NCBI RefSeq assembly: GCF_900102185.1
Contig: NZ_LT629690.1
Coordinates: 4,154,001 to 4,218,000, forward strand
From: Terriglobus roseus
GTDB lineage: Bacteria > Acidobacteriota > Terriglobia > Terriglobales > Acidobacteriaceae
DNA: 64,000 nucleotides
Reading direction: 5' to 3'
Shown: piece by piece, positions 1 through 64,000 of the stretch
How the letters are laid out: every line of letters begins with the position of its first letter
How positions within the stretch are numbered: position 1 is the first letter of the stretch
Notes under the pieces: generated by a model
Seen by the model: only the letters and a program-made list of their open reading frames with translations
Told to the model about the DNA's origin: nothing
Databases searched by the model: none
Program-made: the position numbers and the translations under genes

Positions 1-686
1 AATCCTTCCGCAACGACCTATGGCCTGGCTACAAAACCGGCGCAGGCATCGACCCCGATCTATGGAGTCAGTTCCCGCTACTCGAAGAAGCTCTGCAGGC
101 AATGGGCATCGTCACCTGGGCTATGGAGAACGAAGAAGCAGACGACGCACTCGCCTCCGCAGCACACATCGCCGCACAGGACGCGCGTGTCACACGCGTT
201 CTCATCTGCACGCCGGACAAAGATCTTTCGCAATGCGTGCAGGGCACCCGCGTGGTGCAGATGGATCGTCGCAAACGCGAAATCCGTGACGAAGCAGGAG
301 TCATCGCAAAGTTCGGCGTTCCACCAGCCTCAATCCCCGACTATCTCGCCCTCGTAGGCGACACAGCAGACGGCTATCCCGGCCTCCGCGGTTGGGGGGC
401 CAAAGGCACAGCCGCTGTCCTCGCAAAATTCAGCCATCTCGAAGCCATCCCGCAAGAAGCAGCAGATTGGCAACTAGCCATTGCCAACCCAAGAGGCATG
501 AACGAAACCCTGCGCACCAACTGGGACAACGCCATCCTCTTCCGCACCCTGGCCCGACTCAAAACCGACCTGCCCCTCTTCACCAACGTCGACCAGCTCC
601 ACTGGACCGGCCCCACCGCAGCCTTCGAAGCCATAGGCACCCGCTTAGACAAAGCCAAGGTCACCAAGTCGCCAAAGCAACGGTAG
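1..686 (+). CDS. 5'-3' exonuclease (FEN-like), 5' end missing
   Basis: C-terminal part of a stand-alone 5' nuclease of the PolA N-terminal/flap endonuclease family; the frame is open to the left edge, so the start lies outside the window. Three family signatures are visible in order: the acidic metal-binding run ENEEADDALA, TPDKDLSQ, and the helix-3-turn-helix DNA-binding segment starting VGDTADGYPG and continuing through GLRGWGAKG. The last acidic cluster (GDTADG) also coordinates metal in the family. No polymerase domain follows before the stop, so this is not PolA itself. Such proteins remove RNA primers or flaps during replication and repair; that role is inferred from the family. Confidence 0.85.
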   Translation, partial: SFRNDLWPGYKTGAGIDPDLWSQFPLLEEALQAMGIVTWAMENEEADDALASAAHIAAQDARVTRVLICTPDKDLSQCVQGTRVVQMDRRKREIRDEAGVIAKFGVPPASIPDYLALVGDTADGYPGLRGWGAKGTAAVLAKFSHLEAIPQEAADWQLAIANPRGMNETLRTNWDNAILFRTLARLKTDLPLFTNVDQLHWTGPTAAFEAIGTRLDKAKVTKSPKQR

Positions 687-723
687 GAAAATCGATTACT
701 CTAGCCCGCGGTCTGTAGAAGGC

Positions 724-3378
724 TCACTCATGACGCAGCGTGCTTTGTGGGTCTGTCGCGGACGCTCGCCGAGCCGGAATCCAACAAGCGACTAACGCCA
801 CCAACATAAGAAACAGTGGCGTCAATGTGAAAGAGATGGCGTCATAGGCTGTTATTCCACTCTGCAGGCTTGCAGCGACCTTCGAAGCTGCGAGGGCCAA
901 CGGAAAGCCGATCGCCAACGCGATGACCGTACGCGCTATCCCATAACGAACGATCAAGCTCTGTATCTGGCCCATAGTCGCACCGAGCGCGAGACGAATC
1001 CCCATTTCCTTCGTCCGACGCTCAACGGAATAGCTCATCACACCGTAGAGTCCCACAGTAGCCAGCAACAGACCAGCCAAGCCAAACACTCCGAAGATGG
1101 TCGACTCCGCTCGTGGAATGATCAATGAATCCATCACCTGTTCCGCCATCTCTTTCTGATGGAAGATGGCAAGCGATGGGTCGACGGAGTGCACCTCAGC
1201 CTGGAGCGCATTCGCCATCTGCGCGCCGTTTCCCTGGTAGTGAACCATCAGAGAATAGCCAAGCAGTGGCGCCGCAGTGCCCATATTCTGCTCCAACGCT
1301 TCATACACAATGGGTGGGTTGTCTTCGAAATTCATCATCGTCGACTTGCTGTTTTTCACGACACCGATGATCTCGTAGCTGACGGGCGTTTGTGGGCTCG
1401 CATCCTTCTGTAGCGTCGGCGTCAAATACTGACCCACCGCACGGCGATCCTTGAACATCTGGTGTGCGAATGCTTCATTCACGATCATCTGTTTCGCAGC
1501 ATTCGGCCCTGCACCGTTGAAGTTCCTGCCTTCTAACTGCTGGATGCCCATCGTGGCAAAGTATCCCGGCCCAACATCGTAAACATCTGCTTCAGGGTCA
1601 AGCCCAAGGTCTCCAGGTCGGCCCACGTGATGAAACTTCTTCGACTTCATGCCGATCGAAAGAGGCGTGGAGTCAGTCCATGCAGCCGATGCAACTTGAG
1701 GCATCGCCATCACACCGTCCAACACACGTTTCAAAACCAGCGGCACCTGCTCCGCTTTGTATCCGTTGTGGACTGGATCGATGGAAAGCACCCGCACCCC
1801 ATCCATACGAAGTCCAGTATCGCCATTGGTCAGCTTGAGCAGGCTATGGAGATAAAGCGATGTCGTACACAGCAGAACCATGGTTGCAGCGATCTGCACC
1901 ATCACAAGCACATCGCGCATGGCCCAGCGGCGTCCCGGCTTCTCCAAACTGCTTTCACCTTTCAATGCGTTTGGAACCGATGGTCGTGTAGCCGCAAGTG
2001 CCGGGCCCAATCCGCATAGCATCCCAGCCACCACGCTTAATCCAAAGGCGTACCAAAGCACCACCGTGGATATGTTCAGGGTGAGATCAATCGGTAGATC
2101 AACCGGCATGTGAAAGTACGTAAGCGCGCGCATCGCCAACACACTTGCACCAACGCCGACCGCACCACCGCCAAAGGACAAGACCAGGCTCTCCAGCAGC
2201 ATTGGCTGTATCAGTTGCCACCGCGTCCCACCCAAGGCAATGCGTATGGCCATCTCCCTATGTCTCGCCATCGCTCGAGACAACTGCAGATTCGTAACAT
2301 TGGAAACTGCAATTGCTAATACAAGCAGTGCTATCCCCATGACTGCCGCCACGAAGGCAGCGATGTGCACCCACGCCTCAGCAGGTAGGCTCCCTGCTTG
2401 CTCACATCGAAGTTGTCGTTCCTGCATCTCCGTCGGAAACGCAATCGCAAGGCGCTGCGACACAGCATTCAATTCCGCCTGGGCCGTTGCTCGGTCCGCT
2501 CCCGGAGCGAATCGGGCAATGACATTGACAAGCTCGCTATCCGTTTCTTGAAGAAATCCCAGGCTCGCTTGCTGGCTCAGCGGGATCCAGAAGTCCGCAA
2601 CCTGCATTTGCAGGGTTCCACGAAATTTAGGCTTCGCTACGCCAATCACAGTGAACGGCTTTCCAGACAGAAACACCGTCTTGCCGATCACTCCATCGTC
2701 TGCATTGAAGTAAACCCTCCACAGGTCGTAGCTCAACACGATCACGGGAGAGTACACATCGCGGCGTCCAAATCCCCGACCGAGCGTCATCGGGACTTGA
2801 GTGACATCGAAGTAGTTCTGTGTCACGCTCTGGCCCCACGCCCGCCTTGGTTCGCCTCTGCCAGTAAGGGCCACCTGAATGTGTGACGTGAAGGCAGCCA
2901 CATCCGAAAACGATTTAAGTTGTCCCTGCAGGCTCTCGAATACGTCCGCGTAAACGAGCTGTGCACGTTGCCCATGTTGATCGGTTGGATAAACACTCAT
3001 GAGCTTTGCAGGATCTCCAACCGGAGGACCTTGCAGCGCAATTTTGTCCACGCCTGAGAAGACAAGCGCATTCGCGGCGATTCCAATTCCAAGCGAGAGC
3101 ATCACCGTCAGTGCGGAGGAAGGCGCACTGATGAGCTTTCTCAGCACATAGCGCAGGTCTCTCCACATGTGCTCAATCCAAAGGAAACTACTTGCCCGCC
3201 AAACTTCTTCGCGTACGCGATTGACGCTTCCGAATTTCAGGTGTGCACGCCGCCGTGCTTCGTCCTTGTCCATGCCACGGGCAATGTTCGCGTCGATCTC
3301 TTCTTCCAGATACAGTTCGATCTCTTGTTGCAATTCCAGATCAGCCTGCTTACGCCGAAAGAATCTTTGCCATCTCAT
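724..3378 (-). CDS. ADOP-family duplicated ABC-type permease (MacB/FtsX-like)
   Basis: An 884-residue membrane protein of the acidobacterial duplicated orphan permease type. The N-terminal 65 residues form the charged cap typical of the family (ELQQEIELYLEEEIDANIARG), followed by a first membrane segment near residue 90 and two successive MacB-periplasmic-core plus FtsX units (FtsX helices near 340-460 and 760-875). There is no ATPase domain and no ATPase gene beside it, which is usual for ADOPs, so the substrate is unknown; efflux or lipoprotein handling is inference from MacB. Its ATG overlaps the stop of a 36-codon upstream ORF (ATGA), implying translational coupling. A PadR regulator, often found upstream of ADOPs, is not seen here. 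Confidence 0.9.
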   Translation of the reverse strand: MRWQRFFRRKQADLELQQEIELYLEEEIDANIARGMDKDEARRRAHLKFGSVNRVREEVWRASSFLWIEHMWRDLRYVLRKLISAPSSALTVMLSLGIGIAANALVFSGVDKIALQGPPVGDPAKLMSVYPTDQHGQRAQLVYADVFESLQGQLKSFSDVAAFTSHIQVALTGRGEPRRAWGQSVTQNYFDVTQVPMTLGRGFGRRDVYSPVIVLSYDLWRVYFNADDGVIGKTVFLSGKPFTVIGVAKPKFRGTLQMQVADFWIPLSQQASLGFLQETDSELVNVIARFAPGADRATAQAELNAVSQRLAIAFPTEMQERQLRCEQAGSLPAEAWVHIAAFVAAVMGIALLVLAIAVSNVTNLQLSRAMARHREMAIRIALGGTRWQLIQPMLLESLVLSFGGGAVGVGASVLAMRALTYFHMPVDLPIDLTLNISTVVLWYAFGLSVVAGMLCGLGPALAATRPSVPNALKGESSLEKPGRRWAMRDVLVMVQIAATMVLLCTTSLYLHSLLKLTNGDTGLRMDGVRVLSIDPVHNGYKAEQVPLVLKRVLDGVMAMPQVASAAWTDSTPLSIGMKSKKFHHVGRPGDLGLDPEADVYDVGPGYFATMGIQQLEGRNFNGAGPNAAKQMIVNEAFAHQMFKDRRAVGQYLTPTLQKDASPQTPVSYEIIGVVKNSKSTMMNFEDNPPIVYEALEQNMGTAAPLLGYSLMVHYQGNGAQMANALQAEVHSVDPSLAIFHQKEMAEQVMDSLIIPRAESTIFGVFGLAGLLLATVGLYGVMSYSVERRTKEMGIRLALGATMGQIQSLIVRYGIARTVIALAIGFPLALAASKVAASLQSGITAYDAISFTLTPLFLMLVALVACWIPARRASATDPQSTLRHE

Positions 3379-3485
3379 CGGTCACCCACCGTGCGCGCGT
3401 ATGATTCGCCCATCATCAATCCGCAAGCCATCATGTCCCAGGTTCTCTTCAGCATCTCGCAGCTGGACGCTCTACCAACTTTCAT
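3375..3485 (-). CDS. 36-residue upstream ORF coupled to the ADOP permease
   Basis: A short ORF (MKVGRASSCEMLKRTWDMM...) with a strong ribosome binding site (GGGGAGAGG just before its ATG). It ends by a four-base ATGA overlap with the permease start. I recognise no family. It could be a leader peptide, a remnant of a lost regulator, or simply the way ribosomes reach the permease start, which has no Shine-Dalgarno of its own outside this ORF. Its ribosome binding site is the distal arm of a 13-bp inverted repeat, so its translation may be gated by RNA structure. Confidence 0.4.
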   Translation of the reverse strand: MKVGRASSCEMLKRTWDMMACGLMMGESYARTVGDR

Positions 3486-3488
3486 TGC

Positions 3489-3546
3489 CTCTCCCCTAGA
3501 ACTTCGATGGAAAACATCCTACACCAGTAGAACTTCTAGGGGAGAG
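3489..3546 (-). promoter_or_regulatory. Inverted repeat masking the mini-ORF ribosome binding site
   Basis: Two perfect 13-base arms, CTCTCCCCTAGAA and TTCTAGGGGAGAG, are separated by 32 bases. Read on the minus strand, the downstream arm contains the Shine-Dalgarno GGGGAGAGG of the 36-codon ORF and the upstream arm is its exact complement. Around the right arm is a palindrome TAGAA-C-TTCTA, partly repeated in the left arm, and between them CTAC-ACCA-GTAG. The element may be an RNA switch, a protein operator, or both. Confidence 0.5.
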
Positions 3547-3744
3547 CAAAATCGCCGACGGATGCTCGTCACGTCGAAGCGTGCTTTTGAAATCAAAAAG
3601 AGGAACTACCAGCACAACCAGCTTTTGAAGGACGCAGGAGATCGGTCTGCGGGACTTACCTGCGTAGCTCAAAGCAGCATCTGCGTTCTTCGCAGAAGCC
3701 TCATTTCCCCACGTTCCTACCGGATCCTGGCTGGCCACGGAAAC

Positions 3745-3985
3745 CTGTCAAGCCCCTAAGCCAGCTAAGGCCAACAAACAAAAGCAAATAGAGTTGGCAT
3801 GGTATTTCTTCCAAATCACTAAAATAGAAATAAAGAAGAACAAAGGGCCAATGCTCAAGGGATAACTTCTTTAGAAAGAAGATTTTGCCCCTAACCTCAA
3901 TGGATAGACGATTTTAGCGTCACCCCAAAACCTAACCCCAATGAAATGACGATTTTGCGAAAACAGGGAGAGGGGGGAGGGGTAT
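3745..3985 (+). repeat. Dispersed intergenic repeat, copy A
   Basis: About 240 bases that recur, diverged but collinear, near the other end of the window (62993-63225) in the same orientation. Order of parts: a left block starting CTGTCAAGCCCC; a conserved block AAAGCAAATAGAG(T/C)TGGCATG; CACTAAAATAGAAA; then three spaced units of the form TAACCCCAAT-GGAAAG-ACGATTTT-(A/G)G at 3864-3887, 3892-3917 and 3933-3959; and a G-rich end (AAAACAGGGAGAGGGGGGAG). No coding potential or transposase is seen. It lies directly upstream of folC. Non-autonomous mobile element, structured RNA or regulatory repeat are all possible. Confidence 0.75.
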
Positions 3986-3990
3986 CCGTC

Positions 3991-3996
3991 TACAAT
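3991..3996 (+). promoter_or_regulatory. Putative -10 box of folC
   Basis: TACAAT ends nine bases before the preferred folC ATG, which would give a transcript with an almost absent leader. No convincing -35 box is present in the G-rich end of the repeat. The assignment rests on resemblance to the consensus only. Confidence 0.35.
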
Positions 3997-4005
3997 GTCC
4001 AAGTC

Positions 4006-5376
4006 ATGCAGTACGAGGAAGCAGTCAGTAAGCTGTACACCCTGAGCGGAGAGCTGGCACCAGCGGCTCCGGGAACGCCGCGCCGCAAGTTTGAACTGGA
4101 CCACATGCGGACACTGGTCGCCGCACTCGGCAATCCCCAGAACAGTTTCCCGTCTGTACTGATCGCAGGTACCAACGGCAAAGGCTCCACAGCCGCAACG
4201 CTCGCCAGTATCCTCAGCGTCTCCGGCTACCGCACCGGCCTCTACACCTCGCCGCACCTGCTGCGACCCAACGAACGCATCCAGATCAGCGGCGTAACAC
4301 CCGGCCAGAACTCCCTGGCCGAGATCGCCGACCAGGCTTTCGCCGATAGTTTTGAAAAGGTAGAAACAGCAGCGGCCCGGCTCGTAAACGAAGGCAAACT
4401 GCCGCACGCACCCAGCTTCTTTGAGGTCATCACAGCCATCGCCTTCGTCGCCTTCGCCGAAGCGAAGATAGACATCGCCGTTCTCGAAGTAGGACTCGGC
4501 GGCCGCCTCGACGCCACCAACATAGTCGAACCACTACTCTCCGTCATCACGGACATAGCACTCGACCACACAGAATGGCTCGGCAACACGCTGACGGAGA
4601 TCGCCCGCGAGAAGGCCGGCATCCTCCGTCCAAAGGGACTGCTGGTAACTCTGCCGCAGCACCCTGAAGCCAACGCCGCCATCGGCGAAGTAGCCATGGC
4701 ATTGGACGTGACCGGGGTGAACGCTGCCGCCTACTTGCCAGACCGCATCACCAACGATGAACCCTACCCCCTGGTCCTACAGGGACAGGCCATCACGGTA
4801 GCCAGCCCTCTACCGGGGGACCACCAGCGTCGCAACACCGCGCTAGCCATCGCTGTAGCAGAGCAACTTCTTACACAGCAATCATTTACAAAGATCACAC
4901 CACAGTCCATTGAGTCCGGCATAAGAAGCACAAACTGGCCGGGAAGGCTGGAATCCACCACCATTCCGGGCACACAGATCACCCTGCTCATGGACGTAGC
5001 CCACAACCCCGCCGGGGCCTGGACACTACGCAGCCATCTCTCCCGCCAGATTGACGGCGACCACCTACCCGCCCCGCGCACACTAGTCTTCTCCGCTCTG
5101 AAAGACAAGTCCATCCGCGAAATGGCCCAAATTCTGTTTCCACTCTTCGACGGCCCGGAAGACCGCATCCTGCTGGCCCCTATCCAAAGCCCAAGAGCCG
5201 CCAGCGCTGAAGCCTTGGCCGAAGTAGCAGCAGACCTGGACACCGCAGCAGAAGTCTGCACATCTGTAGCCGACGCCATGGACAAAGCCGCAGATCGCAC
5301 CGGAAGCATCGTCGTATCAGGTTCGGTATATCTGGTAGCTGAAGCCAAGACCTGGCTCAAGGAGCAACACGGATGA
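4006..5376 (+). CDS. folC: Bifunctional dihydrofolate synthase/folylpolyglutamate synthase
   Basis: Mur-ligase-type ATP-dependent enzyme of 456 residues that adds glutamate to dihydropteroate and folates in the cytoplasm. Visible motifs are the P-loop AGTNGKGSTAAT, the EVGLGGRLDATN segment, and the C-terminal ligase motif DVAHNPAGAW. I place the start at the ATG beginning MQYEEAVSKLYTLSG, which matches the usual FolC N-terminus. The frame runs a further 20 codons upstream, but those residues (including KQGEGGG) would be encoded by the G-rich end of the dispersed repeat and are unlikely to be protein. The stop overlaps the next start by four bases (ATGA). Confidence 0.95.
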   Translation: MQYEEAVSKLYTLSGELAPAAPGTPRRKFELDHMRTLVAALGNPQNSFPSVLIAGTNGKGSTAATLASILSVSGYRTGLYTSPHLLRPNERIQISGVTPGQNSLAEIADQAFADSFEKVETAAARLVNEGKLPHAPSFFEVITAIAFVAFAEAKIDIAVLEVGLGGRLDATNIVEPLLSVITDIALDHTEWLGNTLTEIAREKAGILRPKGLLVTLPQHPEANAAIGEVAMALDVTGVNAAAYLPDRITNDEPYPLVLQGQAITVASPLPGDHQRRNTALAIAVAEQLLTQQSFTKITPQSIESGIRSTNWPGRLESTTIPGTQITLLMDVAHNPAGAWTLRSHLSRQIDGDHLPAPRTLVFSALKDKSIREMAQILFPLFDGPEDRILLAPIQSPRAASAEALAEVAADLDTAAEVCTSVADAMDKAADRTGSIVVSGSVYLVAEAKTWLKEQHG

Positions 5377-6158
5377 AACGGTTGTTGCCCTGGGCGTCCT
5401 ACCTGATCTTCATCCCCCTGATGCTGTTCGTGACAGTCGCCTGCGGTTCACTCTCGCTGCTGGTCTCGCTGTGGGATAAGTCCGGTCGTCAACAACACGC
5501 CATTGCCCAACTCTGGGCAAAGCTAATGTTGGGCATAGCGCTGTCGCCCATGAAGGTGGTCAACCCGCAAAACCTGCATCTTGGCCGCGCCGCCGTCTTC
5601 GCTAGCAATCACCTCAGCTATATGGATACCCCGGCCCTATTCGGGTCGCTCCCATTCCAATTCCGTATCCTGGCGAATCACTACCTCTTCAAAATTCCGT
5701 TCATTGGCTGGCACCTCACCCGTTCCGGCCAGGTTCCCATCGACCAGTCCAGCATGCGCTCGATGGTGGCCGGACTTATGCGCGGCGTGGCAACGTTGAA
5801 ATCCGGAATGCCGCTGCTCATCTTCCCTGATGGCGGGCGCTCCTCCGACGGCCATATCCATCAGTTCCTCCAAGGCGCAGCCTTTATGGCCATCAAGGCC
5901 CAGGTGCCGTTAGTGCCGCTGGCACTCGTAGGAACTTACGAACTGCTCCCGATGCACACCTACCACCTGGCCCCCCGACCACTGATGCTGGTAGCCTGCG
6001 ATCCCATCGAGACCACTGGCATGACCACCAAAGACGCCGAGGCACTCACAAATCGTCTTATGGACGCAATCGCGGTGGAATATTATCGGCATTCGAAGCT
6101 CGTTCAGCCCGAATCTGTCCCGGAAAACCAGGCGAAAATCCCCAGCAGCCAGCTCTAG
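5373..6158 (+). CDS. plsC: 1-acyl-sn-glycerol-3-phosphate acyltransferase
   Basis: Membrane-associated PlsC-family acyltransferase of 261 residues that makes phosphatidic acid from lysophosphatidate. An N-terminal hydrophobic segment (residues 7-33) is followed by the catalytic HX4D motif in NHLSYMDTPALF, the phosphate-binding block FPDGGRSSDG (Asp where the common EGTRS has Glu), and VPLVPLALVG. Translationally coupled to folC by the ATGA overlap. The substrate chain length cannot be read from the sequence; other lysophospholipid acyltransferases share these motifs. Confidence 0.9.
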   Translation: MKRLLPWASYLIFIPLMLFVTVACGSLSLLVSLWDKSGRQQHAIAQLWAKLMLGIALSPMKVVNPQNLHLGRAAVFASNHLSYMDTPALFGSLPFQFRILANHYLFKIPFIGWHLTRSGQVPIDQSSMRSMVAGLMRGVATLKSGMPLLIFPDGGRSSDGHIHQFLQGAAFMAIKAQVPLVPLALVGTYELLPMHTYHLAPRPLMLVACDPIETTGMTTKDAEALTNRLMDAIAVEYYRHSKLVQPESVPENQAKIPSSQL

Positions 6159-6159
6159 A

Positions 6160-6175
6160 TGTTCCACGTGGAACA
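6160..6175. promoter_or_regulatory. parS: parS partition site (perfect palindrome)
   Basis: TGTTCCACGTGGAACA, a perfect 16-base palindrome matching the chromosomal parS consensus (TGTTNCACGTGNAACA) recognised by ParB/Spo0J. It lies between plsC and the amidotransferase gene, about 1.5 kb upstream of parA. Confidence 0.9.
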
Positions 6176-6214
6176 CTGCGCGTGAAACAAACATGCGGCG
6201 CGTATCATCAGGAA

Positions 6215-6958
6215 ATGAACCGCCCACGCATCCTGATCCCGATCCCTACCAGCTTCGACGAGTCCTATAACGCGAAGAGCTGGCCGGAATACGCGTCAGC
6301 GGTAGAAGCCGCAGGCGGCGAGCCGGTAAAGGTTACGTTGACGCACTCCGTGGCCGAATTGAAGGAGATGGCGCGCCAAGCCGACGGAATCCTGCTTCCA
6401 GGTAGTGGGGCCGACATTGACCCCGCCCTTTACGGGCACGACCGCGATCCCGCCTCCACTGCACCCGATCCCCTGCGCGATCAAACCGACCGAGCCCTAT
6501 TTGAAGCCTCGCAAGAGACGAAGAAGCCGCTGCTGGGCATCTGTTTCGGAACTCAATCTATGAATGTCTTCTACGGCGGCACGCTCATCCAGGATTGCTC
6601 TCCTGTCCCAGTGAATCACCGGGCCGGACGCTCTGTAGCTGTGGCGCACGCCGTGCAATTCTCCCAAGACAGCCGCCTTGGGCAGATCCTTCAGCAATCC
6701 GGCGAATCCACGCCCATTGACGACGAATTCGCTCGTGTTCCCGTGAATAGCAGCCACCATCAGGCAATCGCATCTCCTGGCGACACCCTGCGAGTGGTCG
6801 CAAGATGTCCGGAAGATGCCATCATTGAGGCAGTTGAAGGTTCTGATCCAAAACATTGGCTAATAGGAGTACAGTGGCATCCGGAAAGAACGGTGGATAG
6901 CAGCGCAGCGTCGCGAGCCATCTTCACGGACTTTCTGAAAGCGGCAGCAGGAGTCTGA
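6215..6958 (+). CDS. Class I glutamine amidotransferase-like (gamma-glutamyl-GABA hydrolase type)
   Basis: A 247-residue peptidase C26 protein related to PuuD. The Cys nucleophile is in LLGICFGTQSMN and the His/Glu pair in VQWHPER; SHHQAI is also typical of the PuuD group. It probably hydrolyses a gamma-glutamyl amide, but the partner pathway is not encoded here, so the substrate is open. The start chosen gives MNRPRILIPIPTSF, the usual N-terminus; a TATCAT hexamer ends six bases before it, consistent with a leaderless message. An upstream in-frame ATG would add 11 unconserved-looking residues. Followed after 3 bases by rsmG. Confidence 0.85.
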   Translation: MNRPRILIPIPTSFDESYNAKSWPEYASAVEAAGGEPVKVTLTHSVAELKEMARQADGILLPGSGADIDPALYGHDRDPASTAPDPLRDQTDRALFEASQETKKPLLGICFGTQSMNVFYGGTLIQDCSPVPVNHRAGRSVAVAHAVQFSQDSRLGQILQQSGESTPIDDEFARVPVNSSHHQAIASPGDTLRVVARCPEDAIIEAVEGSDPKHWLIGVQWHPERTVDSSAASRAIFTDFLKAAAGV

Positions 6959-6961
6959 GCC

Positions 6962-7591
6962 ATGCTCTACGTCCCATCCCGCGACCATATCGCTGCACTA
7001 CTTGCGCCTTACACGGAACATCTCCCTGCCGAGACGCTGGAAAAGCTCGAAGTCTACCTGATGCTTCTGCTTCGCTGGAACCAGAAGACCAACCTAACCG
7101 CCGTCCGCGACCCAGAAATGTTGGTGCAACGACAGATCGGCGAAAGCCTTTTCGCAGCACGCCTTCTGAACGGTGCGGAAACGCTGTTGGATTTCGGATC
7201 CGGTGCCGGGTTCCCTGGGGTTCCCTTGAAACTGCATCATCCCGGCCTGAAAGTCACCCTCGCAGAATCGCAGGGCAAGAAAGCTTCGTTTCTCCGTGAA
7301 GCCGTTCGGACCCTCGGAATCGATGCGGAAGTCTGGTCCAACCGTGTGGAAGCCCTGCCTACGGAACGAACATTCGATATCGTCGCCCTGCGCGCCGTCG
7401 ACCATACTGAAGCCATGCTGCCGATCGCGGAGACACGTGTAAAAAATGGCGGCACCATGCTGCGGTATCTCCCGTTGGAAGGCGCGGAATCTCATCCGGG
7501 ATGGGCGCTGGAGTACTCCTTAGCTGTTCCGCTTTCACAAGGTTGTGTATCCCTGTGGAAACGCGTGGAAAGCACAAATTCCGGGCAATAA
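6962..7591 (+). CDS. rsmG: 16S rRNA (guanine-527-N7)-methyltransferase
   Basis: RsmG/GidB, a 209-residue SAM-dependent methyltransferase that makes m7G527 in 16S rRNA; loss gives low-level streptomycin resistance in other bacteria. The SAM-binding motif [16 protein letters not shown] is near residue 75 and an acidic motif follows at TLAESQGKK. The conserved N-terminal block [15 protein letters not shown] is present. Position before parA-parB is the classic arrangement near bacterial origins. Confidence 0.95.
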
Positions 7592-7603
7592 CACCTGTTT
7601 CTG

Positions 7604-7619
7604 TGTTCCACGTGGAACG
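7604..7619. promoter_or_regulatory. parS: parS-like site, one mismatch
   Basis: TGTTCCACGTGGAACG, identical to the perfect sites except for the last base. It lies 38 bases from the next perfect site, in the rsmG-parA gap, where ParB could also autoregulate parAB. Confidence 0.75.
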
Positions 7620-7641
7620 TTCTCCACAGCATCTCCTCAGG

Positions 7642-7657
7642 TGTTCCACGTGGAACA
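7642..7657. promoter_or_regulatory. parS: parS partition site (perfect palindrome)
   Basis: A second perfect TGTTCCACGTGGAACA, 41 bases upstream of the parA start codon. Together with the other two sites it forms a cluster of three within 1.5 kb. Confidence 0.9.
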
Positions 7658-7698
7658 ATACTCAGACGCCGCCTCCCCTGCTACTCTGGCGAAGCGCC

Positions 7699-8529
7699 AT
7701 GGGCAAAGTCATAGCAGTCGTCAACCAGAAGGGTGGCGTGGGAAAAACCACGACCGCGATCAATCTTGCGGCAGCCGTTGCGTTCAATGGACTGTCGACT
7801 CTGCTGGTCGATTGCGACCCGCAGACCAACGCTTCCGGCGGCCTCGGTGTAGGTCGCGACCCCGACCGTAAGACTGTTTATGATTTGCTACTGGGCGAGG
7901 TCACCGCAGCAGAGATTACGGTGGACACCGGCATTGAGAACCTCCGCCTGATTCCCAGCTCCAAAGACCTTATCGGGGCCAACTTTGATCTGGCACAGCA
8001 GACTGAACGTGAGTTCCGGCTGCGCAAGGCGCTGGAAGATATCCGCGACTCCTATGACTTCATCTTTCTGGACTGCCCACCCGCGCTTGATCTGTTAACG
8101 CTGAACGCCTTGGTCGCGGCAGACACCCTGCTCGTCCCCATGCAGGCGGAATACTTCGCCCTTGAGGGCATCTCTGAATTAACGGGAACCCTTGACCGTG
8201 TCGCAGCAGCCTTTCAGCCCGAACTGGGGCTCGAAGGCGTTGTGCTCACCATGTACGATCCGCGCACCTCGCTCTCGCAGCAGGTAGCCGAAAACATCAA
8301 GGGTTTCTTCGGCGACAAGCTTTATACCACCACCATTCCTCGGAACGTACGCGTGGCAGAAGCGCCCAGCCACGGCCTCCCGGTTATCGCCTACGACGCG
8401 AAGTCTCGCGGCGCCGAAGCCTATCGCGATCTCGGTCGAGAATTGCTCGCCCGTAATGGCGTCTTCACCACCGAAGGCAATCCAGCAGGAACCGTAGTGC
8501 ACGTACCCGACGAAGAATCTGAAGAGTAA
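7699..8529 (+). CDS. parA: Chromosome-partitioning ATPase ParA/Soj
   Basis: A 276-residue deviant-Walker ATPase. Residues 1-27 hold the P-loop [14 protein letters not shown] with the signature Lys, [11 protein letters not shown] is the Walker A' and [11 protein letters not shown] the Walker B. It lacks the N-terminal HTH of plasmid ParA proteins, so it is the chromosomal Soj type. The frame is open 66 codons upstream across both parS sites, but the start given yields the canonical [20 protein letters not shown] hexamer lies 11 bases before it. Works with ParB and the nearby parS sites to segregate the origin region. Confidence 0.95.
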
Positions 8530-8566
8530 CGACTGCCCCTAGTGGGTAAAAGACAGGAACCACACA

Positions 8567-9484
8567 ATGTCCGACGTAAAAACACAGGATCCAAAGCGCA
8601 GGGCCCTTGGACGAGGGCTGGAAGCGCTGCTCCCATCCCGGCAAACCGCCCCTGCGCCCACACCAGCCCCTGCCGCCCAAACACCCTCTGGCAAACCGCT
8701 GGAAGTAGACGTCACTGCCATCGTTCGCAACCCGTTCCAGACGCGTACCCGTTTCGACGAAGACGCGCTGAACGAACTGGCACAATCCGTTGCGGCCACA
8801 GGAGTAGTACAGCCCATCGTTGTGCGAGCGCTTCCTGGCGGCAAATACCAGCTCATCGCTGGAGAACGCCGCTGGCTGGCATCGCAGCGCGCAGGCAAGA
8901 AGACCATCCCCGTCATTGTTCGTGAAGTCTCTGACGAGCAGGCGATGGAGATGACCATCGTAGAAAACCTGCAGCGCGCCGACCTCAATCCCATGGAACA
9001 GGCTCGAGCTTATGACCGCCTGGGACGCGAATTCAAGATGACGCAGGAACAGATGGCGCAGCGAACCGGCAAGGAACGCGCCTCGGTGGCCAACTTCCTG
9101 CGGCTGCTGAAGCTTCCCCAGGCCGTGCAGGAAAAGGTAGAAGGTGGAGAACTCAGCTTCGGACACGCTCGCGCCCTGCTGGCCCTGGAATCTGAGGCGC
9201 AGATGCTTGCTGCAGCGCAGAAGATTGTGGCTCTAAGCCTTTCGGTTCGTGGCACGGAAAACTATGTGAAGGGACTCCTGGATCCCGAACGCAAACTCGG
9301 CAAGGTCAAGGCAGACGAGGAACCTGAAATTGATCCCAACGTGAAGGCAGCACAAGACAAGCTGCAGCGTTCGTTGGGATTGAAGGTTCGTATTGAAGAC
9401 ACCCGCGGCAAAGGGCGAGTGGTCATTGAATACAGCAACCTCGAAGATTTCGACACGCTGCTGACCATGCTCTCCGCAAACTAA
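8567..9484 (+). CDS. parB: Chromosome-partitioning protein ParB/Spo0J
   Basis: A 305-residue ParB/Spo0J protein. The N-terminal CTPase domain shows the GERRWLAS motif (the GERRxRA arginine patch) and ENLQRADLNPMEQA; a helix-turn-helix follows at MTQEQMAQRTGKERASV, which reads parS. The C-terminal dimerisation segment is separated by a charged linker rich in Glu and Lys (near residues 245-265). It sits 37 bases after parA, with a modest AGGA ribosome binding site, and is very likely co-transcribed. Confidence 0.95.
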   Translation: MSDVKTQDPKRRALGRGLEALLPSRQTAPAPTPAPAAQTPSGKPLEVDVTAIVRNPFQTRTRFDEDALNELAQSVAATGVVQPIVVRALPGGKYQLIAGERRWLASQRAGKKTIPVIVREVSDEQAMEMTIVENLQRADLNPMEQARAYDRLGREFKMTQEQMAQRTGKERASVANFLRLLKLPQAVQEKVEGGELSFGHARALLALESEAQMLAAAQKIVALSLSVRGTENYVKGLLDPERKLGKVKADEEPEIDPNVKAAQDKLQRSLGLKVRIEDTRGKGRVVIEYSNLEDFDTLLTMLSAN

Positions 9485-9510
9485 GTTCACTATCAGCGAT
9501 AGCCCGCGTT

Positions 9511-9551
9511 GTCTCCTAATCTTTTAGGAGACAACTCCTAAAAGATTAGGA
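9511..9551 (+). terminator. Perfect 17-bp hairpin with an alternative fold after parB
   Basis: TCCTAATCTTTTAGGAG and CTCCTAAAAGATTAGGA (9514-9530 and 9535-9551) are perfectly complementary with an ACAA loop. The left half can instead fold alone: GTCTCCTAA and TTAGGAGAC form nine pairs around a TCTT loop. No U-tract follows on the plus strand. It could be a parB terminator or processing site, or an attenuator for the next gene, whose ATG is 18 bases further on. Confidence 0.6.
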
Positions 9552-9569
9552 CTGAAAGCAAGTCACACC

Positions 9570-10343
9570 ATGATGCAAGCCACCGCGTTCGAATACAAAC
9601 ATCGTTTTCTGATCCATGCGTTGATTTACACACTTTGTTTTGCAGCTCCATGGCCTGACTATCACAACGGCTTCCACGGCCTCACGCTTTGGAGCTTCAT
9701 GCGCAATGGCAGCGCGTGGTTCCGCATCGCAAACAATCTTTCGCAGCCTCAGTACGTTCGCTTCGCAAGCTTCTGGAACGGCACATTGATTGTCATTCTG
9801 CTGTTCGCCTTCGCGGGTGCTTTGTTGCGTACGTGGGGTGCTTCTTATCTTGGCGCGTCCACCGTTAAGAACGGTGGCATGGAAGGCAATCGCGTCATTG
9901 CCGATGGACCATTTCGCTTCGTCCGCAATCCGTTGTATCTCGGAACCATTCTGCACACCGTTGCCCTTGCATTTCTCATGCGGCCAGAGGCTGCGGTTCT
10001 CTGCATCATCCTCATCACCATTGTTCAACTGCGTCTGATCGGCCGCGAAGAACCATACCTAATGGGCCACCTTGGCGAAACCTACCGCGCATATGTTGAA
10101 GAAGTCCCACGCATCATTCCGTCACTGAAGCCATGCACGGCTTCAGGCACCAACCGCCCGGACTGGAAGCAGGGCATCCTCAGCGAGTTCTACATGCTGG
10201 GCGCAGCCATCTCTTTCGCAGCATTGGGATGGGCTGATGGCTTTAACTGGGAGAACACGGTGCCGCACGTCATCCAAGGCATCCTCATCTCGCTCGGCAT
10301 CTCCATCGTCCTCCGCGCGTTCATTCCAAAGTCCGAACTCTAG
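9570..10343 (+). CDS. ICMT/PEMT-like membrane methyltransferase
   Basis: A 257-residue multi-pass membrane protein of the isoprenylcysteine carboxyl methyltransferase family. The SAM-binding region is recognisable in GPFRFVRNPLYLGT and the C-terminal REEPYLMGHLGETYRAYVEEVPR. About six hydrophobic helices are spread over the length. Bacterial members methylate small lipophilic or unknown substrates; prenylated proteins are not expected here. The 3' end overlaps the convergent gene by four bases. Two adjacent ATG codons make the start uncertain by one residue. Confidence 0.7.
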   Translation: MMQATAFEYKHRFLIHALIYTLCFAAPWPDYHNGFHGLTLWSFMRNGSAWFRIANNLSQPQYVRFASFWNGTLIVILLFAFAGALLRTWGASYLGASTVKNGGMEGNRVIADGPFRFVRNPLYLGTILHTVALAFLMRPEAAVLCIILITIVQLRLIGREEPYLMGHLGETYRAYVEEVPRIIPSLKPCTASGTNRPDWKQGILSEFYMLGAAISFAALGWADGFNWENTVPHVIQGILISLGISIVLRAFIPKSEL

Positions 10344-11416
10344 GCCATCGCCAGGGCGCGCTCTGCATCGCTGAAAGGCCGCGAGCGCGCAACGGAGATG
10401 CCACGCACTGAATTCTTCCGATTGCCACCCACGGCGCAGTAGAAGTGATACAGGTCGCCGTTGTGCATCACCACGGAAGGCTTGTGCGCGTAGATGCCAT
10501 CCACCGATCCCGGCGCCCCCACATTCACCACTGGCTCTTCCTGCTTAGTTGCGTGGAAGAGATCAGGGCCGCTGGCCACCAGGTCGCGCGCCACACCTTT
10601 GTCATCCAGTCCAAAGTAGAAGAACGCCCATTCCCTGCCGTTCTTCAACACACACGGATCGCTCGCAAAGTGCGCGTCATAAGATCCCGCAGGCCCATTG
10701 CGCAGAATCGGATTGCCCTCGTAACGCGTCCACGTCTTCAGATCTTTTGACGTCGCCACACCCGTCTGCTCATGCCATGGTCCCGTGGTGTGGTCCTTCG
10801 CGTTGTAGAAGAGATAGAACGTATCACCCTCGCGCAGCAGACACGGTTTGTACAGCCCGCCTCGCTCCCACGCCGCGCCATCTTCCGAGCGCAGAATGAT
10901 GTCGCCCGGCGTCCATGCAAGACCATCCTTGCTATGCGCCAAGCCGATCACCGCAGCGCCGCTCTCATAGCCCTGCGAAGGATACGCGTGATACGCGCCC
11001 ACATAGCTGCCCTGCACGCGTTGAATGCGGCCCTGCGATGTCAGGTCGTTCTCGCGCAGAATCCAGTTCATGGCCACGTTGTATTTCAGTACAGGATTGT
11101 TGGGGTCGCGCCGCAGAATGCAGCCCACCTTCTTCCATCGCAACAGGTCTTCTGACGAAGCGAGGCCCGTCTGATAGCCAATGCCGTCAAAGGCAACAAA
11201 CGTCATGTGCCAGAGATTGCCGTTGCGAAACACAAAAGGGCAGTCAACACTCTTGCTGTCATACGCGCCGGCTTCGTTTGACGGCCCCAGTACAAGCCGA
11301 TCCAGCTTGAAGGGCGACAGCAGCGAACGCGGTTCTGCGCTCCGTGGCGCGGCATAGGCATGCGAAGCCGCAAATGCAGAGAGAGCAAGAAAGCGCCGGC
11401 GAGAGAGGGCATACAT
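10340..11416 (-). CDS. Secreted glycoside hydrolase, GH43/GH32-like beta-propeller
   Basis: A 358-residue protein with a Tat-like export signal (MYALSRRRFLALSAFAA). Segments such as WHMTFVAFDGIG, YKPCLLREGDTFYLFYNAK and DPCVLKNGREWAFFYFG are typical of five-bladed beta-propeller glycosidases, with repeated blades of 50-60 residues. The family is assigned by this pattern; exact family and substrate (arabinan, xylan or fructan) cannot be settled, and the catalytic Asp/Glu are not identified with certainty. The ATG given has a GGGAG site seven bases upstream; the eight residues of the longer frame precede the twin-arginine signal and look unreal. Confidence 0.65.
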   Translation of the reverse strand: MYALSRRRFLALSAFAASHAYAAPRSAEPRSLLSPFKLDRLVLGPSNEAGAYDSKSVDCPFVFRNGNLWHMTFVAFDGIGYQTGLASSEDLLRWKKVGCILRRDPNNPVLKYNVAMNWILRENDLTSQGRIQRVQGSYVGAYHAYPSQGYESGAAVIGLAHSKDGLAWTPGDIILRSEDGAAWERGGLYKPCLLREGDTFYLFYNAKDHTTGPWHEQTGVATSKDLKTWTRYEGNPILRNGPAGSYDAHFASDPCVLKNGREWAFFYFGLDDKGVARDLVASGPDLFHATKQEEPVVNVGAPGSVDGIYAHKPSVVMHNGDLYHFYCAVGGNRKNSVRGISVARSRPFSDAERALAMA

Positions 11417-11520
11417 AGCGACTCCCTTATACGTCAGCACCAGGGCAAAGCAAAAGCCGCGACAGCGTATAGCCGTCGCGGCTCTGTATGCTTTTGCGAA
11501 GCGTCTGCCTCGCTGTGAAA

Positions 11521-11829
11521 CTACTTCTTGGCGGCAGCCTTAACCGGAGCGATTGCGTCCTTAGCAGCCTTGGCCACGCGGAACTTCACAACGGTCTTTG
11601 CCTTGATCTTGATGGCTTCGCCGGTCTGGGGGTTGCGGCCCGTGCGTGCCTTGCGCTCTGCCTTCACCAGCTTGCCCAGTCCGGGGATGGTGAACTCGCC
11701 GTTCTTCTTGGTCTCCTTGACTGCGGTCGCGGCCAGCGTGTCAAAGAACAGGGCAACCTGCTTGTTGGGCAGTTCGAGCTGCTCTGCGATGGTGCGGATC
11801 AGTGCGGTCTTGGTCAGTCCCTTTGCCAT
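11521..11829 (-). CDS. HU-family nucleoid DNA-binding protein
   Basis: A 102-residue histone-like protein. It shows the dimer core (TKTALIRTIAEQL), the FTIPGLGKL strand and the DNA-bending arm GRNPQTGE, followed by an extra Lys/Ala-rich tail (VAKAAKDAIAPVKAAAKK) beyond the usual 90-residue HU length. Such tails occur in several phyla and add DNA affinity. A good AAGGAGT ribosome binding site lies seven bases before the ATG. It appears to be a single gene. Confidence 0.93.
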   Translation of the reverse strand: MAKGLTKTALIRTIAEQLELPNKQVALFFDTLAATAVKETKKNGEFTIPGLGKLVKAERKARTGRNPQTGEAIKIKAKTVVKFRVAKAAKDAIAPVKAAAKK

Positions 11830-12184
11830 TTGGTGTTACTCCTTCGTTTGAGAAAAATCTCTTGGATTGTGGGTTATGGTCCCGCTTGCAGAAATCGCCT
11901 GTGTTCATGCGGGTTCCACAACCGTTCCGCATATCACGATGGACTTTTGCGCACCGGTTGTCAATCGGTAAACATTGGTTTTTTAAGGTTTTCTTGGGTT
12001 TTTGTTGGCTTTTCTGTGGAAAGGTGCCCATCGGGGTACATTCAGCGTTCCAAAACTGTACATCTGGCCGTAAAAATCACTGAATTTTCTGAAACCAATC
12101 TCGCGTCCTGACCCGTCTTTAGGCTCAGACTCTGGCCGCTGCAATCTTCCGACCGGGGTATTGCTGATTGAAGAAAGAACCGCC
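11830..12184. other. Intergenic region between divergent HU and Spy-like genes
   Basis: 355 bases without a gene. It must hold both divergent promoters. On the minus strand a TTGACA (complement of 11959-11964) is a possible -35 box for HU, but no good -10 stands at the right distance. The middle is T-rich on the plus strand (GGTTTTTTAAGG, GGGTTTTTGTTGGC). No hairpin, tRNA or repeat was seen. Confidence 0.5.
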
Positions 12185-12571
12185 ATGAACATGACAACGA
12201 TCCGCACCTTCGCCACACGCATGAGCGTCGTGGCTGTCTGTAGCGCAGCACTCTGTTCCACGCCGATGCAGGCCCAGGGCCGAGGCATGATGGCACCCGA
12301 ACAGCGCGTGGAGGCCATCGACAAGGCCGTCACTCTCACCCCGGATCAGAAGACCAAGATCCTGGCGCTCTACACCGAAGACCAGAAGAAGATGCAGGCC
12401 CTTCGCGACGCGCAGGACCCCGACATGCGCACCAAGATGATGGACATGCGCAAAGACGAGAACACCAAGATTAAGGACATGCTCACCGACGAGCAGAAGC
12501 CCAAGTTCGATCAGTACGTCGCATCCATGCCCATGGGCCGCCCCGCTGGCGGACCGCCCCCTCAGCAGTAA
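12185..12571 (+). CDS. Periplasmic Spy/CpxP-like LTxxQ protein
   Basis: A 128-residue secreted protein: signal peptide to about residue 31 (cleavage near PMQAQG), then a helical charged core and a Pro/Gly-rich end (GRPAGGPPPQQ). LTPDQKTKILALY and LTDEQKPKFDQY are two copies of the LTxxQ motif of the Spy/CpxP family, which bind unfolded proteins or sense envelope stress in proteobacteria. Met-rich stretches (MRTKMMDMRKDE) recall metal-responsive members. Function here is inference. The start was chosen to begin at the signal peptide. A strong terminator follows. Confidence 0.7.
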   Translation: MNMTTIRTFATRMSVVAVCSAALCSTPMQAQGRGMMAPEQRVEAIDKAVTLTPDQKTKILALYTEDQKKMQALRDAQDPDMRTKMMDMRKDENTKIKDMLTDEQKPKFDQYVASMPMGRPAGGPPPQQ

Positions 12572-12605
12572 AAAGTTTTCTCCGAAAGCGGCCCTCTCCG
12601 CTAAA

Positions 12606-12641
12606 CGGGCAGGGAGTGGATGCTCCCTGCCCGGACTTTTT
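12606..12641 (+). terminator. Rho-independent terminator of the Spy-like gene
   Basis: An 11-bp perfect stem (CGGGCAGGGAG with CTCCCTGCCCG), six-base loop, followed by ACTTTTT. It ends about 80 bases before the next start codon. Confidence 0.88.
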
Positions 12642-12718
12642 GCTGGAAGCAACATCCTGCCAAGACACGGCATGCCTTGCTGCATCTGGCAATCAGGACT
12701 AGGCTGTGTCCTGCGTCC

Positions 12719-13492
12719 ATGCGAATCCCCTTTCAGCTTCGCTCCACCGTCGTGCTTCTTGCACTTCTGAATACAGCAGGCGCGCAGCAGAGCCCTAAAG
12801 CTGCAATCACATTCGAGACAGCAGCGATTCATCCCTCTCACGTAGCACCAGGATGCTCCAGCATCCCGCCACCAGGCAGCGGCCACTTTGACGCCACCTG
12901 CCTCACGTTACGGAACCTTGTGGAGATCGCTTTTAAGCCGGAATACCCTGACTCCATCGAAGGGCCACCGCACGCGCTCGATTCTCAGTACGACATTCGC
13001 GCAAGCCTTCCTGACGGCGTCACGTGGAACTATGACTCCCTGCGTCCCCTAATGCAGCAACTTCTCATCGAACGCTTCCACCTGGCCTATCACTTCGGAA
13101 GCAAGTTAGTCTCCGGCTACGAGATCACCACGGACAAGAGCGGCACCAAACTCACTTCTATCAGTCCCGATTCCGTGAAGTGGGGTATGAAGGCTGGAGA
13201 GCTCTCACAGAACTTCTTCGCTCCAGGTCACATTCAGAGTCGCGGAATCGATACAGACGGAATTGCAGGCATGCTGTCTCTCGCAGCTCGCACGCCTGTT
13301 GTGAATCACACTGGCCTCACCGGTCTTTACAACATGGATTTGCGTTACGCGCCCGATGAAAGCACGTCGTCCGATCTGCCGTCCTTGCCTATGGCAATTA
13401 AGGAACAACTGGGCCTTAATCTGAAGCCGGCAAAAGTTCCGGTGCAGACAATCGTCATCGACCATGTCGATGAAGTCCCCGTAGCGAATTAA
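12719..13492 (+). CDS. TIGR03435 family soil-associated protein (isolated copy)
   Basis: A 257-residue secreted protein with a signal peptide (MRIPFQLRSTVVLLALL, cleavage near AGAQQ). It has the TIGR03435 layout: ITFETAAIHPSH (counterpart of FDVVSIKPHK), LLIERFHLAYHFGSKLVSGYEIT, the block VVNHTGLTGLYNMDLRYAPDE, and the ending EQLGLNLKPAKVPVQTIVIDHVD. Family function is unknown; members are greatly expanded in Acidobacteriota. Compared with the five-gene array it has lost the KPHK motif. The frame extends 33 codons upstream through the terminator, so the internal ATG is preferred. Confidence 0.85.
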   Translation: MRIPFQLRSTVVLLALLNTAGAQQSPKAAITFETAAIHPSHVAPGCSSIPPPGSGHFDATCLTLRNLVEIAFKPEYPDSIEGPPHALDSQYDIRASLPDGVTWNYDSLRPLMQQLLIERFHLAYHFGSKLVSGYEITTDKSGTKLTSISPDSVKWGMKAGELSQNFFAPGHIQSRGIDTDGIAGMLSLAARTPVVNHTGLTGLYNMDLRYAPDESTSSDLPSLPMAIKEQLGLNLKPAKVPVQTIVIDHVDEVPVAN

Positions 13493-13499
13493 CAAACTT

Positions 13500-14195
13500 C
13501 TAGAAGAACGTTCGCCGTGGCGTCTTCACCAACAGCGGTGCATTCAGCAGCGCAACCAGCGGCGCCGCAGCGCGGAATCGCTTCACAATCTCATCGTGCA
13601 GCTTCGCGGTCGTGACCACCTCCGCGGGCAACGTCACAGACACTCCCCACTTCCGGTCCCGCAAATATTCTGCCGCCGGATCGTCCGCAGCAAAGCCCTT
13701 CGGCACACGCGTCAGCGGCATCGTCTCCAGGTCCGGCAACAGCTTGCGCAGCTTCTTGTCACCCATCAATGCGCGCATCTCTTCATGGTTCTGCTGCAGG
13801 TGCCTGCGAATGGCCAGCATCTGGTCTGGCTGCGGCATGAACGCACCCACGGCGACTACAACATCATCCGCACCAATGTGCGCATAGAACCCCGCGCCGC
13901 TCGTCTTCGACAACGACGATGGGGACCACCATGCACCCACATGCGTTTTGTACGGCTTCTTGTCACTGCTGAAACGCGTATCGCGATAGATGCGGAACAT
14001 CGCCTTCGGCGCAGGCTTCACACACTCCGGAGCGAAGTCCACCATCGCGTGGTTGATCTCCTCAATCAACGCAAGCCACGGAGCCTTCACTTCCTGTTCA
14101 AAGACACTCTTGCGATCGTTGAACCAGTTGCGATCATTGTTGCGCTTCAGGCCTTTCAGAAAACGAATCGCGGCAGGAGAAAAGTGTGTCGGCAT
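13500..14195 (-). CDS. DUF2461 (TIGR02453) family protein
   Basis: A 231-residue cytoplasmic protein of unknown function, recognised by FLKGLKRNNDRNWFNDRKSVFE, FRIYRDTRFSSDKKPYKTH and YAHIGADDVVVAVGAFMPQPDQ. The pattern covers the whole length. No catalytic residues are established for the family. A TAGAAT hexamer stands ten bases before the ATG and no Shine-Dalgarno is visible, so the mRNA is probably almost leaderless. Convergent with the upstream TIGR03435 gene (7-base gap). Confidence 0.85.
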   Translation of the reverse strand: MPTHFSPAAIRFLKGLKRNNDRNWFNDRKSVFEQEVKAPWLALIEEINHAMVDFAPECVKPAPKAMFRIYRDTRFSSDKKPYKTHVGAWWSPSSLSKTSGAGFYAHIGADDVVVAVGAFMPQPDQMLAIRRHLQQNHEEMRALMGDKKLRKLLPDLETMPLTRVPKGFAADDPAAEYLRDRKWGVSVTLPAEVVTTAKLHDEIVKRFRAAAPLVALLNAPLLVKTPRRTFF

Positions 14196-14335
14196 AACGA
14201 TTTAGATTCTATGTCGCACCAAAAGAAGCAGCACGACGGCCTTGCGTTGTCTTATTCAAAAAGGAATATGCTTAGACATGGCCAGAACATCGGTCAGAAA
14301 GTCGTTGTGGAATCGGCCCGGAGGGGCCACTCTTC

Positions 14336-15277
14336 ATGGAAGGCTCAGGTTTTCCGCTCGCAGGAATCATTCTCCTCGCAATTCTTGGTCTTATCGCCCT
14401 CGTCACATTGCTCAAAACTCTGTACACCGTCCGCACCTCGCAGGCCGGTGTTGTCGAACGCTTTGGCAAATTCCATCGCATCGTGCGCCCCGGCTTGCAC
14501 GTTCTCATTCCGTACGCGGAACGCGTCTTCTTCGTTGATCTCCAGGTTCAACAGGTGCAGTTTTCGGTAGAGACCAAGACGCGCGACAACGTCTTCGTAC
14601 AAATCCCCGTCAGTGTGCAGTATCAGGTCGTCGACGACAAAGTCTTCGATGCCGTCTATCGGCTCTCGCGTCCGCAGAAACAGATTGAAAGCTTCGTGTT
14701 CAACTCCATCCTCGGCCATGTACCCAAGCTCACGCTCGACGAAACGTTTGAGCAGATGAGCGGCATCTCCATCGCCGTAAAGACGGAGCTCGATCACACC
14801 ATGCACGACTTCGGCTTCAACATCCTCACCGCGCTCGTCACGGACATCATTCCAGACAGCAAGGTGAAAGAAGCCATGAACGACATCAACGCCGCACAGC
14901 GCAGCCAGGTGGCTGCAATGGCGCGCGGTGAAGCCGACAAGATTCTGAAGGTGAAGCAGGCAGAAGCGGAAGCCGAAAGCAAAGCTCTGCAGGGCCGTGG
15001 TATCGCCGCAGAACGCCAGGCCATCATCGACGGCCTGCGCGCCTCCATCGAACACTTCCGCGAAGCCGTTCCCGGGGCCACCGCGGAAGACGTCATGGCG
15101 CTCGTCCTGCTTACGCAATACTTTGACACGCTGAAAGACATTGGCATTCGCAGCGGAACCAACACGCTGTTCCTGCCCAACAATCCCGGCGCTGCAAACG
15201 ACTTCCTGCAACAGATCCTCGCCGGCCTTCGAGCAGGAACACATCGCGGCAGCATGGGTGAATCCGCCACAAAGTAA
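14336..15277 (+). CDS. SPFH/Band 7 membrane protein (stomatin-like)
   Basis: A 313-residue protein with one N-terminal membrane helix (residues 5-25), an SPFH domain (TSQAGVVERFGKFHRIVRPGLH onward), then a long coiled-coil (AQRSQVAAMARGEADKILKVKQAEAEAESKALQGRG) and a short globular end. This is the prohibitin/stomatin organisation; such proteins form oligomeric rings in the membrane and may organise domains or restrain proteases. The usual NfeD partner is not next to it. Ribosome binding site GGAGGGG 11 bases upstream. A strong terminator follows. Confidence 0.9.
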   Translation: MEGSGFPLAGIILLAILGLIALVTLLKTLYTVRTSQAGVVERFGKFHRIVRPGLHVLIPYAERVFFVDLQVQQVQFSVETKTRDNVFVQIPVSVQYQVVDDKVFDAVYRLSRPQKQIESFVFNSILGHVPKLTLDETFEQMSGISIAVKTELDHTMHDFGFNILTALVTDIIPDSKVKEAMNDINAAQRSQVAAMARGEADKILKVKQAEAEAESKALQGRGIAAERQAIIDGLRASIEHFREAVPGATAEDVMALVLLTQYFDTLKDIGIRSGTNTLFLPNNPGAANDFLQQILAGLRAGTHRGSMGESATK

Positions 15278-15298
15278 TCGCCACATCGCAGTAACAAC

Positions 15299-15329
15299 AG
15301 AGGGTTGCGACACATCGTCGCAACCCTCT
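15299..15329 (+). terminator. Terminator after the SPFH gene
   Basis: A 13-bp perfect stem (AGAGGGTTGCGAC with GTCGCAACCCTCT) around ACATC, followed by only a weak T-rich run (TCTACTGCTCCTT). It ends 26 bases before the TATACT upstream of the next gene. Confidence 0.75.
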
Positions 15330-15371
15330 TCTACTGCTCCTTATCGAACGACAGTTATACTTCGTTCGCAT

Positions 15372-16226
15372 ATGAAGACGGCCGCGCGACTGCTTGCTCT
15401 CCTGCTCTTTGTCCCTCTGCTTTGCCATGCGCAGAGCAAGCTATACACGCAGCTCTATGTCTTCGGCGACAGTTACTCCGACTCAGGCGCAGGCTACATC
15501 GATGGCAACGGGCCAACCGCCGTCGTCTACCTCGCGCAGCGCCTCGACATTCCCTTCACATATTTCGGCGACCCCAAAACACAAACCGAACACCCCATCC
15601 ATGAAGGCCTCAACTTCGCTGTAAGCGGCGCACGCACAGGAGAAGGAAAAGGCAGCTACGGCCCACATCGAGAGTTGCTCGGACGAGGCATGTCGACTCA
15701 AGTCGATGACTTCGCCGCGCTAGTGAAATCAGGCGACGTGCACTTCGACGCAGAGCAGACCATGTTCTTCCTGCTCGGTGGCTTGAATGACCGCACGCTA
15801 CCAGCGGGGCAAACACGCACCAACGAAGAAGCGCTCATCGACACGCTCTACGGTCTCGGAGCACGTCGTTTCATGGTCGCTTTGCTACCAGTGAAGATTC
15901 CGCAATTCGCCACCGCAGGCGAACGCGCAAACGCCGAACTCACTTCAGTACCTCAGGACATGAAAGCGAAGTACCCCGACATCCAGATCGCCCTTAGCAA
16001 CTGGGGCTCCTTTTACGATCAGGCCATCACACATCCATCGCAATACGGCTTCACCAACACAACAGACAAGTGCGCTGGACGCGCTCTACGCAACGAAGAC
16101 ACAACCGAATGCGCCACACCGCAAACCTACTTCTTCTATCACGACGGTCATCCGTCAACCGCTGCACATAAAGTCGTAGGCGACATGTTGTATGACGAAG
16201 CAGTATCGAACAAATCATCGCAATGA
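15372..16226 (+). CDS. Secreted SGNH/GDSL esterase or lipase
   Basis: A 284-residue exported hydrolase: signal peptide to about residue 20 (LLLFVPLLCHAQS), block I with the Ser nucleophile in YVFGDSYSDSGAG, a Gly block (NFAVSGARTGEG), the Asn block (LLGGLNDR), and the C-terminal Asp-His pair in YHDGHPSTAAH. Spacing fits GDSL phospholipase/hemolysin-type enzymes that release acyl or acetyl groups. The frame is open 77 codons upstream through the terminator, so the ATG ten bases after TATACT is preferred. Confidence 0.85.
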   Translation: MKTAARLLALLLFVPLLCHAQSKLYTQLYVFGDSYSDSGAGYIDGNGPTAVVYLAQRLDIPFTYFGDPKTQTEHPIHEGLNFAVSGARTGEGKGSYGPHRELLGRGMSTQVDDFAALVKSGDVHFDAEQTMFFLLGGLNDRTLPAGQTRTNEEALIDTLYGLGARRFMVALLPVKIPQFATAGERANAELTSVPQDMKAKYPDIQIALSNWGSFYDQAITHPSQYGFTNTTDKCAGRALRNEDTTECATPQTYFFYHDGHPSTAAHKVVGDMLYDEAVSNKSSQ

Positions 16227-16239
16227 GAAACTATGAGCC

Positions 16240-16623
16240 ATGGCTCAGGAACCAAACGTATCTCTTTTCTCGTATGGAACATTGCAGTTGCTCTCGGTGC
16301 AGACAGCCCTGTTCAAAAGGCCACTCCAAGGCACTCCTGATGCAATGCCGGGATATCGGCAGACAATGATTGAGCTCACGGATCCTGACGTCATTGCCAA
16401 AAGCGGAACCGCATCACACCCCATGGTCATTCGCACCGGCGATCCCGCTGACAAGGTCGAAGGAACAGTATTCCTCATCACAGAAGATGAATTGGCCGCA
16501 GCAGACAAGTATGAGGTCTCTGATTACAAACGCATCCAAGTTCGTTTGCAATCGGGAACAGACGCGTGGGTATACGTAGAAGCCGGATCCCACAAGGCGA
16601 TTCGTAGCCACACGAAAAAGTAG
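16240..16623 (+). CDS. Gamma-glutamylcyclotransferase-like (AIG2-like) protein
   Basis: A 127-residue single-domain protein with the GGCT-fold signature FSYGTLQLLSVQTALFKR and VEGTVFLITEDELAAADKYEV, where the final Asp/Glu region supplies the acid in the family. Members cyclise gamma-glutamyl amines or remain uncharacterised. It begins 13 bases after the SGNH gene, so co-transcription is plausible. The substrate cannot be read from sequence. Confidence 0.8.
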   Translation: MAQEPNVSLFSYGTLQLLSVQTALFKRPLQGTPDAMPGYRQTMIELTDPDVIAKSGTASHPMVIRTGDPADKVEGTVFLITEDELAAADKYEVSDYKRIQVRLQSGTDAWVYVEAGSHKAIRSHTKK

Positions 16624-16659
16624 TATCCCTCAAAGCCAAGTCATAGTTACATAGCTGCT

Positions 16660-17829
16660 ATGCACATACCAGCGCAAACGCTGACGTATCTGTTCATGAT
16701 CTTCGGCCTGCTGGTTGTGCCCCGCGCACTCCAGCGCTTCCGAGTACCCGCGCCTCTCACCTGCTTCGCACTCGGCATCCTCGCAGCCATCTTTCTCAAG
16801 CAGCTCGTAGGCGATCCTGTTGGAACCGTCGTCGCCACCTTCGGAATCGCGGCGCTCTTTCTACTCGCCGGTCTCGAAGTCGACCTCGTAGAGATCCGTC
16901 ACCAACTCCCGCAACTCAGCGGATACCTCGCCACGCGCGCCATATTCCTCGCCGCATTCGCATGGGTGGGCATTCGCTATTTCCATATGTCATGGCAGGC
17001 ATCCACACTGCTCGCACTCGGCCTGTTGACTCCGTCCACCGGCTTCATCCTCGACACACTACCCAACTCCGGCCTCGACATCAGCGAACAGGGCGAAGTC
17101 AGCATCGACGCCATCGCCGGCGAAATCATGGCGCTGCTGTTGCTCTTCTTCGTCTCTCAGTCGGGCTCGATGGTTATTCTCGGATCGTCCGCGCTCATCC
17201 TTCTTCTGCTCATCGTCATCACGCCGTTTCTATTTCTTTTCTTCGGCAAATACGTCGTTCCTTACGCACCAGGCTCTGAGTTTTCACTCCTCCTCATGGT
17301 CGGCATCGTGTGCGCCGTCATCACGCAGAACATCGGTATCCATTACCTCATCGGCGCATTCATCGCAGGACTTATTGCAAGTCTGCTGAAAACGCGAATG
17401 GCAACTCTCGCCTCAAACGAGAACCTTCACGCCGTCCGCCTGTTCTCATCCTTCTTCATCCCCTTCTACTTCTTTCATGAAGGCATGGACGTTCCCGCAG
17501 GCGCACTCGTTCTCAAATCACTTCTCTATGGGGTGTTGCTCTCCGTTATCGTGATCCCTATCCGCATCTGCAAGAACTGGCTGCAGACACGCTATCTCTC
17601 GCGCCGCACAGCGCAGGCAGCGTTCCGCGTTGCTATCGCTCTTGAACCAACATTGATCTTCACGATCGTCATCGCGGGCGTCCTCCACGAAGCATTCCAT
17701 ATTCCCGATGCTCTCTACGGAGGCCTGCTCATCTACGCTGCAGTCACAACCATCCTGCCATCGCTGGTACTCCCCAGCCTGTCGATTCCGTCAGAGCCAG
17801 AGGTCTATGGCGTGGAAGCTACTGAATGA
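16660..17829 (+). CDS. Cation:proton antiporter, CPA2 type
   Basis: A 389-residue integral membrane protein with about 11-12 helices and no C-terminal RCK/TrkA domain. The segment LLALGLLTPSTGFILDTLPNSG corresponds to the discontinuous helix of the Na+/H+ exchanger fold, and HYLIGAFIAGLIASL to the ion-binding helix region. It exchanges monovalent cations for protons; which cation is unknown. Its 3' end overlaps the convergent DUF2950 gene by 11 bases. Confidence 0.88.
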   Translation: MHIPAQTLTYLFMIFGLLVVPRALQRFRVPAPLTCFALGILAAIFLKQLVGDPVGTVVATFGIAALFLLAGLEVDLVEIRHQLPQLSGYLATRAIFLAAFAWVGIRYFHMSWQASTLLALGLLTPSTGFILDTLPNSGLDISEQGEVSIDAIAGEIMALLLLFFVSQSGSMVILGSSALILLLLIVITPFLFLFFGKYVVPYAPGSEFSLLLMVGIVCAVITQNIGIHYLIGAFIAGLIASLLKTRMATLASNENLHAVRLFSSFFIPFYFFHEGMDVPAGALVLKSLLYGVLLSVIVIPIRICKNWLQTRYLSRRTAQAAFRVAIALEPTLIFTIVIAGVLHEAFHIPDALYGGLLIYAAVTTILPSLVLPSLSIPSEPEVYGVEATE

Positions 17830-18772
17830 TCTTCCAGTTCGAATCAGGGTCGAACGAATTCATTGCAGTAACAGTCTGGACTGTGTTCGTTCCCAGATCC
17901 TTTTCCAACAGCACGCCGTCCTGGTTCATCATGAAGGTCATCACGCCGGAGTTTCCGTACTCCGCCGGATAAGCAACAAAGGCAAAACCATTGGTCATCT
18001 TTCCATCGGCGAGGTAGCTCTTCGCACCACCCGGAGCTTTGTCTGTTTGGCTGTCGAGCATCTTGAACAGATAGCCGTGAAACGTAGTGTGCCCAGCCGG
18101 GTTTGCCTTGTAGCCCTCGGCGGTAGCAAAGGCAGCCAGCGGTCCAAGCGGACTCTGCGGTTGCCCCTCGCTGGCCTTCCAATAAAGTCCGTTCTGCTTG
18201 CCAGGATCGCTTAGAAACTTCGTCGCATATTGTTTTGCGGGCTGACCATCATGCGGTTCTGCAAAGTACTCCGCCTGCGCGTCGGCAATACCTCCGACGA
18301 TATCGATGACGTCCAACTCGTTCTGCCCAACACGGCGCGACAGTACTTCTTCTTTTCCAGCAGCTGTATCAAAGAACCACTTTCCATCACCGCTTTTCCG
18401 TAGCGGGATGGGAAACGGATAGTTATCGGCGCCAATGATGAGCGACTCGCTGCCATCCTCCAACTTGCGCCAACGATGCATCTCCGCATAGCGAGCAATA
18501 AACTTCGTCGCAGCATTCTTGTCCTCAACAGCATCGCCAGAGTAGATAACCTGTTTCGTCTCCGGGCCAAAGATGCTCTGGATGGTGTCTTCATCTCCAG
18601 AATTAACAGCGGCCACCAGCGCACTTCCCGCGTCTTCTGGAGAAGCGAATGTCTTCGTGGAAGACTCTGCTGGCTTGTTGCCACTGGAGCGATTGCAGGC
18701 CGCCAGCGGAAGAAACAGTGTGAATGCCAGTATCCCGGTCGAAAGCGCAAGTTTGCGGTTTTGCATCGACAT
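17819..18772 (-). CDS. DUF2950 family lipoprotein
   Basis: A 317-residue protein with a lipoprotein signal (LFLPLAACNRSS, lipobox Cys near residue 26). DUF2950 features include the early FASPEDAGSALVAAVNSGDEDTIQSIFGPE and the late block PAGHTTFHGYLFKML. Function is unknown. It is the second gene of a pair with DUF3300, 31 bases downstream, an arrangement conserved in other genomes. The start given has a GAAGGGAA ribosome binding site; the longer frame would run back into the Gly-rich 3' end of the DUF3300 gene. Confidence 0.88.
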   Translation of the reverse strand: MSMQNRKLALSTGILAFTLFLPLAACNRSSGNKPAESSTKTFASPEDAGSALVAAVNSGDEDTIQSIFGPETKQVIYSGDAVEDKNAATKFIARYAEMHRWRKLEDGSESLIIGADNYPFPIPLRKSGDGKWFFDTAAGKEEVLSRRVGQNELDVIDIVGGIADAQAEYFAEPHDGQPAKQYATKFLSDPGKQNGLYWKASEGQPQSPLGPLAAFATAEGYKANPAGHTTFHGYLFKMLDSQTDKAPGGAKSYLADGKMTNGFAFVAYPAEYGNSGVMTFMMNQDGVLLEKDLGTNTVQTVTAMNSFDPDSNWKIIQ

Positions 18773-18803
18773 TTCCCTTCTCCAGAAGCTCTCTCGTAAA
18801 ACG

Positions 18804-20219
18804 CTATCTGCGGCCTCTGAAGCCGCCACGACTCGCACCGCCACGCGCGCTCGCCTGTCTCGATTCCCAACCGCTGCCGCCACCACCAAACGCACCGCCA
18901 CCACCGCGTTGCGCACCATACCCTCGATTGCCTGTATTGGTGTAGACATGGCCGTTCACATTGACGGCGCTGTTGCCATTCGCAGTCCGCACGGCTGACG
19001 CGCTGTTTCCGCGATATCCCGTTCCTGCAACAGCAGCACCACCGCGAGAATTCTCGGCTGCAGCAACTGTGCCGTTAGCAGTGGTCTCATGTTGCGTGTA
19101 GGTCGTCTGGCCATTTCGTGAGACAACAGAACTACCCGCGTTTCCATACGCATTCGCCACTTGGTGAGTAGAAGCGTAAGCACCCGTGCGAGCGTTGTAT
19201 GCCTGGCCTGCTGCAGCTGCTCCATTCGGCCCAGCAACAGTCCCACCCCGAGCAGCTGTTCCGGTATAGGGGTTATAGGCCTGCCCAGCGGTTCGCGTTC
19301 CATAGGGCGTGGACACCGCAGCGCCTCGCGCATAGGTTCCGGTGGTTGGGTTATAAGCACGTCCGGCAGAGGCGGCACCGTAAGGACCATACGCAGTCAC
19401 GCTCGAACCATAAGCCCCGCCGCGCCACGCCCTGTTTCCGTAATAAACATTGCTCCGATATACAACGGCACCACCGTGCCAGTTGCAGTTCCAGTAGCTG
19501 TAACCCCAACCGCAGCAGTTGTTGTTGATGGCCGCACCCACCGCAATGCCAACACCAAAAGCAAGCAGCGCTGTTCCCACAACTGCGGCGGTGCTATAGC
19601 CAGGCGTCTGCACCGGCGCGCCGTACACCACGGTCGGGTTGTACTGCGGAACGTACACCACCTGCGGATTCGTAGGCTGAATCACAATCACATCTGGCGA
19701 CTGCTGCACTACCGTGATCTGCGAACCAGTCTTCAAATTGCCTGCGGCCTTAGCCTTTGCGCGCAGAGATTGAATCGCAGTCATCACCTGCGCCGCCTGC
19801 GTGTGATACGCCTCACCCAGTGACGACGTCCAGCTCAGGTTCTTCACCATGTTGTCCAGCACAGAAGGAAACTGCGTCAACGCCTTCACGCTTGGATCCC
19901 ATTGCTGCTTGTCTACGGCCTGTGACAGCGCAATTCCTGTCAGCTTCTTGTTCTGCTCCAGCCAGTCATGTGCAGCCGTCACCTGGTCAGGAAAGGTCGC
20001 TGCTCCCAACACCTGCGCCACAAGAGCATCCGGATAAAGCGCAATCGGAGCAACAACCTGCTCCAATTCGGCAGCAGAAAGGGGAGCAGGCTGAGCAGTA
20101 GAATCAGCCGCTGGCGCAGGAGCCTGTTGCTGTGCAAGCGCGTGTAATTCGGATGCGGGGAAGACCAGCAGAAAACTCAAAACCACCGCGAAAAACTGCT
20201 TGAAACAGGTCCTGACCAT
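18804..20219 (-). CDS. DUF3300 secreted protein with repetitive Gly/Ala tail
   Basis: A 471-residue exported protein. After a signal peptide (to about residue 29) comes the DUF3300 domain (LEQVVAPIALYPDALVAQVLGAAT through VVQQSPDVIVIQPTNPQVVYVPQYNPTVVYG, residues 48-205). A hydrophobic glycine-rich stretch (AAVVGTALLAFGVGIAVGAA) follows, and then about 200 residues of tandem-like repeats built on AYNP(T/Y)TGT.ARG with a Gly/Arg-rich end. The tail looks like a surface or matrix-associated low-complexity region. Function unknown; paired with DUF2950. Confidence 0.88.
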   Translation of the reverse strand: MVRTCFKQFFAVVLSFLLVFPASELHALAQQQAPAPAADSTAQPAPLSAAELEQVVAPIALYPDALVAQVLGAATFPDQVTAAHDWLEQNKKLTGIALSQAVDKQQWDPSVKALTQFPSVLDNMVKNLSWTSSLGEAYHTQAAQVMTAIQSLRAKAKAAGNLKTGSQITVVQQSPDVIVIQPTNPQVVYVPQYNPTVVYGAPVQTPGYSTAAVVGTALLAFGVGIAVGAAINNNCCGWGYSYWNCNWHGGAVVYRSNVYYGNRAWRGGAYGSSVTAYGPYGAASAGRAYNPTTGTYARGAAVSTPYGTRTAGQAYNPYTGTAARGGTVAGPNGAAAAGQAYNARTGAYASTHQVANAYGNAGSSVVSRNGQTTYTQHETTANGTVAAAENSRGGAAVAGTGYRGNSASAVRTANGNSAVNVNGHVYTNTGNRGYGAQRGGGGAFGGGGSGWESRQASARGGASRGGFRGRR

Positions 20220-20400
20220 CACGTTCCTCCCCTGAAGGAAAGACATTTGGCGATTGCGTGAGATTCAGGCAGTGCAACGCAACGCTAGGTCAGTACACAG
20301 ATCGCGAGCGCGACTATCTACTGTGCATTTGAACAGGCAAGGGCACAGCCGAAACCAGGTACCACTGTTCGCATCGCAAACACAGCACGTTCATAACTTA

Positions 20401-21471
20401 TTAAGTGTTTACGGGATAACTACGGACCGGCATTTGAATACTGCTCACTGCAGCAGGCGTTCTGAAACGCTTTCGATATTCCGAAGGTTGAAGTCCCACA
20501 CTCTTCTGAAATATCTTGCGAAACGCGCCAACATCTTCATAACTAACATTCCGCGCAACTTCTTTAACGGAGAGTGCGGTCATCTCCAATAATTCACGCG
20601 CTTTCTGTACTCGGATTGACTGCGCATACTCCGTCGGCGTCAGGCCAGTGGCTTTTTGAAATCGACGTAAAAATGTTCTCTCGCCAAGTCGTGCAGTCGA
20701 TGCCATCTCGCCAACGGTAACTGCCTCTGAGATTGAGCTTTCAATCGAGACCTGCACTCGCAGAATGGCATCATCGCCATGCTGCAATCGTGGAGAGAAA
20801 TTTGCGTAATACCTCTGTTGTCGCGCAGCCGGATCAACAAGGAAAAACTGAGCCGTCTTGATCATCACCAAAGGCCCCAGGTATCGCTCCACCAACTTCA
20901 ATCCCAGATCGAGCCACGCCATCATTCCTCCCGCTGTCATCACATCTCCCAGGTCAATGATCAAGTCATCGGACTGAACACATATCTCTGGGAACGTAAT
21001 CGCCAACAGGTTCGCGTAACTCCAATGCGTTGTCGCAGGTCGACCATTCAACAGTCCTAACTGCGCCAGCAAGAAAGTGCCGCCGCACACAGAGCAAAGA
21101 GTCGCACCTGAAGCATGCTCTGCCTTCGCCCACGCAAGCAATCTTTGTGTGGATTCGGCATTCTGTTGAACCTCCAGCGTAGGCGGAAAAATAATGCAAT
21201 CCGGGCTGCCATGCTTGCGCGGATGCGACTCATAACTCCGAATCAAGCCTGACGATGCAGTAGTCCCCCAGTGACTAACCATTACCTCCGCTCGCGCGGA
21301 TGCCTCACCCTGTTCTGCGCTGATCCGGTTGGCAACTTCAAACAAGTCTGTCAATCCATGAACTACAGCGGGCCTGGCCCCTGAGTAGAGAACGATCGCA
21401 ATCTCATGCATCGCATGCGCACGCAGAATGTCTGATTTGCCACGTCGTTTGGCAGCTACGCCTCTAGGCAT
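20401..21471 (-). CDS. GlxA-type AraC family transcriptional regulator
   Basis: A 356-residue regulator with an N-terminal DJ-1/PfpI-like domain (EIAIVLYSGARPAVVHGLTDL to about residue 210, with the Cys-containing LCSVCGGTFLLAQLGLL) and a C-terminal AraC double helix-turn-helix (VGEMASTARLGERTFLRRFQKATGLTPTEY, VKEVARNVSYEDVGAFRKIFQK). The start at MPRGVAAKRRGKS has a GAGAGGTGG ribosome binding site; a downstream ATG (MHEIAIVLYS) 20 codons later is the alternative. Divergent from the alpha/beta hydrolase gene, 82 bases apart, which it probably controls. Confidence 0.88.
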   Translation of the reverse strand: MPRGVAAKRRGKSDILRAHAMHEIAIVLYSGARPAVVHGLTDLFEVANRISAEQGEASARAEVMVSHWGTTASSGLIRSYESHPRKHGSPDCIIFPPTLEVQQNAESTQRLLAWAKAEHASGATLCSVCGGTFLLAQLGLLNGRPATTHWSYANLLAITFPEICVQSDDLIIDLGDVMTAGGMMAWLDLGLKLVERYLGPLVMIKTAQFFLVDPAARQQRYYANFSPRLQHGDDAILRVQVSIESSISEAVTVGEMASTARLGERTFLRRFQKATGLTPTEYAQSIRVQKARELLEMTALSVKEVARNVSYEDVGAFRKIFQKSVGLQPSEYRKRFRTPAAVSSIQMPVRSYPVNT

Positions 21472-21553
21472 ACCAACCACCTCTCGCTTTACTGGGAGCA
21501 CCACTGTACCGCATCGCGAATACCACTTCATCACGACAGGAAAGGTTGCACCC

Positions 21554-22375
21554 ATGGGCACGATCAAGGTCAAAGACGGCACAGAGATCTTCTACAAAGA
21601 CTGGGGCACCGGACAGCCTCTCTTCTTTCACCACGGCTGGCCACTCTCTGCCGACGACTGGGACAGCCAGATGATGTTCTTCCTGCATCATGGCTATCGC
21701 GTCATCGCGCACGACCGCCGAGGCCACGGTCGCTCCACACAAACCGCAAACGGCCATGACATGGATACCTACGCTGCCGACGTCGCAGAGCTCGTCGAAT
21801 TTCTCGACCTCAAAGACTCCATCCACATCGGCCACTCCACCGGCGGAGGCGAAGTGACTCGGTTCGTCGCAAAACACGGAAAAGGACGCGTCGCAAAAGC
21901 AGTTCTCATCAGCGCCATCCCGCCTCTCTTTATGAAGACGGAAAAGAATCCCGACGGAGTTCCCAAAGAAGTGGTCGACGGCCTGCGCGACGGTACGGCG
22001 TATCACCGTGCGCAGTTCTATCAAGACATCACCATCCCGTTCTACGGCTTCAACCGCCCGGGAGCCAACGTCTCTGAAGGCATCCGCCAAAACTGGTGGC
22101 GACAGGAAATGATGGGCGCAGCCACCGCCCACTATGACTGCATCAAGGTTCTCTCAGAGACTGAGTTCTACGACGATCTAGCAGCTATCGATGTGCCAGT
22201 CCTGGTCATGCACGGCGAGGACGATCAGATCTGTCCCTTCCCAACCACCGGCGCACGTTCCTGGAAGCTCCTCAAGCATGGATCGCTCAAGTCATACCCC
22301 GGCTTGCCCCACGGCATGCCAGCCACTCACGCAGACATCATCAACGCCGACCTGCTCAAGTTCATCCAGTCCTGA
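21554..22375 (+). CDS. Alpha/beta hydrolase, non-heme chloroperoxidase type
   Basis: A 273-residue cytoplasmic hydrolase. The Ser nucleophile is in GHSTGGGE near residue 95, the acid in VLVMHGEDDQICPF and the His in GLPHGMPATH; the oxyanion segment is FFHHGWPLSADDW. These match cofactor-free haloperoxidases/perhydrolases, which are esterases with promiscuous perhydrolysis. True halogenation in vivo is not implied. An AGGAAAGG site precedes the ATG. Divergent AraC-type regulator upstream suggests induction by an unknown signal. Confidence 0.88.
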   Translation: MGTIKVKDGTEIFYKDWGTGQPLFFHHGWPLSADDWDSQMMFFLHHGYRVIAHDRRGHGRSTQTANGHDMDTYAADVAELVEFLDLKDSIHIGHSTGGGEVTRFVAKHGKGRVAKAVLISAIPPLFMKTEKNPDGVPKEVVDGLRDGTAYHRAQFYQDITIPFYGFNRPGANVSEGIRQNWWRQEMMGAATAHYDCIKVLSETEFYDDLAAIDVPVLVMHGEDDQICPFPTTGARSWKLLKHGSLKSYPGLPHGMPATHADIINADLLKFIQS

Positions 22376-22425
22376 AAGCTGCTGCCAAGGAGAGCGAGTA
22401 CATAACTCGCTCTCCTCAAGCCGCA

Positions 22426-23007
22426 CTACTTCGCCAGAGCCGCAGGAATCGGATTATCCGGCCGTTCCGTGTCCCAGTAAATCTGCACAACCCAATAACG
22501 AGTGCCGTCGTTCAACAGCTCCCAGCTATTCACACCGCGCGCCTGTGGCGTGGTGTCCGTAGGCGTATGGAAAATCGCGTACGACTCATACACATGCGTC
22601 AGGTGGCCAAAGCTCTGCTTCTCATACGCAATGGGCTTTTCATAGAACGTCTGGTTCCCAGCACGCGCCTGGTAGTCGTCCGTGGAGAGAATCGTCAGGT
22701 CCGCAGGCCCCGTCTTGCTATGGCGAACGATAATCATCCGTCCTGATCCCGGAACAAACAAACTCTTAAAACGATTCCAATCGCGTGGCTTGCCCACCTC
22801 ACCAGAGATGGTGTCAGACAACGCCTGGATGATCGCCTCAGGACTCTTCACATCCTCCGGGTTCGCCTTCGGCCAGTCCGGATGCGATGCAATCACGCCC
22901 GGCGTAGGAGCCGGACGCGGAGTAGCGGCCACCTGCTGCTGCTGCGCTCCGCTGCTCTGCATCGCCACCAGCATCCCCACCGCCAGAACCATCGTTTTCA
23001 TCGCCAT
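22426..23007 (-). CDS. Secreted protein of unknown function, possibly NTF2-like
   Basis: A 193-residue protein with a short signal peptide (AMKTMVLAVGMLVAMQSSGAQ). The mature part begins with a Pro-rich linker (RPAPTPG), then IIQALSDTISGEVGKPRDWNRFKSLFVPG, a hydrophobic strand pattern, and VNSWELLNDGTRYWVVQIYWDTE at the end. The helix-then-curved-sheet pattern resembles SnoaL/NTF2-like proteins, but I cannot name a family with confidence. GAGGGGAAG just before the ATG supports the start; the next ATG, two codons on, has better spacing. Downstream of the hydrolase gene and convergent with it. Confidence 0.6.
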   Translation of the reverse strand: MAMKTMVLAVGMLVAMQSSGAQQQQVAATPRPAPTPGVIASHPDWPKANPEDVKSPEAIIQALSDTISGEVGKPRDWNRFKSLFVPGSGRMIIVRHSKTGPADLTILSTDDYQARAGNQTFYEKPIAYEKQSFGHLTHVYESYAIFHTPTDTTPQARGVNSWELLNDGTRYWVVQIYWDTERPDNPIPAALAK

Positions 23008-23749
23008 CTTCCCCTCATGCACCATTTCCGATGCTCACCGTAACAAATTCTTCATATCTTCCCCAACCGCAAAAAACGTTTGGGACCGACAATCCACAGA
23101 TTCTCGTAAACCCTGTGCAAACGGTGGACAAACCCGGTATTCCTCAGGCCAAACGTCGCGCCTGTGGATAGAAAAGACGTAGCAATCACCGCAATCAAGC
23201 GGTTCGGACCTCGGTTTCCACTTCCACACGCCTCCACGGTGCACATTGCCTGTGAGGAAACCTGTGGAAGACGTGTAAACCTAGCCACGCTATGCGGAAT
23301 CTCCTCCCGGCGACACACATCTTCCGTTCTTCGCGGACACTTTTTCTGAATCTCGTCCACTATCTAACTCTCATCGCTGCAACAGTATGGGATGTTCTTC
23401 CACATTTCCTAACCAAACGATTACGACGGCTATTTCAATCTTTCCTTTTCACTCAGGTTCTTAAAAGCAGTCCTCGCATCAGCCTTGTCGTAGCTTGCGT
23501 GGAGCTGTGTCGCCGCTTTCCACGGTTTGGTCCGTGCCTTCCACATCCCCCGCCCGGCTAGGATGAGCCTTGTCAAAACCACCACGCACCAGCTTTGTAA
23601 CCGGGGATAAAAACCAGCCTTGGGAAACGCAGCAGCGCGGTGATACGCTGAAATCCACTCAGGCTCCGGGCCCACAGTCGCTCTGTAAGCTGACTCAAAC
23701 CGTTGCCGCCGCACACAAGATTTGTCCTGAACTCTTGGAGGTCTCCACC
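23008..23749. other. oriC: Candidate replication origin region upstream of dnaN
   Basis: 742 bases without a credible gene. The plus strand is rich in TGTGGA/TCCACA 9-mers resembling the DnaA box TTATCCACA: TGTGGATAG at 23163-23171 (one mismatch), CAATCCACA at 23090-23098, GGTGGACAA at 23123-23131, TGTGGAAGA at 23263-23271 and TCTTCCACA at 23396-23404 (two mismatches each), plus weaker ones to 23545. An AT- and pyrimidine-rich part around 23425-23465 could be the unwinding element. No perfect box is present, so this remains a candidate. A GC-skew switch was not computed. Confidence 0.4.
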
Positions 23750-24943
23750 GTGTCCACCACTGCCTCGCTACCTTCGATGGAAACCAGCGGCGCCGCTCCC
23801 ACCGGCAATCTCGATATCACGGTCACCCGTGCGGAACTGCTGCGTGAACTGACTGCCGCACAGTCCGTCGTGGAACGGAAGACGACGATCCCCATCCTGT
23901 CGAACTTCCTCTTTGAAGCCGATGGTGAACGGCTGACCATCACGGCTACCGACCTGGACCAGAGCCTGCGCACCTCTTGCCCTGCACGCGTGAAGAAGTC
24001 CGGCGCATGCACCGTCCCGGCGCGCAAGCTGTACGACTACATCCGCCTGTTGCCCGAAGGCGACATCTCCATCAAGCTGATGGACAACCACTGGGTGCAG
24101 ATCCGCGCTGGCCGCTCCAACACCAAGATGGTGGGCATGGCGCGCGCGAACTTCCCCCAGGTGCCGGAATTCCCAACCACAGGCGCGGTTAAGATCGCAG
24201 CACCGTCGCTGAAGAGCCTCATTTCCAAGACCATCTTCGCCATCTCCAGTGAAGAATCGCGTTACACGCTGAACGGCGCGCTGCTCGTCCTCAAGGCTGA
24301 GTCCATGGCCATGGTCGCAACAGACGGTCATCGCTTGGCTCACGTTGAGCGCTTCGGCGAAACGCTTGAAGGCATCTCGGGTGAAAAGAAGACACTCATT
24401 CCGCGCAAGGCGCTCGGTGAACTCTCTTCCCTATTGGCCAACACGCCCACCAGTGAAGACAACGACTTCATCGAGTTTGCTGACGATGAAACCACGCTGT
24501 TCTTCCGCATCGGCGGTCGCGTGCTCACCAGCCGCAAACTCACCGGCCAGTTCCCCAACTACGAAGCCGTTCTGCCGCGCGACAACAACAAGTTCGTCAT
24601 CGTCCGCAGCGAAGACCTCATGGGTGCTCTGCAGCGCGTGTCGCAGTTTGCTGACGAGCGTAGCGGCGCCATCAAGATTCGCCTGGAGCAGAACGAACTC
24701 CGCATCTCGTCTTCGTCCACGGACGCGGGTGAATCGGAAGACTCCATTGAAACGCCGTACAACTACGATCCGCTCGTAGTCGGTTTCAACTCGGCCTATC
24801 TCATTGACTTCTTGAAGGCCATTGGCAACACCGGCGAAGTCCGTCTCGAATTTAAGGACGCACAATCCGCAGGCCAGATGCGCCCTGAAGACGCAAACGA
24901 AGATCAGAAGTATCGCTACATCCTCATGCCCATGCGCATTTGA
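23750..24943 (+). CDS. dnaN: DNA polymerase III beta sliding clamp
   Basis: A 397-residue clamp with three topologically similar domains; recognisable segments include LERKTTIPILSNFLFE-like VERKTTIPILSNFLFEADG, YTLNGALLVLKAESMAMVATDGHRLA and the C-terminal ending YRYILMPMRI. It tethers Pol III and binds repair factors through their clamp-binding motifs. I choose a GTG start because GGAGG lies eight bases upstream; the frame is open 60 codons further with no supporting site, and an ATG nine codons downstream is possible. A terminator follows directly. dnaA is 19 kb away rather than adjacent. Confidence 0.93.
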   Translation: MSTTASLPSMETSGAAPTGNLDITVTRAELLRELTAAQSVVERKTTIPILSNFLFEADGERLTITATDLDQSLRTSCPARVKKSGACTVPARKLYDYIRLLPEGDISIKLMDNHWVQIRAGRSNTKMVGMARANFPQVPEFPTTGAVKIAAPSLKSLISKTIFAISSEESRYTLNGALLVLKAESMAMVATDGHRLAHVERFGETLEGISGEKKTLIPRKALGELSSLLANTPTSEDNDFIEFADDETTLFFRIGGRVLTSRKLTGQFPNYEAVLPRDNNKFVIVRSEDLMGALQRVSQFADERSGAIKIRLEQNELRISSSSTDAGESEDSIETPYNYDPLVVGFNSAYLIDFLKAIGNTGEVRLEFKDAQSAGQMRPEDANEDQKYRYILMPMRI

Positions 24944-24966
24944 GGTGCGGCAATCAGCACCAAAGA

Positions 24967-24990
24967 AGCCCGGCCTCGCGCCGGGCTTTT
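24967..24990 (+). terminator. dnaN terminator
   Basis: AGCCCGGC and GCCGGGCT form an eight-bp stem around CTCGC, and the right arm runs into TTTTCT. The stem begins 23 bases after the dnaN stop. The same stem core (AAGCCCGGC) recurs after dnaA. Confidence 0.9.
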
Positions 24991-25149
24991 CTATTTCCTG
25001 TAGAACGCAAAAAATTTCACGTACGCAAATCATTTGCTGGCATACTGGCAACGATCTTCCGTCACTCCAGAAACATCGTGATCCATCCGTCCGCGTATGC
25101 CTACGGGTAAGTAGTCGCAGCACCCATTTCTCATGAGGTGATGTTTGGT

Positions 25150-25608
25150 ATGACAGGCCTGCAGATCTTTACTCTCATTCATGTACTCATAAGCCTCATC
25201 GGTATAGCCACGGGGTTTCTGGTTCTGTTCGGCTTTCTTCGTAATTCACAGAACCGTTCGATGAATCTGCTGTTTCTAAGCACAACGGCACTTACCAGCA
25301 TCACTGGTTTCTTCTTCCCGTTTCATGGAATCACACCAGCGATAGTGGTTGGCATCATCTCGCTGGTGCTGTTTATCCCCGCTATCTGGGGCTATCAAAA
25401 GGGATACAGAAAGACTTACATCATCACCGCATCCATCCTGCAGTTCTTTAACGTGATGGTGCTCGTCATCCAGAGCTTTATGAAGATTCCGCCACTGCAC
25501 CAGTTCGCGCCCACCGGCAAAGAACCCATCGTGGCCATCTTCCAGCTTTTAACTCTCCTGTTCATCGGCGCACTCGCAACGTTGGGCATTCGCCATCGCG
25601 AGCAGTGA
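25150..25608 (+). CDS. Small four-helix membrane protein, unknown function
   Basis: A 152-residue hydrophobic protein with four predicted membrane helices: FTLIHVLISLIGIATGFLVLFGF, a second at LLFLSTTALTSITGFFFPF, a third at IVVGIISLVLFIPAIWGY, then IITASILQFFNVMVLVIQSF and a last FQLLTLLFIGALATLGI. I recognise no named domain. The ATG given has GAGGTG nine bases upstream; in-frame GTG and ATG codons 9-12 bases earlier overlap that site. Bounded by terminators on both sides, so probably monocistronic. Confidence 0.65.
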   Translation: MTGLQIFTLIHVLISLIGIATGFLVLFGFLRNSQNRSMNLLFLSTTALTSITGFFFPFHGITPAIVVGIISLVLFIPAIWGYQKGYRKTYIITASILQFFNVMVLVIQSFMKIPPLHQFAPTGKEPIVAIFQLLTLLFIGALATLGIRHREQ

Positions 25609-25640
25609 TGCCCATCCGCATCGCATAACGTGAAGTAAGG

Positions 25641-25668
25641 AAAGGCTCGTCTTATTAAGCGAGCCTTT
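25641..25668 (+). terminator. Terminator after the four-helix protein gene
   Basis: AAAGGCTCG and CGAGCCTTT form a nine-bp stem with a ten-base loop, and TTTTCC follows. A-rich flanks would let it work on both strands. Confidence 0.85.
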
Positions 25669-25672
25669 TCCT

Positions 25673-25762
25673 ATGCCTGTGATTCCGCAAACTGGCAGCG
25701 TCTTTGTTGTTCGAAATAGCAAGGATGGTTACGTAGATATTGCGCGTCTACGGAGTTTCTGA
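25673..25762 (+). CDS. Possible 29-residue ORF between two terminators
   Basis: An ORF reading MPVIPQTGSVFVVRNSK and ending ARLRSF, located between two terminator-like hairpins. No ribosome binding site is evident apart from the preceding hairpin. It may be chance, a gene remnant, or a short leader peptide before the second hairpin (attenuator arrangement) for the downstream secreted protein gene. Confidence 0.15.
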   Translation: MPVIPQTGSVFVVRNSKDGYVDIARLRSF

Positions 25763-25770
25763 CCCTCCCC

Positions 25771-25795
25771 AATGGGTGAAATCTACCCATTTTTA
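25771..25795 (+). terminator. Hairpin with U-tract in the leader of the secreted-protein gene
   Basis: AATGGGT and ACCCATT pair around GAAATCT, followed by TTTTT. No clear gene ends just before it, so it may terminate transcripts started after the previous terminator, or act as an attenuator 120 bases upstream of the next start codon. The remaining bases to that start show only an AAGGAA-type site. Confidence 0.55.
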
Positions 25796-25915
25796 CTGGG
25801 CTAAACTCAAATCATCTCTCCCCTTCTCCCCCGGTGTAGTCCAGGCCGATCGCGCAGAGATTCGTAAGAACGCGCAGCCGCCTAGGTAGATTTTTTGAAT
25901 TAAGGAATACGAACC

Positions 25916-27805
25916 ATGTCACATCGTCATGTGCACGCAGGCCTGCGTGGCCTGATGTCCCGCGTTATCTCCACTTTGAATCCAGAATCGAAGCATCGTG
26001 GCTGGCTGAGCATTTTGCTGATCGCAATGCTGCCGTCTGTTGCAGCCGCACAATCCCTGCAAATTACTTACGGCGCGAAGGGCATACAAACCCTTTCGTT
26101 TAACGGTCAAACCCTTGCAGATGTTGGAGCAAATCCCTCTGACAGCTTCCACATCTGGCACATGAAGGCCACTGACCTGGCGGGTAACACCAGCACCGAT
26201 TCCCAATCCGGCTGGGGTGAAAGCAACAACGGCACCAGTTGGGACGCATCGTCCAACACGGAAACCTATTACTACAACTGGGGTTCCATCGCGACGCGGT
26301 TCGTACAGAAGGGCAACCAGTTGGACATGATCGTCACGGAGACAAACAACGCAAGCTCCGGACTGATCTTCGACGGCGCTGAGATCTACCCGTTGGTGCT
26401 GCACTTCCCGCAGGATCCGAAAAACTTCAACGGTTACACCCAGTACGCCATCACCACCACAGGGCCCGGCGTCAGCGTCGCAGACTTTGGTTCAGGTGTC
26501 GTTTCAGCAGTGTTACCAGACGAATCGCAACCGATGTATACCGGCTGGAAGCAGGCGGGCGCGAACGCGTACAGCCCGTTGATGACGTCCACTGCGCCTG
26601 ACGGTCTTGCCACATTCCTGCCGCACAACGATCGTCCCGTGAAGCCCGGCACGAGCTTCACGTATACCGTGTCACTGCGCTTCGCCGCGGCCAGCACCAC
26701 ACCCAATGCGGCAGACGCGTATGCAAGTTTTGCTCAGACGTATCCCAGCCAGATGACATGGGCAGATCACCGTCTCATCGGAACCGCATACCTCGCCAGT
26801 TCGCCGCAAGGCAGCTCTGACAAGACTCAGCCCGGCGGCTTTCCAACCAATCCACGCCGATACTTCAACGACGCCTCCGTCGACGTCACCACGTCTGTCG
26901 GCCTGCAGGCATTCCAGAATCGCATGCTTGCCGTTGCGCAGGCCAACGTGGTCAACACACGCGCTATGAACGGCCAGGGTGTTATCACGTGGGATCTGGA
27001 GGGTGAGCAGTACCCGCAAGGCACCAGCTATGTTTGCTCGCCAGATCAGGTGGCAACGGTTGCTCCAGAGATGGAGTCGACTGTGCTTGATCCGCAATCG
27101 CCCTACCAGGGGCAGAGGCTTGACGATGCCTACTTCGGCATCATGACCGGCGCAGGTCTTCGGGTTGGCGTCTGTCTCCGTCCCCAGGTCTTCACCCTCA
27201 GCGGCAACGGCCAGGCCTCGCAGAACTTCCTCACATCCAACGATCAGATCATTGCGAACCTCGAGAAGAAGGCCGCATACGCCAATTCCCGGTGGGGCGT
27301 GACCATGTTCTATGTGGACTCCACCGTCGACACGAATGGCGGAACACTCGATCCGGCAATCTTTCAAAAGCTGATCACCGATTACCCATCATTCCTGTTC
27401 ATTCCGGAAGAAAGCACGCCGCGTTACTACGCGTACACCGCGCCGTTCTACTCCTTCATCTTCCATACGGACATCGGCACAGATGCTTCCGTCTACAACT
27501 ACTATCCAAAGGCCTTTGGCGTGAACCTGGTGAACGATGTGTCGCCAGCCACACTCAATAGCTATCTCCCCGCGCTGACACAACAGGTCAGTAAGGGCGA
27601 CATCCTGATGGGGCTCGCCGACTACTGGCAAGACAACGATCCCATCCTGGCGTCGATCTATGCCTCTGCAGGCGTATCGGCTCCGCCCGTAACGACACCT
27701 CCCCCCGTAGTGGCTCCTCCTGTGTCCAACGATCCACCGGACACGTCTTCAGACGTTCCTCCGACCACCACCACACCGAAGCACCATCGTCGTTCGCGTA
27801 GTTAA
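25916..27805 (+). CDS. Large secreted protein, possible glycosidase of unknown family
   Basis: A 629-residue exported protein: an unusually long N-region, then the signal hydrophobic core LSILLIAMLPSVAAAQ (to about residue 43). Residues 45-260 look beta-rich (ITYGAKGIQTLSFNGQTLADVG; RFVQKGNQLDMIVTETNN). Residues 280-580 have alternating strands with acidic ends, as in a TIM barrel: NGQGVITWDLEGEQYPQ, GLRVGVCLRPQVF, WGVTMFYVDSTVDTNG, FLFIPEESTPRYYAY. The Asp/Glu in those strands are plausible catalytic acids. The last 50 residues are Pro/Thr-rich and end HHRRSRS. I cannot name a family; glycosidase is inference from the fold pattern and the GH36-like neighbour. Confidence 0.55.
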   Translation: MSHRHVHAGLRGLMSRVISTLNPESKHRGWLSILLIAMLPSVAAAQSLQITYGAKGIQTLSFNGQTLADVGANPSDSFHIWHMKATDLAGNTSTDSQSGWGESNNGTSWDASSNTETYYYNWGSIATRFVQKGNQLDMIVTETNNASSGLIFDGAEIYPLVLHFPQDPKNFNGYTQYAITTTGPGVSVADFGSGVVSAVLPDESQPMYTGWKQAGANAYSPLMTSTAPDGLATFLPHNDRPVKPGTSFTYTVSLRFAAASTTPNAADAYASFAQTYPSQMTWADHRLIGTAYLASSPQGSSDKTQPGGFPTNPRRYFNDASVDVTTSVGLQAFQNRMLAVAQANVVNTRAMNGQGVITWDLEGEQYPQGTSYVCSPDQVATVAPEMESTVLDPQSPYQGQRLDDAYFGIMTGAGLRVGVCLRPQVFTLSGNGQASQNFLTSNDQIIANLEKKAAYANSRWGVTMFYVDSTVDTNGGTLDPAIFQKLITDYPSFLFIPEESTPRYYAYTAPFYSFIFHTDIGTDASVYNYYPKAFGVNLVNDVSPATLNSYLPALTQQVSKGDILMGLADYWQDNDPILASIYASAGVSAPPVTTPPPVVAPPVSNDPPDTSSDVPPTTTTPKHHRRSRS

Positions 27806-27851
27806 GACAGCTGCAACCTTCAACACATTGCATAACGTAACAAGGCAAATC

Positions 27852-27883
27852 GCTCATGGCAGGCTATGCTGTCTGCCATGAGC
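27852..27883 (+). promoter_or_regulatory. Inverted repeat spanning the alpha-galactosidase start
   Basis: GCTCATGGCAG and CTGCCATGAGC are perfect 11-base arms around a ten-base spacer that includes TATGCT, a possible -10 box. The right arm contains the preferred start codon. It could be a repressor operator sitting on a leaderless promoter, or an RNA hairpin hiding the start. Confidence 0.45.
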
Positions 27884-29923
27884 TTCTGCCTCCATCGCAC
27901 GTTGCGAAACCTGTTGCTCCTCGCTGCACCACTCGCAGCCGCCTCTGCATCTGCACAAACCGCCGCATTTCAGAACTGCTACGCGCGCTGGTCCGCAACA
28001 GAGTTGACCGTAGGCAACACACACTTCGAACGTCGCTGGCAGATTCGCAACGGCCATCTCTACGCCACATCCTTCCAGGACCGCGACGCAAAGAAAGAGT
28101 GGCTCGCAGCACCATCGCGTCTGTCATCGCCGCGCATTGCCGGACCGCAAGCTGATGCAACAGTAGCAATTCATGCAGAGACCGGCCGCACCAATCCAGT
28201 AGAAGCAGCATCACTGCAACTCCGCATCGACATCGGCTCGGACCAACATCTCCGCATGAAAATCTTCCCGGATGCCACCGGCATTGAAGAAGACTTCACC
28301 GCGCCCGCGAATACATCCACGCAGACAGACACACCACAAACCATCGCTACAGGCAAAGAAGCAGAAGCAAACAAAGCAAAGAAAGACAACGAGCCTGCAC
28401 TCGACGAATTCTCTCTGCAGCCACAACATCTTCGCCTCACAGAAGTCACACTGCGCGACGTCACAGACACGCACAATCAACTCGTCAGCACACGCGAGTG
28501 GATGTTCATGAACAACGAAGAAGACATCCTGGCGCGCGGCAACATCGTGTACGTCGAAGATGTTCTCAGCGGCGCTGGATTGATCTTCCTCAAACAGTCG
28601 CCATTGCCTGACGCTCGCGCCCAACAATCGCTATTCGATCTCCGCATGATGGCATCGGATCGCACCGTACGACTCACCGGCGCAGGCTATCCCTTCGCAG
28701 TACTCGCATACTCTGGTGGTCGCAGCGGACGCATCCGCGCACTGCACACCTATCAACGCCAACTACGTGTCTATGAGCCACAGCGCGACGCGGCGTTCCT
28801 AAGCAACACCTGGGGCGATCGCAATCGCGACGCCCGCATCAACGCAGACTTCATCACGAAAGAAATCGAAGCAGGCGCAAAGCTCGGCGTAGACGCGGTG
28901 CAGATTGACGACGGCTGGCAGTACGGCAAATCCATGAACTCCGCCGTAAAAAGCGGCGGTGTATGGAGCGGCTTCTGGGCAAACTCATCGCACTTCTGGG
29001 ACGTCGATCCCCAACGCTTCCCCCAGGGGTTAAAACCACTCGTACAACAGGCCGCAACACACCACATGAAGTTCGGCCTCTGGTACGCACCCGACTCTTC
29101 AGATGACTTCGCCAACTGGCAGCGCGATGCAAACCGAATCCTGGAGCTATGGCGCAACGAAGGCGTGCTGTACTTCAAGTTCGACAGCATCGTCATGAGC
29201 ACACCCACTGCAGAGCAACACGTGCAACAGATGTTCGATCGCATCCTCGCGGAAAGCAAAGGCGCCATCACCATCGACCTCGATGTCACCGCAGGCCGTC
29301 GCCCCGGCTACTTCGGCATGATCGAAGGCGGCACCACATTTGTTGAAAATCGCTACACCGACTTCCATCGCTACTATCCGCACATGACACTGCGCAACCT
29401 CTGGCAGCTTTCGGAGTTTGTCGATCCCATCCGTCTACGTATGGAGTTCCTCAACAACACGCGCAACACGCAGCGCTACGCAGACGATCCACTCGCACCC
29501 GCGAACTACACGCCCGACGCACTCTTCGCCAGCGTCATGTTCTCCAGCCCGCTCGGCTGGTTCGAAACCTCAAGCCTGCCACCGGCATACATCGCATCCG
29601 CCGCACCAGTCATCGCCACATGGAAGCGCGAACGCGAGCGCCTCTTCCGCGGCAACATCCAACCCATCGGCAATGCACCAGACGGTGTCGCATGGACCGG
29701 CTTCGCTTCTACTGATGCAGACAACAAAGGCGGCTATCTACTGCTCTTCCGCGAAGCCAACAGCAACGCGCAATGGACAACGTCGTTACCCATTGGTATC
29801 GCTGCGAACACGAAGCTCACCGTGTTAGCAGGCACAGGTACTGCGACTGAACGCGACGGCGCAGCAGCAGTGACCATTGCAAAGCCGCTCGGCTATGTGT
29901 GGTTAAGGTTCGATAGCAAGTAG
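27878..29923 (+). CDS. Secreted alpha-galactosidase-like glycoside hydrolase (GH36/GH27 type)
   Basis: A 681-residue exported enzyme with signal peptide LLLLAAPLAAASASAQT. An N-terminal beta-sandwich of about 290 residues includes a Gln/Lys-rich insert (GKEAEANKAKKDNEPA). The catalytic barrel follows, with VDAVQIDDGWQYGK (the DDGWQ motif of melibiases), MKFGLWYAPDSSDDF and GVLYFKFDSIV, where Asp is the likely nucleophile. A later IDLDVTAGRRPGYFGM, with its acidic residues, may supply the acid/base. Retaining alpha-galactosidase or a related sugar specificity is likely. An ATG four codons earlier is possible; TATGCT seven bases before the chosen one favours it. Confidence 0.8.
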   Translation: MSFCLHRTLRNLLLLAAPLAAASASAQTAAFQNCYARWSATELTVGNTHFERRWQIRNGHLYATSFQDRDAKKEWLAAPSRLSSPRIAGPQADATVAIHAETGRTNPVEAASLQLRIDIGSDQHLRMKIFPDATGIEEDFTAPANTSTQTDTPQTIATGKEAEANKAKKDNEPALDEFSLQPQHLRLTEVTLRDVTDTHNQLVSTREWMFMNNEEDILARGNIVYVEDVLSGAGLIFLKQSPLPDARAQQSLFDLRMMASDRTVRLTGAGYPFAVLAYSGGRSGRIRALHTYQRQLRVYEPQRDAAFLSNTWGDRNRDARINADFITKEIEAGAKLGVDAVQIDDGWQYGKSMNSAVKSGGVWSGFWANSSHFWDVDPQRFPQGLKPLVQQAATHHMKFGLWYAPDSSDDFANWQRDANRILELWRNEGVLYFKFDSIVMSTPTAEQHVQQMFDRILAESKGAITIDLDVTAGRRPGYFGMIEGGTTFVENRYTDFHRYYPHMTLRNLWQLSEFVDPIRLRMEFLNNTRNTQRYADDPLAPANYTPDALFASVMFSSPLGWFETSSLPPAYIASAAPVIATWKRERERLFRGNIQPIGNAPDGVAWTGFASTDADNKGGYLLLFREANSNAQWTTSLPIGIAANTKLTVLAGTGTATERDGAAAVTIAKPLGYVWLRFDSK

Positions 29924-30484
29924 TTACAACTTCAGAACGTGCCAACCGGTGCTGTCCGAAACAGCAAGCTGAATCGGCCGCGGCGGCCCACTGGAAGGCA
30001 CAGTAACCTCCACCCACAACGACGCATCACGCGACTGCGGCAAGGGCGAGGCTGCGTGTTCCGGCAGGAAGAAATTGACGCCCTGCTCCAGTGGAGCGTT
30101 ATGGCAGTCCTGGCCCTCCCACAACGAGACAGCCTGCGAGTTGCCCGGTGAAAGTGTTGCGACAGCATGCACGGTTAAGTGGCCGTTCTCTGCACTCAGC
30201 GTCACAGGCCATACTCCCATCCTGCGCGTACTCGGCATGCCTCGAAACGCGCTGTAGGTGTTTGAGGGATCAATGCCGGACGCAGGGAGTGAACATCCAT
30301 CCACGGCAAGCTGTAGTGCAAGGTAGCGGCCACGCAGCGGTGTAGAGGGATCAAACTGTTGCGTCCGCACCCACACGCGAGGCTTGGTGATGCGGTCAAG
30401 CGCATACGTTCCCGCAACGCTAAGCGCTATTGCCGACTGAATCAGCAGCAGAGTCACTGCAGCCTTTGTTCCAGAGAGTGTCAT
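29924..30484 (-). CDS. GDYXXLXY-type membrane-anchored protein
   Basis: A 186-residue protein with one N-terminal helix (AAVTLLLIQSAIALSVAG) and an extracytoplasmic domain. The family hallmark GDYxxLxY appears in altered form as GRYLALQL (Asp to Arg, last Tyr to Leu) in TPLRGRYLALQLAVDG. It begins inside the end of the DUF2157 gene by an ATGA overlap, and these two families are regularly paired in other genomes. Function unknown; probably acts with its partner at the membrane. Confidence 0.7.
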   Translation of the reverse strand: MTLSGTKAAVTLLLIQSAIALSVAGTYALDRITKPRVWVRTQQFDPSTPLRGRYLALQLAVDGCSLPASGIDPSNTYSAFRGMPSTRRMGVWPVTLSAENGHLTVHAVATLSPGNSQAVSLWEGQDCHNAPLEQGVNFFLPEHAASPLPQSRDASLWVEVTVPSSGPPRPIQLAVSDSTGWHVLKL

Positions 30485-31683
30485 GCCGCCTCCTCTGTCA
30501 TCTGCAACAGCAGCCTGCGGCGCAGACGCTCCAGTACGTAGCCACCGGCGAGAAACAACACGCCCAATCCGATCAGTCCCAGCGAGCGGTCCAGCTTGTC
30601 CATCAGGTCAGAGAAGTAGAACCACAGAACGACTACACCGAACGCAACCGTGGCATAGTTCACCACGCCACGCGCTTTGTGCCGAACACCCCACCACGCA
30701 AGCGCAGCAGCCGCCAACGCCAACAGCAGATAACTAAATACGGAAGGCTCCCAGGTCACATAGGGACGACTCCACGGATTGCCCAGATCAACGACGCCAT
30801 GGCTTACGGGCCGTACCAGCCACGGCAACGCAATGCCCACAGCAACAGCTCCTGCAATCACCGGAAACGCTTCTCGGCTGCGAAGCCAGCCCCATGCCAT
30901 CAGACCGATCACGAGCAATAGCCACAGTGCGCGATAGCGCAACGGTATAAAGCTGCTATAGCCCCGGGTGAAAAATACATAACGATACTGCCAGCCGTCA
31001 GCCAGAATGCCTACGGATACCGGTATTGCCAGTGCTTCCACGGCAAACAACCAGTTCCCCACCGCACGCACCGGCTCGGCCAGATACCGCAACAGGTAGA
31101 CAGCTCCCACCAGCAACGCCAATCGCGACAGATAGACATTGCCGCCCTCGTACGGTTGCATGCGGTCACCCAACTCGCAGATAGCCCATGCAGGCACCAG
31201 CAGTAGCGTCAGCGTCTTCTGTGGCACGTCTCGCAGCAGCCACCATCCCGCAGCGGCACCCAGCGCCCACATCAAAATTGCGTTGGGCCAGTGCGCCTCG
31301 ATATTGAAAATCTGTCCGGAAAGCGCAATCGCCCCACCCAGCGCAACGGTGCCAATGGCGTGCAGCGCCATCGCCAGCGCATCAAACCGTTCTCGCACAG
31401 CAATGGCCGCGCCGTGCAGCCCCACAAGCGCGCCCATAACCAGCAGCAGGCGGAATCCTGGTCCAATGTTGTCCCAGTGTGCCGCCACAAACAGCAAGAT
31501 GCCCGCGCTAAGCAGCACGGCTCCAAAGATCAACGCCAGCCGCACCTGCCAGCGCTGCGCCTCAGGCCGCGGCGTGCGACTCGCATGTTCCTCTTCCCAC
31601 GCACGAATGCGTTGGGCGGTTGCTGAGTCAATCACACCTGCTGCAGACCACTCCGCAAGCTTCGGTTCAATGTCCAGCATCAT
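30481..31683 (-). CDS. DUF2157 family multi-pass membrane protein
   Basis: A 400-residue protein. The cytoplasmic N-terminus (KLAEWSAAGVIDSATAQRIRAWEE) is the DUF2157 head, followed by some 12 membrane helices, e.g. LALIFGAVLLSAGILLFVAAHW and LLLVMGALVGLHGAAIAV. The end ERLRRRLLLQM is basic. Biochemical role unknown. The start is uncertain: the frame opens 20 codons further with a TTG, but MMLDIEPKLAEWS fits the family better. Divergent from accD. Confidence 0.75.
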   Translation of the reverse strand: MMLDIEPKLAEWSAAGVIDSATAQRIRAWEEEHASRTPRPEAQRWQVRLALIFGAVLLSAGILLFVAAHWDNIGPGFRLLLVMGALVGLHGAAIAVRERFDALAMALHAIGTVALGGAIALSGQIFNIEAHWPNAILMWALGAAAGWWLLRDVPQKTLTLLLVPAWAICELGDRMQPYEGGNVYLSRLALLVGAVYLLRYLAEPVRAVGNWLFAVEALAIPVSVGILADGWQYRYVFFTRGYSSFIPLRYRALWLLLVIGLMAWGWLRSREAFPVIAGAVAVGIALPWLVRPVSHGVVDLGNPWSRPYVTWEPSVFSYLLLALAAAALAWWGVRHKARGVVNYATVAFGVVVLWFYFSDLMDKLDRSLGLIGLGVLFLAGGYVLERLRRRLLLQMTEEAA

Positions 31684-31779
31684 CGGTGCAGCAAGTGGAG
31701 CATTGCAGGAAAGATCCAGCAAGCGAAAAACAGGGGGTACCAACCCGCTTTTCCCAAAACAGATACACTAGGGAACGCG

Positions 31780-32619
31780 ATGGCTTGGTTCAAACGGCAA
31801 GGCAATGAGATCGTCTCGGAGGCGGAGCGTACCGTCCGCACCGAAGGTTTGTGGGTTAAGTGCCCGGATTGCGGCAAGGCGATCTTCCGCGCGGAACTGG
31901 ATGCAAACCTCCAGGTCTGCCCCTACTGCGGACATCACTTCAAGATGGACGCACGCCGCCGCATCGACCTCCTGCTGGAACCCGGCTATGAACTCGTCGA
32001 TCTCGACCTCAAATCGACAGACCCGCTGAACTTCACCGACCTCAAGCCGTACAAGAAGCGCCTGGCCGAAGCGCAGGCCAAGACCGGCCTCAACGACGCC
32101 ATCGTCAACGCCGTCGGCAAACTCGGTGAACACAACGTCGTCATCTCCGCCATGGAGTACAGCTTCATCGGCGGTTCCATGGGCGCCGTCGTGGGTGAAA
32201 CCATCGCACGCGCTGTCGACCGCTCGCTGGATACGCGCAGCCCCCTGGTCATCATCTCCGCCAGCGGTGGCGCACGCATGATGGAGGGCATCGTCAGCCT
32301 CATGCAGCTCGCCAAAATCTCCACCGCGCTGGGCCGCCTGGCAGACGAGAAGATTCCCTACATCAGCCTCATGACCGACCCCACCACCGGCGGCGTCACG
32401 GCATCCTTCGCCATGCTCGGCGACCTCAACATCGCAGAGCCCGGAGCCCTCATCGGCTTCGCCGGCCCCCGCGTCATCGAGCAGACCATCCGTCAGAAGC
32501 TGCCCGAAGGCTTCCAGCGGTCTGAGTTCCTGTTAGAGCACGGCTTCCTCGACGCCGTAGTCTCCCGCAAGGACACCAAGGCCTACCTCGACCGCGCCTT
32601 CACCTGGATGACAGCCTAA
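31780..32619 (+). CDS. accD: Acetyl-CoA carboxylase carboxyltransferase beta subunit
   Basis: A 279-residue subunit that, with AccA, transfers carboxyl from biotin to acetyl-CoA in fatty-acid synthesis. The N-terminal zinc ribbon is complete (Cys28, Cys31, Cys47, Cys50 in CPDCGKAIF and CPYCGHH). The crotonase-fold core shows GGSMGAVVGETI, ISASGGARMMEG and MTDPTTGGVTASFAMLGD. A TACACT hexamer lies ten bases upstream of the ATG and no Shine-Dalgarno is visible, so the leader is probably only a few bases. A short hairpin follows the stop. Confidence 0.96.
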   Translation: MAWFKRQGNEIVSEAERTVRTEGLWVKCPDCGKAIFRAELDANLQVCPYCGHHFKMDARRRIDLLLEPGYELVDLDLKSTDPLNFTDLKPYKKRLAEAQAKTGLNDAIVNAVGKLGEHNVVISAMEYSFIGGSMGAVVGETIARAVDRSLDTRSPLVIISASGGARMMEGIVSLMQLAKISTALGRLADEKIPYISLMTDPTTGGVTASFAMLGDLNIAEPGALIGFAGPRVIEQTIRQKLPEGFQRSEFLLEHGFLDAVVSRKDTKAYLDRAFTWMTA

Positions 32620-32637
32620 CCAGTTCCCAAACTGGTT
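32618..32637 (+). terminator. Possible terminator overlapping the accD stop
   Basis: AACCAGTT and AACTGGTT pair around CCCA, beginning within the stop codon. Only TTCTGC follows, so the U-tract is weak and termination uncertain. Confidence 0.45.
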
Positions 32638-32718
32638 CTGCTAAAACACATTTACGGTGTTCTGCGCGACAGAACGACCGTCCTCAGTGTTTACTTCTGA
32701 CATAAGAACACAACATCC

Positions 32719-32754
32719 AACGACACAGACCGCAGGCCCTGCGGCCGTGTCGTT
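32719..32754 (+). promoter_or_regulatory. Long imperfect hairpin upstream of the first S53 protease
   Basis: AACGACAC pairs with GTGTCGTT and, after a small internal loop, CCGCAG pairs with CTGCGG around GCC. No U-tract follows. It stands 36 bases before the protease start, with ATTGACG and TATATC just downstream. It may end upstream transcription or structure the leader. Confidence 0.45.
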
Positions 32755-32790
32755 ATTGACGTATATCGCCAAACGGAACGAAACCGCTCA

Positions 32791-35700
32791 ATGACGCACA
32801 TCGCATCCCCCCGTCGCCTTTTCTGTAGCGCACTTACCACCATCACCCTGCTCGTTTCAGTCGCTTTCCCGGCACTTGCAGGAAGCCAGGTAGCGCGCCG
32901 GTTGTATTCTCTGCCCTCGTCGTCTGATCCCCGCGTCTCCCTGCCAGATACACTTTCACCGCGTGTGAAGACCGCATCGGTCCTGGGCCACCTTGGCGGC
33001 GAAACGCAGCTCACAGGCATGTCGCTGGTACTGAAGCCGACGGATGCACAGTCCGTCGCGCTGCAACAGTTGCTGCTGGACCAGCAGAATCCGTCCTCGC
33101 CGCAGTACCACCAGTGGCTCACGCCGCAGACCTACGGCGAACGCTTCGGCCTCTCCGACGCTGATCTGAGCATCGTGAAGGACTGGCTCACCTCCAAAGG
33201 CTTCACCGTAGACGAGGTGGCGCCCAGTCGCAATCGCATTGTCTTTTCAGGCACCGCATCAGCAGTGGAGAGCGCCTTTACGACCACCCTGCAACGCTTC
33301 CACCGTGCCGACCAGGACTACTTTGAAAACAGCACCGCAATCAGCCTCCCGCAATCCTTAGCCGCGGTGGTCAGCGGCATCACCGGTGTCAGCAGTTACC
33401 ACATCCAACCCCCCGTGCTAACGCCGCAGGTGGTTGCCCCGCAATACACCACGGGGACAGGTACGCACTATCTCGTGCCGTGGGACTTCCGCCAGATCTT
33501 CAGCATGAACACTCTTGTTTCTCAGGGCTATGACGGCACAGGAATCAAGATTGGCGTCATCGGTCAGTCTTCCGTTACCTCGGCTCAACTCACTTACTTC
33601 CAGCAACTCACCGGGCAGACACAGAAGCTGCCCACCATGGTGCTTGTGCCAAATACTGGCACCTCAGGCCAACTGTCCGTGAACGATGAGCAGGAGAGTG
33701 AGCTTGATCTTGAGTACGCCAGCGGCAGCGCTCCTGGCGCTCAGGTTCTGTTCATTTACACCGGTACGACACAGTCCAGCTCAAATAACGGCGTCTTCAC
33801 TGCGCTCATTTACGCGGTCACCAACAACCTCGCGCCAATCCTCACGTTGAGTTACGGATCTTGTGAGAATCAAGCCGCCTCTTATGCCAACGCGGTGTTA
33901 GAGCTCGTGTTGGCACAGGCGAGCAGCCAGGGGCAGACCGTCCTCGTTTCCTCCGGTGACTGGGGCGCGACTTCATGCGAAACGCCTAACAGCAATGGCA
34001 TCGTCACCAGCGCACAGGGCGGCCTCTCCGTCTCTTATCCGGCATCCTCGCCAAATGTAACGGCGGTCGGAGGCACCGCGCTAACGGGAACCAGCACCCA
34101 ATACTGGAACGCGTCCAATAACAGCTATCGCGGCTCCGCTCTCGGATACATACCTGAGACTTCGTGGAATGATTCCTCCCCCACGCTAGGGCTATCTGCC
34201 AGCGGTGGCGGTGCGAGCAGTGTCTTCGGTAAACCTTCTTGGCAAGCCGGAGTAGGCGTCCCCTCGGACAGTCATCGTGACATCCCTGACGTCGCCTTTC
34301 CGTCCTCCCCTCAGACCATCGGATACCTTGTCTGCGTCGTTGGAACCTATCAGTGCACCAATGGTTCAACCTTCGGAGGATCTTCCGGAACATACGTCTT
34401 CGGAGGCACATCGGCTGCCGCGCCCAATTTTGCTGCAATGCTGGCCGTGGTGGAACAAGCCACTGGCAATGCCTCTGGCTTGGGAAACATCAACCCCAAG
34501 CTTTACTCCCTGGCAGGAGCAAGTAACGCCAGCAGCATCTTTCACGACATCACCGCTGGCAACAACATGGTGAACTGCGTCGTGGGAACGACGGGCTGTA
34601 CATCTGGCGTCATGGGTTATAACGCGACGACAGGCTATGACCAGGTAACGGGCCTGGGCTCTGTCGATGCCAGCGGCCTCGTTGCCGGGTTAACATCTTC
34701 CGCTTCCAAGCTCACGCCAACCGTCAGCGTAACGGCTGCAAACCCCACACCATGGGGTGGAACCACTGACGTATTCACAGTGAAGGTGACTGGTAGCGGT
34801 GCAACGCCGACTGGAACAGTAACGTTGACCTTCAATGGCACTACTCCCAGCACGATCACGCTGGCGGCCGGCACAGGAACATACACCTATACTGCGCCCG
34901 GTTGTTCCAGCCTGTCGGCTTGTTCATACACCGTAGTTGCGAACTACAACGGTGATTCCACATACAACAATGCTCTCGCGACAATGACTCTGTCCGTTCC
35001 GGCTCCGGTAGCACCAACAGTTAACCTGACTGCTGCCACACTTACTCCCACGGGCGGTACCGCGGATGTGCTGACGGTCAATGTAACTGGCGTAAATTCC
35101 GCGCCCACCCCCACCGGCACGCTCACGCTCAGCGTGGACGGGACAGATGTGAAGAGCGTCACGGTCACGTCCGGCACGCTCACGTTTACCTATACGTACA
35201 ACGTGCCAGCCTGCGCGTCCACCGGTTGCGTGCATCGGGTTGTTGCAGCGTATTACGGAGACACTGACTACACGACATCGGTCACCTCGATCAACCTTGT
35301 CGTGGGCACCATCACAAAGGCCACACCCACGGTGACACTGGGTGCCACTACGCTGACTCCACTGGCTGGCGCGACAGATACCCTGTCCGTAACGGTTGCA
35401 GGAACAGGAGCGCTCGGGAGTGGCATACCCACCGGCACGGTAACTGTGGTGGTGGATGGTTCACCCCTCGATACCAAGGCCGTCAACCTAGGCAGCTACT
35501 TCTACACAGTGCCTTCCTGCACTTCCGTCTGCACCCATACCGTAGTCGCGACGTACTCAGGTGATACAGCCTTCAACTCGGCTACGTCGAACACGCTGAC
35601 GCTTACGGTAGGGTCCGCCCTTTCCATGACTCCCGCCAACTCCACCCTCACAGTCACTGCGGGTGCCACCGGCACAGACGTTATCAGCCTCGCGAATACC

Positions 35701-36228
35701 GCGTTTGCTGGAACGATTTCCTTCAAGGTGAGCACTACTTCAACGACCCTGACTGGCTGCTACACATTGCCCTCAGTCACGGCGACAGCAGGAACTCCAA
35801 TCACCTCCACCTTCACCATCTACACCAATCTGGCGAACTGCTCCTCTTCCAGTGCCCAGTTCTTGCCTCGGAGCATTGCATCGGCCAGTCCAGGTAGTGG
35901 TAACGTTCCATGGCGGCGCGGAGGCATGACGATTTTCACCGCCGGTCTCATGGGATCCTTCTTCCTACGTCGTCGCATGCGGCCAGCCGCTCTGTTGCTC
36001 GTACTTCTCTCGGTAGCAGCCCTCGGCCTCTCCGGTTGCAGTGGCGGCGGTTCCAGCAGCGGCTCTACTGGAGGTACCGGTGGAACAGGCGGCACGGGAG
36101 GTACAGGCACAACCGGCACGTATACGGCGAAGGGCACCTATCCCCTCACCATCACCGCGACGGGAGTTCCCTCCAATGGAGCGACCAGCGTAACTGCAAC
36201 CACCACAATCACCTTGGTGGTTCAGTAG
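32791..36228 (+). CDS. Secreted sedolisin (S53) protease with three Ig-like repeats and C-terminal anchor
   Basis: An 1145-residue exported acid serine protease. After the signal peptide (to about 31) comes the pro-domain (VSLPDTLSPRVK to VVSGITGVSSYHIQP, residues 45-210), then the S53 domain (230-640). Catalytic Glu and Asp lie in ESELDLEYASG, the oxyanion Asp in VLVSSGDWGA, the Ser in FGGTSAAAPNFAAM; the calcium site is probably in the YDQVTGLGSVDASG region. Three bacterial Ig-like repeats (about 645-930, each with PTGT...Y.GD) follow. From residue 1040 comes a membrane hairpin with RRRMRPA between its helices, an LSGC lipobox-like end, a Gly/Thr linker and a conserved tail ending TLVVQ. 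Paralogue of the next gene. Confidence 0.9.
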   Translation: MTHIASPRRLFCSALTTITLLVSVAFPALAGSQVARRLYSLPSSSDPRVSLPDTLSPRVKTASVLGHLGGETQLTGMSLVLKPTDAQSVALQQLLLDQQNPSSPQYHQWLTPQTYGERFGLSDADLSIVKDWLTSKGFTVDEVAPSRNRIVFSGTASAVESAFTTTLQRFHRADQDYFENSTAISLPQSLAAVVSGITGVSSYHIQPPVLTPQVVAPQYTTGTGTHYLVPWDFRQIFSMNTLVSQGYDGTGIKIGVIGQSSVTSAQLTYFQQLTGQTQKLPTMVLVPNTGTSGQLSVNDEQESELDLEYASGSAPGAQVLFIYTGTTQSSSNNGVFTALIYAVTNNLAPILTLSYGSCENQAASYANAVLELVLAQASSQGQTVLVSSGDWGATSCETPNSNGIVTSAQGGLSVSYPASSPNVTAVGGTALTGTSTQYWNASNNSYRGSALGYIPETSWNDSSPTLGLSASGGGASSVFGKPSWQAGVGVPSDSHRDIPDVAFPSSPQTIGYLVCVVGTYQCTNGSTFGGSSGTYVFGGTSAAAPNFAAMLAVVEQATGNASGLGNINPKLYSLAGASNASSIFHDITAGNNMVNCVVGTTGCTSGVMGYNATTGYDQVTGLGSVDASGLVAGLTSSASKLTPTVSVTAANPTPWGGTTDVFTVKVTGSGATPTGTVTLTFNGTTPSTITLAAGTGTYTYTAPGCSSLSACSYTVVANYNGDSTYNNALATMTLSVPAPVAPTVNLTAATLTPTGGTADVLTVNVTGVNSAPTPTGTLTLSVDGTDVKSVTVTSGTLTFTYTYNVPACASTGCVHRVVAAYYGDTDYTTSVTSINLVVGTITKATPTVTLGATTLTPLAGATDTLSVTVAGTGALGSGIPTGTVTVVVDGSPLDTKAVNLGSYFYTVPSCTSVCTHTVVATYSGDTAFNSATSNTLTLTVGSALSMTPANSTLTVTAGATGTDVISLANTAFAGTISFKVSTTSTTLTGCYTLPSVTATAGTPITSTFTIYTNLANCSSSSAQFLPRSIASASPGSGNVPWRRGGMTIFTAGLMGSFFLRRRMRPAALLLVLLSVAALGLSGCSGGGSSSGSTGGTGGTGGTGGTGTTGTYTAKGTYPLTITATGVPSNGATSVTATTTITLVVQ

Positions 36229-36251
36229 CGTCGCGCACTCAATCGAGTGAC

Positions 36252-36290
36252 AAGATATCCCCGGAAGCCATCAGCTACCGGGGATATCTT
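36252..36290 (+). terminator. Terminator between the two S53 genes
   Basis: A 13-bp perfect stem (AAGATATCCCCGG with CCGGGGATATCTT) and a 13-base loop, followed by CTTCTC. The 148 bases beyond it, before the second gene, hold no recognisable element except a possible promoter. Confidence 0.8.
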
Positions 36291-36437
36291 CTTCTCGCGT
36301 TTATTCGAAAAAGAGCATACGTTTGCAGGCAATGTTTCCTCTTAAAAGGAAACGCCGTCCAATGGCATGATCGCTGTCGTTTGGATTACACCCCCGATGT
36401 CCAATTTTTCTGCTTGCCATTTGAACCAAGGTTGCTC

Positions 36438-39257
36438 ATGACGCACACATCTTCCCTCTCTCTGCGCAGTGCCGTTGCCGCCGCCGCCCTGTTGGCCGCC
36501 ACCATGTTCCCTGCGTTTGCCGGAAGCCAGGTCGTCCGTCGGCTTTCCACTCTGCCTTCATCGTCGGAATCGCGTGTGAGCTTGCCAGACACGGTCTCGC
36601 CGCGCGTCAAGTCAGCATCCGTCACCGGCCATCTTTCCAGCGACACTCAGCTTTCGGGCATGTCGTTGATCTTTAATCTCACGGATGCGCAGAAGGCTGA
36701 CCTAACGCAGCTCCTCGCAGATCAGCAGAACCCATCCTCTGCGCAGTATCACAAGTGGCTTACGCCGCAGACCTACGGACAGCGATTCGGCCTCTCTGAC
36801 GCTGACCTCTCCATCGTGAAGGACTGGCTCACATCCAAGGGCTTCACCGTCGATGACGTTGCACCCAGCCGCAACCGCATCGTCTTCTCTGGCACCGCCG
36901 CAGCCGTAGAAGGTGCCTTCACCACGACGCTGCAGCGCTTCCACCGCGCCGACCAGGATTACTTCGAGAACAGCACCGCCATCAGCCTGCCGCAGTCGCT
37001 GGCGGGCGTGGTCAGCGGCATCACCGGTATCAGCAGTTACCACATCCAGCCGCCGGTCCATACGCCGCAGGCCATTGCCCCGCAGTACACCGACGGATCA
37101 GGCGCACACTATCTTGTGCCGTGGGACTTCCGCCAGATCTTCGGCATGAACACGCTGATCAACGCAGGGTTTAACGGTAGTGGCATCAAGATCGGCGTCA
37201 TCGGCCAGAGCTCCGTTGATAGTAATCAGCTCACCTACTTTCAGCAGAAGACCGGCCAGACCGTAACCCTGCCCACATTGGTGCTGGTTCCAAACACCGG
37301 CAGCTCCGGCCAGTTGAGCAAGGGTGATGAAGGCGAAAGTGAACTCGATCTGGAGTACGCCAGTGGCAGCGCTCCCGGCGCGCAGGTGTTGTTCATCTAC
37401 ACCGGCACCAGCACAGCCACCACAAACAACGGCGTCTTCACCGCACTCATTTACGCGGTAACCAACAACCTGGCACCCATCCTCACGTTGAGCTACGGCG
37501 GTTGCGAATCATCGAACGCTTCGTACGCCTCCACTGTCATGGAGCCGGTTCTAGCGCAGGCCAGCAGCCAGGGTCAAACCATCCTCGTCTCCTCCGGCGA
37601 TACCGGCCCGGCCGAATGCGAGCTATCCACGAACACCACCACCACGGCAACCCAGGGTCTCTCCGTTGCCTACCCGGCTTCCTCACCCAACGTCACGGCC
37701 GTCGGCGGAACGCAGCTCAACAGCGACGCCTCCACCTACTGGAGTTCTTCCAATAACAGCTACGGTGGTTCTGCCGTTGGCTACATGCCGGAAACATCCT
37801 GGAACGACACCGTCGCGTACAAATCTCTCTCGGCCAGCGGCGGCGGTTACAGCACCGTCTTTGGCAAGCCAAGCTGGCAAACCGGCACGGGTGTTCCCAC
37901 AGACGGCCACCGCGACGTTCCTGACGTGGCGTTTCCCGCGGCGGTAGAGGAACACGCGTACATCATCTGTTCCGTCGACGCTCCCTGCACCACCACTGCC
38001 GGTTTCGGTAGCAGCGCCGGTGGTGGCGGTCTCATAGGCGGAACCTCCGCTTCTACGCCAAACTTCGCAGCCATGCTCGCCATCGTCGAGCAGGCGAATG
38101 GCGGCGGAGCCCTTGGCAACATCAACTCCAAGCTGTACACGTTGGCTGCAGGCAGCAGCGCCAGCAGCGTTTTCCATGACATCACCACCGGCAACAACAT
38201 CGTTAATTGTTCTGGCGGTAGCTCCGGATGCTCTTCAACCACGTTGAACACGACTGGCACCATGGGCTACAGCGCAGGTACGGGCTATGACATGGTCACC
38301 GGCCTTGGTTCGCTCGACGCAAACGGCCTGTCGACGGCACTCAAAGCCTCTACCGGTACGGGCGGAAAGCTGACTCCCACGATTAGCCTCGGTGCTGCCA
38401 CGACTACGCCCACCAGCGGAAGCACGGATCTGCTCACCGTCACAATCAGTGGCAGCGGCACCGCCCCAACTGGTTCAATCGTCCTCGCGGTGGACGGCAC
38501 AACCGTCACGACCTTTGCATCGGCCAGCGCGTCCAATACCTACACCTATACAGTGCCCACCTGCACCATTACCACGGCCAACAACTGCGTACACTCTGTC
38601 ACCGCTCTGTATGCCGGCGACACGAACTACTTCAGCGCCAGCGCCACCATCAACCTCTCCGTCCCCACAACCTCCACGGCTACCTCCGGCAGCATCGCGC
38701 TCACTCCTGCCGCCGCCACCCTCACCGTCACGAGCGGCAACACCGGCACAGACGTCATCACCATCGCCAGCACGGGCTTCGCAGGAACAGTGTCCTTCAA
38801 GGCCACCACCTCGGCCTCGCTGAACGCTTGTTACAACCTGCCGTCGGTCACTGTTGCCTCGAACGCTTCGGCTACGTCCACCTTCACCGTGTACACCGCC
38901 ACATCCAACTGCACGTCTGCAAGCGCCCAATCGTTGGGTACAAAAATCGCGTCTTCGCAGCCCACACGCAGTCCATGGCAACGCGGCGGGGTAGCCGTTC
39001 TTGCTGCAGGCCTCGTGGGAGCATTCTTCCTGCGTAAACGCATGCGTCCCGCATCGCTCCTGCTGCTCGCACTGTTCTCCGTTGGAGCGTTCAGCCTCTC
39101 CGGTTGCGGTGGTAGCAGCAGTTCCACCAGCACCACCACGGGCGGTTCAACCACGGCAACGGGCACTTACCCCCTCACCATCACGGCAACCGGCGTTCCA
39201 TCCAACGGTGCCACCAGCATCAGTGCGACCACCACGGTCACGCTGGTAGTGCAGTAA
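36438..39257 (+). CDS. Secreted sedolisin (S53) protease, paralogue with one Ig-like repeat
   Basis: A 939-residue tandem duplicate of the preceding protease. The pro-domain and catalytic domain are nearly the same block by block (VKDWLTSKGFTVD, GESELDLEYASGSAPG, ILVSSGDTGPAECE, GGTSASTPNFAAM), so Glu, Asp and Ser are all kept. It carries one Ig-like repeat instead of three, and the same C-terminal anchor from about residue 844 (PWQRGG, RKRMRPA, LSGCGG) with the tail ending TLVVQ. The frame is open 176 codons upstream over the end of the first gene in another phase; the start given is where the signal peptide MTHTSSLSLRSAVAAAALL begins. Confidence 0.9.
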   Translation: MTHTSSLSLRSAVAAAALLAATMFPAFAGSQVVRRLSTLPSSSESRVSLPDTVSPRVKSASVTGHLSSDTQLSGMSLIFNLTDAQKADLTQLLADQQNPSSAQYHKWLTPQTYGQRFGLSDADLSIVKDWLTSKGFTVDDVAPSRNRIVFSGTAAAVEGAFTTTLQRFHRADQDYFENSTAISLPQSLAGVVSGITGISSYHIQPPVHTPQAIAPQYTDGSGAHYLVPWDFRQIFGMNTLINAGFNGSGIKIGVIGQSSVDSNQLTYFQQKTGQTVTLPTLVLVPNTGSSGQLSKGDEGESELDLEYASGSAPGAQVLFIYTGTSTATTNNGVFTALIYAVTNNLAPILTLSYGGCESSNASYASTVMEPVLAQASSQGQTILVSSGDTGPAECELSTNTTTTATQGLSVAYPASSPNVTAVGGTQLNSDASTYWSSSNNSYGGSAVGYMPETSWNDTVAYKSLSASGGGYSTVFGKPSWQTGTGVPTDGHRDVPDVAFPAAVEEHAYIICSVDAPCTTTAGFGSSAGGGGLIGGTSASTPNFAAMLAIVEQANGGGALGNINSKLYTLAAGSSASSVFHDITTGNNIVNCSGGSSGCSSTTLNTTGTMGYSAGTGYDMVTGLGSLDANGLSTALKASTGTGGKLTPTISLGAATTTPTSGSTDLLTVTISGSGTAPTGSIVLAVDGTTVTTFASASASNTYTYTVPTCTITTANNCVHSVTALYAGDTNYFSASATINLSVPTTSTATSGSIALTPAAATLTVTSGNTGTDVITIASTGFAGTVSFKATTSASLNACYNLPSVTVASNASATSTFTVYTATSNCTSASAQSLGTKIASSQPTRSPWQRGGVAVLAAGLVGAFFLRKRMRPASLLLLALFSVGAFSLSGCGGSSSSTSTTTGGSTTATGTYPLTITATGVPSNGATSISATTTVTLVVQ

Positions 39258-39276
39258 CCCACTTCTCCCCGGTCAC

Positions 39277-39314
39277 CCCGGCTCTGCTTCTTGCAGGGCC
39301 GGGCGTGTTTTATT
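39277..39314 (+). terminator. Terminator after the second S53 gene
   Basis: CCCGGCTCTGC and GCAGGGCCGGG form an 11-bp stem (one G-T pair) with a TTCTT loop, followed by CGTGTTTTATTT. Confidence 0.85.
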
Positions 39315-39336
39315 TCCTTTGTGTTGCAATGGAAGT

Positions 39337-40194
39337 ATGCGTGAAGGAACCCCCTCCCGCACGGCCTGGCGCGTGGCGCTCCGTCGTGCCGCTCACCAGA
39401 TCTTTGATCAACCCTTGGTTTTTGACGATCCGCTGGCACTCCGCATCCTCGGACTGACCAGCCGCAGCAACTGGGATGCGGAAGGCCTACGCGCCCCCAA
39501 CCGCCCTCACTCCATCAGCCTGCGAGCATTTCTCGTCGCGCGCAGCCGCTTCGCCGAAGACACCCTAACCGCCGCTGTTTACGAAGGCGCGAAGCAATAC
39601 GTACTGCTCGGCGCTGGCCTCGATACCTTCGCCTATCGCAACCCGTTCCCGCAGGTACAGGTCTTCGAAGTCGACCACCCTGACACGCAGGCGTGGAAGC
39701 TCTGCCTCCTTGAGGATCACGACATCTCCATCCCGCAGCAGGCCCATCACGTGGCCGTCGACTTCCATCACGACGACCTCTCCGAGCGTCTGCGCAGCAC
39801 GGGCTTTGATCCAACCCAGCCAGCCGTCTTCGCATGGCTCGGCGTCGTGCCCTATCTCACCGACGAAGGCTTCACCGCCACGCTGAAGTTCCTCTCCACC
39901 TGCGCGCCCGGCTCCGTCCTCGTCTTTGACTACGGCATGCCCCGGCAGGCTCTGCCACCGCTCGAACGCCTCGCGCTCGACTCCATGTCCGCGCGCGTCG
40001 CCGCTGCAGGCGAGCCTTTCCGCCTCTTCTTCATGCCTGATGAGATCCACCACCGCCTCAATCAATCTGGCTGGCAGTTACTGCACGACCTTGATCGCAA
40101 CGCCATTAACACGCGTTACTTCAACGGCAGCAATCTGCACGTGCTCTCCAGCGGCGGCCATCTTCTGGCAGCCAAGCTGCAGCCACAGCAGTAA
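39337..40194 (+). CDS. Class I SAM methyltransferase, leucine carboxyl methyltransferase-like
   Basis: A 285-residue methyltransferase of the TIGR00027/LCM group. The N-terminus REGTPSRTAWRVALRRAAHQ and FDDPLALRILG is typical, the SAM motif is VLLGAGLDTFAYR, and VFEVDHPDTQAWK carries the acidic residue for the ribose. C-terminal FAWLGVVPYLTDEGF is also conserved. Members methylate carboxyl or hydroxyl groups of small natural products or remain unassigned; the substrate here is unknown. Begins a run of four same-strand genes. Confidence 0.85.
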   Translation: MREGTPSRTAWRVALRRAAHQIFDQPLVFDDPLALRILGLTSRSNWDAEGLRAPNRPHSISLRAFLVARSRFAEDTLTAAVYEGAKQYVLLGAGLDTFAYRNPFPQVQVFEVDHPDTQAWKLCLLEDHDISIPQQAHHVAVDFHHDDLSERLRSTGFDPTQPAVFAWLGVVPYLTDEGFTATLKFLSTCAPGSVLVFDYGMPRQALPPLERLALDSMSARVAAAGEPFRLFFMPDEIHHRLNQSGWQLLHDLDRNAINTRYFNGSNLHVLSSGGHLLAAKLQPQQ

Positions 40195-40222
40195 GCCAAA
40201 CTCGTGCATCCCATAAAGGGCA

Positions 40223-40735
40223 ATGCGCGATTGGACCGAACAGAACGGCGTCTTTACGCTGCAAATGAAAGAGACGGTCGATGCCCCCATCGACCGCTGT
40301 TTCCTGCTCACCTGTTCCATCGCTCTGGTGCAGGAAGAGTTAGGCATGGCGCCCGTCAGCGGACGCACCAGCGGCTTTGTACAGCCAGGGGACAAGGTGC
40401 GTTGGCATGGCTGGCAGTTAGGCATGCGTCATCATCACGTGTCTCTCATCAGCGGCTACGTTCGCCCCACATTCCTGCAAGACACCATGCTCTCCGGCCG
40501 TTTCCGCACCTTCCAGCATGACCATCACCTCACCGAGCTTCCCAATGGCGCCACGGAGCTTTACGACGAACTCCGTTTCAGCCTGCCGTTTGGACTCGCA
40601 GGCAAACTCGTCGCCCGATACATCCTCACACCGCACATCCTTCGCCTCATGCGCAGCCGATTCCATCGCTTGCGCCGCATCGCGACTACAGAGGCATGGA
40701 AACACTATCTCGTCCCCAATGGCGATAGCATCTGA
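40223..40735 (+). CDS. SRPBCC family ligand-binding protein
   Basis: A 170-residue START-like protein: FTLQMKETVDAPIDRCFLL is the first strand and helix, VSLISGYVRPTFLQDTMLSGRFRTFQHDHHLTELPNGATELYDELRFSLPFG the central sheet, and the basic helix LMRSRFHRLRRI closes the C-terminus. Such proteins bind hydrophobic ligands, and some act as cyclases or cell-division inhibitors (YfcH-associated). No catalytic residue can be assigned. It follows the methyltransferase by 28 bases. Confidence 0.75.
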   Translation: MRDWTEQNGVFTLQMKETVDAPIDRCFLLTCSIALVQEELGMAPVSGRTSGFVQPGDKVRWHGWQLGMRHHHVSLISGYVRPTFLQDTMLSGRFRTFQHDHHLTELPNGATELYDELRFSLPFGLAGKLVARYILTPHILRLMRSRFHRLRRIATTEAWKHYLVPNGDSI

Positions 40736-40756
40736 ACCAAAGACGGAGACCCAGCC

Positions 40757-41680
40757 ATGAATGCAGTGCGCCTCTATGAGTACGGTCCGGCAAAGAACCT
40801 GCACTATGAAACCGACGTCCCAGACCCGCAAGTTGCGGACGACCAGGTACTCATCGCTACTGCAGCCACCAGCATCAATCCCATCGATTGGAAGATGCGT
40901 AGCGGCGCAGCGCAAGAGCGATACCCTCTGACCTTCCCCGCCATCCTCGGTCGCGACGTCAGTGGCATCGTGCGCGCCATAGGCAAAGACGTGCAGGGCG
41001 TCAGCGTAGGCGATCGCGTTATGGCCTTCAGTCCTGAGTCCGCCACTTACGCCTCCTTGGTCTCCATCAAGGCAGTCGACATCACTCACACACCCGACGG
41101 CCTCAACCCCATAGAAGCCGCCGCCCTGCCCCTCGTCGTACTCACCGGCGACCAGCTCGTCCGTGAAGGTTGCGCGCTGCAACCGGGGCAGTCCGTGATC
41201 GTGACAGGAGCGCTCGGTAGCGTAGGCCGCGCAGCCGTGCACAGCGCTCTCACGTTGGGTGCCAACGTCATCGCAGGTGTCCGCGCATCGCAGGTGGAAG
41301 AAGCAAAGGAACTCGGTGCACACGGGGTCCTCGCCATGGACGATGAAGAAGCGCGCAAATGCATGGGCACCGTCGACGCCATAGCAGACACCACCGGCGA
41401 TAAGGCCACCACACCGCTGCTCACCCACATCCGCGAGGGCGGTGTCTGCGGCACAGTGGTCACTCCTGCACCCGACGTATCACTGCACCCCGGCGTCCGC
41501 CTCGCCCGCGTCAAGGCACATCCTGACCCGAAGCGTGTCCTCGCCTTTGCGCAGGATTACCGCGATGGCAAGTTCAAACTCCCCATCGTCCGTCGCTACG
41601 CCTTGCATGAAGCAGTGGAGGCACAAACCTTCGCAGAAAAAGGTGGCACCGGGGGCAAGGTTTTGTTGCTCGCGCTCTAG
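40757..41680 (+). CDS. NADP-dependent quinone oxidoreductase-like MDR enzyme
   Basis: A 307-residue zinc-independent medium-chain dehydrogenase. The catalytic half has AILGRDVSGIVRAIGKDVQGVSVGDRVMAF; the cofactor half has QSVIVTGALGSVGRAAVHSA, a Rossmann motif in the quinone reductase subgroup. The Cys/His ligands of zinc alcohol dehydrogenases are absent. It probably reduces quinones or enals with NADPH. A GGAG site precedes the ATG, 21 bases after the SRPBCC gene, so the two may be one transcript. Confidence 0.85.
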   Translation: MNAVRLYEYGPAKNLHYETDVPDPQVADDQVLIATAATSINPIDWKMRSGAAQERYPLTFPAILGRDVSGIVRAIGKDVQGVSVGDRVMAFSPESATYASLVSIKAVDITHTPDGLNPIEAAALPLVVLTGDQLVREGCALQPGQSVIVTGALGSVGRAAVHSALTLGANVIAGVRASQVEEAKELGAHGVLAMDDEEARKCMGTVDAIADTTGDKATTPLLTHIREGGVCGTVVTPAPDVSLHPGVRLARVKAHPDPKRVLAFAQDYRDGKFKLPIVRRYALHEAVEAQTFAEKGGTGGKVLLLAL

Positions 41681-41716
41681 TCGCGCAGACGCACAAAACG
41701 GCGCACAATCAACTGT

Positions 41717-42835
41717 GTGCTGGTGCTTGCCTCCATCGTCGTTGCTGCCTGGGTCTACCTTGCCGTAGCGCACGGTTATTTCTGGCAGGCCGGGCCAGAG
41801 CTTCCGCATCATGTCACTCCGCAGATGGCACGCGTCGCCGTCGTCATGCCCGCGCGCGACGAGGCAGAGCACATCGAACACACCCTCTGCGCATTGCTGC
41901 GGCAGCACTATCCATGGCCTTTCCGCATCATCCTCGTCGACGACAACAGCACCGATCGCACCGGTGAAATTGCCCGCGACATCGCAGCAGAAGATCCGCG
42001 TCTCACGGTCGTTCAGGGACAGCCTCTACCCCCAGGCTGGACCGGCAAGATGTGGGCCGTATCGCAGGGCCTTGAGCACGCTGAAGACGCGGACTACGTG
42101 TTGCTGACCGACGCCGACATCGTGCATGCATCCAGCCATGTGGAGCAACTCGTCGCCGCCGCGCAGGCAGGCGAGTATGACCTCGTCTCAGAGATGGTGC
42201 GTCTCCGCTGCAAGACAGTCCCAGAACGCTTCGCCATCCCCGCATTCGTCTTCTTCTTCGCCATGCTCTATCCCTTCGCTCGCGTGGCAAACAAACGCAG
42301 CAAGGTAGCCGCAGCCGCTGGCGGCACCATGCTCGTCTCACAGGCTGCACTGCGCAGGATCGAAGGCGTCTCGCGCATCCGCGCTGAACTCATCGACGAC
42401 TGCGCTCTCGCACGCGAAGTCAAACAAGGCGGCCACGCTATCTGGCTCGGCCACGCCACACGAGCCACCAGCCTCCGCCAGTACCCACACTTCAGAGACA
42501 CATGGCAGATGATCGCCCGCACCGCCTACGTGCAGCTGCAGTATTCACCTCTAATGCTCTTGGGAACAGTGGTCGGCATGTTACTGCTCTACGCAGTGCC
42601 TCTAGCACTCGCACTGCACACACGCGGCATAACCATGTGGTGTGGAGCGGTGGCATGGGTGCTGATGGCCGCGCTCTTCCAGCCCATCCTGCGGCGCTAT
42701 CAGCAGTCGCCCCTGTGGGGCATCGCACTGCCCGTCATCGCCATGTTCTACATGGCCGCCACCGTAGGCTCCGCCGTCCGCTTCTATCGCGGCAAAGGCG
42801 GCCAATGGAAGAACCGCACCTACCCTTCCGCTTAA
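41717..42835 (+). CDS. Membrane glycosyltransferase family 2, hopanoid-associated HpnB-like
   Basis: A 372-residue GT2 enzyme. A first membrane helix precedes the GT-A domain, which shows VVMPARDEAEHIE, ILVDDNSTDRTGEIA, WTGKMWAVSQGL and the DxD-type LLTDADIVH. DDCALAREVKQGG is the catalytic-base region, and three or more helices close the C-terminus. The overall pattern fits hopene-associated glycosyltransferase HpnB (TIGR03469), but no squalene-hopene cyclase or other hpn gene is in the window. Starts with GTG; CACAAT lies seven bases upstream, consistent with a leaderless mRNA. Confidence 0.8.
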   Translation: MLVLASIVVAAWVYLAVAHGYFWQAGPELPHHVTPQMARVAVVMPARDEAEHIEHTLCALLRQHYPWPFRIILVDDNSTDRTGEIARDIAAEDPRLTVVQGQPLPPGWTGKMWAVSQGLEHAEDADYVLLTDADIVHASSHVEQLVAAAQAGEYDLVSEMVRLRCKTVPERFAIPAFVFFFAMLYPFARVANKRSKVAAAAGGTMLVSQAALRRIEGVSRIRAELIDDCALAREVKQGGHAIWLGHATRATSLRQYPHFRDTWQMIARTAYVQLQYSPLMLLGTVVGMLLLYAVPLALALHTRGITMWCGAVAWVLMAALFQPILRRYQQSPLWGIALPVIAMFYMAATVGSAVRFYRGKGGQWKNRTYPSA

Positions 42836-43473
42836 CAGGATTGCTTCAAGTTGCTTTCATTTTGAAAGTACGACGACGATGGCAGGTCATCCGGTTCGCG
42901 CCACTTGGCCAACATGTCCGACAAAACCCAGGCAGCCAGGCACCCACTCAACAAAATCGGCGCCCACTCGCCTGCTGGAAGTTGAAGATGTCCATGAAAC
43001 TGCGCGTAACGAAGCACCAGGCAAAGCAGCACATAGAGCGGCACAGCCCACAGCAGAATCTTGCGTGCATCTCGCTTTGCCTGCACACGGATTGTTGCGC
43101 GCGCCTCCACATCCTCGTCCTTGCGCAGTGTCAGGATGTACGTTCCCACACGGTATCGCTCCAGCAGATCCTTTTGCTGCTCTGCATAGAGTTGCTCAAA
43201 CAGCCTGCCGTAACGAAGATAAGCGCGCTCATCCAACGAAGAAACATACACTCTGCGTTCTCCGGGTTTGCGTGCTGCCAATCCTGAAGCCAGGGTCAGC
43301 ATCCATACACTCAGCAGCACTGCCGGAGCCATGAAGCGTCCATTCCATCCGCCGCATACAAACGGCTGTACAAGAGCTGCTACGCAAGCCAACAGAAACC
43401 ACAACACAGTGCTGCGCCGTTTCCGCTGCGTTTCTATGCGGAGAGATTGCCGGAAGAGATAGCTCAAGGCCAT
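42832..43473 (-). CDS. Membrane protein of unknown function
   Basis: A 213-residue protein with two helix pairs: STVLWFLLACVAALVQPFVC and MAPAVLLSVWMLTLASGLAA near the N-terminus, and ILLWAVPLYVLLCLVLRYAQF and LLSGCLAAWVLSDMLA near the C-terminus. Between them is a charged helical cytoplasmic part (LRYGRLFEQLYAEQQKDLLERYRVGTYILTLRKDEDVEARATIR). No family recognised. It overlaps the convergent glycosyltransferase by four bases. Confidence 0.65.
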   Translation of the reverse strand: MALSYLFRQSLRIETQRKRRSTVLWFLLACVAALVQPFVCGGWNGRFMAPAVLLSVWMLTLASGLAARKPGERRVYVSSLDERAYLRYGRLFEQLYAEQQKDLLERYRVGTYILTLRKDEDVEARATIRVQAKRDARKILLWAVPLYVLLCLVLRYAQFHGHLQLPAGEWAPILLSGCLAAWVLSDMLAKWREPDDLPSSSYFQNESNLKQSC

Positions 43474-43550
43474 GCAGGTGCTTCACCTTCTGCTTCTTAC
43501 CGACTATCCCTCTATTGCTTAAAGTTCGACAAGCGAAATCTTACGCAAGC

Positions 43551-43576
43551 AAAAAGCCCGGCTCGAGGCCGGGCTT
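43551..43576 (-). terminator. dnaA terminator
   Basis: Read on the minus strand: AAGCCCGGC, loop, GCCGGGCTT, then TTTTT (the A-run at 43551-43555). It stands 65 bases after the dnaA stop and shares its stem core with the dnaN terminator. Confidence 0.85.
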
Positions 43577-43640
43577 CTTCAGCGTTATTAATTTGCAAGA
43601 ATCACGTAGCAAAAGCGACGTCGAGAACCACACGAAGTGC

Positions 43641-45086
43641 CTAAGCGAGAGTTTCCATCAGCTTGTTGATCGTCGAGCTAAGCGCCTTATCCGTACGACG
43701 CTGCTCATCGATCTTCGCAATGGAGTGCATCACGGTCGTGTGGTGCTTGCCACCAAACTGGCGACCGATCTCCGGCAACGAAGCTTCCGTCATTTGCTTC
43801 GCCAGGTACATCGCAATCTGACGAGGCACCACAATCTGGCGCGAGTTGTTCTTCTGCTTCAACTCGCTGATCTTCATGCCAAACTGCTCTGCCGTGGCCT
43901 TCTGAATGGCTTCAATCGTGATCTTGCGCGTCTGCGTATCAATGAACTGTTTCAGGCACTGCTGCGCTGTTGCCAGCGTGATCTCCACGCCGTGCAACGA
44001 CGACCAGGCAATCAAACGAATCAGTGCGCCCTCAAGTTCACGAACGTTCGTGCGCACATTGCTCGCAACAAACATCGCAACATCGGTCGGCAGCGTAACG
44101 CGTTCGCTCTCTGCCTTCTTCTGCAGAATCGCAACCTTCGTTTCCAGATCCGGCGGCTGAATGTCTACGATCAATCCCCACTCAAAACGCGAACGCAGAC
44201 GATCATCCAACTCCGCCAATTCCTTCGGCGGACGATCACTCGTGATCACAATCTGCTTCATGCTCTCGTGCAGCGCATTGAACGTATGGAAGAACTCTTC
44301 CTGTGTACGCTCTTTACCGCTGATGAACTGAATATCGTCAATCAGCAGAACGTCCACCGTGCGATAACGATCACGGAAGCCCGTCATCTTGTCATAACGC
44401 ACGCTGTTGATCATCTCGTTGGTGAACTTCTCACCCGAGACATACATGATGCTGGCGTGCGGATTGCGGCGCTTCACCTCATGCCCAATGGCATGCATCA
44501 GGTGGGTCTTGCCCATACCCACGCCGCCATACAGGAACAGCGGGTTGTAAGCCTTTGAAGGGCGCTCTGCCACGGCCTGCGCCGCTGCATGGGCAAACTG
44601 GTTGCCGCTGCCAATGACGAAGTTCTCAAACAGGTAGCGCTGGTTCAGTTGCGCTGCCGTGTTCCAGTCAAAGCGAGCCTGCTCTGCGCTGGGTGCCTGC
44701 GGAGCGCCGCCACGTCCCGGCGCCAACGACGACGAGTTCTGCGGCGCATTCGGCGAATGCGAAGGCAGCGGAGCAAAGCCGCCGTCCTCACGCGTCTTCG
44801 GCGTCGTGGGATCGTCCTCTACCGTTACAAAGCGGACGTCGTCCACTTCCAGGGTGAGGTTGTCGATCGCTTCCTGGATCAGGTCCGCGTAGCGGTCACC
44901 AATGTGCTGAAACTGTTGCGAGGGGATGCGAACGTAAAGCGTACGGCCGTTTGCATGCGAGAAGCGCGTGGGCTTCAACCATGTATGAAACGACTGCCGA
45001 TTCACCTTCATCTCAAGCGCGCCTAGGATACGTGTCCAGGCGTTCTGCGGAGTGGTTACGGTCGATGCCGTGGGTCCAAATGACAT
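43641..45086 (-). CDS. dnaA: Chromosomal replication initiator DnaA
   Basis: A 481-residue initiator. Domain I is AWTRILGALEMKVNRQSFHTWL; a Gly/Ser/Pro-rich linker follows (about 85-145). The AAA+ domain has Walker A in LFLYGGVGMGKTHLMHAIGHEV, Walker B in DVLLIDDIQFISGKERTQEEFF and the sensor-type ITSDRPPKEL. Domain IV carries the DnaA signature as GKHHTTVMHSI, a variant of the usual DRDHTTV, in the helix-turn-helix that reads DnaA boxes. I start at MSFGP because GGAAAG lies seven bases upstream; the longer frame adds 31 unconserved residues. Downstream of ruvX on the same strand. Confidence 0.97.
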   Translation of the reverse strand: MSFGPTASTVTTPQNAWTRILGALEMKVNRQSFHTWLKPTRFSHANGRTLYVRIPSQQFQHIGDRYADLIQEAIDNLTLEVDDVRFVTVEDDPTTPKTREDGGFAPLPSHSPNAPQNSSSLAPGRGGAPQAPSAEQARFDWNTAAQLNQRYLFENFVIGSGNQFAHAAAQAVAERPSKAYNPLFLYGGVGMGKTHLMHAIGHEVKRRNPHASIMYVSGEKFTNEMINSVRYDKMTGFRDRYRTVDVLLIDDIQFISGKERTQEEFFHTFNALHESMKQIVITSDRPPKELAELDDRLRSRFEWGLIVDIQPPDLETKVAILQKKAESERVTLPTDVAMFVASNVRTNVRELEGALIRLIAWSSLHGVEITLATAQQCLKQFIDTQTRKITIEAIQKATAEQFGMKISELKQKNNSRQIVVPRQIAMYLAKQMTEASLPEIGRQFGGKHHTTVMHSIAKIDEQRRTDKALSSTINKLMETLA

Positions 45087-45548
45087 CCGATTTCTTTCCT
45101 TGCCTTGCCGAACTAGCGTCCGGCGTTTCACTGTCAAACCTGGCTGCATCGCCTTGGGGGGAAGTGCAACCGCGAGCAAAATTTTGAAACAAAAACATCA
45201 TCTCCGCTCTGCAATCCCGGCGGATGAGCATGTCTGTCTCTGTTCTGAAAACCGTCGGTAGAGCCTTGACAACTACCGATCGGTGATGTGAAGCAAATTC
45301 AAATCAAGCTGGGCGCGAAACCCTCTCTGCTTGAGGAACGAACCTGATGGTAGCACGATGAGAACCCCTCTCTGGAAGCCCTATGGCGCAAAAATTTTTA
45401 CTAAAAAATCACTTGCACCAAAGCTGGTGAAAGGTGCCAGAACGGTAAGAAATACGTACATCGAAAGGTACGATTTCCCTTGCACCAGATTCTGTCAGGG
45501 TGTACACCGCGCTCTTTGTAAGAACCTGCAATCACTGCTTCTGAAGTG
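45087..45548 (-). promoter_or_regulatory. dnaA leader and promoter region
   Basis: 462 bases between the ruvX stop and dnaA. I see no good DnaA box here. There is a palindrome ACCGATCGGT at 45275-45284 with a related AACCGTCGGT at 45250-45259, an A/T-rich run near 45390-45407 (GCAAAAATTTTTACTAAAAA), and a direct repeat CTTGCACCA at about 45413 and 45480. The palindromes lie where a repressor of dnaA could act. No promoter boxes could be assigned with confidence. Confidence 0.4.
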
Positions 45549-46001
45549 TTATGGCGCGTCGCTCTGTGCGATGTTCGTTCGGTTCTGCGCGTCCATCCAG
45601 TCCTGCAATATCACCATCGCCGCCACACGATCCAGCAAGCCCTTGCGCTCCGCTCCGCGAGCATAGCCACGCGCATCCAGCCACGCATCCGCTTCAGCGG
45701 AAGACAGTCGTTCATCCTGTAAATGAACCGGCATGGCAAAGTGTTCATGCAGCGCGGCCGCATACGCCTCACACTTCAGCGTTTGCCCACTCGCAGTGCC
45801 ATCCATGTTCCGTGGATGCCCCACCACCATCGCAGTAACGTTGTGTTTGCGCACCAGCCGCGCAATGTTGCGCAACTCTTCCTTCTGATTCGAGCGCCCC
45901 ACTGTGATCAAAGGCTTTGCCATGCCCAGCGCGTCGGTTACAGCAATGCCAACACGCCGTTCTCCCACATCAAAACCAAGCACGCGCGCCACATCGCTCA
46001 T
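45549..46001 (-). CDS. ruvX: RuvX/YqgF pre-16S rRNA nuclease
   Basis: A 150-residue RNase H-fold protein: VLGFDVGERRVGIAVTD carries the first catalytic Asp, VVGHPRNMDGTASG and LQDERLSSAEAD the Glu-containing middle, and LLDRVAAMVILQDWMD the last Asp. YqgF acts in 16S rRNA 5'-end maturation and was long annotated as a putative Holliday junction resolvase. It follows the last TIGR03435 gene by 18 bases, so read-through from the array is likely. Confidence 0.9.
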   Translation of the reverse strand: MSDVARVLGFDVGERRVGIAVTDALGMAKPLITVGRSNQKEELRNIARLVRKHNVTAMVVGHPRNMDGTASGQTLKCEAYAAALHEHFAMPVHLQDERLSSAEADAWLDARGYARGAERKGLLDRVAAMVILQDWMDAQNRTNIAQSDAP

Positions 46002-46019
46002 GCATTCAGCATAGAAGGT

Positions 46020-46820
46020 TTACTGTTGCTCGGGCTGCTCCATGGCATCAATCACCAGCAAAGGAACCATCGCTTTCGCAGAGGTCAGCCTCAGCCCTGC
46101 CTGCTCACGCAACGCCGTCACAATGCCCGGCGCGGCCGTCGCATCCAGGCCATTGTCATTGCCTGCGTTGGCGGAATTTTCTGGTGTCCATCGCACTTCA
46201 ATGTCGTAAGCACCGGTCAGGCCCGTCTTGTCCATCACAACGCGTTCCACCAAAGGCGAAAGACCGTTTGCAAACTGCGCCATCGTGATGCGCTCGCACT
46301 GCGCCAGCCCCGCGGCAAAGGTCCATCCGCCAAAACCGCGCTTCGTTCCGTCGATATTTGCGGATGCTTTGAACTTTGGTCCCGCCGGCAGAACGCTCAA
46401 TTCATACACGGGCTGCAGCTTCTCGCCAAAGTGATATCTCAGCCGGAACTGCTCCGTCAGTACGGTTTGCAACATCTGGCTGCGCTGCTCGCGCGTCAGG
46501 CTCTGCATCAGCTTCAGATCGCTGGCGGCAACTTTTGCATTTACATCCCACGTGCTCTTCGCAGCCCACGCAGGCAGACCATCGATGAGCCACTTCTTCA
46601 CGCCAAAGGCCTGCGTCATCAGGAACGTCAACGGCACGTTGTTCGCTTCAAACGCCAGGCCGCCCCAATGAATGCCTCCATCCTGACTGACATCATGCGG
46701 ATCATGCTGCCGCACCACAATGGCATCAAACTGTGGCGCGCTCTGTGACCACGCAGCAGGCCACGTCGCCAGCATCAACAGAAGCACACCCACAGAGCGC
46801 AGCGCCGTCTTAAGCAACAT
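46020..46820 (-). CDS. TIGR03435 family protein, array member 5 (last)
   Basis: A 266-residue secreted protein with signal peptide LLLMLATWPAAWSQS. The family layout is kept but is the most diverged of the array: APQFDAIVVRQHDPHD replaces the KPHK motif; WLIDGLPAWAAKSTWDVNAKV, KLQPVYELSVLPAGPKFKAS and ERVVMDKTGLTGAYDIEVRW follow, ending VPLLVIDAMEQPEQQ. Its ATG overlaps the stop of the preceding member by one base (TGATG), implying coupling. No enzymatic residues are known for the family. Confidence 0.88.
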   Translation of the reverse strand: MLLKTALRSVGVLLLMLATWPAAWSQSAPQFDAIVVRQHDPHDVSQDGGIHWGGLAFEANNVPLTFLMTQAFGVKKWLIDGLPAWAAKSTWDVNAKVAASDLKLMQSLTREQRSQMLQTVLTEQFRLRYHFGEKLQPVYELSVLPAGPKFKASANIDGTKRGFGGWTFAAGLAQCERITMAQFANGLSPLVERVVMDKTGLTGAYDIEVRWTPENSANAGNDNGLDATAAPGIVTALREQAGLRLTSAKAMVPLLVIDAMEQPEQQ

Positions 46821-47617
46821 CAGTTCGCCTCAGGCTGCTCAATCTTGTCGACGACAACAGTAGGCACAGGCGCCTTATCCGTAGTCATCTTCAATCCAAG
46901 CTGTTGCTTCACAGCTTCAATGATCGTCGGTGGAGCATCACTATCCGCAGCACCATTGTCCGCGCCTTTCGTGCGCGACTCTGGCTGCCAATGAATTTCA
47001 AAGTCGTATTCGCCCGTAAGGCCGGTCTTATCCAGAACGGTGCGCTCCAAATGCGGCGACAGCATATCCGCCAGGAATGCCATCTTCACATACTTGGCCT
47101 GCACCACACCGTCGTTCATCAGAAACGAACCACGCCCAAACTTCGGCTCCGGCTCTCCCTTCGGCGGTGGCGGACTCTCCTTGAACTTCACACCATCCGG
47201 CATCATCGTCATCACAAACACCGGTTGCACCTTGGTTTCGTTGTGCTCCACCAGCCCAAACCGGTCATGGGCAATGCTTCCAATCAATGCGAGCCGCTCC
47301 TTCGTCGTGACCTTTTCAATCGGTTTCGTCTCTGGATCAGTCACCTTCGCCAGAATGTCCCATCGTGACGACACTGCCCAGGAAGGCAAACCGAACACCA
47401 GCCACGGCTGCACGCTGTTTGAGGTAGAGATCATCGTCTTCAGCGAGACGTTGGTCATCTCAATGCCGGTGCTCGTCCAGTGCCAGCCGCTCATGCCGCC
47501 GCTTTCCTTGTGCGGCTTCACCGTAATCACGTCGAACTGCACCGGCGTCTTCTCTTGCGACACTGCCACACAAGGCAACACCATCACCATCGCAATCATT
47601 GCCTTCGCCATCTTCAT
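46820..47617 (-). CDS. TIGR03435 family protein, array member 4
   Basis: A 265-residue secreted protein with a signal peptide ending about VAVSQEK. It has all family blocks: VQFDVITVKPHKESGG, LVFGLPSWAVSSRWDILAKV, KVQPVFVMTMMPDGVKFKE with a Pro-rich KESPPPPKGEPEP insert, LERTVLDKTGLTGEYDFEIHW, and the ending KAPVPTVVVDKIEQPEAN. It is 27 bases downstream of member 3 and overlaps member 5. Confidence 0.9.
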   Translation of the reverse strand: MKMAKAMIAMVMVLPCVAVSQEKTPVQFDVITVKPHKESGGMSGWHWTSTGIEMTNVSLKTMISTSNSVQPWLVFGLPSWAVSSRWDILAKVTDPETKPIEKVTTKERLALIGSIAHDRFGLVEHNETKVQPVFVMTMMPDGVKFKESPPPPKGEPEPKFGRGSFLMNDGVVQAKYVKMAFLADMLSPHLERTVLDKTGLTGEYDFEIHWQPESRTKGADNGAADSDAPPTIIEAVKQQLGLKMTTDKAPVPTVVVDKIEQPEAN

Positions 47618-47644
47618 CTCGCAGTCCTTTCAGCAAGCAAAGAA

Positions 47645-48499
47645 TCAGTTCTCTTCCGGCTGTGTAATCTTGTCGACGACAACCGTAGCCACAGGCGCTT
47701 TGTCCGCCGTCAGTTTCAACCCCAATTGTTCTTTCAGCGCCTCAAAGATCGCCGGTGGCGCATCGCCCGCACCGTTATCTGTTGTTGCATTGGCGCGGTC
47801 CTCTGGCGTCCACTTCATCTCGATGTCGTACTTCCCAGTGAGCCCCGTCTTGTCCACGATGGTGCGCTCCACAAAATACGACAGGCTATCCGCAATCTGT
47901 GTCATCCCCATTGAGGTCGCGGAGAGCGAACCCGGCGACATGCGCCACATCCCACGTGGCTTCGGCTTCTCGCCTTCAGGTGGAGGCGGTGGCTCGGGGC
48001 TTTCCTTAAACTTTGGCCCATCCGGCATCACCGACATCGCAAACACCGGCTGCACTTTTGTCTCCTGACGGATCACCAGGCCAAAACGTTCTTTCAAAAT
48101 GCCGCCAATCATGGCCCGTCGCTGCTCGCCCGTCAGCTTGTCCATCACCTTCATGTCGGGCGCACTCACCTTCGCATCAATGTCCCAGTGCGAAGACTCA
48201 GCCCACGCGGGCAGGCCGAACACCAGCCACGCCTTCACGCCATAGACATTGGAGATCATGGCTTTCACCGTCATATTCTCTGCGTGATAATCCGTGCCGC
48301 CCCACCGGACGCGCATCATGTCTTCGCCGGGCTTGTGCGGCTTCACCGACATCACATCAAACTGCGGCAGCTCTCCCGTGTACCCTCCGGTGTCGGTTGG
48401 CAGCGAAGGTTTCGGCGTCTGGGCAGCACACAACGCGGAGCCCATGCCACAAAGGACAAGGGCCAGTGCAAACAGGCGACAACGATTCAGAGAGAGCAT
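47645..48499 (-). CDS. TIGR03435 family protein, array member 3
   Basis: A 284-residue secreted protein; signal peptide MLSLNRCRLFALALVLC, nearly the same as in member 2 (MLTLNRCRVFAFALVLC), which points to recent duplication. Family blocks: LPQFDVMSVKPHKPGEDM, LVFGLPAWAESSHWDIDAKV, KVQPVFAMSVMPDGPKFKES with PEPPPPPEGEKPKP, VERTIVDKTGLTGKYDIEMKW, and KAPVATVVVDKITQPEEN. A 15-codon upstream extension is open but precedes the signal peptide. Confidence 0.9.
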   Translation of the reverse strand: MLSLNRCRLFALALVLCGMGSALCAAQTPKPSLPTDTGGYTGELPQFDVMSVKPHKPGEDMMRVRWGGTDYHAENMTVKAMISNVYGVKAWLVFGLPAWAESSHWDIDAKVSAPDMKVMDKLTGEQRRAMIGGILKERFGLVIRQETKVQPVFAMSVMPDGPKFKESPEPPPPPEGEKPKPRGMWRMSPGSLSATSMGMTQIADSLSYFVERTIVDKTGLTGKYDIEMKWTPEDRANATTDNGAGDAPPAIFEALKEQLGLKLTADKAPVATVVVDKITQPEEN

Positions 48500-48570
48500 G
48501 GTTGTTGGTAGGACGCGAACGTCGTCACGATGGTATCCGCACAACCCGTCCTTACGGAACGCAGAAAGAA

Positions 48571-49404
48571 TTAATTCGCATCCGGCATCTGCACATGGTC
48601 AATCACAATGGTCGGCACCTCGGCCTTTGCAGGCGTCAGCCTCAACCCCAGCTGATCCTTCACAGCCTCGAAGATCGGCGGCGGAGCCTCCTGCCCCGAG
48701 CCATTGTCGCCGCCGTTGTTCAGCGCCTCGGGCGTCCACGAGAGTTCCAGGTCATAGCCGTTCTCGCTATGCATATCCGTCTTATCGATGACCGTCCGTT
48801 CCACCCGATACGACAGGTTCTCCGCAAACGCCTTCATGGCGATGTGATGCGCCACCATGTGATTGTCTGAAGTGCTCATGCTCGCACCCGGATTTTTACC
48901 CGGCGTTCCATCATCATTCTTCGGTGGCGGCGCACTCTCCTTAAACTTCACGCCGTCCGGCATCGCCGTCATCTCAAACACCGGTTGCACCTTGCTATCC
49001 ATGTGCAGTTGCAAACCAAAGCGCTCCTTCAGCAACGCCTTCACCATGTCATCGCGCTGCTGGCGTGAAAGATTCTTCATCGTCGCCGGGTCAGGATCAC
49101 TCACCTTCGCAACAATGTCCCACTTTTGCGACTCCGCCCACGGAGGCAGCCCAAAGATCAGCCACGCCTTCACGTTGAAGTTGCCCGCAATCATCTCCTT
49201 CAACGAGATGTTGGTCGCCTGCAGGCTGGTCGGGCTGCGATTCACGTTGGTGTTCGTATCGCCCGGCTTATGCGGCTTAATCGTCACCACATCAAACACC
49301 GGCAACTGCCCCGTATACGGCGTCTGAGCATGGCACATCGCAGAGCCCACGCCACAAAGGACAAGAGCAAAAGCAAACACGCGGCAACGATTCAAAGTGA
49401 GCAT
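48571..49404 (-). CDS. TIGR03435 family protein, array member 2
   Basis: A 277-residue secreted protein with signal peptide MLTLNRCRVFAFALVLC. Blocks: LPVFDVVTIKPHKPGDTN, LIFGLPPWAESQKWDIVAKVSDPDP, KVQPVFEMTAMPDGVKFKESAPPP, VERTVIDKTDMHSENGYDLELSW (an insertion where others read GLTGEYD), and AEVPTIVIDHVQMPDAN. The insertion is shared in part with member 1 (GLKSEYGYIIDLHW), grouping these two. Confidence 0.9.
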   Translation of the reverse strand: MLTLNRCRVFAFALVLCGVGSAMCHAQTPYTGQLPVFDVVTIKPHKPGDTNTNVNRSPTSLQATNISLKEMIAGNFNVKAWLIFGLPPWAESQKWDIVAKVSDPDPATMKNLSRQQRDDMVKALLKERFGLQLHMDSKVQPVFEMTAMPDGVKFKESAPPPKNDDGTPGKNPGASMSTSDNHMVAHHIAMKAFAENLSYRVERTVIDKTDMHSENGYDLELSWTPEALNNGGDNGSGQEAPPPIFEAVKDQLGLRLTPAKAEVPTIVIDHVQMPDAN

Positions 49405-49477
49405 AGTGGTGGATGAGGGCGCGAAACGCCGTCACGATGGTATCCGTATCAACCGCCGCATCAGAATGCAGAAACTC

Positions 49478-50320
49478 TCAGTTCGCATCCGGCTGCTGAA
49501 TGTGCTCCACCACAACCGTCGGTACCTCAGCCTTACCCGGCACCATCTTCAATCCAAGCTGCTCGCGCACAGCCTCAAAAAATGGTGGAGGAGCATCGGT
49601 CCCACTGCCGTTGTCATTGCCCTTGTCGCGTTCCTCGGGTGTCCAGTGCAGATCAATGATGTAGCCGTATTCCGACTTCAGTCCGGTACGGTCCACAATG
49701 TTGCGCTCCACCCGATACGACAACGTGTCGGCCAGCGTCGTCATGGTCACGCCTCTGCCGCTGATCAAACCATCGTCCACCGTCATCTGGCTTCCCTGCG
49801 AAGGCTTCTCACCGCTCTCAGCACTCGAAGGTGCAGGCACAGCCTTAAATTTCACACCCTCCGGCAGAGCCGTCATCTCAAACACCGGCTGCACCTTCGA
49901 TTCCTTATGCGCCACCAGTCCCACATGATCGCGCAGCAGGGTAATCAGCATGGCTCGCCGATCGTCGCGGCTCAACTTGCGCATCACCTTCATATCCGGC
50001 TCGCTTACCTTCGCTTCAATATCCCAGCGCTGCGAACCAACCCACGAAGGCACCCCAAAGATCAGCCACTCCTTCACGCCGTACGCCTGGCTGATCAACA
50101 TCTTGAAGGTCACATTGCGCCCCGAGTAGATCGCGGGCGAGAAGCGCTCGCTCACGTCATCATCGCCCGGCTTGTGCGGCTTGATACTCACAACGTCCCA
50201 CACCGGCAGCGCCCGCGTCTGTGCGGCTGCCACGGGTTCCTGCGCACGCAACGAAAAGCCAGCTACAGGGACAACAAGGAACACAACAAACAAAAGCGCG
50301 CGCATCAATCGTAGGCACAT
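49478..50320 (-). CDS. TIGR03435 family protein, array member 1 (first)
   Basis: A 280-residue secreted protein with signal peptide MRALLFVVFLVVPVAGFSLRAQ. Blocks: LPVWDVVSIKPHKPGDDD, LIFGVPSWVGSQRWDIEAKVSEPD, KVQPVFEMTALPEGVKFKAV, VERNIVDRTGLKSEYGYIIDLHW, and AEVPTVVVEHIQQPDAN. First in the direction of transcription. The frame is open far upstream across the divergent promoter, so I take the ATG with GGGAG ten bases before it; a second ATG five codons on is possible. Confidence 0.88.
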   Translation of the reverse strand: MCLRLMRALLFVVFLVVPVAGFSLRAQEPVAAAQTRALPVWDVVSIKPHKPGDDDVSERFSPAIYSGRNVTFKMLISQAYGVKEWLIFGVPSWVGSQRWDIEAKVSEPDMKVMRKLSRDDRRAMLITLLRDHVGLVAHKESKVQPVFEMTALPEGVKFKAVPAPSSAESGEKPSQGSQMTVDDGLISGRGVTMTTLADTLSYRVERNIVDRTGLKSEYGYIIDLHWTPEERDKGNDNGSGTDAPPPFFEAVREQLGLKMVPGKAEVPTVVVEHIQQPDAN

Positions 50321-50468
50321 CGAATGAAAACTCCCGGGTGTTGGAACACAGAACCAAACATCAAAACGCGATGAAAGGGCGAGGGGTTCGGTTCCTTGGT
50401 GTTCCATACGCAGAAACTCCCGCCTCCGTTCCTGAATTTTTGTCTCGCAAACCAGATACGCTATTGCC

Positions 50469-52052
50469 GTGCGAAACCTCACTCGTCGCGATGCCTTGAA
50501 ATTCAGCGGAGCCGCCGCTGCCCTGTTGCCCGCCACCCTCACCGCGCAACAACCAAAAGCGCGCCAGCAACACACGCCCATCCCGCAGTGGGAGATCTTC
50601 GAACTCACGCTGCAAGGCCCCGCCACCGGCAACCCATTCATGGAAGTCGATCTCTCTGCAGACTTCCGCCTCGGCTACCGCAGCGTTCATGTCCCGGGCT
50701 TTTACGACGGCGAAGGCAACTACAAAGTCCGCTTCATGCCTGACACCGTGGGCGAATGGACTTACACCACCGCCAGCAACAACGCATCGCTCACAGGCAA
50801 GACCGGCAGCTTCACCGTGACGAAGCCATTCCCAAACGCACACGGCCCCATCGTCGTTCACAACGCGCAGCACTTCTCATACGCCGACGGCACACCTTAT
50901 TTCCCCTTCGGCACAACAAGCTACGCATGGATTCATCAAAGCGAGGCCCTGCAACAGCAAACGTTAGCCACGCTAATGTCCGCACCCTTCAACAAAATCC
51001 GTATGTGCATCTTCCCAAAGCACTACGAGTACAACCACAACGAACCGCCGTTCTACCCCTTCCCGCGCAACGGCACCACCAACGACTACACACGCTTCGA
51101 TCCCCACTTCTTCGCGCATCTCGAACAGCGCATCCTCGATCTGCAAAAGCTCAACATCGAAGCCGACCTCATTCTGTTTCATCCCTACGACCGCTGGGGC
51201 TATCAATCCATGTCGCCAGAGACTGACGCGTTCTATCTGCGTTACGTCGTCGCGCGCCTCGGTGCCTATCGCAACGTGTGGTGGTCCATGGCCAACGAGT
51301 GGGACTTCATGAAACAAAAGACCCTTGCCGACTTCGATCGTCTCTTCCACGTTCTCGAAGCAGCCGACGCACACCATCACCTGCGCAGCATTCACCACGG
51401 CACCATCATGTACGACTACGGCCACCCATGGATCACACACGCCAGCCTGCAAACCGACGAGTTCGATAAAGCCCCGCAGTGGCTCGCCGCATACAAGAAG
51501 CCAGTCATCTTCGACGAATGTAAGTACGAAGGGAATCTCAACAGACGTTGGGGCAACATCAGCGCCGCAGAAATGACGCGCCGCTTCTGGCTCGGCGTCA
51601 TCAACGGCTGCTACGTCACGCACGGCGAAACCTACCTGCCCGAAACAGAAGAAGCCTTCAACGAAGACACCACACCCACACTCTGGTGGTCACACGGCGG
51701 CACGCTGCACGGCGAAAGCTCCGCAGCCATCGCGCAGTTACGCAAACTCGTCGAAGAGTCCGCACCCATACCCAACGCGCGCATGGGCTTCTTCGCACAA
51801 GACAAGCCTTACTATCTCAACGCAACGGTCTACGGCGGCGCAGACGGCAAACAGGCGCAAACCATCCTCTACTTCATGGATGAACATCAACCCATCTGGT
51901 ACGAGTTTCCATTACCGGAAGGAACCTTCACCGCAGAACTCATTGACCCACTCACCACGACCGCAACACCTGTACCCGGCACACACACAGGCAAAACAAA
52001 AATCCGCATGAAGGTAAAGTCCCGCCAGGCACTCCGCTTCCGTCGCGTGTAA
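50469..52052 (+). CDS. Tat-exported DUF5060/DUF4038 glycoside hydrolase
   Basis: A 527-residue protein starting with GTG. The N-terminus (RNLTRRDALKFSGAAAALLPA) is a twin-arginine signal. Residues 40-125 are the DUF5060 beta domain (WEIFELTLQGPATGNPFMEV, VRFMPDTVGEWTYTT), followed by an apiosidase-like DUF4038 TIM barrel (YFPFGTTSYAWIHQ, NKIRMCIFPKHYEYN, WWSMANEWDFM with its Glu, PVIFDECKYEG with the second Glu) and a C-terminal beta domain like DUF5605. The two Glu are likely acid/base and nucleophile. Specific substrate, perhaps a pectin side-chain, is inference. TACGCT lies six bases before the GTG. Confidence 0.85.
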   Translation: MRNLTRRDALKFSGAAAALLPATLTAQQPKARQQHTPIPQWEIFELTLQGPATGNPFMEVDLSADFRLGYRSVHVPGFYDGEGNYKVRFMPDTVGEWTYTTASNNASLTGKTGSFTVTKPFPNAHGPIVVHNAQHFSYADGTPYFPFGTTSYAWIHQSEALQQQTLATLMSAPFNKIRMCIFPKHYEYNHNEPPFYPFPRNGTTNDYTRFDPHFFAHLEQRILDLQKLNIEADLILFHPYDRWGYQSMSPETDAFYLRYVVARLGAYRNVWWSMANEWDFMKQKTLADFDRLFHVLEAADAHHHLRSIHHGTIMYDYGHPWITHASLQTDEFDKAPQWLAAYKKPVIFDECKYEGNLNRRWGNISAAEMTRRFWLGVINGCYVTHGETYLPETEEAFNEDTTPTLWWSHGGTLHGESSAAIAQLRKLVEESAPIPNARMGFFAQDKPYYLNATVYGGADGKQAQTILYFMDEHQPIWYEFPLPEGTFTAELIDPLTTTATPVPGTHTGKTKIRMKVKSRQALRFRRV

Positions 52053-52069
52053 GTAAAAGGCAAACGCAC

Positions 52070-52096
52070 AAAGGGTCCGCGCAGCGCGGACCCTTT
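52070..52096 (+). terminator. Bidirectional terminator between convergent genes
   Basis: AAAGGGTCCGC and GCGGACCCTTT form a perfect 11-bp stem around GCAGC, with A-rich and T-rich ends so it can serve the glycosidase and rlpA genes. Confidence 0.85.
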
Positions 52097-52124
52097 CGTG
52101 AAAGTCGTTCTCTCTGAGAAACGG

Positions 52125-52793
52125 TTAGGAAGCCTTCTTAATAATCTCCAGCTTCACCTTCGCCAATCCCTGCTCAATAATGCCAAGCTCTTTGGCTGCG
52201 GCAGACGACAGGTCAATCACGCGATCAGGAGCCAGTGTTCCACGATCATTAATCTTCACCACCACTGACTTCATGTTCTCCATGTCCGTCACGCGGACAA
52301 TTGTGCCCAGCGGCAAAGTCTTGTGTGCGGCGGTCAGCTTGGTTTCATCAAAGGTTTCGCCACTGGCGGTAGTGCGTCCATTCCAGACCTCTCCATACCA
52401 GGAGGCCAGTCCGCGGAAAGCAGTCGCGCGGAAATTCAGAATCGGATGACGCTTCTTCGTCAGTTCCACCGGCGGAGCGGCGGGAGGCGCAGGTGCGGGT
52501 GCCAGAGGCTCAACACGTGTGTGTGAATCCACCTGATGCGTCACCACGGTAACCGTGGCGTAAGCGGCAGAAACAGCAGCACCGGTGGCCAATGCCAGTC
52601 CCAGGGCAAGCGAGTGACGCTTGCGGGCCAACCGCACAACGGCGCGGCTGCGTAACAGGGTGCGAGAAAGTGATACAAATCCGCGGGTAAATTTCGCGGG
52701 GTGGATCTGGAGAGTGTTGTCCGAACCGATTTCGGTTGAGTGGATCAATGAACTGCCTGCTAAACCAGGAGCAATGGGGCGGAGATAAATCAA
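52125..52793 (-). CDS. rlpA: RlpA-like septal ring lytic transglycosylase
   Basis: Contains the double-psi beta-barrel domain of RlpA: GLASWYGEVWNGRTTASGE, FDETKLTAAHKTLPLGTIVRVT, KSVVVKINDRGTLAPDRVIDLS, and AAKELGIIEQGLAKVKLEI. The catalytic Asp and His are in the NDRG and AAHKTLP positions. It cleaves or binds naked glycan strands of peptidoglycan. No SPOR domain is present. The start is uncertain: the longest frame opens with TTG, while a GTG at 52637 (MRLARKRHSLALGLAL) would give a clean signal peptide; neither has a clear ribosome binding site. Confidence 0.85.
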   Translation of the reverse strand: MIYLRPIAPGLAGSSLIHSTEIGSDNTLQIHPAKFTRGFVSLSRTLLRSRAVVRLARKRHSLALGLALATGAAVSAAYATVTVVTHQVDSHTRVEPLAPAPAPPAAPPVELTKKRHPILNFRATAFRGLASWYGEVWNGRTTASGETFDETKLTAAHKTLPLGTIVRVTDMENMKSVVVKINDRGTLAPDRVIDLSSAAAKELGIIEQGLAKVKLEIIKKAS

Positions 52794-53223
52794 CGAGCGC
52801 GCGCGTGTTTCTGCTTGTGCTGGTCACAGGGTAGGTTCGCCGGCTTTCTTGCTGTCGCAAATCGCGACAGTTAAAAACGCACGACAATGTCCCTGAGCTC
52901 CGCTGTCTTCCTGTCTTCTTTCTTTGGGATTTGGCGATCTTGCCGTCGCCTTGGCACTTCTGCGCGACTGGAGCGGCACTGTGTGCCTGCGCCTCGCGCG
53001 GATTGGGCAGCAGGTGGACTGGTAAGCCCGAAACCTGTCAGCACTGTGGTTTTGGGGGATCGGCAGAACCCTCAAACCTGTGTCAGCCTACCAACTTCGA
53101 CCGCAAAATACTAGTGTTTCGGCGTATTCTGTCGGGTTCCTCACCTGTAATCAACAACTTACAGATTGCTCAAAGCACACAAAAGGTTGCATCGGGTATC
53201 CTCAGAAACTGAGGAAACTGTCC
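52794..53223. other. Intergenic region between divergent rlpA and small-protein gene
   Basis: 430 bases without a gene. It contains CTGTCGC-AAATC-GCGACAG (52852-52870), a 7-5-7 palindrome that could be an operator, and CTGTAA-N8-TTACAG close to 53148-53168. A GAGGAAA ribosome binding site for the small protein is at the right end. The middle is T- and C-rich; no RNA gene was recognised. Confidence 0.4.
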
Positions 53224-53433
53224 ATGGAACTGCCCATCCCCAGCGCTGCCCGCCGTACCGAAGACATCGCGCTCGATCTGCTGAAGTTCATTGCCTCCAC
53301 CACCAATGTGGTCAAGTCCACCGGCGGCGGTACACCCGGATTCGCTGGCACCGCCACGCCCAAGTCCGACGATCAGGTTGCAGCTCTGCTTGAGCTTTAC
53401 GGCCGTTGCCGCCAGGCTGTCGAAGCGAAGTAA
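53224..53433 (+). CDS. Small protein of unknown function (69 residues)
   Basis: A 69-residue soluble protein (MELPIPSAARRTEDIALDLL... ending LLELYGRCRQAVEAK): two predicted helices joined by a Gly/Thr-rich linker (STGGGTPGFAGTATPKSDDQ). A good GAGGAAA site and a four-base gap to the next gene suggest a real, co-translated gene. The frame continues 48 codons upstream without support. No family recognised. Confidence 0.65.
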   Translation: MELPIPSAARRTEDIALDLLKFIASTTNVVKSTGGGTPGFAGTATPKSDDQVAALLELYGRCRQAVEAK

Positions 53434-53437
53434 CCCC

Positions 53438-54574
53438 ATGAGCCACATCGCTCCATCCGGCGCCACGGCCATCGCCGTTATCGGCGCCGGAGCCTTCGGG
53501 CGCAACCATCTCCGCGTCTATCGCGCGCTGGAACAGGCCGGTGCGGGCATCCGTCTCGCCGCCTGCGCAGACCCCAGCGAATCCGCCCGCGCCGCTGTCG
53601 CCACGGAATACGGCATCCCCGTCTTCGCCTCAGTCGACGATCTGCTCGCCGCCGGCCTCGGCATCGCCGCCGCCAGCGTCTGTACGCCCACCGTCCACCA
53701 CGCCTCCGCAGCCATCGCGCTGCTTGAGGCCGGCATCGACGTCCTGATCGAAAAACCCATCGCCTCATCGCTCGCCGAGGCGGACAGCATCCTCGCCGCC
53801 GCCCGCGAACACGGCTGCATCGTGCAGGTAGGCCACCTCGAACGATTCAACCCGGCGGTCACAGCGGCCACCTCGCTCGTCCACCAGCCCATGTTTTTCG
53901 AGTCGCACCGGCTCAGCATCTTCACGCCGCGCTCGCTCGACGTGGATGTCGTGCTCGACCTCATGATCCACGACCTCGACATCGTGCTCACCCTCGCCGA
54001 CTCCCCCGTCCGCGAAGTCCGCGCCGTCGGCCTGCCTGTCCTGTCGAAGAAGACCGACATCGCCAACGTCCGTGTCGAGTTCGAAAGCGGAGCCGTCGCC
54101 AACTTCACCGCCTCGCGCATCTCCACCGAGCGCGTCCGCAAGCTGCGTTTCTTCCAGCCGCACCAATACCTTTCGCTCGACTTCGCGCGGCAGGACCTGC
54201 TCATGATCGACGTCACAGCAGCCGCCTCCCTCACCGCCACGCAAATGCAGGCACTCTTCGCCGCATCCACCGGCCGCGACGAATCGCACACCGCAGAAGA
54301 AGTCGAAGCGCACCTCGCCTCCCTGCGAACCACGCAACAGGCAGCAGACTCACCCATCCCCACCGAGGAACATCCCTCCGCAGGCCTGTCCCTTCGCAAA
54401 ATACCCACGGAACCCGGCGAACCCCTGCGCCTCGAAATCGAAGACTTCCTCAACGCCATCCGCACCCGGCAGGAACCCCGCGTCACCGGCCACAACGGCC
54501 GCAACGCCCTCGCCCTCGCGCTGGAAATCAACGCCGCCATCGCCGACCACCAGCAACGCGCCGGACTGGTTTAG
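53438..54574 (+). CDS. Gfo/Idh/MocA family oxidoreductase
   Basis: A 378-residue NAD(P)-dependent sugar dehydrogenase type. The Rossmann motif AIAVIGAGAFGRNHLRVY opens it, ASVCTPTVHHASAA and IDVLIEKPIASSLAEA (EKP with the catalytic Lys) follow, then VQVGHLERFNPAV. DLMIHDLDIVL holds the usual active-site His/Asp. C-terminal LEIEDFLNAIRTRQEPRVTG is typical. Members act on nucleotide sugars or inositols; similar proteins sit near lipid A genes in other Acidobacteriota, but none is visible here. Located four bases after the small-protein gene. Confidence 0.88.
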   Translation: MSHIAPSGATAIAVIGAGAFGRNHLRVYRALEQAGAGIRLAACADPSESARAAVATEYGIPVFASVDDLLAAGLGIAAASVCTPTVHHASAAIALLEAGIDVLIEKPIASSLAEADSILAAAREHGCIVQVGHLERFNPAVTAATSLVHQPMFFESHRLSIFTPRSLDVDVVLDLMIHDLDIVLTLADSPVREVRAVGLPVLSKKTDIANVRVEFESGAVANFTASRISTERVRKLRFFQPHQYLSLDFARQDLLMIDVTAAASLTATQMQALFAASTGRDESHTAEEVEAHLASLRTTQQAADSPIPTEEHPSAGLSLRKIPTEPGEPLRLEIEDFLNAIRTRQEPRVTGHNGRNALALALEINAAIADHQQRAGLV

Positions 54575-54614
54575 CCGACAGCACGAACCAGCGAAGCTCA
54601 TACGGTCAAAGACC

Positions 54615-54656
54615 GTCATCCTGAGCGAAACGAAGTGAAGCCGAAGGACCTGCATT
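54615..54656 (+). repeat. GTCATCCTGAGCG-type dispersed repeat
   Basis: GTCATCCTGAGCGAAACGAA followed by GTGAAGCCGAAGGACCTGCA. This matches the widespread motif (GTCATCCTGAGCGAAG...GAAGGACCTGC) found scattered between genes in many bacteria. It sits between the oxidoreductase and DUF2164 genes. One copy was noticed in the window. Confidence 0.6.
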
Positions 54657-54694
54657 CTTCTCTTCCAACTACGATTTCACTGGAAAGCAAACCC

Positions 54695-54967
54695 ATGTCC
54701 ATCGAACTCAATCGCCAGCAGCGCACCGACGCCATCGCATCCATCAAACGCTACTTCGAAGAGAACCTCCCCGAGCCCATCGGCGACCTCCCCGCAGGCA
54801 TGCTTCTCGACTACCTCCTCGAAGAGATCGGCCCGCTCGTCTACAACCAGGCCATCAGCGACGCGCAGTCTCGCCTCACCTCTGTAGTCGCTGACCTCAC
54901 CGGCGACCTCTACGAAAAGCCGCTCGCCTACTGGCCAACCCTCGACAGCAAACGCAAACGCCGCTGA
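54695..54967 (+). CDS. DUF2164 family protein
   Basis: A 90-residue cytoplasmic protein: IELNRQQRTDAIASIKRYFEENLPEPIGDLPAGMLLDYLLEEIGPLVYNQAISDAQSRL is the DUF2164 pattern, with basic residues at the end (DSKRKRR). No known function. The start is after the dispersed repeat; an in-frame upstream ATG would be encoded by the repeat and is rejected. Confidence 0.85.
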   Translation: MSIELNRQQRTDAIASIKRYFEENLPEPIGDLPAGMLLDYLLEEIGPLVYNQAISDAQSRLTSVVADLTGDLYEKPLAYWPTLDSKRKRR

Positions 54968-55047
54968 GGAAACCCCTACAGAACAAAATGGCTGTGGCGT
55001 AACATTCGAGAGAAATCGGCTTCGTTTGTGCTTCCTGGGAGGTTCAC

Positions 55048-56517
55048 ATTCTTAGAACGATCCTCATCGCGCCCCTCGCCGCTCTCACTCTTCTAAGCGC
55101 TCAGGAACAGCACAATCACCCCGCGCCCGAAAAGCTGGGCAGCGTGTCGTTCGCAACGTTGTGCAAGCCTCAGGTGCAACCAGAATTCAATCGCGCCGTA
55201 GCGCTCCTGCACTCCTTCACCTACAAAGAGGCGGACGAAGGCTTCCATCACGTAGCCCATCAAGACCCCAACTGCGCCATCGCCCATTGGGGCAGTGCCA
55301 TGACGCATTATCACCAGCTATGGGATATTCCCCCATCACCTGCGGATACCGCGGCGGCAAAGCAAGAGATCACCCAAGCCGCAGCGCTTCACGCCACAGA
55401 ACGTGAGCGAGCATTCATCCAGGCCTTCAGCTTCATCGTCAGCGATACCTCAGTCCCATACAGCACAAGAGCATCGCGCTACGAAGAAGCCATGCAACAG
55501 ATCGCGACAGCGAACCCTAATGACCCCGAAGCACAAGTCTTCTACGCACTGGCGCTCATCTCCAACGCCTCGCCGTTAGACAGAGAACATCGCAAACAGA
55601 AACAAGCAGCAGGAATCCTCGAACCGCTCTTTCGCAAATATCCCGATCACCCCGGAATCCCGCACTATCTCATCCACGCCTGCGACAACCAGGAGCTGGC
55701 TTCGCAAGGTCTCCCCGCCGCGCGAGTCTACGCAGGCATAGCTCCCTCAGCGCCGCATGCGCTACACATGCCGTCCCACATCTTCACGCGACTCGGCTTA
55801 TGGAACGACTCCATCACATCCAATCTCGCCGCAAGAAAAGCCGCACAACAGCAGAACGACATCGGCGAAGAGCTGCACGCCATGGACTATCTGGTCTACG
55901 CCTACTTGCAAAACGGAGACGATCAAAAAGCCCTGCTCACAATTCAGCAACTCAAGGCAATGAACAACCTGCGCATGAACGACTTTAAGGTCGGCTACGC
56001 AGCCACAGCCATGCCCATCCGCTACATCGTCGAACGCCAGAAGTGGAACGAAGCGCAGCAGGTAACGAATCCATCTGACACGGCACCACCGCAAGTCACG
56101 GCCATCGCCGTATGGGCACGCGGACTCGGCCACGCACGCAGCGGTCATCCGCAGCAATCAGAGCAAGAAGCCAAAACGCTCCAATCACTCGAAGATCGTC
56201 TACAAGCAGCAGGCAACAGCTACTGGACCTCGCAGGTCCAGATCATGAAGCTTGAAATCATGGCATGGTCAGCGCAGGCTTCCCATCAACCCGCGCAAGC
56301 CGCAACCATCCTCCGCACCGCTGCCGACGAAGAAGACGGAATCGAAAAACTCCCGCTAACTCCAGGCCCAATCGTCCCAGCCCGCGAACAGTTAGGAGAC
56401 CTCTTACTCCTACAGTCGAACTCAAAGGCAGCCTCCGAAGCCTTCGCAGCCGCACTGCAAAACGCTCCCGGAAGACGAGGCGCACTGCGAGGCGCCGCTC
56501 TCGCTTCACGTAACTGA
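55048..56517 (+). CDS. Secreted TPR-like protein, apparently starting at ATT
   Basis: A 489-residue protein. The first standard in-frame start is a GTG at 55144, but in-frame upstream codons read LRTILIAPLAALTLLSAQEQ, a complete signal peptide. The only initiator that fits it is ATT at 55048, with GGGAGG five bases upstream; the frame has a stop at 55000 and no ATG, GTG or TTG between. The mature part has helical TPR-like repeats: VALLHSFTYKEADEGFHHVA, AQVFYALALISNAS, IPHYLIHACDNQ, PHALHMPSHIFTRLGLWNDSI. The His-rich HxPSH motif recurs in this uncharacterised family. Role unknown. Confidence 0.75.
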   Translation: MLRTILIAPLAALTLLSAQEQHNHPAPEKLGSVSFATLCKPQVQPEFNRAVALLHSFTYKEADEGFHHVAHQDPNCAIAHWGSAMTHYHQLWDIPPSPADTAAAKQEITQAAALHATERERAFIQAFSFIVSDTSVPYSTRASRYEEAMQQIATANPNDPEAQVFYALALISNASPLDREHRKQKQAAGILEPLFRKYPDHPGIPHYLIHACDNQELASQGLPAARVYAGIAPSAPHALHMPSHIFTRLGLWNDSITSNLAARKAAQQQNDIGEELHAMDYLVYAYLQNGDDQKALLTIQQLKAMNNLRMNDFKVGYAATAMPIRYIVERQKWNEAQQVTNPSDTAPPQVTAIAVWARGLGHARSGHPQQSEQEAKTLQSLEDRLQAAGNSYWTSQVQIMKLEIMAWSAQASHQPAQAATILRTAADEEDGIEKLPLTPGPIVPAREQLGDLLLLQSNSKAASEAFAAALQNAPGRRGALRGAALASRN

Positions 56518-56549
56518 GGACACCGAAAAACCGTTTATGCAAAAATTTC

Positions 56550-56566
56550 TTCGACGATTTGTCGAA
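56550..56566. promoter_or_regulatory. Palindrome upstream of the second ADOP permease
   Basis: TTCGAC-GATTT-GTCGAA, a perfect 6-5-6 inverted repeat between the TPR gene and the permease. It is a candidate operator or weak hairpin; TATGCA and AAAAATTT just before it may be promoter parts. Confidence 0.45.
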
Positions 56567-56635
56567 TCAGGGGCCGTTCGCTCGTCGAGCTAGTAAAGGC
56601 GGAACCCCCTGACCCGCCTGAACCGAGGTGCGAGG

Positions 56636-59095
56636 ATGTCGTTCGTTCACGATTTGAAAGTAGCCGCACGTTCCCTGTCGCGCGTTCCTGCGCTGTGGAT
56701 CACAGTCGCCCTTACGTTGGCTTTGGGCATCGGCGCCAATGCCGCCATCTTCAGCGTGGTGCGCGCCGTGCTGCTTCGCCCGCTGGCGAACCAGGACGAA
56801 GATCGGCTGCTCTATCTCCGCCAAAGCGCCCCAGGGCTCAACCAGGAAAACGCCACCTTCTCCGTCCCTGAGATCAAGGACATCGGCAGCAACCTCAAAT
56901 CCATCAAGGAACTCGGCACATTCTCCGAGGTCGACTTCACCGTAGTAGGCCTCGGCACACCTCGCGAAATTCCGGCAGGCGTAGTCGATGGAAACTACTT
57001 CGAAGTCATGGGCCTTCACCCCGTCATCGGCCGTCTGCTCACTCCAGCCGACGACGGCCAGAATGCCGCCGGAGCCGTGGTGCTCACCTATAACTTCTGG
57101 CGGAACTCACTGCACTCCGATCCCAGCGTGCTCGGCAAAAACGTGCGGCTCGAAGGCCCCACCGGCGCACGCTCCGCTACCGTGGTTGGCGTTCTTGAAC
57201 CATCCGTTCCTTATCCCGTCGCCACGGAGATCATCGCCAACCTCGTCACCAGCCCGCATCACCTCTCCGCCACCATGGTCACGGGCCGTGAACACCGCAT
57301 GACCGAGGTCTTCGCGCGACTTTCTCCCAACGCAACTCTGGACAACGCACGCGCCGAAATTCGTAGCGTTTACGGTGCCATGGTCTCCGCGCACCCTGAG
57401 GTCTACAAGCCAGAGGACCACTACAAAATCGACGTAACCCGCATGCACGAACAGATCAATTCACGAGCCAACACCATCTTGTGGATTCTCTTCGCCGCAT
57501 CCGGCCTTCTCTTCGTCATCGCCAGTTCCAACGTCGCCAATCTCGTTCTCGCACGAACCGTCCGCCGCGAATCTGAACTCGCCATACGCTCCGCGCTCGG
57601 CGCAAGCAACACCGCACTACGCCGGTCTCTATTAGCGGAAAGCCTCATCCTCTGCGGAAGTGGCGCAGTCGCGGCAGTGGCCTTGGCTATCCCTATGGTC
57701 GCCGTCCTCGGTCGTTATGCATCGCGCTTCTCCGTCCGTGCCAACGACCTCACACTCGACTTCAGCCTCGTGTGGTTCGGCGTTGGACTCGCGTTGATCG
57801 CCGCCATCTTCCTCGCATACATTCCGCGCCTCCCCTCAGCAGACTCACCACAGGGCGGCCTCTCCGGTCGTGGAGCGCGCGTAGCCGGCGGCAGCAGTCG
57901 TCGCCTCCGCATCTTCGCCGTCACGCAGATCGCAGCATCCTTCGTGTTGCTCGCCGGAGCATGCGTGCTCATGAAGACGCTGTTCGTGCTCGAGCAAACA
58001 CGCCCGCCATTTGCCTCCAACAACGTCCTTGCCGTGAATCTTCCCCTCATGTCCTACGGCAAGACACCGCTGCAGGTCGACGCCTTCTATCAGGAAGTGC
58101 AACGTCGCGTCGCCGCACTGCCCGGAGTCGAGCGCGTCTCCTCGGGCTTTGGCACTCCCTGGCGCGATGACCGCGGCCTAAGTATCAGCTTTCAATTCGC
58201 CGCGGAAGGCGCCAAGCGTGACAACGGCCAGGACTTCCGCGCGAAGTTTCGTGTCGTATCGCCAGGCTTCTTCGATACCTTCGGCGTGCCCATTCAAGAA
58301 GGACGCGACTTTAAAGACAGCGACCGCGATCGCACCGAACGCGTCGTCATCATCAGCCAGAGCCTCGCCAAACTGCTCTACCCCGGCCAGGACGCGCTCA
58401 ACCGCAAAGTGCAGTGGACTGACGGCGTCATCAAGTTCGTAGGCATCAGCCCTGAGCCAAGACGCATCATCGCCGTAGTCCCTGACTTCGACGACGAAAA
58501 CATCATCCCCGCGCCAGCCATGACCATCTACGAGCCCGTCGAACAGGAACAGGGATGGACCGGCCGGCTCTTCGTTCGCTCCAACCAGGACGCGTATTCA
58601 CTCGTCCCCACCATCACCAAAATCGTGCATGACCTCTCCGCAGACCAGCCCGTTGAAAAGGCCAGCACACTCGGCGACGTCCGCGCCGAGGTACTCACCC
58701 CGGACCGCCTCAACGCAATCGTCTTCGGCGGATTCGCCGCCGTTGCTCTCTTAATCTCTGTGGTGGGCGTGGCAGGCGTCCTCGCGTTCTCCGTCAGCGG
58801 CCGCACACGCGAATTCGGAATCCGCATGGCCATGGGCGCTCTCCCGCGCAACATCCTCACCATCGTCTTGGTCGAAGGTGTGGTGATGGCCGGCATCGGA
58901 GTCGCCGCAGGCGTAGCGATAGGCTTCGCAGTCTCCCGCATCGTCGCCAGCTACGTCACAGAGATTCATCAACCCGGCTCACTCGCATTCATCGCCTCCG
59001 CCGTAGCCATCCTGTGCGCAGCCGTCATCGCCTCCGCAGTTCCCGCAGTACGAGCCGCAAGGGTCGACGCAGTAGAAGCGCTACGCTCCGAATAA
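56636..59095 (+). CDS. ADOP-family duplicated ABC-type permease
   Basis: An 819-residue permease, the second of this type in the window. It lacks the charged N-terminal cap of the first and starts directly with LKVAARSLSRVPALWITVALTLALGIGANAAIFSVV. Two MacB-core/FtsX units follow (FtsX helices near 290-400 and 690-815, e.g. LFAASGLLFVIASSNVANLVLA and VALLISVVGVAGVLAFSVSGRTREFGIRMAMGA). Ribosome binding site CGAGG upstream. No ATPase gene adjacent. Substrate unknown. Confidence 0.9.
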   Translation: MSFVHDLKVAARSLSRVPALWITVALTLALGIGANAAIFSVVRAVLLRPLANQDEDRLLYLRQSAPGLNQENATFSVPEIKDIGSNLKSIKELGTFSEVDFTVVGLGTPREIPAGVVDGNYFEVMGLHPVIGRLLTPADDGQNAAGAVVLTYNFWRNSLHSDPSVLGKNVRLEGPTGARSATVVGVLEPSVPYPVATEIIANLVTSPHHLSATMVTGREHRMTEVFARLSPNATLDNARAEIRSVYGAMVSAHPEVYKPEDHYKIDVTRMHEQINSRANTILWILFAASGLLFVIASSNVANLVLARTVRRESELAIRSALGASNTALRRSLLAESLILCGSGAVAAVALAIPMVAVLGRYASRFSVRANDLTLDFSLVWFGVGLALIAAIFLAYIPRLPSADSPQGGLSGRGARVAGGSSRRLRIFAVTQIAASFVLLAGACVLMKTLFVLEQTRPPFASNNVLAVNLPLMSYGKTPLQVDAFYQEVQRRVAALPGVERVSSGFGTPWRDDRGLSISFQFAAEGAKRDNGQDFRAKFRVVSPGFFDTFGVPIQEGRDFKDSDRDRTERVVIISQSLAKLLYPGQDALNRKVQWTDGVIKFVGISPEPRRIIAVVPDFDDENIIPAPAMTIYEPVEQEQGWTGRLFVRSNQDAYSLVPTITKIVHDLSADQPVEKASTLGDVRAEVLTPDRLNAIVFGGFAAVALLISVVGVAGVLAFSVSGRTREFGIRMAMGALPRNILTIVLVEGVVMAGIGVAAGVAIGFAVSRIVASYVTEIHQPGSLAFIASAVAILCAAVIASAVPAVRAARVDAVEALRSE

Positions 59096-59117
59096 CCCGC
59101 TGGCCAAAGCTCTCCCG

Positions 59118-59885
59118 TTAGCTGCGTCCAGCAGTAACACCACCGTCCACAGGCAACACCGCACCGGTGATCCACGAAGCCTCGTCTGAAGCCAGAAACA
59201 GAATCGCCTCGGCAACATCCTTCGGCTGACCGTTGCGCCCCAATGGATGAAACGCGTTGAACGTCGGCAGCGTCTTCGCCACCTGATCGTCAGACATGAA
59301 TGTGTTGTACACAGGCGTCTCCACGACCGCAGGCGCAACAGCATTCACTCTGATCTTGTGCGGAGCCAGCTCAATCGCCAGGTTACGCACCATGGCATGA
59401 ACACCCGCATTCGCAGCGGAATAAGCCGCAGAAGGAGTAGCGCCGATTGCCTGAATGGCCCACATCGATCCAGTCTGCACAATCGCTCCGCCATGCTCCT
59501 TCATCGCCTTCGCCGCAGCCTGCGCAGTAAAGAATTTCCCTTTCAGAATCGTGTCCAGGTACCAGTCATAATCGCCCTCGGTCAATTCAAGAAATGGCTT
59601 CGGGTTGAACACACCAGCGTTGTTCACCAACACATCCAATCGACCAAAGCGTTCCACCGCAAGATCAACCGCAGCCTGTCCCGTCGCGGGCAGGGCAATG
59701 TCTCCTGCTGAGATCGCAACATTCTTCCCCGTCGAGTCGATCTCGTTCGCCGCTGCCTCAAGCTTCGCTTTGTCTCTACCGTTGATCACAACCCGCGCGC
59801 CTTCGCTCACCAGCCGCTTCGCAGTTTCCTTACCAATGCCGGAACCCGCACCCGTCAGAACAGCCACCTTGCCTTTAAATCTCAT
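59118..59885 (-). CDS. Short-chain dehydrogenase/reductase with altered catalytic tetrad
   Basis: A 255-residue classical SDR: cofactor motif VLTGAGSGIGKETAKRL, VLVNNAGVFNPKP (NNAG), Ser in VQTGSMWAIQ, Tyr in SAAYSAANAG. The catalytic Lys expected four residues after Tyr (YxxxK) is Asn here (Tyr-Ser-Ala-Ala-Asn). RVNAVAPAVVETPVYN and the end ASWITGAVLPVDGGVTAGRS are normal. Either activity is lost or modified, or another group replaces the Lys. AAGGAGG precedes the ATG. Divergent from a TetR gene that probably represses it through the palindrome between them. Confidence 0.88.
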   Translation of the reverse strand: MRFKGKVAVLTGAGSGIGKETAKRLVSEGARVVINGRDKAKLEAAANEIDSTGKNVAISAGDIALPATGQAAVDLAVERFGRLDVLVNNAGVFNPKPFLELTEGDYDWYLDTILKGKFFTAQAAAKAMKEHGGAIVQTGSMWAIQAIGATPSAAYSAANAGVHAMVRNLAIELAPHKIRVNAVAPAVVETPVYNTFMSDDQVAKTLPTFNAFHPLGRNGQPKDVAEAILFLASDEASWITGAVLPVDGGVTAGRS

Positions 59886-59907
59886 CTCGCCTCCTTGAAA
59901 TCTCCCG

Positions 59908-59927
59908 TCTATCTAGTGATAGATAGA
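59908..59927. promoter_or_regulatory. TetR-type operator between SDR and regulator genes
   Basis: TCTATCTA-GTGA-TAGATAGA, a perfect palindrome with eight-base arms, centred 32 bases upstream of the SDR start codon and 63 bases from the regulator start. Size and symmetry fit a TetR-family operator. Confidence 0.75.
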
Positions 59928-59980
59928 GATTGAAAAGAGCATACCATGGGAAGGTAAGAACAGAGATTGCGAGCCCGAAC

Positions 59981-60505
59981 ATGAGTGACATGCGCGACGA
60001 ATTGCTGGATGCGGCCGAACGTCAAATCCGATCAAGCGGCTACGACGCCTTCAGCTTTCGCGAGATTGCCAAAGAAGTAGGCATCAAGAGCTCAAGCGTC
60101 CACTACTATTTCCCAACCAAAGCCGATCTCGGCGTCGAGGTCGCGCGTCGATATACAGACCGCTTCTTTGAGTCATTGCCTGACTCTCCTCAGGACCGCA
60201 CCAAGGCACTCGCAGACGCCTTTTCACAAGCCATCCGTCGCGATGACAAAGCCTGCCTCTGCGGCGTATTAGGCAGCGTTCACGGCTCGCTGCCATCGCC
60301 TGTAGGAGCCGAGGCAAAAAGATTCTTCGAACTCGCGATTGCTTACTTGCTGAACAAACAGCGTTCCACAACTACCAAGCGAGCAGAACGCGAATGGGCA
60401 TTTCAAGTCGTAGCCCTGCTTGAAGGAGGCATGATCCTCGCCCTCGCCCTCGACGATAAAAACGCCTTCACCGCGCTAACACGCACACTGCCTTCAAGAC
60501 CATAG
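59981..60505 (+). CDS. TetR/AcrR family regulator
   Basis: A 174-residue repressor. The N-terminal helix-turn-helix is MRDELLDAAERQIRSSGYDAFSFREIAKEVGIKSSSVHYYFPTKADL; the C-terminal ligand-binding half contains ACLCGVLGSVHGSLP. A longer TTG-started frame is not supported. It likely controls itself and the divergent SDR gene through the 20-base palindrome. Ligand unknown. Confidence 0.88.
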   Translation: MSDMRDELLDAAERQIRSSGYDAFSFREIAKEVGIKSSSVHYYFPTKADLGVEVARRYTDRFFESLPDSPQDRTKALADAFSQAIRRDDKACLCGVLGSVHGSLPSPVGAEAKRFFELAIAYLLNKQRSTTTKRAEREWAFQVVALLEGGMILALALDDKNAFTALTRTLPSRP

Positions 60506-60545
60506 TGAACGTGCGCATCACAACTCCTGACAGGCAACGACAGTG

Positions 60546-60899
60546 TTATGCCTGTGCGTCCGGAGTTTCACGAGGATAGTAAAAAGCCTGTATGCCTTTG
60601 ATCTTTCCGTCTGGAATGTGGATGAGATCAAAGACGTGATCCACGCCGGCTATCGTCTCCATGTCGAACAGCGTTGCAACGTAATCACCCTCTACGATGT
60701 GCTGCTTCAACTCAATGCCCTTGACCATCGGCAGAATGCTCGACAGAAACCCTAACACCATCTGTCGACCTTGAAGCTTAGGCATGCGCGGGCCTTCAAA
60801 CGTTACGTCATCTGCAAAGGCAATCTTTGAAGTGTCCTTCGTTGAGAAGCAATTCAAATACTCCTCAACCACCGCAATCATCTGCTCGCGTGACGACAT
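60546..60899 (-). CDS. SnoaL/NTF2-like protein
   Basis: A 117-residue single-domain protein (MIAVVEEYLNCFSTKDTSKIAFADDVTFEGPRMP, then LKQHIVEGDYVATLFDMET and IHIPDGKIKGIQAFYYP), the cone-shaped alpha+beta fold used by ketosteroid isomerases, SnoaL cyclases and many ligand-binding proteins. AGGAGA supports the start. It stands 71 bases after the monooxygenase gene on the same strand, so the two may form one TetR-controlled transcript. Confidence 0.75.
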   Translation of the reverse strand: MSSREQMIAVVEEYLNCFSTKDTSKIAFADDVTFEGPRMPKLQGRQMVLGFLSSILPMVKGIELKQHIVEGDYVATLFDMETIAGVDHVFDLIHIPDGKIKGIQAFYYPRETPDAQA

Positions 60900-60970
60900 A
60901 GATTCTCCTGGGGATCACAAAACCAACTTGCCGCTCGCATCCTGCTGGACCATTAAACAAGATGAACGAG

Positions 60971-62155
60971 TTAGCAGTTTTTAGTCGTCTGTTTAAACCG
61001 TGTCATTTCAGCATCACCAAACCTACGAAACAACGCCACCACACGATCAGCAGCATCCGGCGCATAGAACATCTCTGTATTCGTCATCGTGTCTGCCGTC
61101 ATGTGCTGCATCCGGGCGAACATCTCCGCCTCATACTTTGCAATCGCCTCAGCAGATGACGCTTCATGAAGCAGAAGTCTGGACAGCACCAGCGCATCAA
61201 GCATCGCCATGTTCACGCCTTCCCCTGCATACGGTGGCATCACGTGGGCTGCGTCACCAATCAGCGTGACATTGGGTTTTGCATCCCAATGTTGATCAGC
61301 CGGGCAAACCAGCAGCGGACGCCACACCATCGACACAGCCTCCCGAAAGAGCGGTTCCCACAACGTACTCCATCCCTCAAAGTTCGCGTGGAACCATGCC
61401 ACGCGTTGCGCCGGGGTGCTCGCTTCTTCAAGGCTCTCCCTCGCAGCAGTGTCCTGTGTCTTCAGCCCCACATAAACCAGCACACTGCCATCGGGCTTGG
61501 TTCCCATGCCAATCGTCCTTTCGCCACCCAGGGCGATCAACGCGGATCCACCAAGAAGCTCCCATAGCTCCGGTATCGTCTGCGCCCCCGCACGCACAAG
61601 GCACTCCACCAGCGACACGCCCACATACTCTGGCCGGATCGGAGTCACTAATTCACGTAAACGAGAGTTCGCACCGTCGCAGCCAATCGCGATATCGGCA
61701 ACGGCTGTCCTCCCACCCGCAAAACGCAGCAGCACCTGTTCGCCCTGCATCTCTGCAGCTTCCAGCTTGCAATCCCATTGCACGGTGCCAGGTTGAAGTG
61801 AGTCGAGCAGAAGATCGCGCAACGGACCACGCTCAATCTCCGGACGCTTCCCGGCACCCGACATCTGGCGAGGATGGTCATGCAGAACCGTTCCCGCAGC
61901 ATCGGTAAGGCGAAGTCGATCAAGGTCAGGCCGATGGTTCGCCCAGAACGCATCCATCAAACCGGCAGCTTCAAGCGCCGCCAACCCGGAGTTCTCATGC
62001 AGGTCCAGTGCGCTACCCTGCACACGCGCACTGCGGCTCTGGTCACGCTCATACACCAGCACCTGTGCGCCACCCTGCTGTAGTAATCGGGCCAGCGTCA
62101 GCCCACCCGGTCCACCACCAACAATCGCAATCTTCTTTCCATCCAGTCCACTCAT
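60971..62155 (-). CDS. FAD-dependent monooxygenase, TetX-like
   Basis: A 394-residue flavoprotein of the aromatic hydroxylase family: dinucleotide-binding KIAIVGGGPGGLTLARLLQ, an Arg loop (DQSRSARVQGSALDLHENSG), the DG motif in AIGCDGANSRLRELV, and GDAAHVMPPYAGEGVNMAMLDA that binds the FAD ribityl. Length and the SALDLHENSG-type segment are close to the tetracycline-inactivating TetX group, but environmental members oxidise many substrates, so resistance is not established. Divergent TetR gene with twin operators strengthens a role in detoxification. Confidence 0.85.
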   Translation of the reverse strand: MSGLDGKKIAIVGGGPGGLTLARLLQQGGAQVLVYERDQSRSARVQGSALDLHENSGLAALEAAGLMDAFWANHRPDLDRLRLTDAAGTVLHDHPRQMSGAGKRPEIERGPLRDLLLDSLQPGTVQWDCKLEAAEMQGEQVLLRFAGGRTAVADIAIGCDGANSRLRELVTPIRPEYVGVSLVECLVRAGAQTIPELWELLGGSALIALGGERTIGMGTKPDGSVLVYVGLKTQDTAARESLEEASTPAQRVAWFHANFEGWSTLWEPLFREAVSMVWRPLLVCPADQHWDAKPNVTLIGDAAHVMPPYAGEGVNMAMLDALVLSRLLLHEASSAEAIAKYEAEMFARMQHMTADTMTNTEMFYAPDAADRVVALFRRFGDAEMTRFKQTTKNC

Positions 62156-62197
62156 ACATCGAATCCTCAGGGCAGTTCCGTCCGATCAAAGCGCCAG

Positions 62198-62234
62198 TGG
62201 AACGCCGTTCCATTCATATTGGAACGCTGTTCCA
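62198..62234. promoter_or_regulatory. Tandem TetR-type operators
   Basis: TGGAACGCCGTTCCA (62198-62212) and TGGAACGCTGTTCCA (62220-62234): two 15-base palindromes with arms TGGAAC/GTTCCA, 22 bases centre to centre, i.e. about two helical turns, in the 100-base gap between the monooxygenase and regulator genes. Confidence 0.85.
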
Positions 62235-62255
62235 TTTCTGTGTCAAGATAAAGCC

Positions 62256-62963
62256 ATGGTGAAGCAGCGAAAGGGCGGTCCAAGGCGTGAAGAATCCCTT
62301 TCACGCGAAAACATCATCCAGGCATCCATTGAGCTGCTGGATAGCGATGGTGAAGAAGGGCTGACATTCCGAGCGCTTGCTGAACGGCTGGCGACTGGTC
62401 CCGGTGCTCTCTATTGGCATATCGCCAACAAAAGCGATCTGCTCATTGCAGCCTGCGACAGCTTGGTCGCCCGAACAATGAGCCAGATTCCGGTTACCAC
62501 CCCGAACGAAACGATTCGTGCCGTAGCGCTCGCCCTGTTTGACCTGATCGACGCGCACCCCTGGCTAGGCTCAGCCCTCACAAGCTCTCCGGGAGCGCTC
62601 CCTGTCGTGCGTGTTCTTGAGCCCATCGGCCAGCAGATTCAAGCGCTCGGAGTGCCTGACGATCAGCAATGGAATGCCACGGGAACATTGATGGCCTTCA
62701 TCCTGGGCGTCAGCAGGCAGAACGCCGCCAACCGGCAACTCGCAAGAGCGAAAAATCTTGATCGCGCCCACTTCCTCGACGTGGTGGCCACCGCATGGTC
62801 ACAGCTCGACCCGAAGGAACATCCGTTCGTGAGCACCGTCGTCGGACGGATACGAAACCACGATGATCGCGCAGACTTTCTCGCCGGAATCGATGTAATC
62901 CTCGCGGGCATTGCATCACTGCAATCCAATTCACGTCCTCCACTCAAACGTCAGCGTTCGTGA
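62256..62963 (+). CDS. TetR/AcrR family regulator, TetR C-terminal type
   Basis: A 235-residue regulator. The DNA-binding domain is LSRENIIQASIELLDSDGEEGLTFRALAERLATGPGALYWHIANKSDLL, with the TetR-subfamily LYWHI recognition helix; the remaining 180 residues are an all-helical ligand domain. It faces the TetX-like gene across two identical-arm operators, the classical tetA-tetR arrangement, so it likely represses both genes and responds to a small-molecule substrate. Confidence 0.88.
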   Translation: MVKQRKGGPRREESLSRENIIQASIELLDSDGEEGLTFRALAERLATGPGALYWHIANKSDLLIAACDSLVARTMSQIPVTTPNETIRAVALALFDLIDAHPWLGSALTSSPGALPVVRVLEPIGQQIQALGVPDDQQWNATGTLMAFILGVSRQNAANRQLARAKNLDRAHFLDVVATAWSQLDPKEHPFVSTVVGRIRNHDDRADFLAGIDVILAGIASLQSNSRPPLKRQRS

Positions 62964-62992
62964 GTGAACCAAAGCACCGCCGCAACAGCACG

Positions 62993-63225
62993 CTGTCAAG
63001 CCCCTTGACCACTCAAGCCCAACAAATCAAAGCAAATAGAGCTGGCATGTTATTTCCCCGAACTCACTAAAATAGAAACAGAAGAGAAAAGGGCCACGCA
63101 CGCGCGGCCCTAACTCCTTTAGAAAGACGATTTTGCCTCTAACCCCAATGGGCAGACGATTTTAGCGACATCCGCGCCGTAACCCCAATAGAAAGACGAT
63201 TTTAGAAAAACAGGGGGGAGGGGGT
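62993..63225 (+). repeat. Dispersed intergenic repeat, copy B
   Basis: Second copy of the element at 3745-3985, same orientation. It starts CTGTCAAGCCCC and keeps AAAGCAAATAGAGCTGGCAT, CACTAAAATAGAAA and three TAACCCCAAT..ACGATTTT units (63111-63135, 63140-63165, 63180-63205), ending in a G-run (AAACAGGGGGGAGGGGG). Here the middle contains GGGCC-ACGCACGCGC-GGCCC, a short stem absent in copy A. It fills the gap between the convergent TetR and ruvA genes. Confidence 0.75.
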
Positions 63226-63228
63226 ACC

Positions 63229-63840
63229 CTACCGGATGGCCTGCATGCTGTAACGGAACAACGCATCGAAGTCCGTCCGAATCGTCAGTTCAGAGCTTTC
63301 GTGTTTCGCAATCGCCGTCTCCACGGCGCGCTGAGCGCTGTCGCGCTTGTAGCCCAGGTTCACCAGCGCAGACAGCACATCGTCCACCACAGGTCCGCCC
63401 TGGAATCCGGAAGTCTGCACAGGTGCAGCGGCCTGCAGATCGTCCAGCTTGTCCTTCAGCTCCAGCACCACGCGTTCGGCAGTCTTCTTGCCAATGCCCG
63501 GAATCTTCACCAGCATCGCAGTGTCGCCACCGCGAATAGCACTCACAAGACGCTCCGCCGAAAGTCCACTCAACACCGTGATCCCCAGCTTCGGCCCAAT
63601 CCCGCTGACAGTGATCAGCCGCTCAAACAGGCGCTTCTCATCGCGGTCGGTAAAGCCGAACAGTGCAATCGCATCCTCACGCACCTGCGTGTTGATGTGC
63701 AGCGACACCTCAGCGCCTTCATCCGGCAACGAGGTGAACGTGGTCACGCTGATGGCCACGTCATAACCAACACCGCCGCAGTCCACAATGACAGCGTTGG
63801 GCGACTTGGAGAGCAAACGTCCGCGCAGGTGAGCAATCAT
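63229..63840 (-). CDS. ruvA: Holliday junction branch-migration protein RuvA
   Basis: A 203-residue tetrameric junction-binding protein. The OB domain is MIAHLRGRLLSKSPNAVIVDCGGVGYDV; two helix-hairpin-helix motifs follow (LFERLITVSGIGPKLGITVLSGL and MLVKIPGIGKKTAERVVLEL), and domain III (VDDVLSALVNLGYKRDSAQRAVETAI) contacts RuvB. Usual length. Its ATG immediately follows the stop of the upstream gene (TAGATG), so it is co-translated with that partial gene. No ruvB or ruvC in the window. Confidence 0.95.
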   Translation of the reverse strand: MIAHLRGRLLSKSPNAVIVDCGGVGYDVAISVTTFTSLPDEGAEVSLHINTQVREDAIALFGFTDRDEKRLFERLITVSGIGPKLGITVLSGLSAERLVSAIRGGDTAMLVKIPGIGKKTAERVVLELKDKLDDLQAAAPVQTSGFQGGPVVDDVLSALVNLGYKRDSAQRAVETAIAKHESSELTIRTDFDALFRYSMQAIR

Positions 63841-64000
63841 CTAGCCGCGCCGCCGATACAGGATCTGGAACTGGTAACCGTCATTCGGCGGGAAGAGCCT
63901 GCTGATGGCGCGCAATCGTTCCGCCAGCGCGGGTGCAGCAAGCAACGGATACTCGCGCTCACGCAGGTCGCTGTAGTCGAAGTCCATGAATACGCTCAGC
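63841..64000 (-). CDS. Partial gene upstream of ruvA, unknown product
   Basis: An open frame that runs off the right edge and stops directly before the ruvA start. The visible end reads MDFDYSDLREREYPLLAAP ... DGYQFQILYRRRG. Codon pattern is like that of its neighbours. An ATG is inside, but the frame remains open to the window edge, so the gene may begin further right. Too short to assign. Confidence 0.5.
   Translation of the reverse strand, partial: LSVFMDFDYSDLREREYPLLAAPALAERLRAISRLFPPNDGYQFQILYRRRG

What the first reader, a model, noticed from the sequence alone, without database searches (positions are those of the whole stretch)
3745..3985. Dispersed intergenic repeat with three ACGATTTT units (copy A)
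A 240-base block without coding potential recurs in the same orientation 59 kb away (62993-63225) with the same internal order: CTGTCAAGCCCC, the AAATAGAG(T/C)TGGCAT core, CACTAAAATAGAAA, three spaced units of TAACCCCAAT..GACGATTTT(A/G)G, and a G-rich end. Preserved order with diverged spacers suggests a family that spread by transposition or recombination, or a conserved RNA. No transposase and no clear terminal inverted repeat are visible. I know of no named family that matches it.
Basis: partly seen in the sequence, partly recalled or inferred. Interest (0 to 1): 0.75.

Follow-up and report, generated by a model that had tools for sequence, protein, structure and literature searches.

The report
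Dispersed RNA-like repeats with partner gene
The two repeat blocks belong to a family of some forty scattered elements, built like small RNA genes, in a soil bacterium; among its close relatives the family was found only in genomes that also carry one uncharacterised small protein gene, which itself bears the same block, so it looks like an undescribed two-part genetic system.

Summary
The 240-base block occurs at 40 places in the 4.85 Mb chromosome, plus 4 found later. Each copy has a promoter-like module (TTGGCA-N20-TANAAT), often a hairpin, three spaced motifs (here GACGATTTT) and a G-rich end. At least 36 of 40 copies sit at the same place in a sister species, so this is no recent burst of transposition. 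Terriglobus roseus has 33 places, mostly elsewhere, with another motif (AATCTAATTTTT) and partly unrelated promoter-like sequences.

The new finding is a partner gene, here called CYFH after its C-x-H...CYFH pattern. All nine held congeners with CYFH carry the block at that gene (degenerate in one); in the ten without CYFH no copy was detected. The CYFH-linked block has the same motif variant as the scattered copies in four of five testable groups; the fifth is uninformative. CYFH is nearly confined to the family and has only weak database matches.

I read this as a non-coding RNA family bound by CYFH through the triple motif. Transcription and binding are inferred. REPIN-RAYT and type III toxin-antitoxin loci resemble it, but defining features are not met.

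The parts
3745..3985 (+). copy A of the dispersed block, between an FtsX/MacB-type permease gene (minus strand, 724-3378) and a Mur-ligase-domain gene on the same strand
   Evidence: neighbours by Pfam
3785..3808 (+). dyad-like CAAATA-N12-TATTTC around the -35-like hexamer, copy A
   Evidence: conserved in the alignment
3794..3799 (+). -35-like TTGGCA, copy A
3820..3825 (+). -10-like TAAAAT, 20 nt after the -35-like hexamer, copy A (no clear hairpin follows in this copy)
3878..3886 (+). motif 1 of copy A (GAAGATTTT)
3907..3915 (+). motif 2 of copy A (GACGATTTT)
3948..3956 (+). motif 3 of copy A (GACGATTTT)
3966..3982 (+). G-rich end of copy A
4006..5376 (+). gene downstream of copy A: Mur ligase middle and C-terminal domains (FolC-like by eye; start codon chosen by eye)
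62256..62963 (+). gene upstream of copy B: TetR-family regulator
62993..63225 (+). copy B of the dispersed block
63033..63056 (+). dyad-like CAAATA-N12-TATTTC, copy B
63042..63047 (+). -35-like CTGGCA, copy B
63068..63073 (+). -10-like TAAAAT, copy B
63091..63110 (+). hairpin of copy B, GGGCCACG-CACG-CGCGGCCC, 7 of 8 pairs; too short in the loop to count among the 9-bp stems
63126..63134 (+). motif 1 of copy B (GACGATTTT)
63155..63163 (+). motif 2 of copy B (GACGATTTT)
63195..63203 (+). motif 3 of copy B (GACGATTTT)
63213..63229 (+). G-rich end and GGTACCC of copy B; the ruvA stop codon lies at 63229-63231 on the minus strand
63229..63840 (-). convergent gene after copy B: RuvA

Best explanation
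Each block is a small transcription unit: a promoter, then a short non-coding RNA with a 5' hairpin in most copies, three copies of a genome-specific recognition motif and a G-rich 3' part. The family belongs to one gene, CYFH, which carries the same block next to it and encodes a small protein with a probable zinc-binding C-x-H / C / C-x2-H cluster and a helical C-terminal part. I propose that CYFH binds the triple motif in the RNA. The block at the CYFH gene would give feedback on CYFH, and the scattered copies would supply further target or decoy RNAs in trans. Copies stay in place among near species and are gained and lost slowly over the genus. SHOWN by comparison: the family, its architecture, conservation in place, co-occurrence with CYFH, the block at CYFH, and agreement of motif variants in four of five testable groups. 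INFERRED: that the block is transcribed, that CYFH binds it, that the bound form is RNA rather than DNA, that selection keeps the copies, and what the complex does.
For: Co-occurrence: CYFH is in 9 of 19 genus genomes. The block was found by DNA search in 8 of those 9 and in none of the other 10, with two query copies of different motif type; one-sided Fisher p 1.2e-4, species not independent, several genomes incomplete. In G014, missed by DNA search, the block sits at its CYFH gene, so all 9 CYFH genes have it: 6 with units before the gene, 3 after (G001, G014, G018; one recognisable unit in G018). The CYFH-linked block scores best with other blocks of its own motif group in G000/G007/G013, G011/G004, G005 and G001; G018 is uninformative and G014 has no other copies to compare. 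Family-wide, 60 of 87 CYFH leaders have a G-run within 200 nt, against 7.6 expected from shuffles and 4 of 88 control stretches (near-duplicate leaders not removed). Transcription: -10-like hexamer TAAAAT 68, TACAAT 12, TAGAAT 9, TAAACT 1 of 90 copies, spacer 20 in 85 of the 89 with a -35 hit (the regex demanded TA....T). In T. roseus the same block follows at least two quite different promoter-like sequences. In L372 an ORF starts 6 nt after the -10, as in a leaderless mRNA, and ends before the units. Hairpin: a 9-bp stem in 60 of 99 copies; both-side changes at positions 5-9 (1, 3, 1, 1, 3 copies, leaving out L255, which is one base out of register; some are orthologues of each other) against 12 unpaired of 540 cells; stems were chosen for at least 8 of 9 pairs. 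Conservation: 18 of the 19 copies syntenic on both sides have median identity 0.89 with G013 (the 19th, L038, has 0.71); 120 random own pairs 0.78.
Against: No expression data were available. RNAalifold gives no consensus structure for the whole block or for the T. roseus set. 39 of 99 copies, A and B included, lack the 9-bp stem, and the 31 of 90 copies outside the GGGCC class have median z only -0.5. In some genera units occur in inverted orientation (L127, L132, L206, L210, L214 by eye; L383), which fits a double-stranded DNA site at least as well as an RNA motif. N20 is long for a sigma-70 spacer, and three T. roseus copies (L298, L299, L301) show no clear -10 (by eye). Only 23 of 87 CYFH leaders show a significant direct repeat by my crude test (control 6 of 88). 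G061 has seven CYFH genes but, beside three of their leaders, only two further hits below E 1e-3. No neutral intergenic baseline was measured for the conservation. The CYFH fold model is poor (mean pLDDT 45.7), so zinc or nucleic-acid binding is a guess from the Cys/His pattern and sub-threshold Pfam hits. Shared descent of the species could explain part of the motif agreement.
Confidence: 0.45

Rival explanations
1. A REPIN-RAYT-like arrangement: the scattered blocks are non-autonomous mobile DNA, and CYFH is, or recruits, the protein that copies them. The CYFH-linked block marks the parent element.
For: One CYFH gene per genus genome that has it, with up to dozens of extragenic copies, and co-occurrence. 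Sites mostly differ between the own genome and T. roseus: of 40 own and 30 T. roseus loci compared by nearest genes, L018/L286 and the CYFH locus share a site; L015/L303 share a neighbour (71% aa) at a different distance and L008/L278 a weak one (35% aa). One own site (L002) has no copy in two sister species. Some copies hold an ORF between the 5' module and the units: CYFH in G001, G014 and G018, an ABM-domain protein in L372, a short ORF in L075.
Against: Flanks share no target duplication beyond chance (mean longest shared word 3.45 against 3.39 for shuffled pairing, 40 copies); the ends match as inverted repeats only weakly (7.55 of 12 against 5.65 inside, mostly C-run against G-run). No known nuclease or transposase domain was found in CYFH. 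Most copies are old: at least 36 of 40 in place in G013, paralogues 78% alike. No hit in plasmids or viral contigs. A passive mobile DNA does not need the promoter-like signals found in nearly all copies.
Confidence: 0.25
2. A DNA-level site array: CYFH is a sequence-specific DNA-binding protein, the three motifs are its sites, and the blocks act as operators, roadblocks or chromosome-organising sites.
For: The motif is short, repeated and differs between whole genomes; units occur inverted in some genera; many copies end a few bases from the stop codon of a convergent gene, where a roadblock would act as a terminator.
Against: Nearly every unit array examined in the genus has a promoter-like module in front, including unrelated types in T. 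roseus (exceptions L298, L299, L301), and 60 of 99 copies have a 9-bp stem with some compensating changes; a passive site needs neither. No strand bias with respect to replication was apparent from the coordinates (hand count 24 to 16, origin assumed at position 1).
Confidence: 0.2
3. A type III toxin-antitoxin-like locus: the three-unit RNA is the antitoxin, CYFH the toxin, and the scattered copies are solitary antitoxin genes.
For: The own CYFH locus has the layout listed for type III loci in PMC8860590 (passages read): promoter, repeats, short hairpin, then the ORF. The motif varies in step with the gene's group.
Against: CYFH matches no PADLOC model and has no visible RNase signature; a single member of 13 has a weak Pfam hit to a papain-fold toxin model (E 0.0059). 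In G001, G014 and G018 the units lie after the gene. Dozens of antitoxin-only loci per genome would be without precedent (recalled).
Confidence: 0.1

Closest known systems
REPIN-RAYT systems (PMC3116915, passages read)
   Same: One or a few protein genes per genome with adjacent repeats, many extragenic copies, repeat type going with the gene.
   Different: REPINs are short inverted REP doublets thought to be moved by an IS200-like tyrosine transposase; here 240-base directional blocks with promoter-like module, three direct motifs and G-run, and a protein with no such match.
Type III toxin-antitoxin loci such as ToxIN (PMC8860590, passages read)
   Same: Promoter, short nucleotide repeats, hairpin, then a small ORF; repeat sequence differs between clusters.
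   Different: No ToxN-type protein match; units may lie after the gene; dozens of gene-less copies.
CsrB/CsrC-type protein-sequestering RNAs (recalled; CsrB named only in an abstract in the listing)
   Same: An RNA with several copies of a short motif that would titrate one RNA-binding protein.
   Different: One to a few loci and GGA motifs in hairpin loops there (recalled); about forty loci, a genome-specific motif and an unrelated protein here.
Multi-copy bacterial repeats such as REP/BIME, ERIC, MITEs (recalled)
   Same: Intergenic, dispersed, often between convergent genes.
   Different: No clear terminal inverted repeats; conserved promoter-like module; pairing with one gene.

Membership tests
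REPIN-RAYT | Repeat unit is a pair of inverted palindromic REPs | tested here: not met
   Units are direct and non-palindromic in the own genome; inverted units do occur in some other genera
REPIN-RAYT | Adjacent gene encodes an IS200/IS605-like tyrosine (HUH) transposase | tested here: not met
   CYFH has no such match in Pfam, NCBIfam or PADLOC
REPIN-RAYT | Associated protein gene beside one repeat, many extragenic copies elsewhere | tested here: met
Type III toxin-antitoxin | Promoter, nucleotide repeats, hairpin, then toxin ORF | tested here: inconclusive
   Layout met at the own CYFH locus; units after the ORF in G001, G014, G018
Type III toxin-antitoxin | Toxin of the ToxN/AbiQ, CptN or TenpN families (family names partly recalled) | tested here: not met
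   no such match in PADLOC or Pfam
Type III toxin-antitoxin | RNA repeat forms a pseudoknot cleaved and bound by the toxin | not tested
   no pseudoknot prediction was run; cleavage needs the bench
Known structured RNA family (Rfam 15) | Score above a family's gathering cut-off | tested here: not met
   window at gathering threshold and copy B at E up to 1
MITE / classical transposable element | Target-site duplication | tested here: not met
   shared words of left and right flanks as in shuffled pairing, 40 own copies; borders set by TGTCAA and the G-run
MITE / classical transposable element | Terminal inverted repeats | tested here: inconclusive
   best 12-base terminal match 7.55 of 12 against 5.65 inside, largely C-run against G-run
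MITE / classical transposable element | Presence/absence of copies at orthologous sites | tested here: inconclusive
   at least 36 of 40 shared with G013; L002 absent there and in G007, but its upstream flank differs too, so no clean empty site; few sites shared with T. roseus

The most novel reading that the evidence does not exclude
A two-part system not described before: a dispersed family of about forty small RNA genes per genome, each presenting three copies of a recognition motif, together with a dedicated single-copy small Cys/His protein. The motif changes throughout a genome in step with the CYFH lineage: a vertically kept, RNA-based counterpart of REPIN-RAYT without a known transposase.
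Probability: 0.4. Interest if true: 0.87.

Novelty: categorically new. Interest (0 to 1): 0.74.

Why it matters
If right, it adds an unannotated partner pair (a protein family and its nucleic-acid family) that is widespread in a major soil bacterial family: CYFH was found in 90 of 150 sampled family genomes. It gives a natural experiment in co-evolution, since the recognition motif differs across dozens of loci between two groups of one genus, and again in further congeners with few copies. It also offers a test of why bacteria keep dozens of near-identical non-coding units in place. T. roseus is a cultured species with 33 places and one CYFH gene, so the question is directly testable.

Tried and rejected
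Known RNA family: rejected. Plasmid or phage origin: no match of CYFH or of the block in plasmids or viral contigs. Recent transposition burst: rejected, since most sites are shared with G013. Target duplications: none beyond chance. A consensus fold of the whole block: none found. Defence function: no PADLOC match. Upstream neighbours as defence cargo: the upstream ORFs printed looked generic by eye; I did not run them against a library. CYFH structure: one poor model from four sequences; no fold search was run on it. Strand bias with respect to replication: a hand count with the origin assumed at position 1 gave 24 against 16.

Scripts and calls that failed: the regular expression found nothing (mended); the anchors were wrong (mended); the hairpin class caught one sequence only (replaced). 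Rows dropped: 2 of 89 CYFH leaders and 1 of 89 control stretches shorter than 200 bases, loci L219-L248, of which 24 repeat loci already in and 6 do not, L038 of the 19 pairs with both flanks. Searches used 90 copies (40 G000, 25 G007, 25 G013) and 40 + 40 copies; one search used 30 of the 33 T. roseus places. The output was cut, so not all 89 leaders were seen by eye.

Full report
1. The observation. Copies A (3745-3985) and B (62993-63225) align nearly end to end at 78% identity. A whole-genome search with copy A gives 40 places in the single 4.85 Mb contig (41 rows, two of one place). A search with a T. roseus copy and fetched stretches add four places: L372, L373, L374 and L381, of which only the units part was matched. 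In the 101 block loci examined (40 own, 25 G007, 25 G013, 11 others) no block lay wholly inside a predicted gene; in four (L001, L021, L051, L097) the predicted downstream ORF overlaps the block's end by 17-39 bases (my codon-usage predictor). In the 40 own loci the upstream gene points toward the block in 28 of 38 cases with a prediction, and the downstream gene is convergent in 25 of 40. Copy B ends at the stop codon of ruvA; copy A precedes a Mur-ligase-domain gene, FolC-like by eye.

2. Anatomy. The alignment of 40 own copies shows, in order: CTGTCAAGCCCC; GAAATAgAGTTGGCATGgTATTTC, in which GAAATA and TATTTC form a dyad around a -35-like TTGGCA; CTA[ACG]AATAGAAA; a variable stretch that is often a hairpin; three units TAAcyCC...GACGATTTT; and AGAAAAACAGGGGGGAGGGGG, often followed by GGTACCC. 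Over 90 copies of three genomes the -10-like hexamer is TAAAAT 68, TACAAT 12, TAGAAT 9, TAAACT 1. Its variation sits almost wholly at the third base, and the spacer is 20 in 85 of 89 (my regex required TA....T). The class of 59 copies with a GGGCC-type hairpin has median folding z -5.3 against dinucleotide shuffles; the other 31 have median -0.5, with exceptions such as L102, whose hairpin is different in sequence and strong (z -8). A 9-bp stem stands directly before the first TAA in 60 of 99 copies. Leaving out L255, which is one base out of register, positions 5 to 9 show pairs changed on both sides in 1, 3, 1, 1 and 3 copies; 12 of 540 cells are unpaired. Stems were picked for at least 8 of 9 pairs, so this count leans toward pairing, and L009/L088 and L019/L085 are orthologues. 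RNAalifold found no common fold of the whole block (a marginal -2.1 kcal/mol for the own units). L044 has four units instead of three.

3. Conservation in place. Of 40 own copies, 35 have a counterpart at the matching place in G013 by flank comparison, and L043 makes 36. L002 has no copy at that place in G013 or G007; L014, L039 and L042 are unresolved in G013, though L014 and L042 have matching loci in G007. Matching copies are 0.89 identical (median), random own pairs 0.78. Among 18 of the 19 pairs with both flanks kept, the first 90 bases and the unit part are equally conserved (0.89 and 0.90); the pair left out, L038/L090, is only 0.71 alike, and at L007/L102 (0.79) the hairpin has been replaced by another. 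Both flanks are kept in 19 of 35, only the downstream flank in 15, and L013 has an upstream flank matching one G013 copy (L081) and a downstream flank matching another (L086). In several downstream-only pairs the first 10-45 bases of the block differ as well, while both versions keep TGTCAA (by eye). Recombination between copies, or repeated insertion at the left end, would give this pattern. The flanks of the 40 copies share no target duplication beyond shuffled pairing, and the ends match as inverted repeats only weakly.

4. The other motif. T. roseus (G011; identified as DSM 18391 by the contig NC_018014.1 of the same length) has 37 rows at 33 places by my collapse; the genome table gives it 10% contamination. 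Its motif is mostly AATCTAATTTTT or AATCTGATTTTT, three times, with the same G-run and often GGTACCCC. In front stand different promoter-like sequences: TTGGCGGG-N20-TANAAT, as in the own genome, or TTGACA-N7-TANAAT (L279, L282, L287, L292, L295, L296; L289 with TAAACT), the latter followed by hairpins of their own (by eye). L298, L299 and L301 show no clear -10 (by eye). Comparing the nearest predicted genes of 40 own and 30 T. roseus loci, L018/L286 (91% aa) and the CYFH locus share a site; L015/L303 share a neighbour (71% aa) but 1.15 kb away in T. roseus, L008/L278 and L028/L304 match weakly (35% and 39%), and at L027 the two neighbours are adjacent in T. roseus with no block between them. 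So copies are gained and lost over the genus.

5. The partner gene. In L073 and L075 ORFs lie between the 5' module and the units. One of these ORFs is homologous to the gene directly after own copy L017. That gene, CYFH (155 aa, G000:C1:4848149-4848613), has one copy in each of 9 of 19 genus genomes. Blocks were found by DNA search in 8 of those 9 and in none of the 10 without CYFH, using two query copies of different motif type; Fisher p 1.2e-4, ignoring descent; several of the genomes are incomplete. The ninth, G014, was missed by DNA search but has units with AGGAATTT twice and AGAAATTT once and a G-run right after its CYFH gene. The CYFH gene follows the units in G000, G004, G005, G007, G011 and G013, and precedes them in G001, G014 and G018; G018 has one recognisable unit. 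When the CYFH-linked block is scored against the other blocks of each genome, the best scores fall in its own motif group for G000/G007/G013, G011/G004, G005 and G001; for G018 all scores are alike, and G014 has no other copies. Only the copies at hand were used (39, 24, 34, 29, 6, 2, 3 and 1 per genome). Shared descent of the species could give part of this agreement; what it does not explain is why dozens of copies at mostly different sites carry one motif within a genome.

6. Beyond the genus. The CYFH profile matches 90 of 150 sampled family genomes (41 of 62 genera; 1 to 11 copies; E up to 1e-8). Across the phylum it matches 24 of 297 at E up to 1e-6, 23 of them in the same family. In 87 CYFH leaders of many genera a G-run lies within 200 nt in 60, against 7.6 expected from shuffles and 4 of 88 control stretches; direct repeats at 22-48 spacing are significant in 23 of 87 (control 6 of 88) (near-duplicate leaders were not removed). 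By eye, leaders such as L116 show three TCAATATTTT units and a G-run, and others (L127, L132, L206, L210, L214) show units in inverted orientation. G061, with seven CYFH genes, gave only three of their leaders and two further hits below E 1e-3, so dozens of loose copies are not universal.

7. The protein. CYFH has an invariant C-x-H, C, P, C, H pattern and a conserved C-terminal stretch (LEDxxSIQ...LLLYGLQ). Pfam gives only weak matches (DUF5763 in 6 of 13 members, best 3.8e-4; zf-primase in 6 of 13, best 0.0025; single weak hits to others), all below cut-off where the cut-off was shown. NCBIfam gives a GvpO N-terminal model in 4 of 13 (best 6.6e-4, cut-off not shown) and single weaker hits; PADLOC gives none; the only solved-structure hit is PilT at E 0.7. 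The AlphaFold model from four sequences is poor (mean pLDDT 45.7); the stretch of about residues 64-100, two helices, is the best part.

8. Reading. Two facts favour an RNA product: unrelated promoter-like sequences in front of one block, and a hairpin kept in many copies by some compensating changes. A third is L372, where an ABM-domain ORF begins 6 nt after the -10, as in a leaderless message, and stops before the units. Against it stand the lack of a common fold, the copies without hairpin, and the inverted units, which fit DNA sites. I therefore put 0.45 on an RNA family bound by CYFH, 0.25 on a mobile-DNA reading of REPIN-RAYT type, 0.2 on a DNA site array and 0.1 on a toxin-antitoxin reading. 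The link between block and CYFH itself I hold to be nearly certain.

9. Known or new. Of eight searches of the paper library, six looked for this family or gene and two for comparison systems. The listings seen (4 to 20 titles each, with abstract starts) describe no such family; several searches were diluted by common words. One Acidobacteria comparative-genomics paper (PMC5900883, passages found by keyword, 12 of 32 shown) showed no passage on such repeats. That is no proof of absence, as most subscription journals are not held. REPIN-RAYT (PMC3116915, passages) and ToxIN (PMC8860590, passages) are the nearest in layout, and both fail a defining feature.

Noticed in passing
left flanks of L005, L006, L020, L026, L039, L044 (own genome): A second, palindromic repeat (CGCCGAAGGCGTCGAGAAC-GCACGAAGTGC type, REP-like) stands at or just before the left end of several copies and elsewhere nearby (by eye).
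   Followed up: no
L372 (G000:C1 from 3338256): A copy with an ABM-domain ORF between the 5' module and the units; its ATG lies 6 nt after the -10-like TAAAAT.
   Followed up: partly
L373 and L374 (G000:C1 575.6 kb and 3542.7 kb): Two copies very alike together with some 150 bases of downstream flank; after one of them lies what looks by eye like an integrase remnant.
   Followed up: no
L013 with L081 and L086: A copy whose upstream flank matches one sister-genome copy and whose downstream flank matches another, a likely rearrangement through the repeats.
   Followed up: partly
L279, L282, L287, L289, L292, L295, L296 (T. roseus): A conserved TTGACA-N7-TANAAT sequence (TAAACT in L289) in front of the block, an unusual spacing for a promoter, mostly followed by a strong hairpin with a T-rich tail (by eye).
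   Followed up: no
L127, L132, L206, L210, L214, L383: Units in inverted orientation, able to pair with direct units (by eye).
   Followed up: no
L298 and L299 (T. roseus 3088.8 kb and 2628.3 kb): Two copies with identical printed sequence at distant places, possibly a recent duplication.
   Followed up: no
G126, G055, G031, G053: Some family genomes carry 9 to 11 CYFH genes; in G061, with seven, leaders differ from gene to gene.
   Followed up: partly
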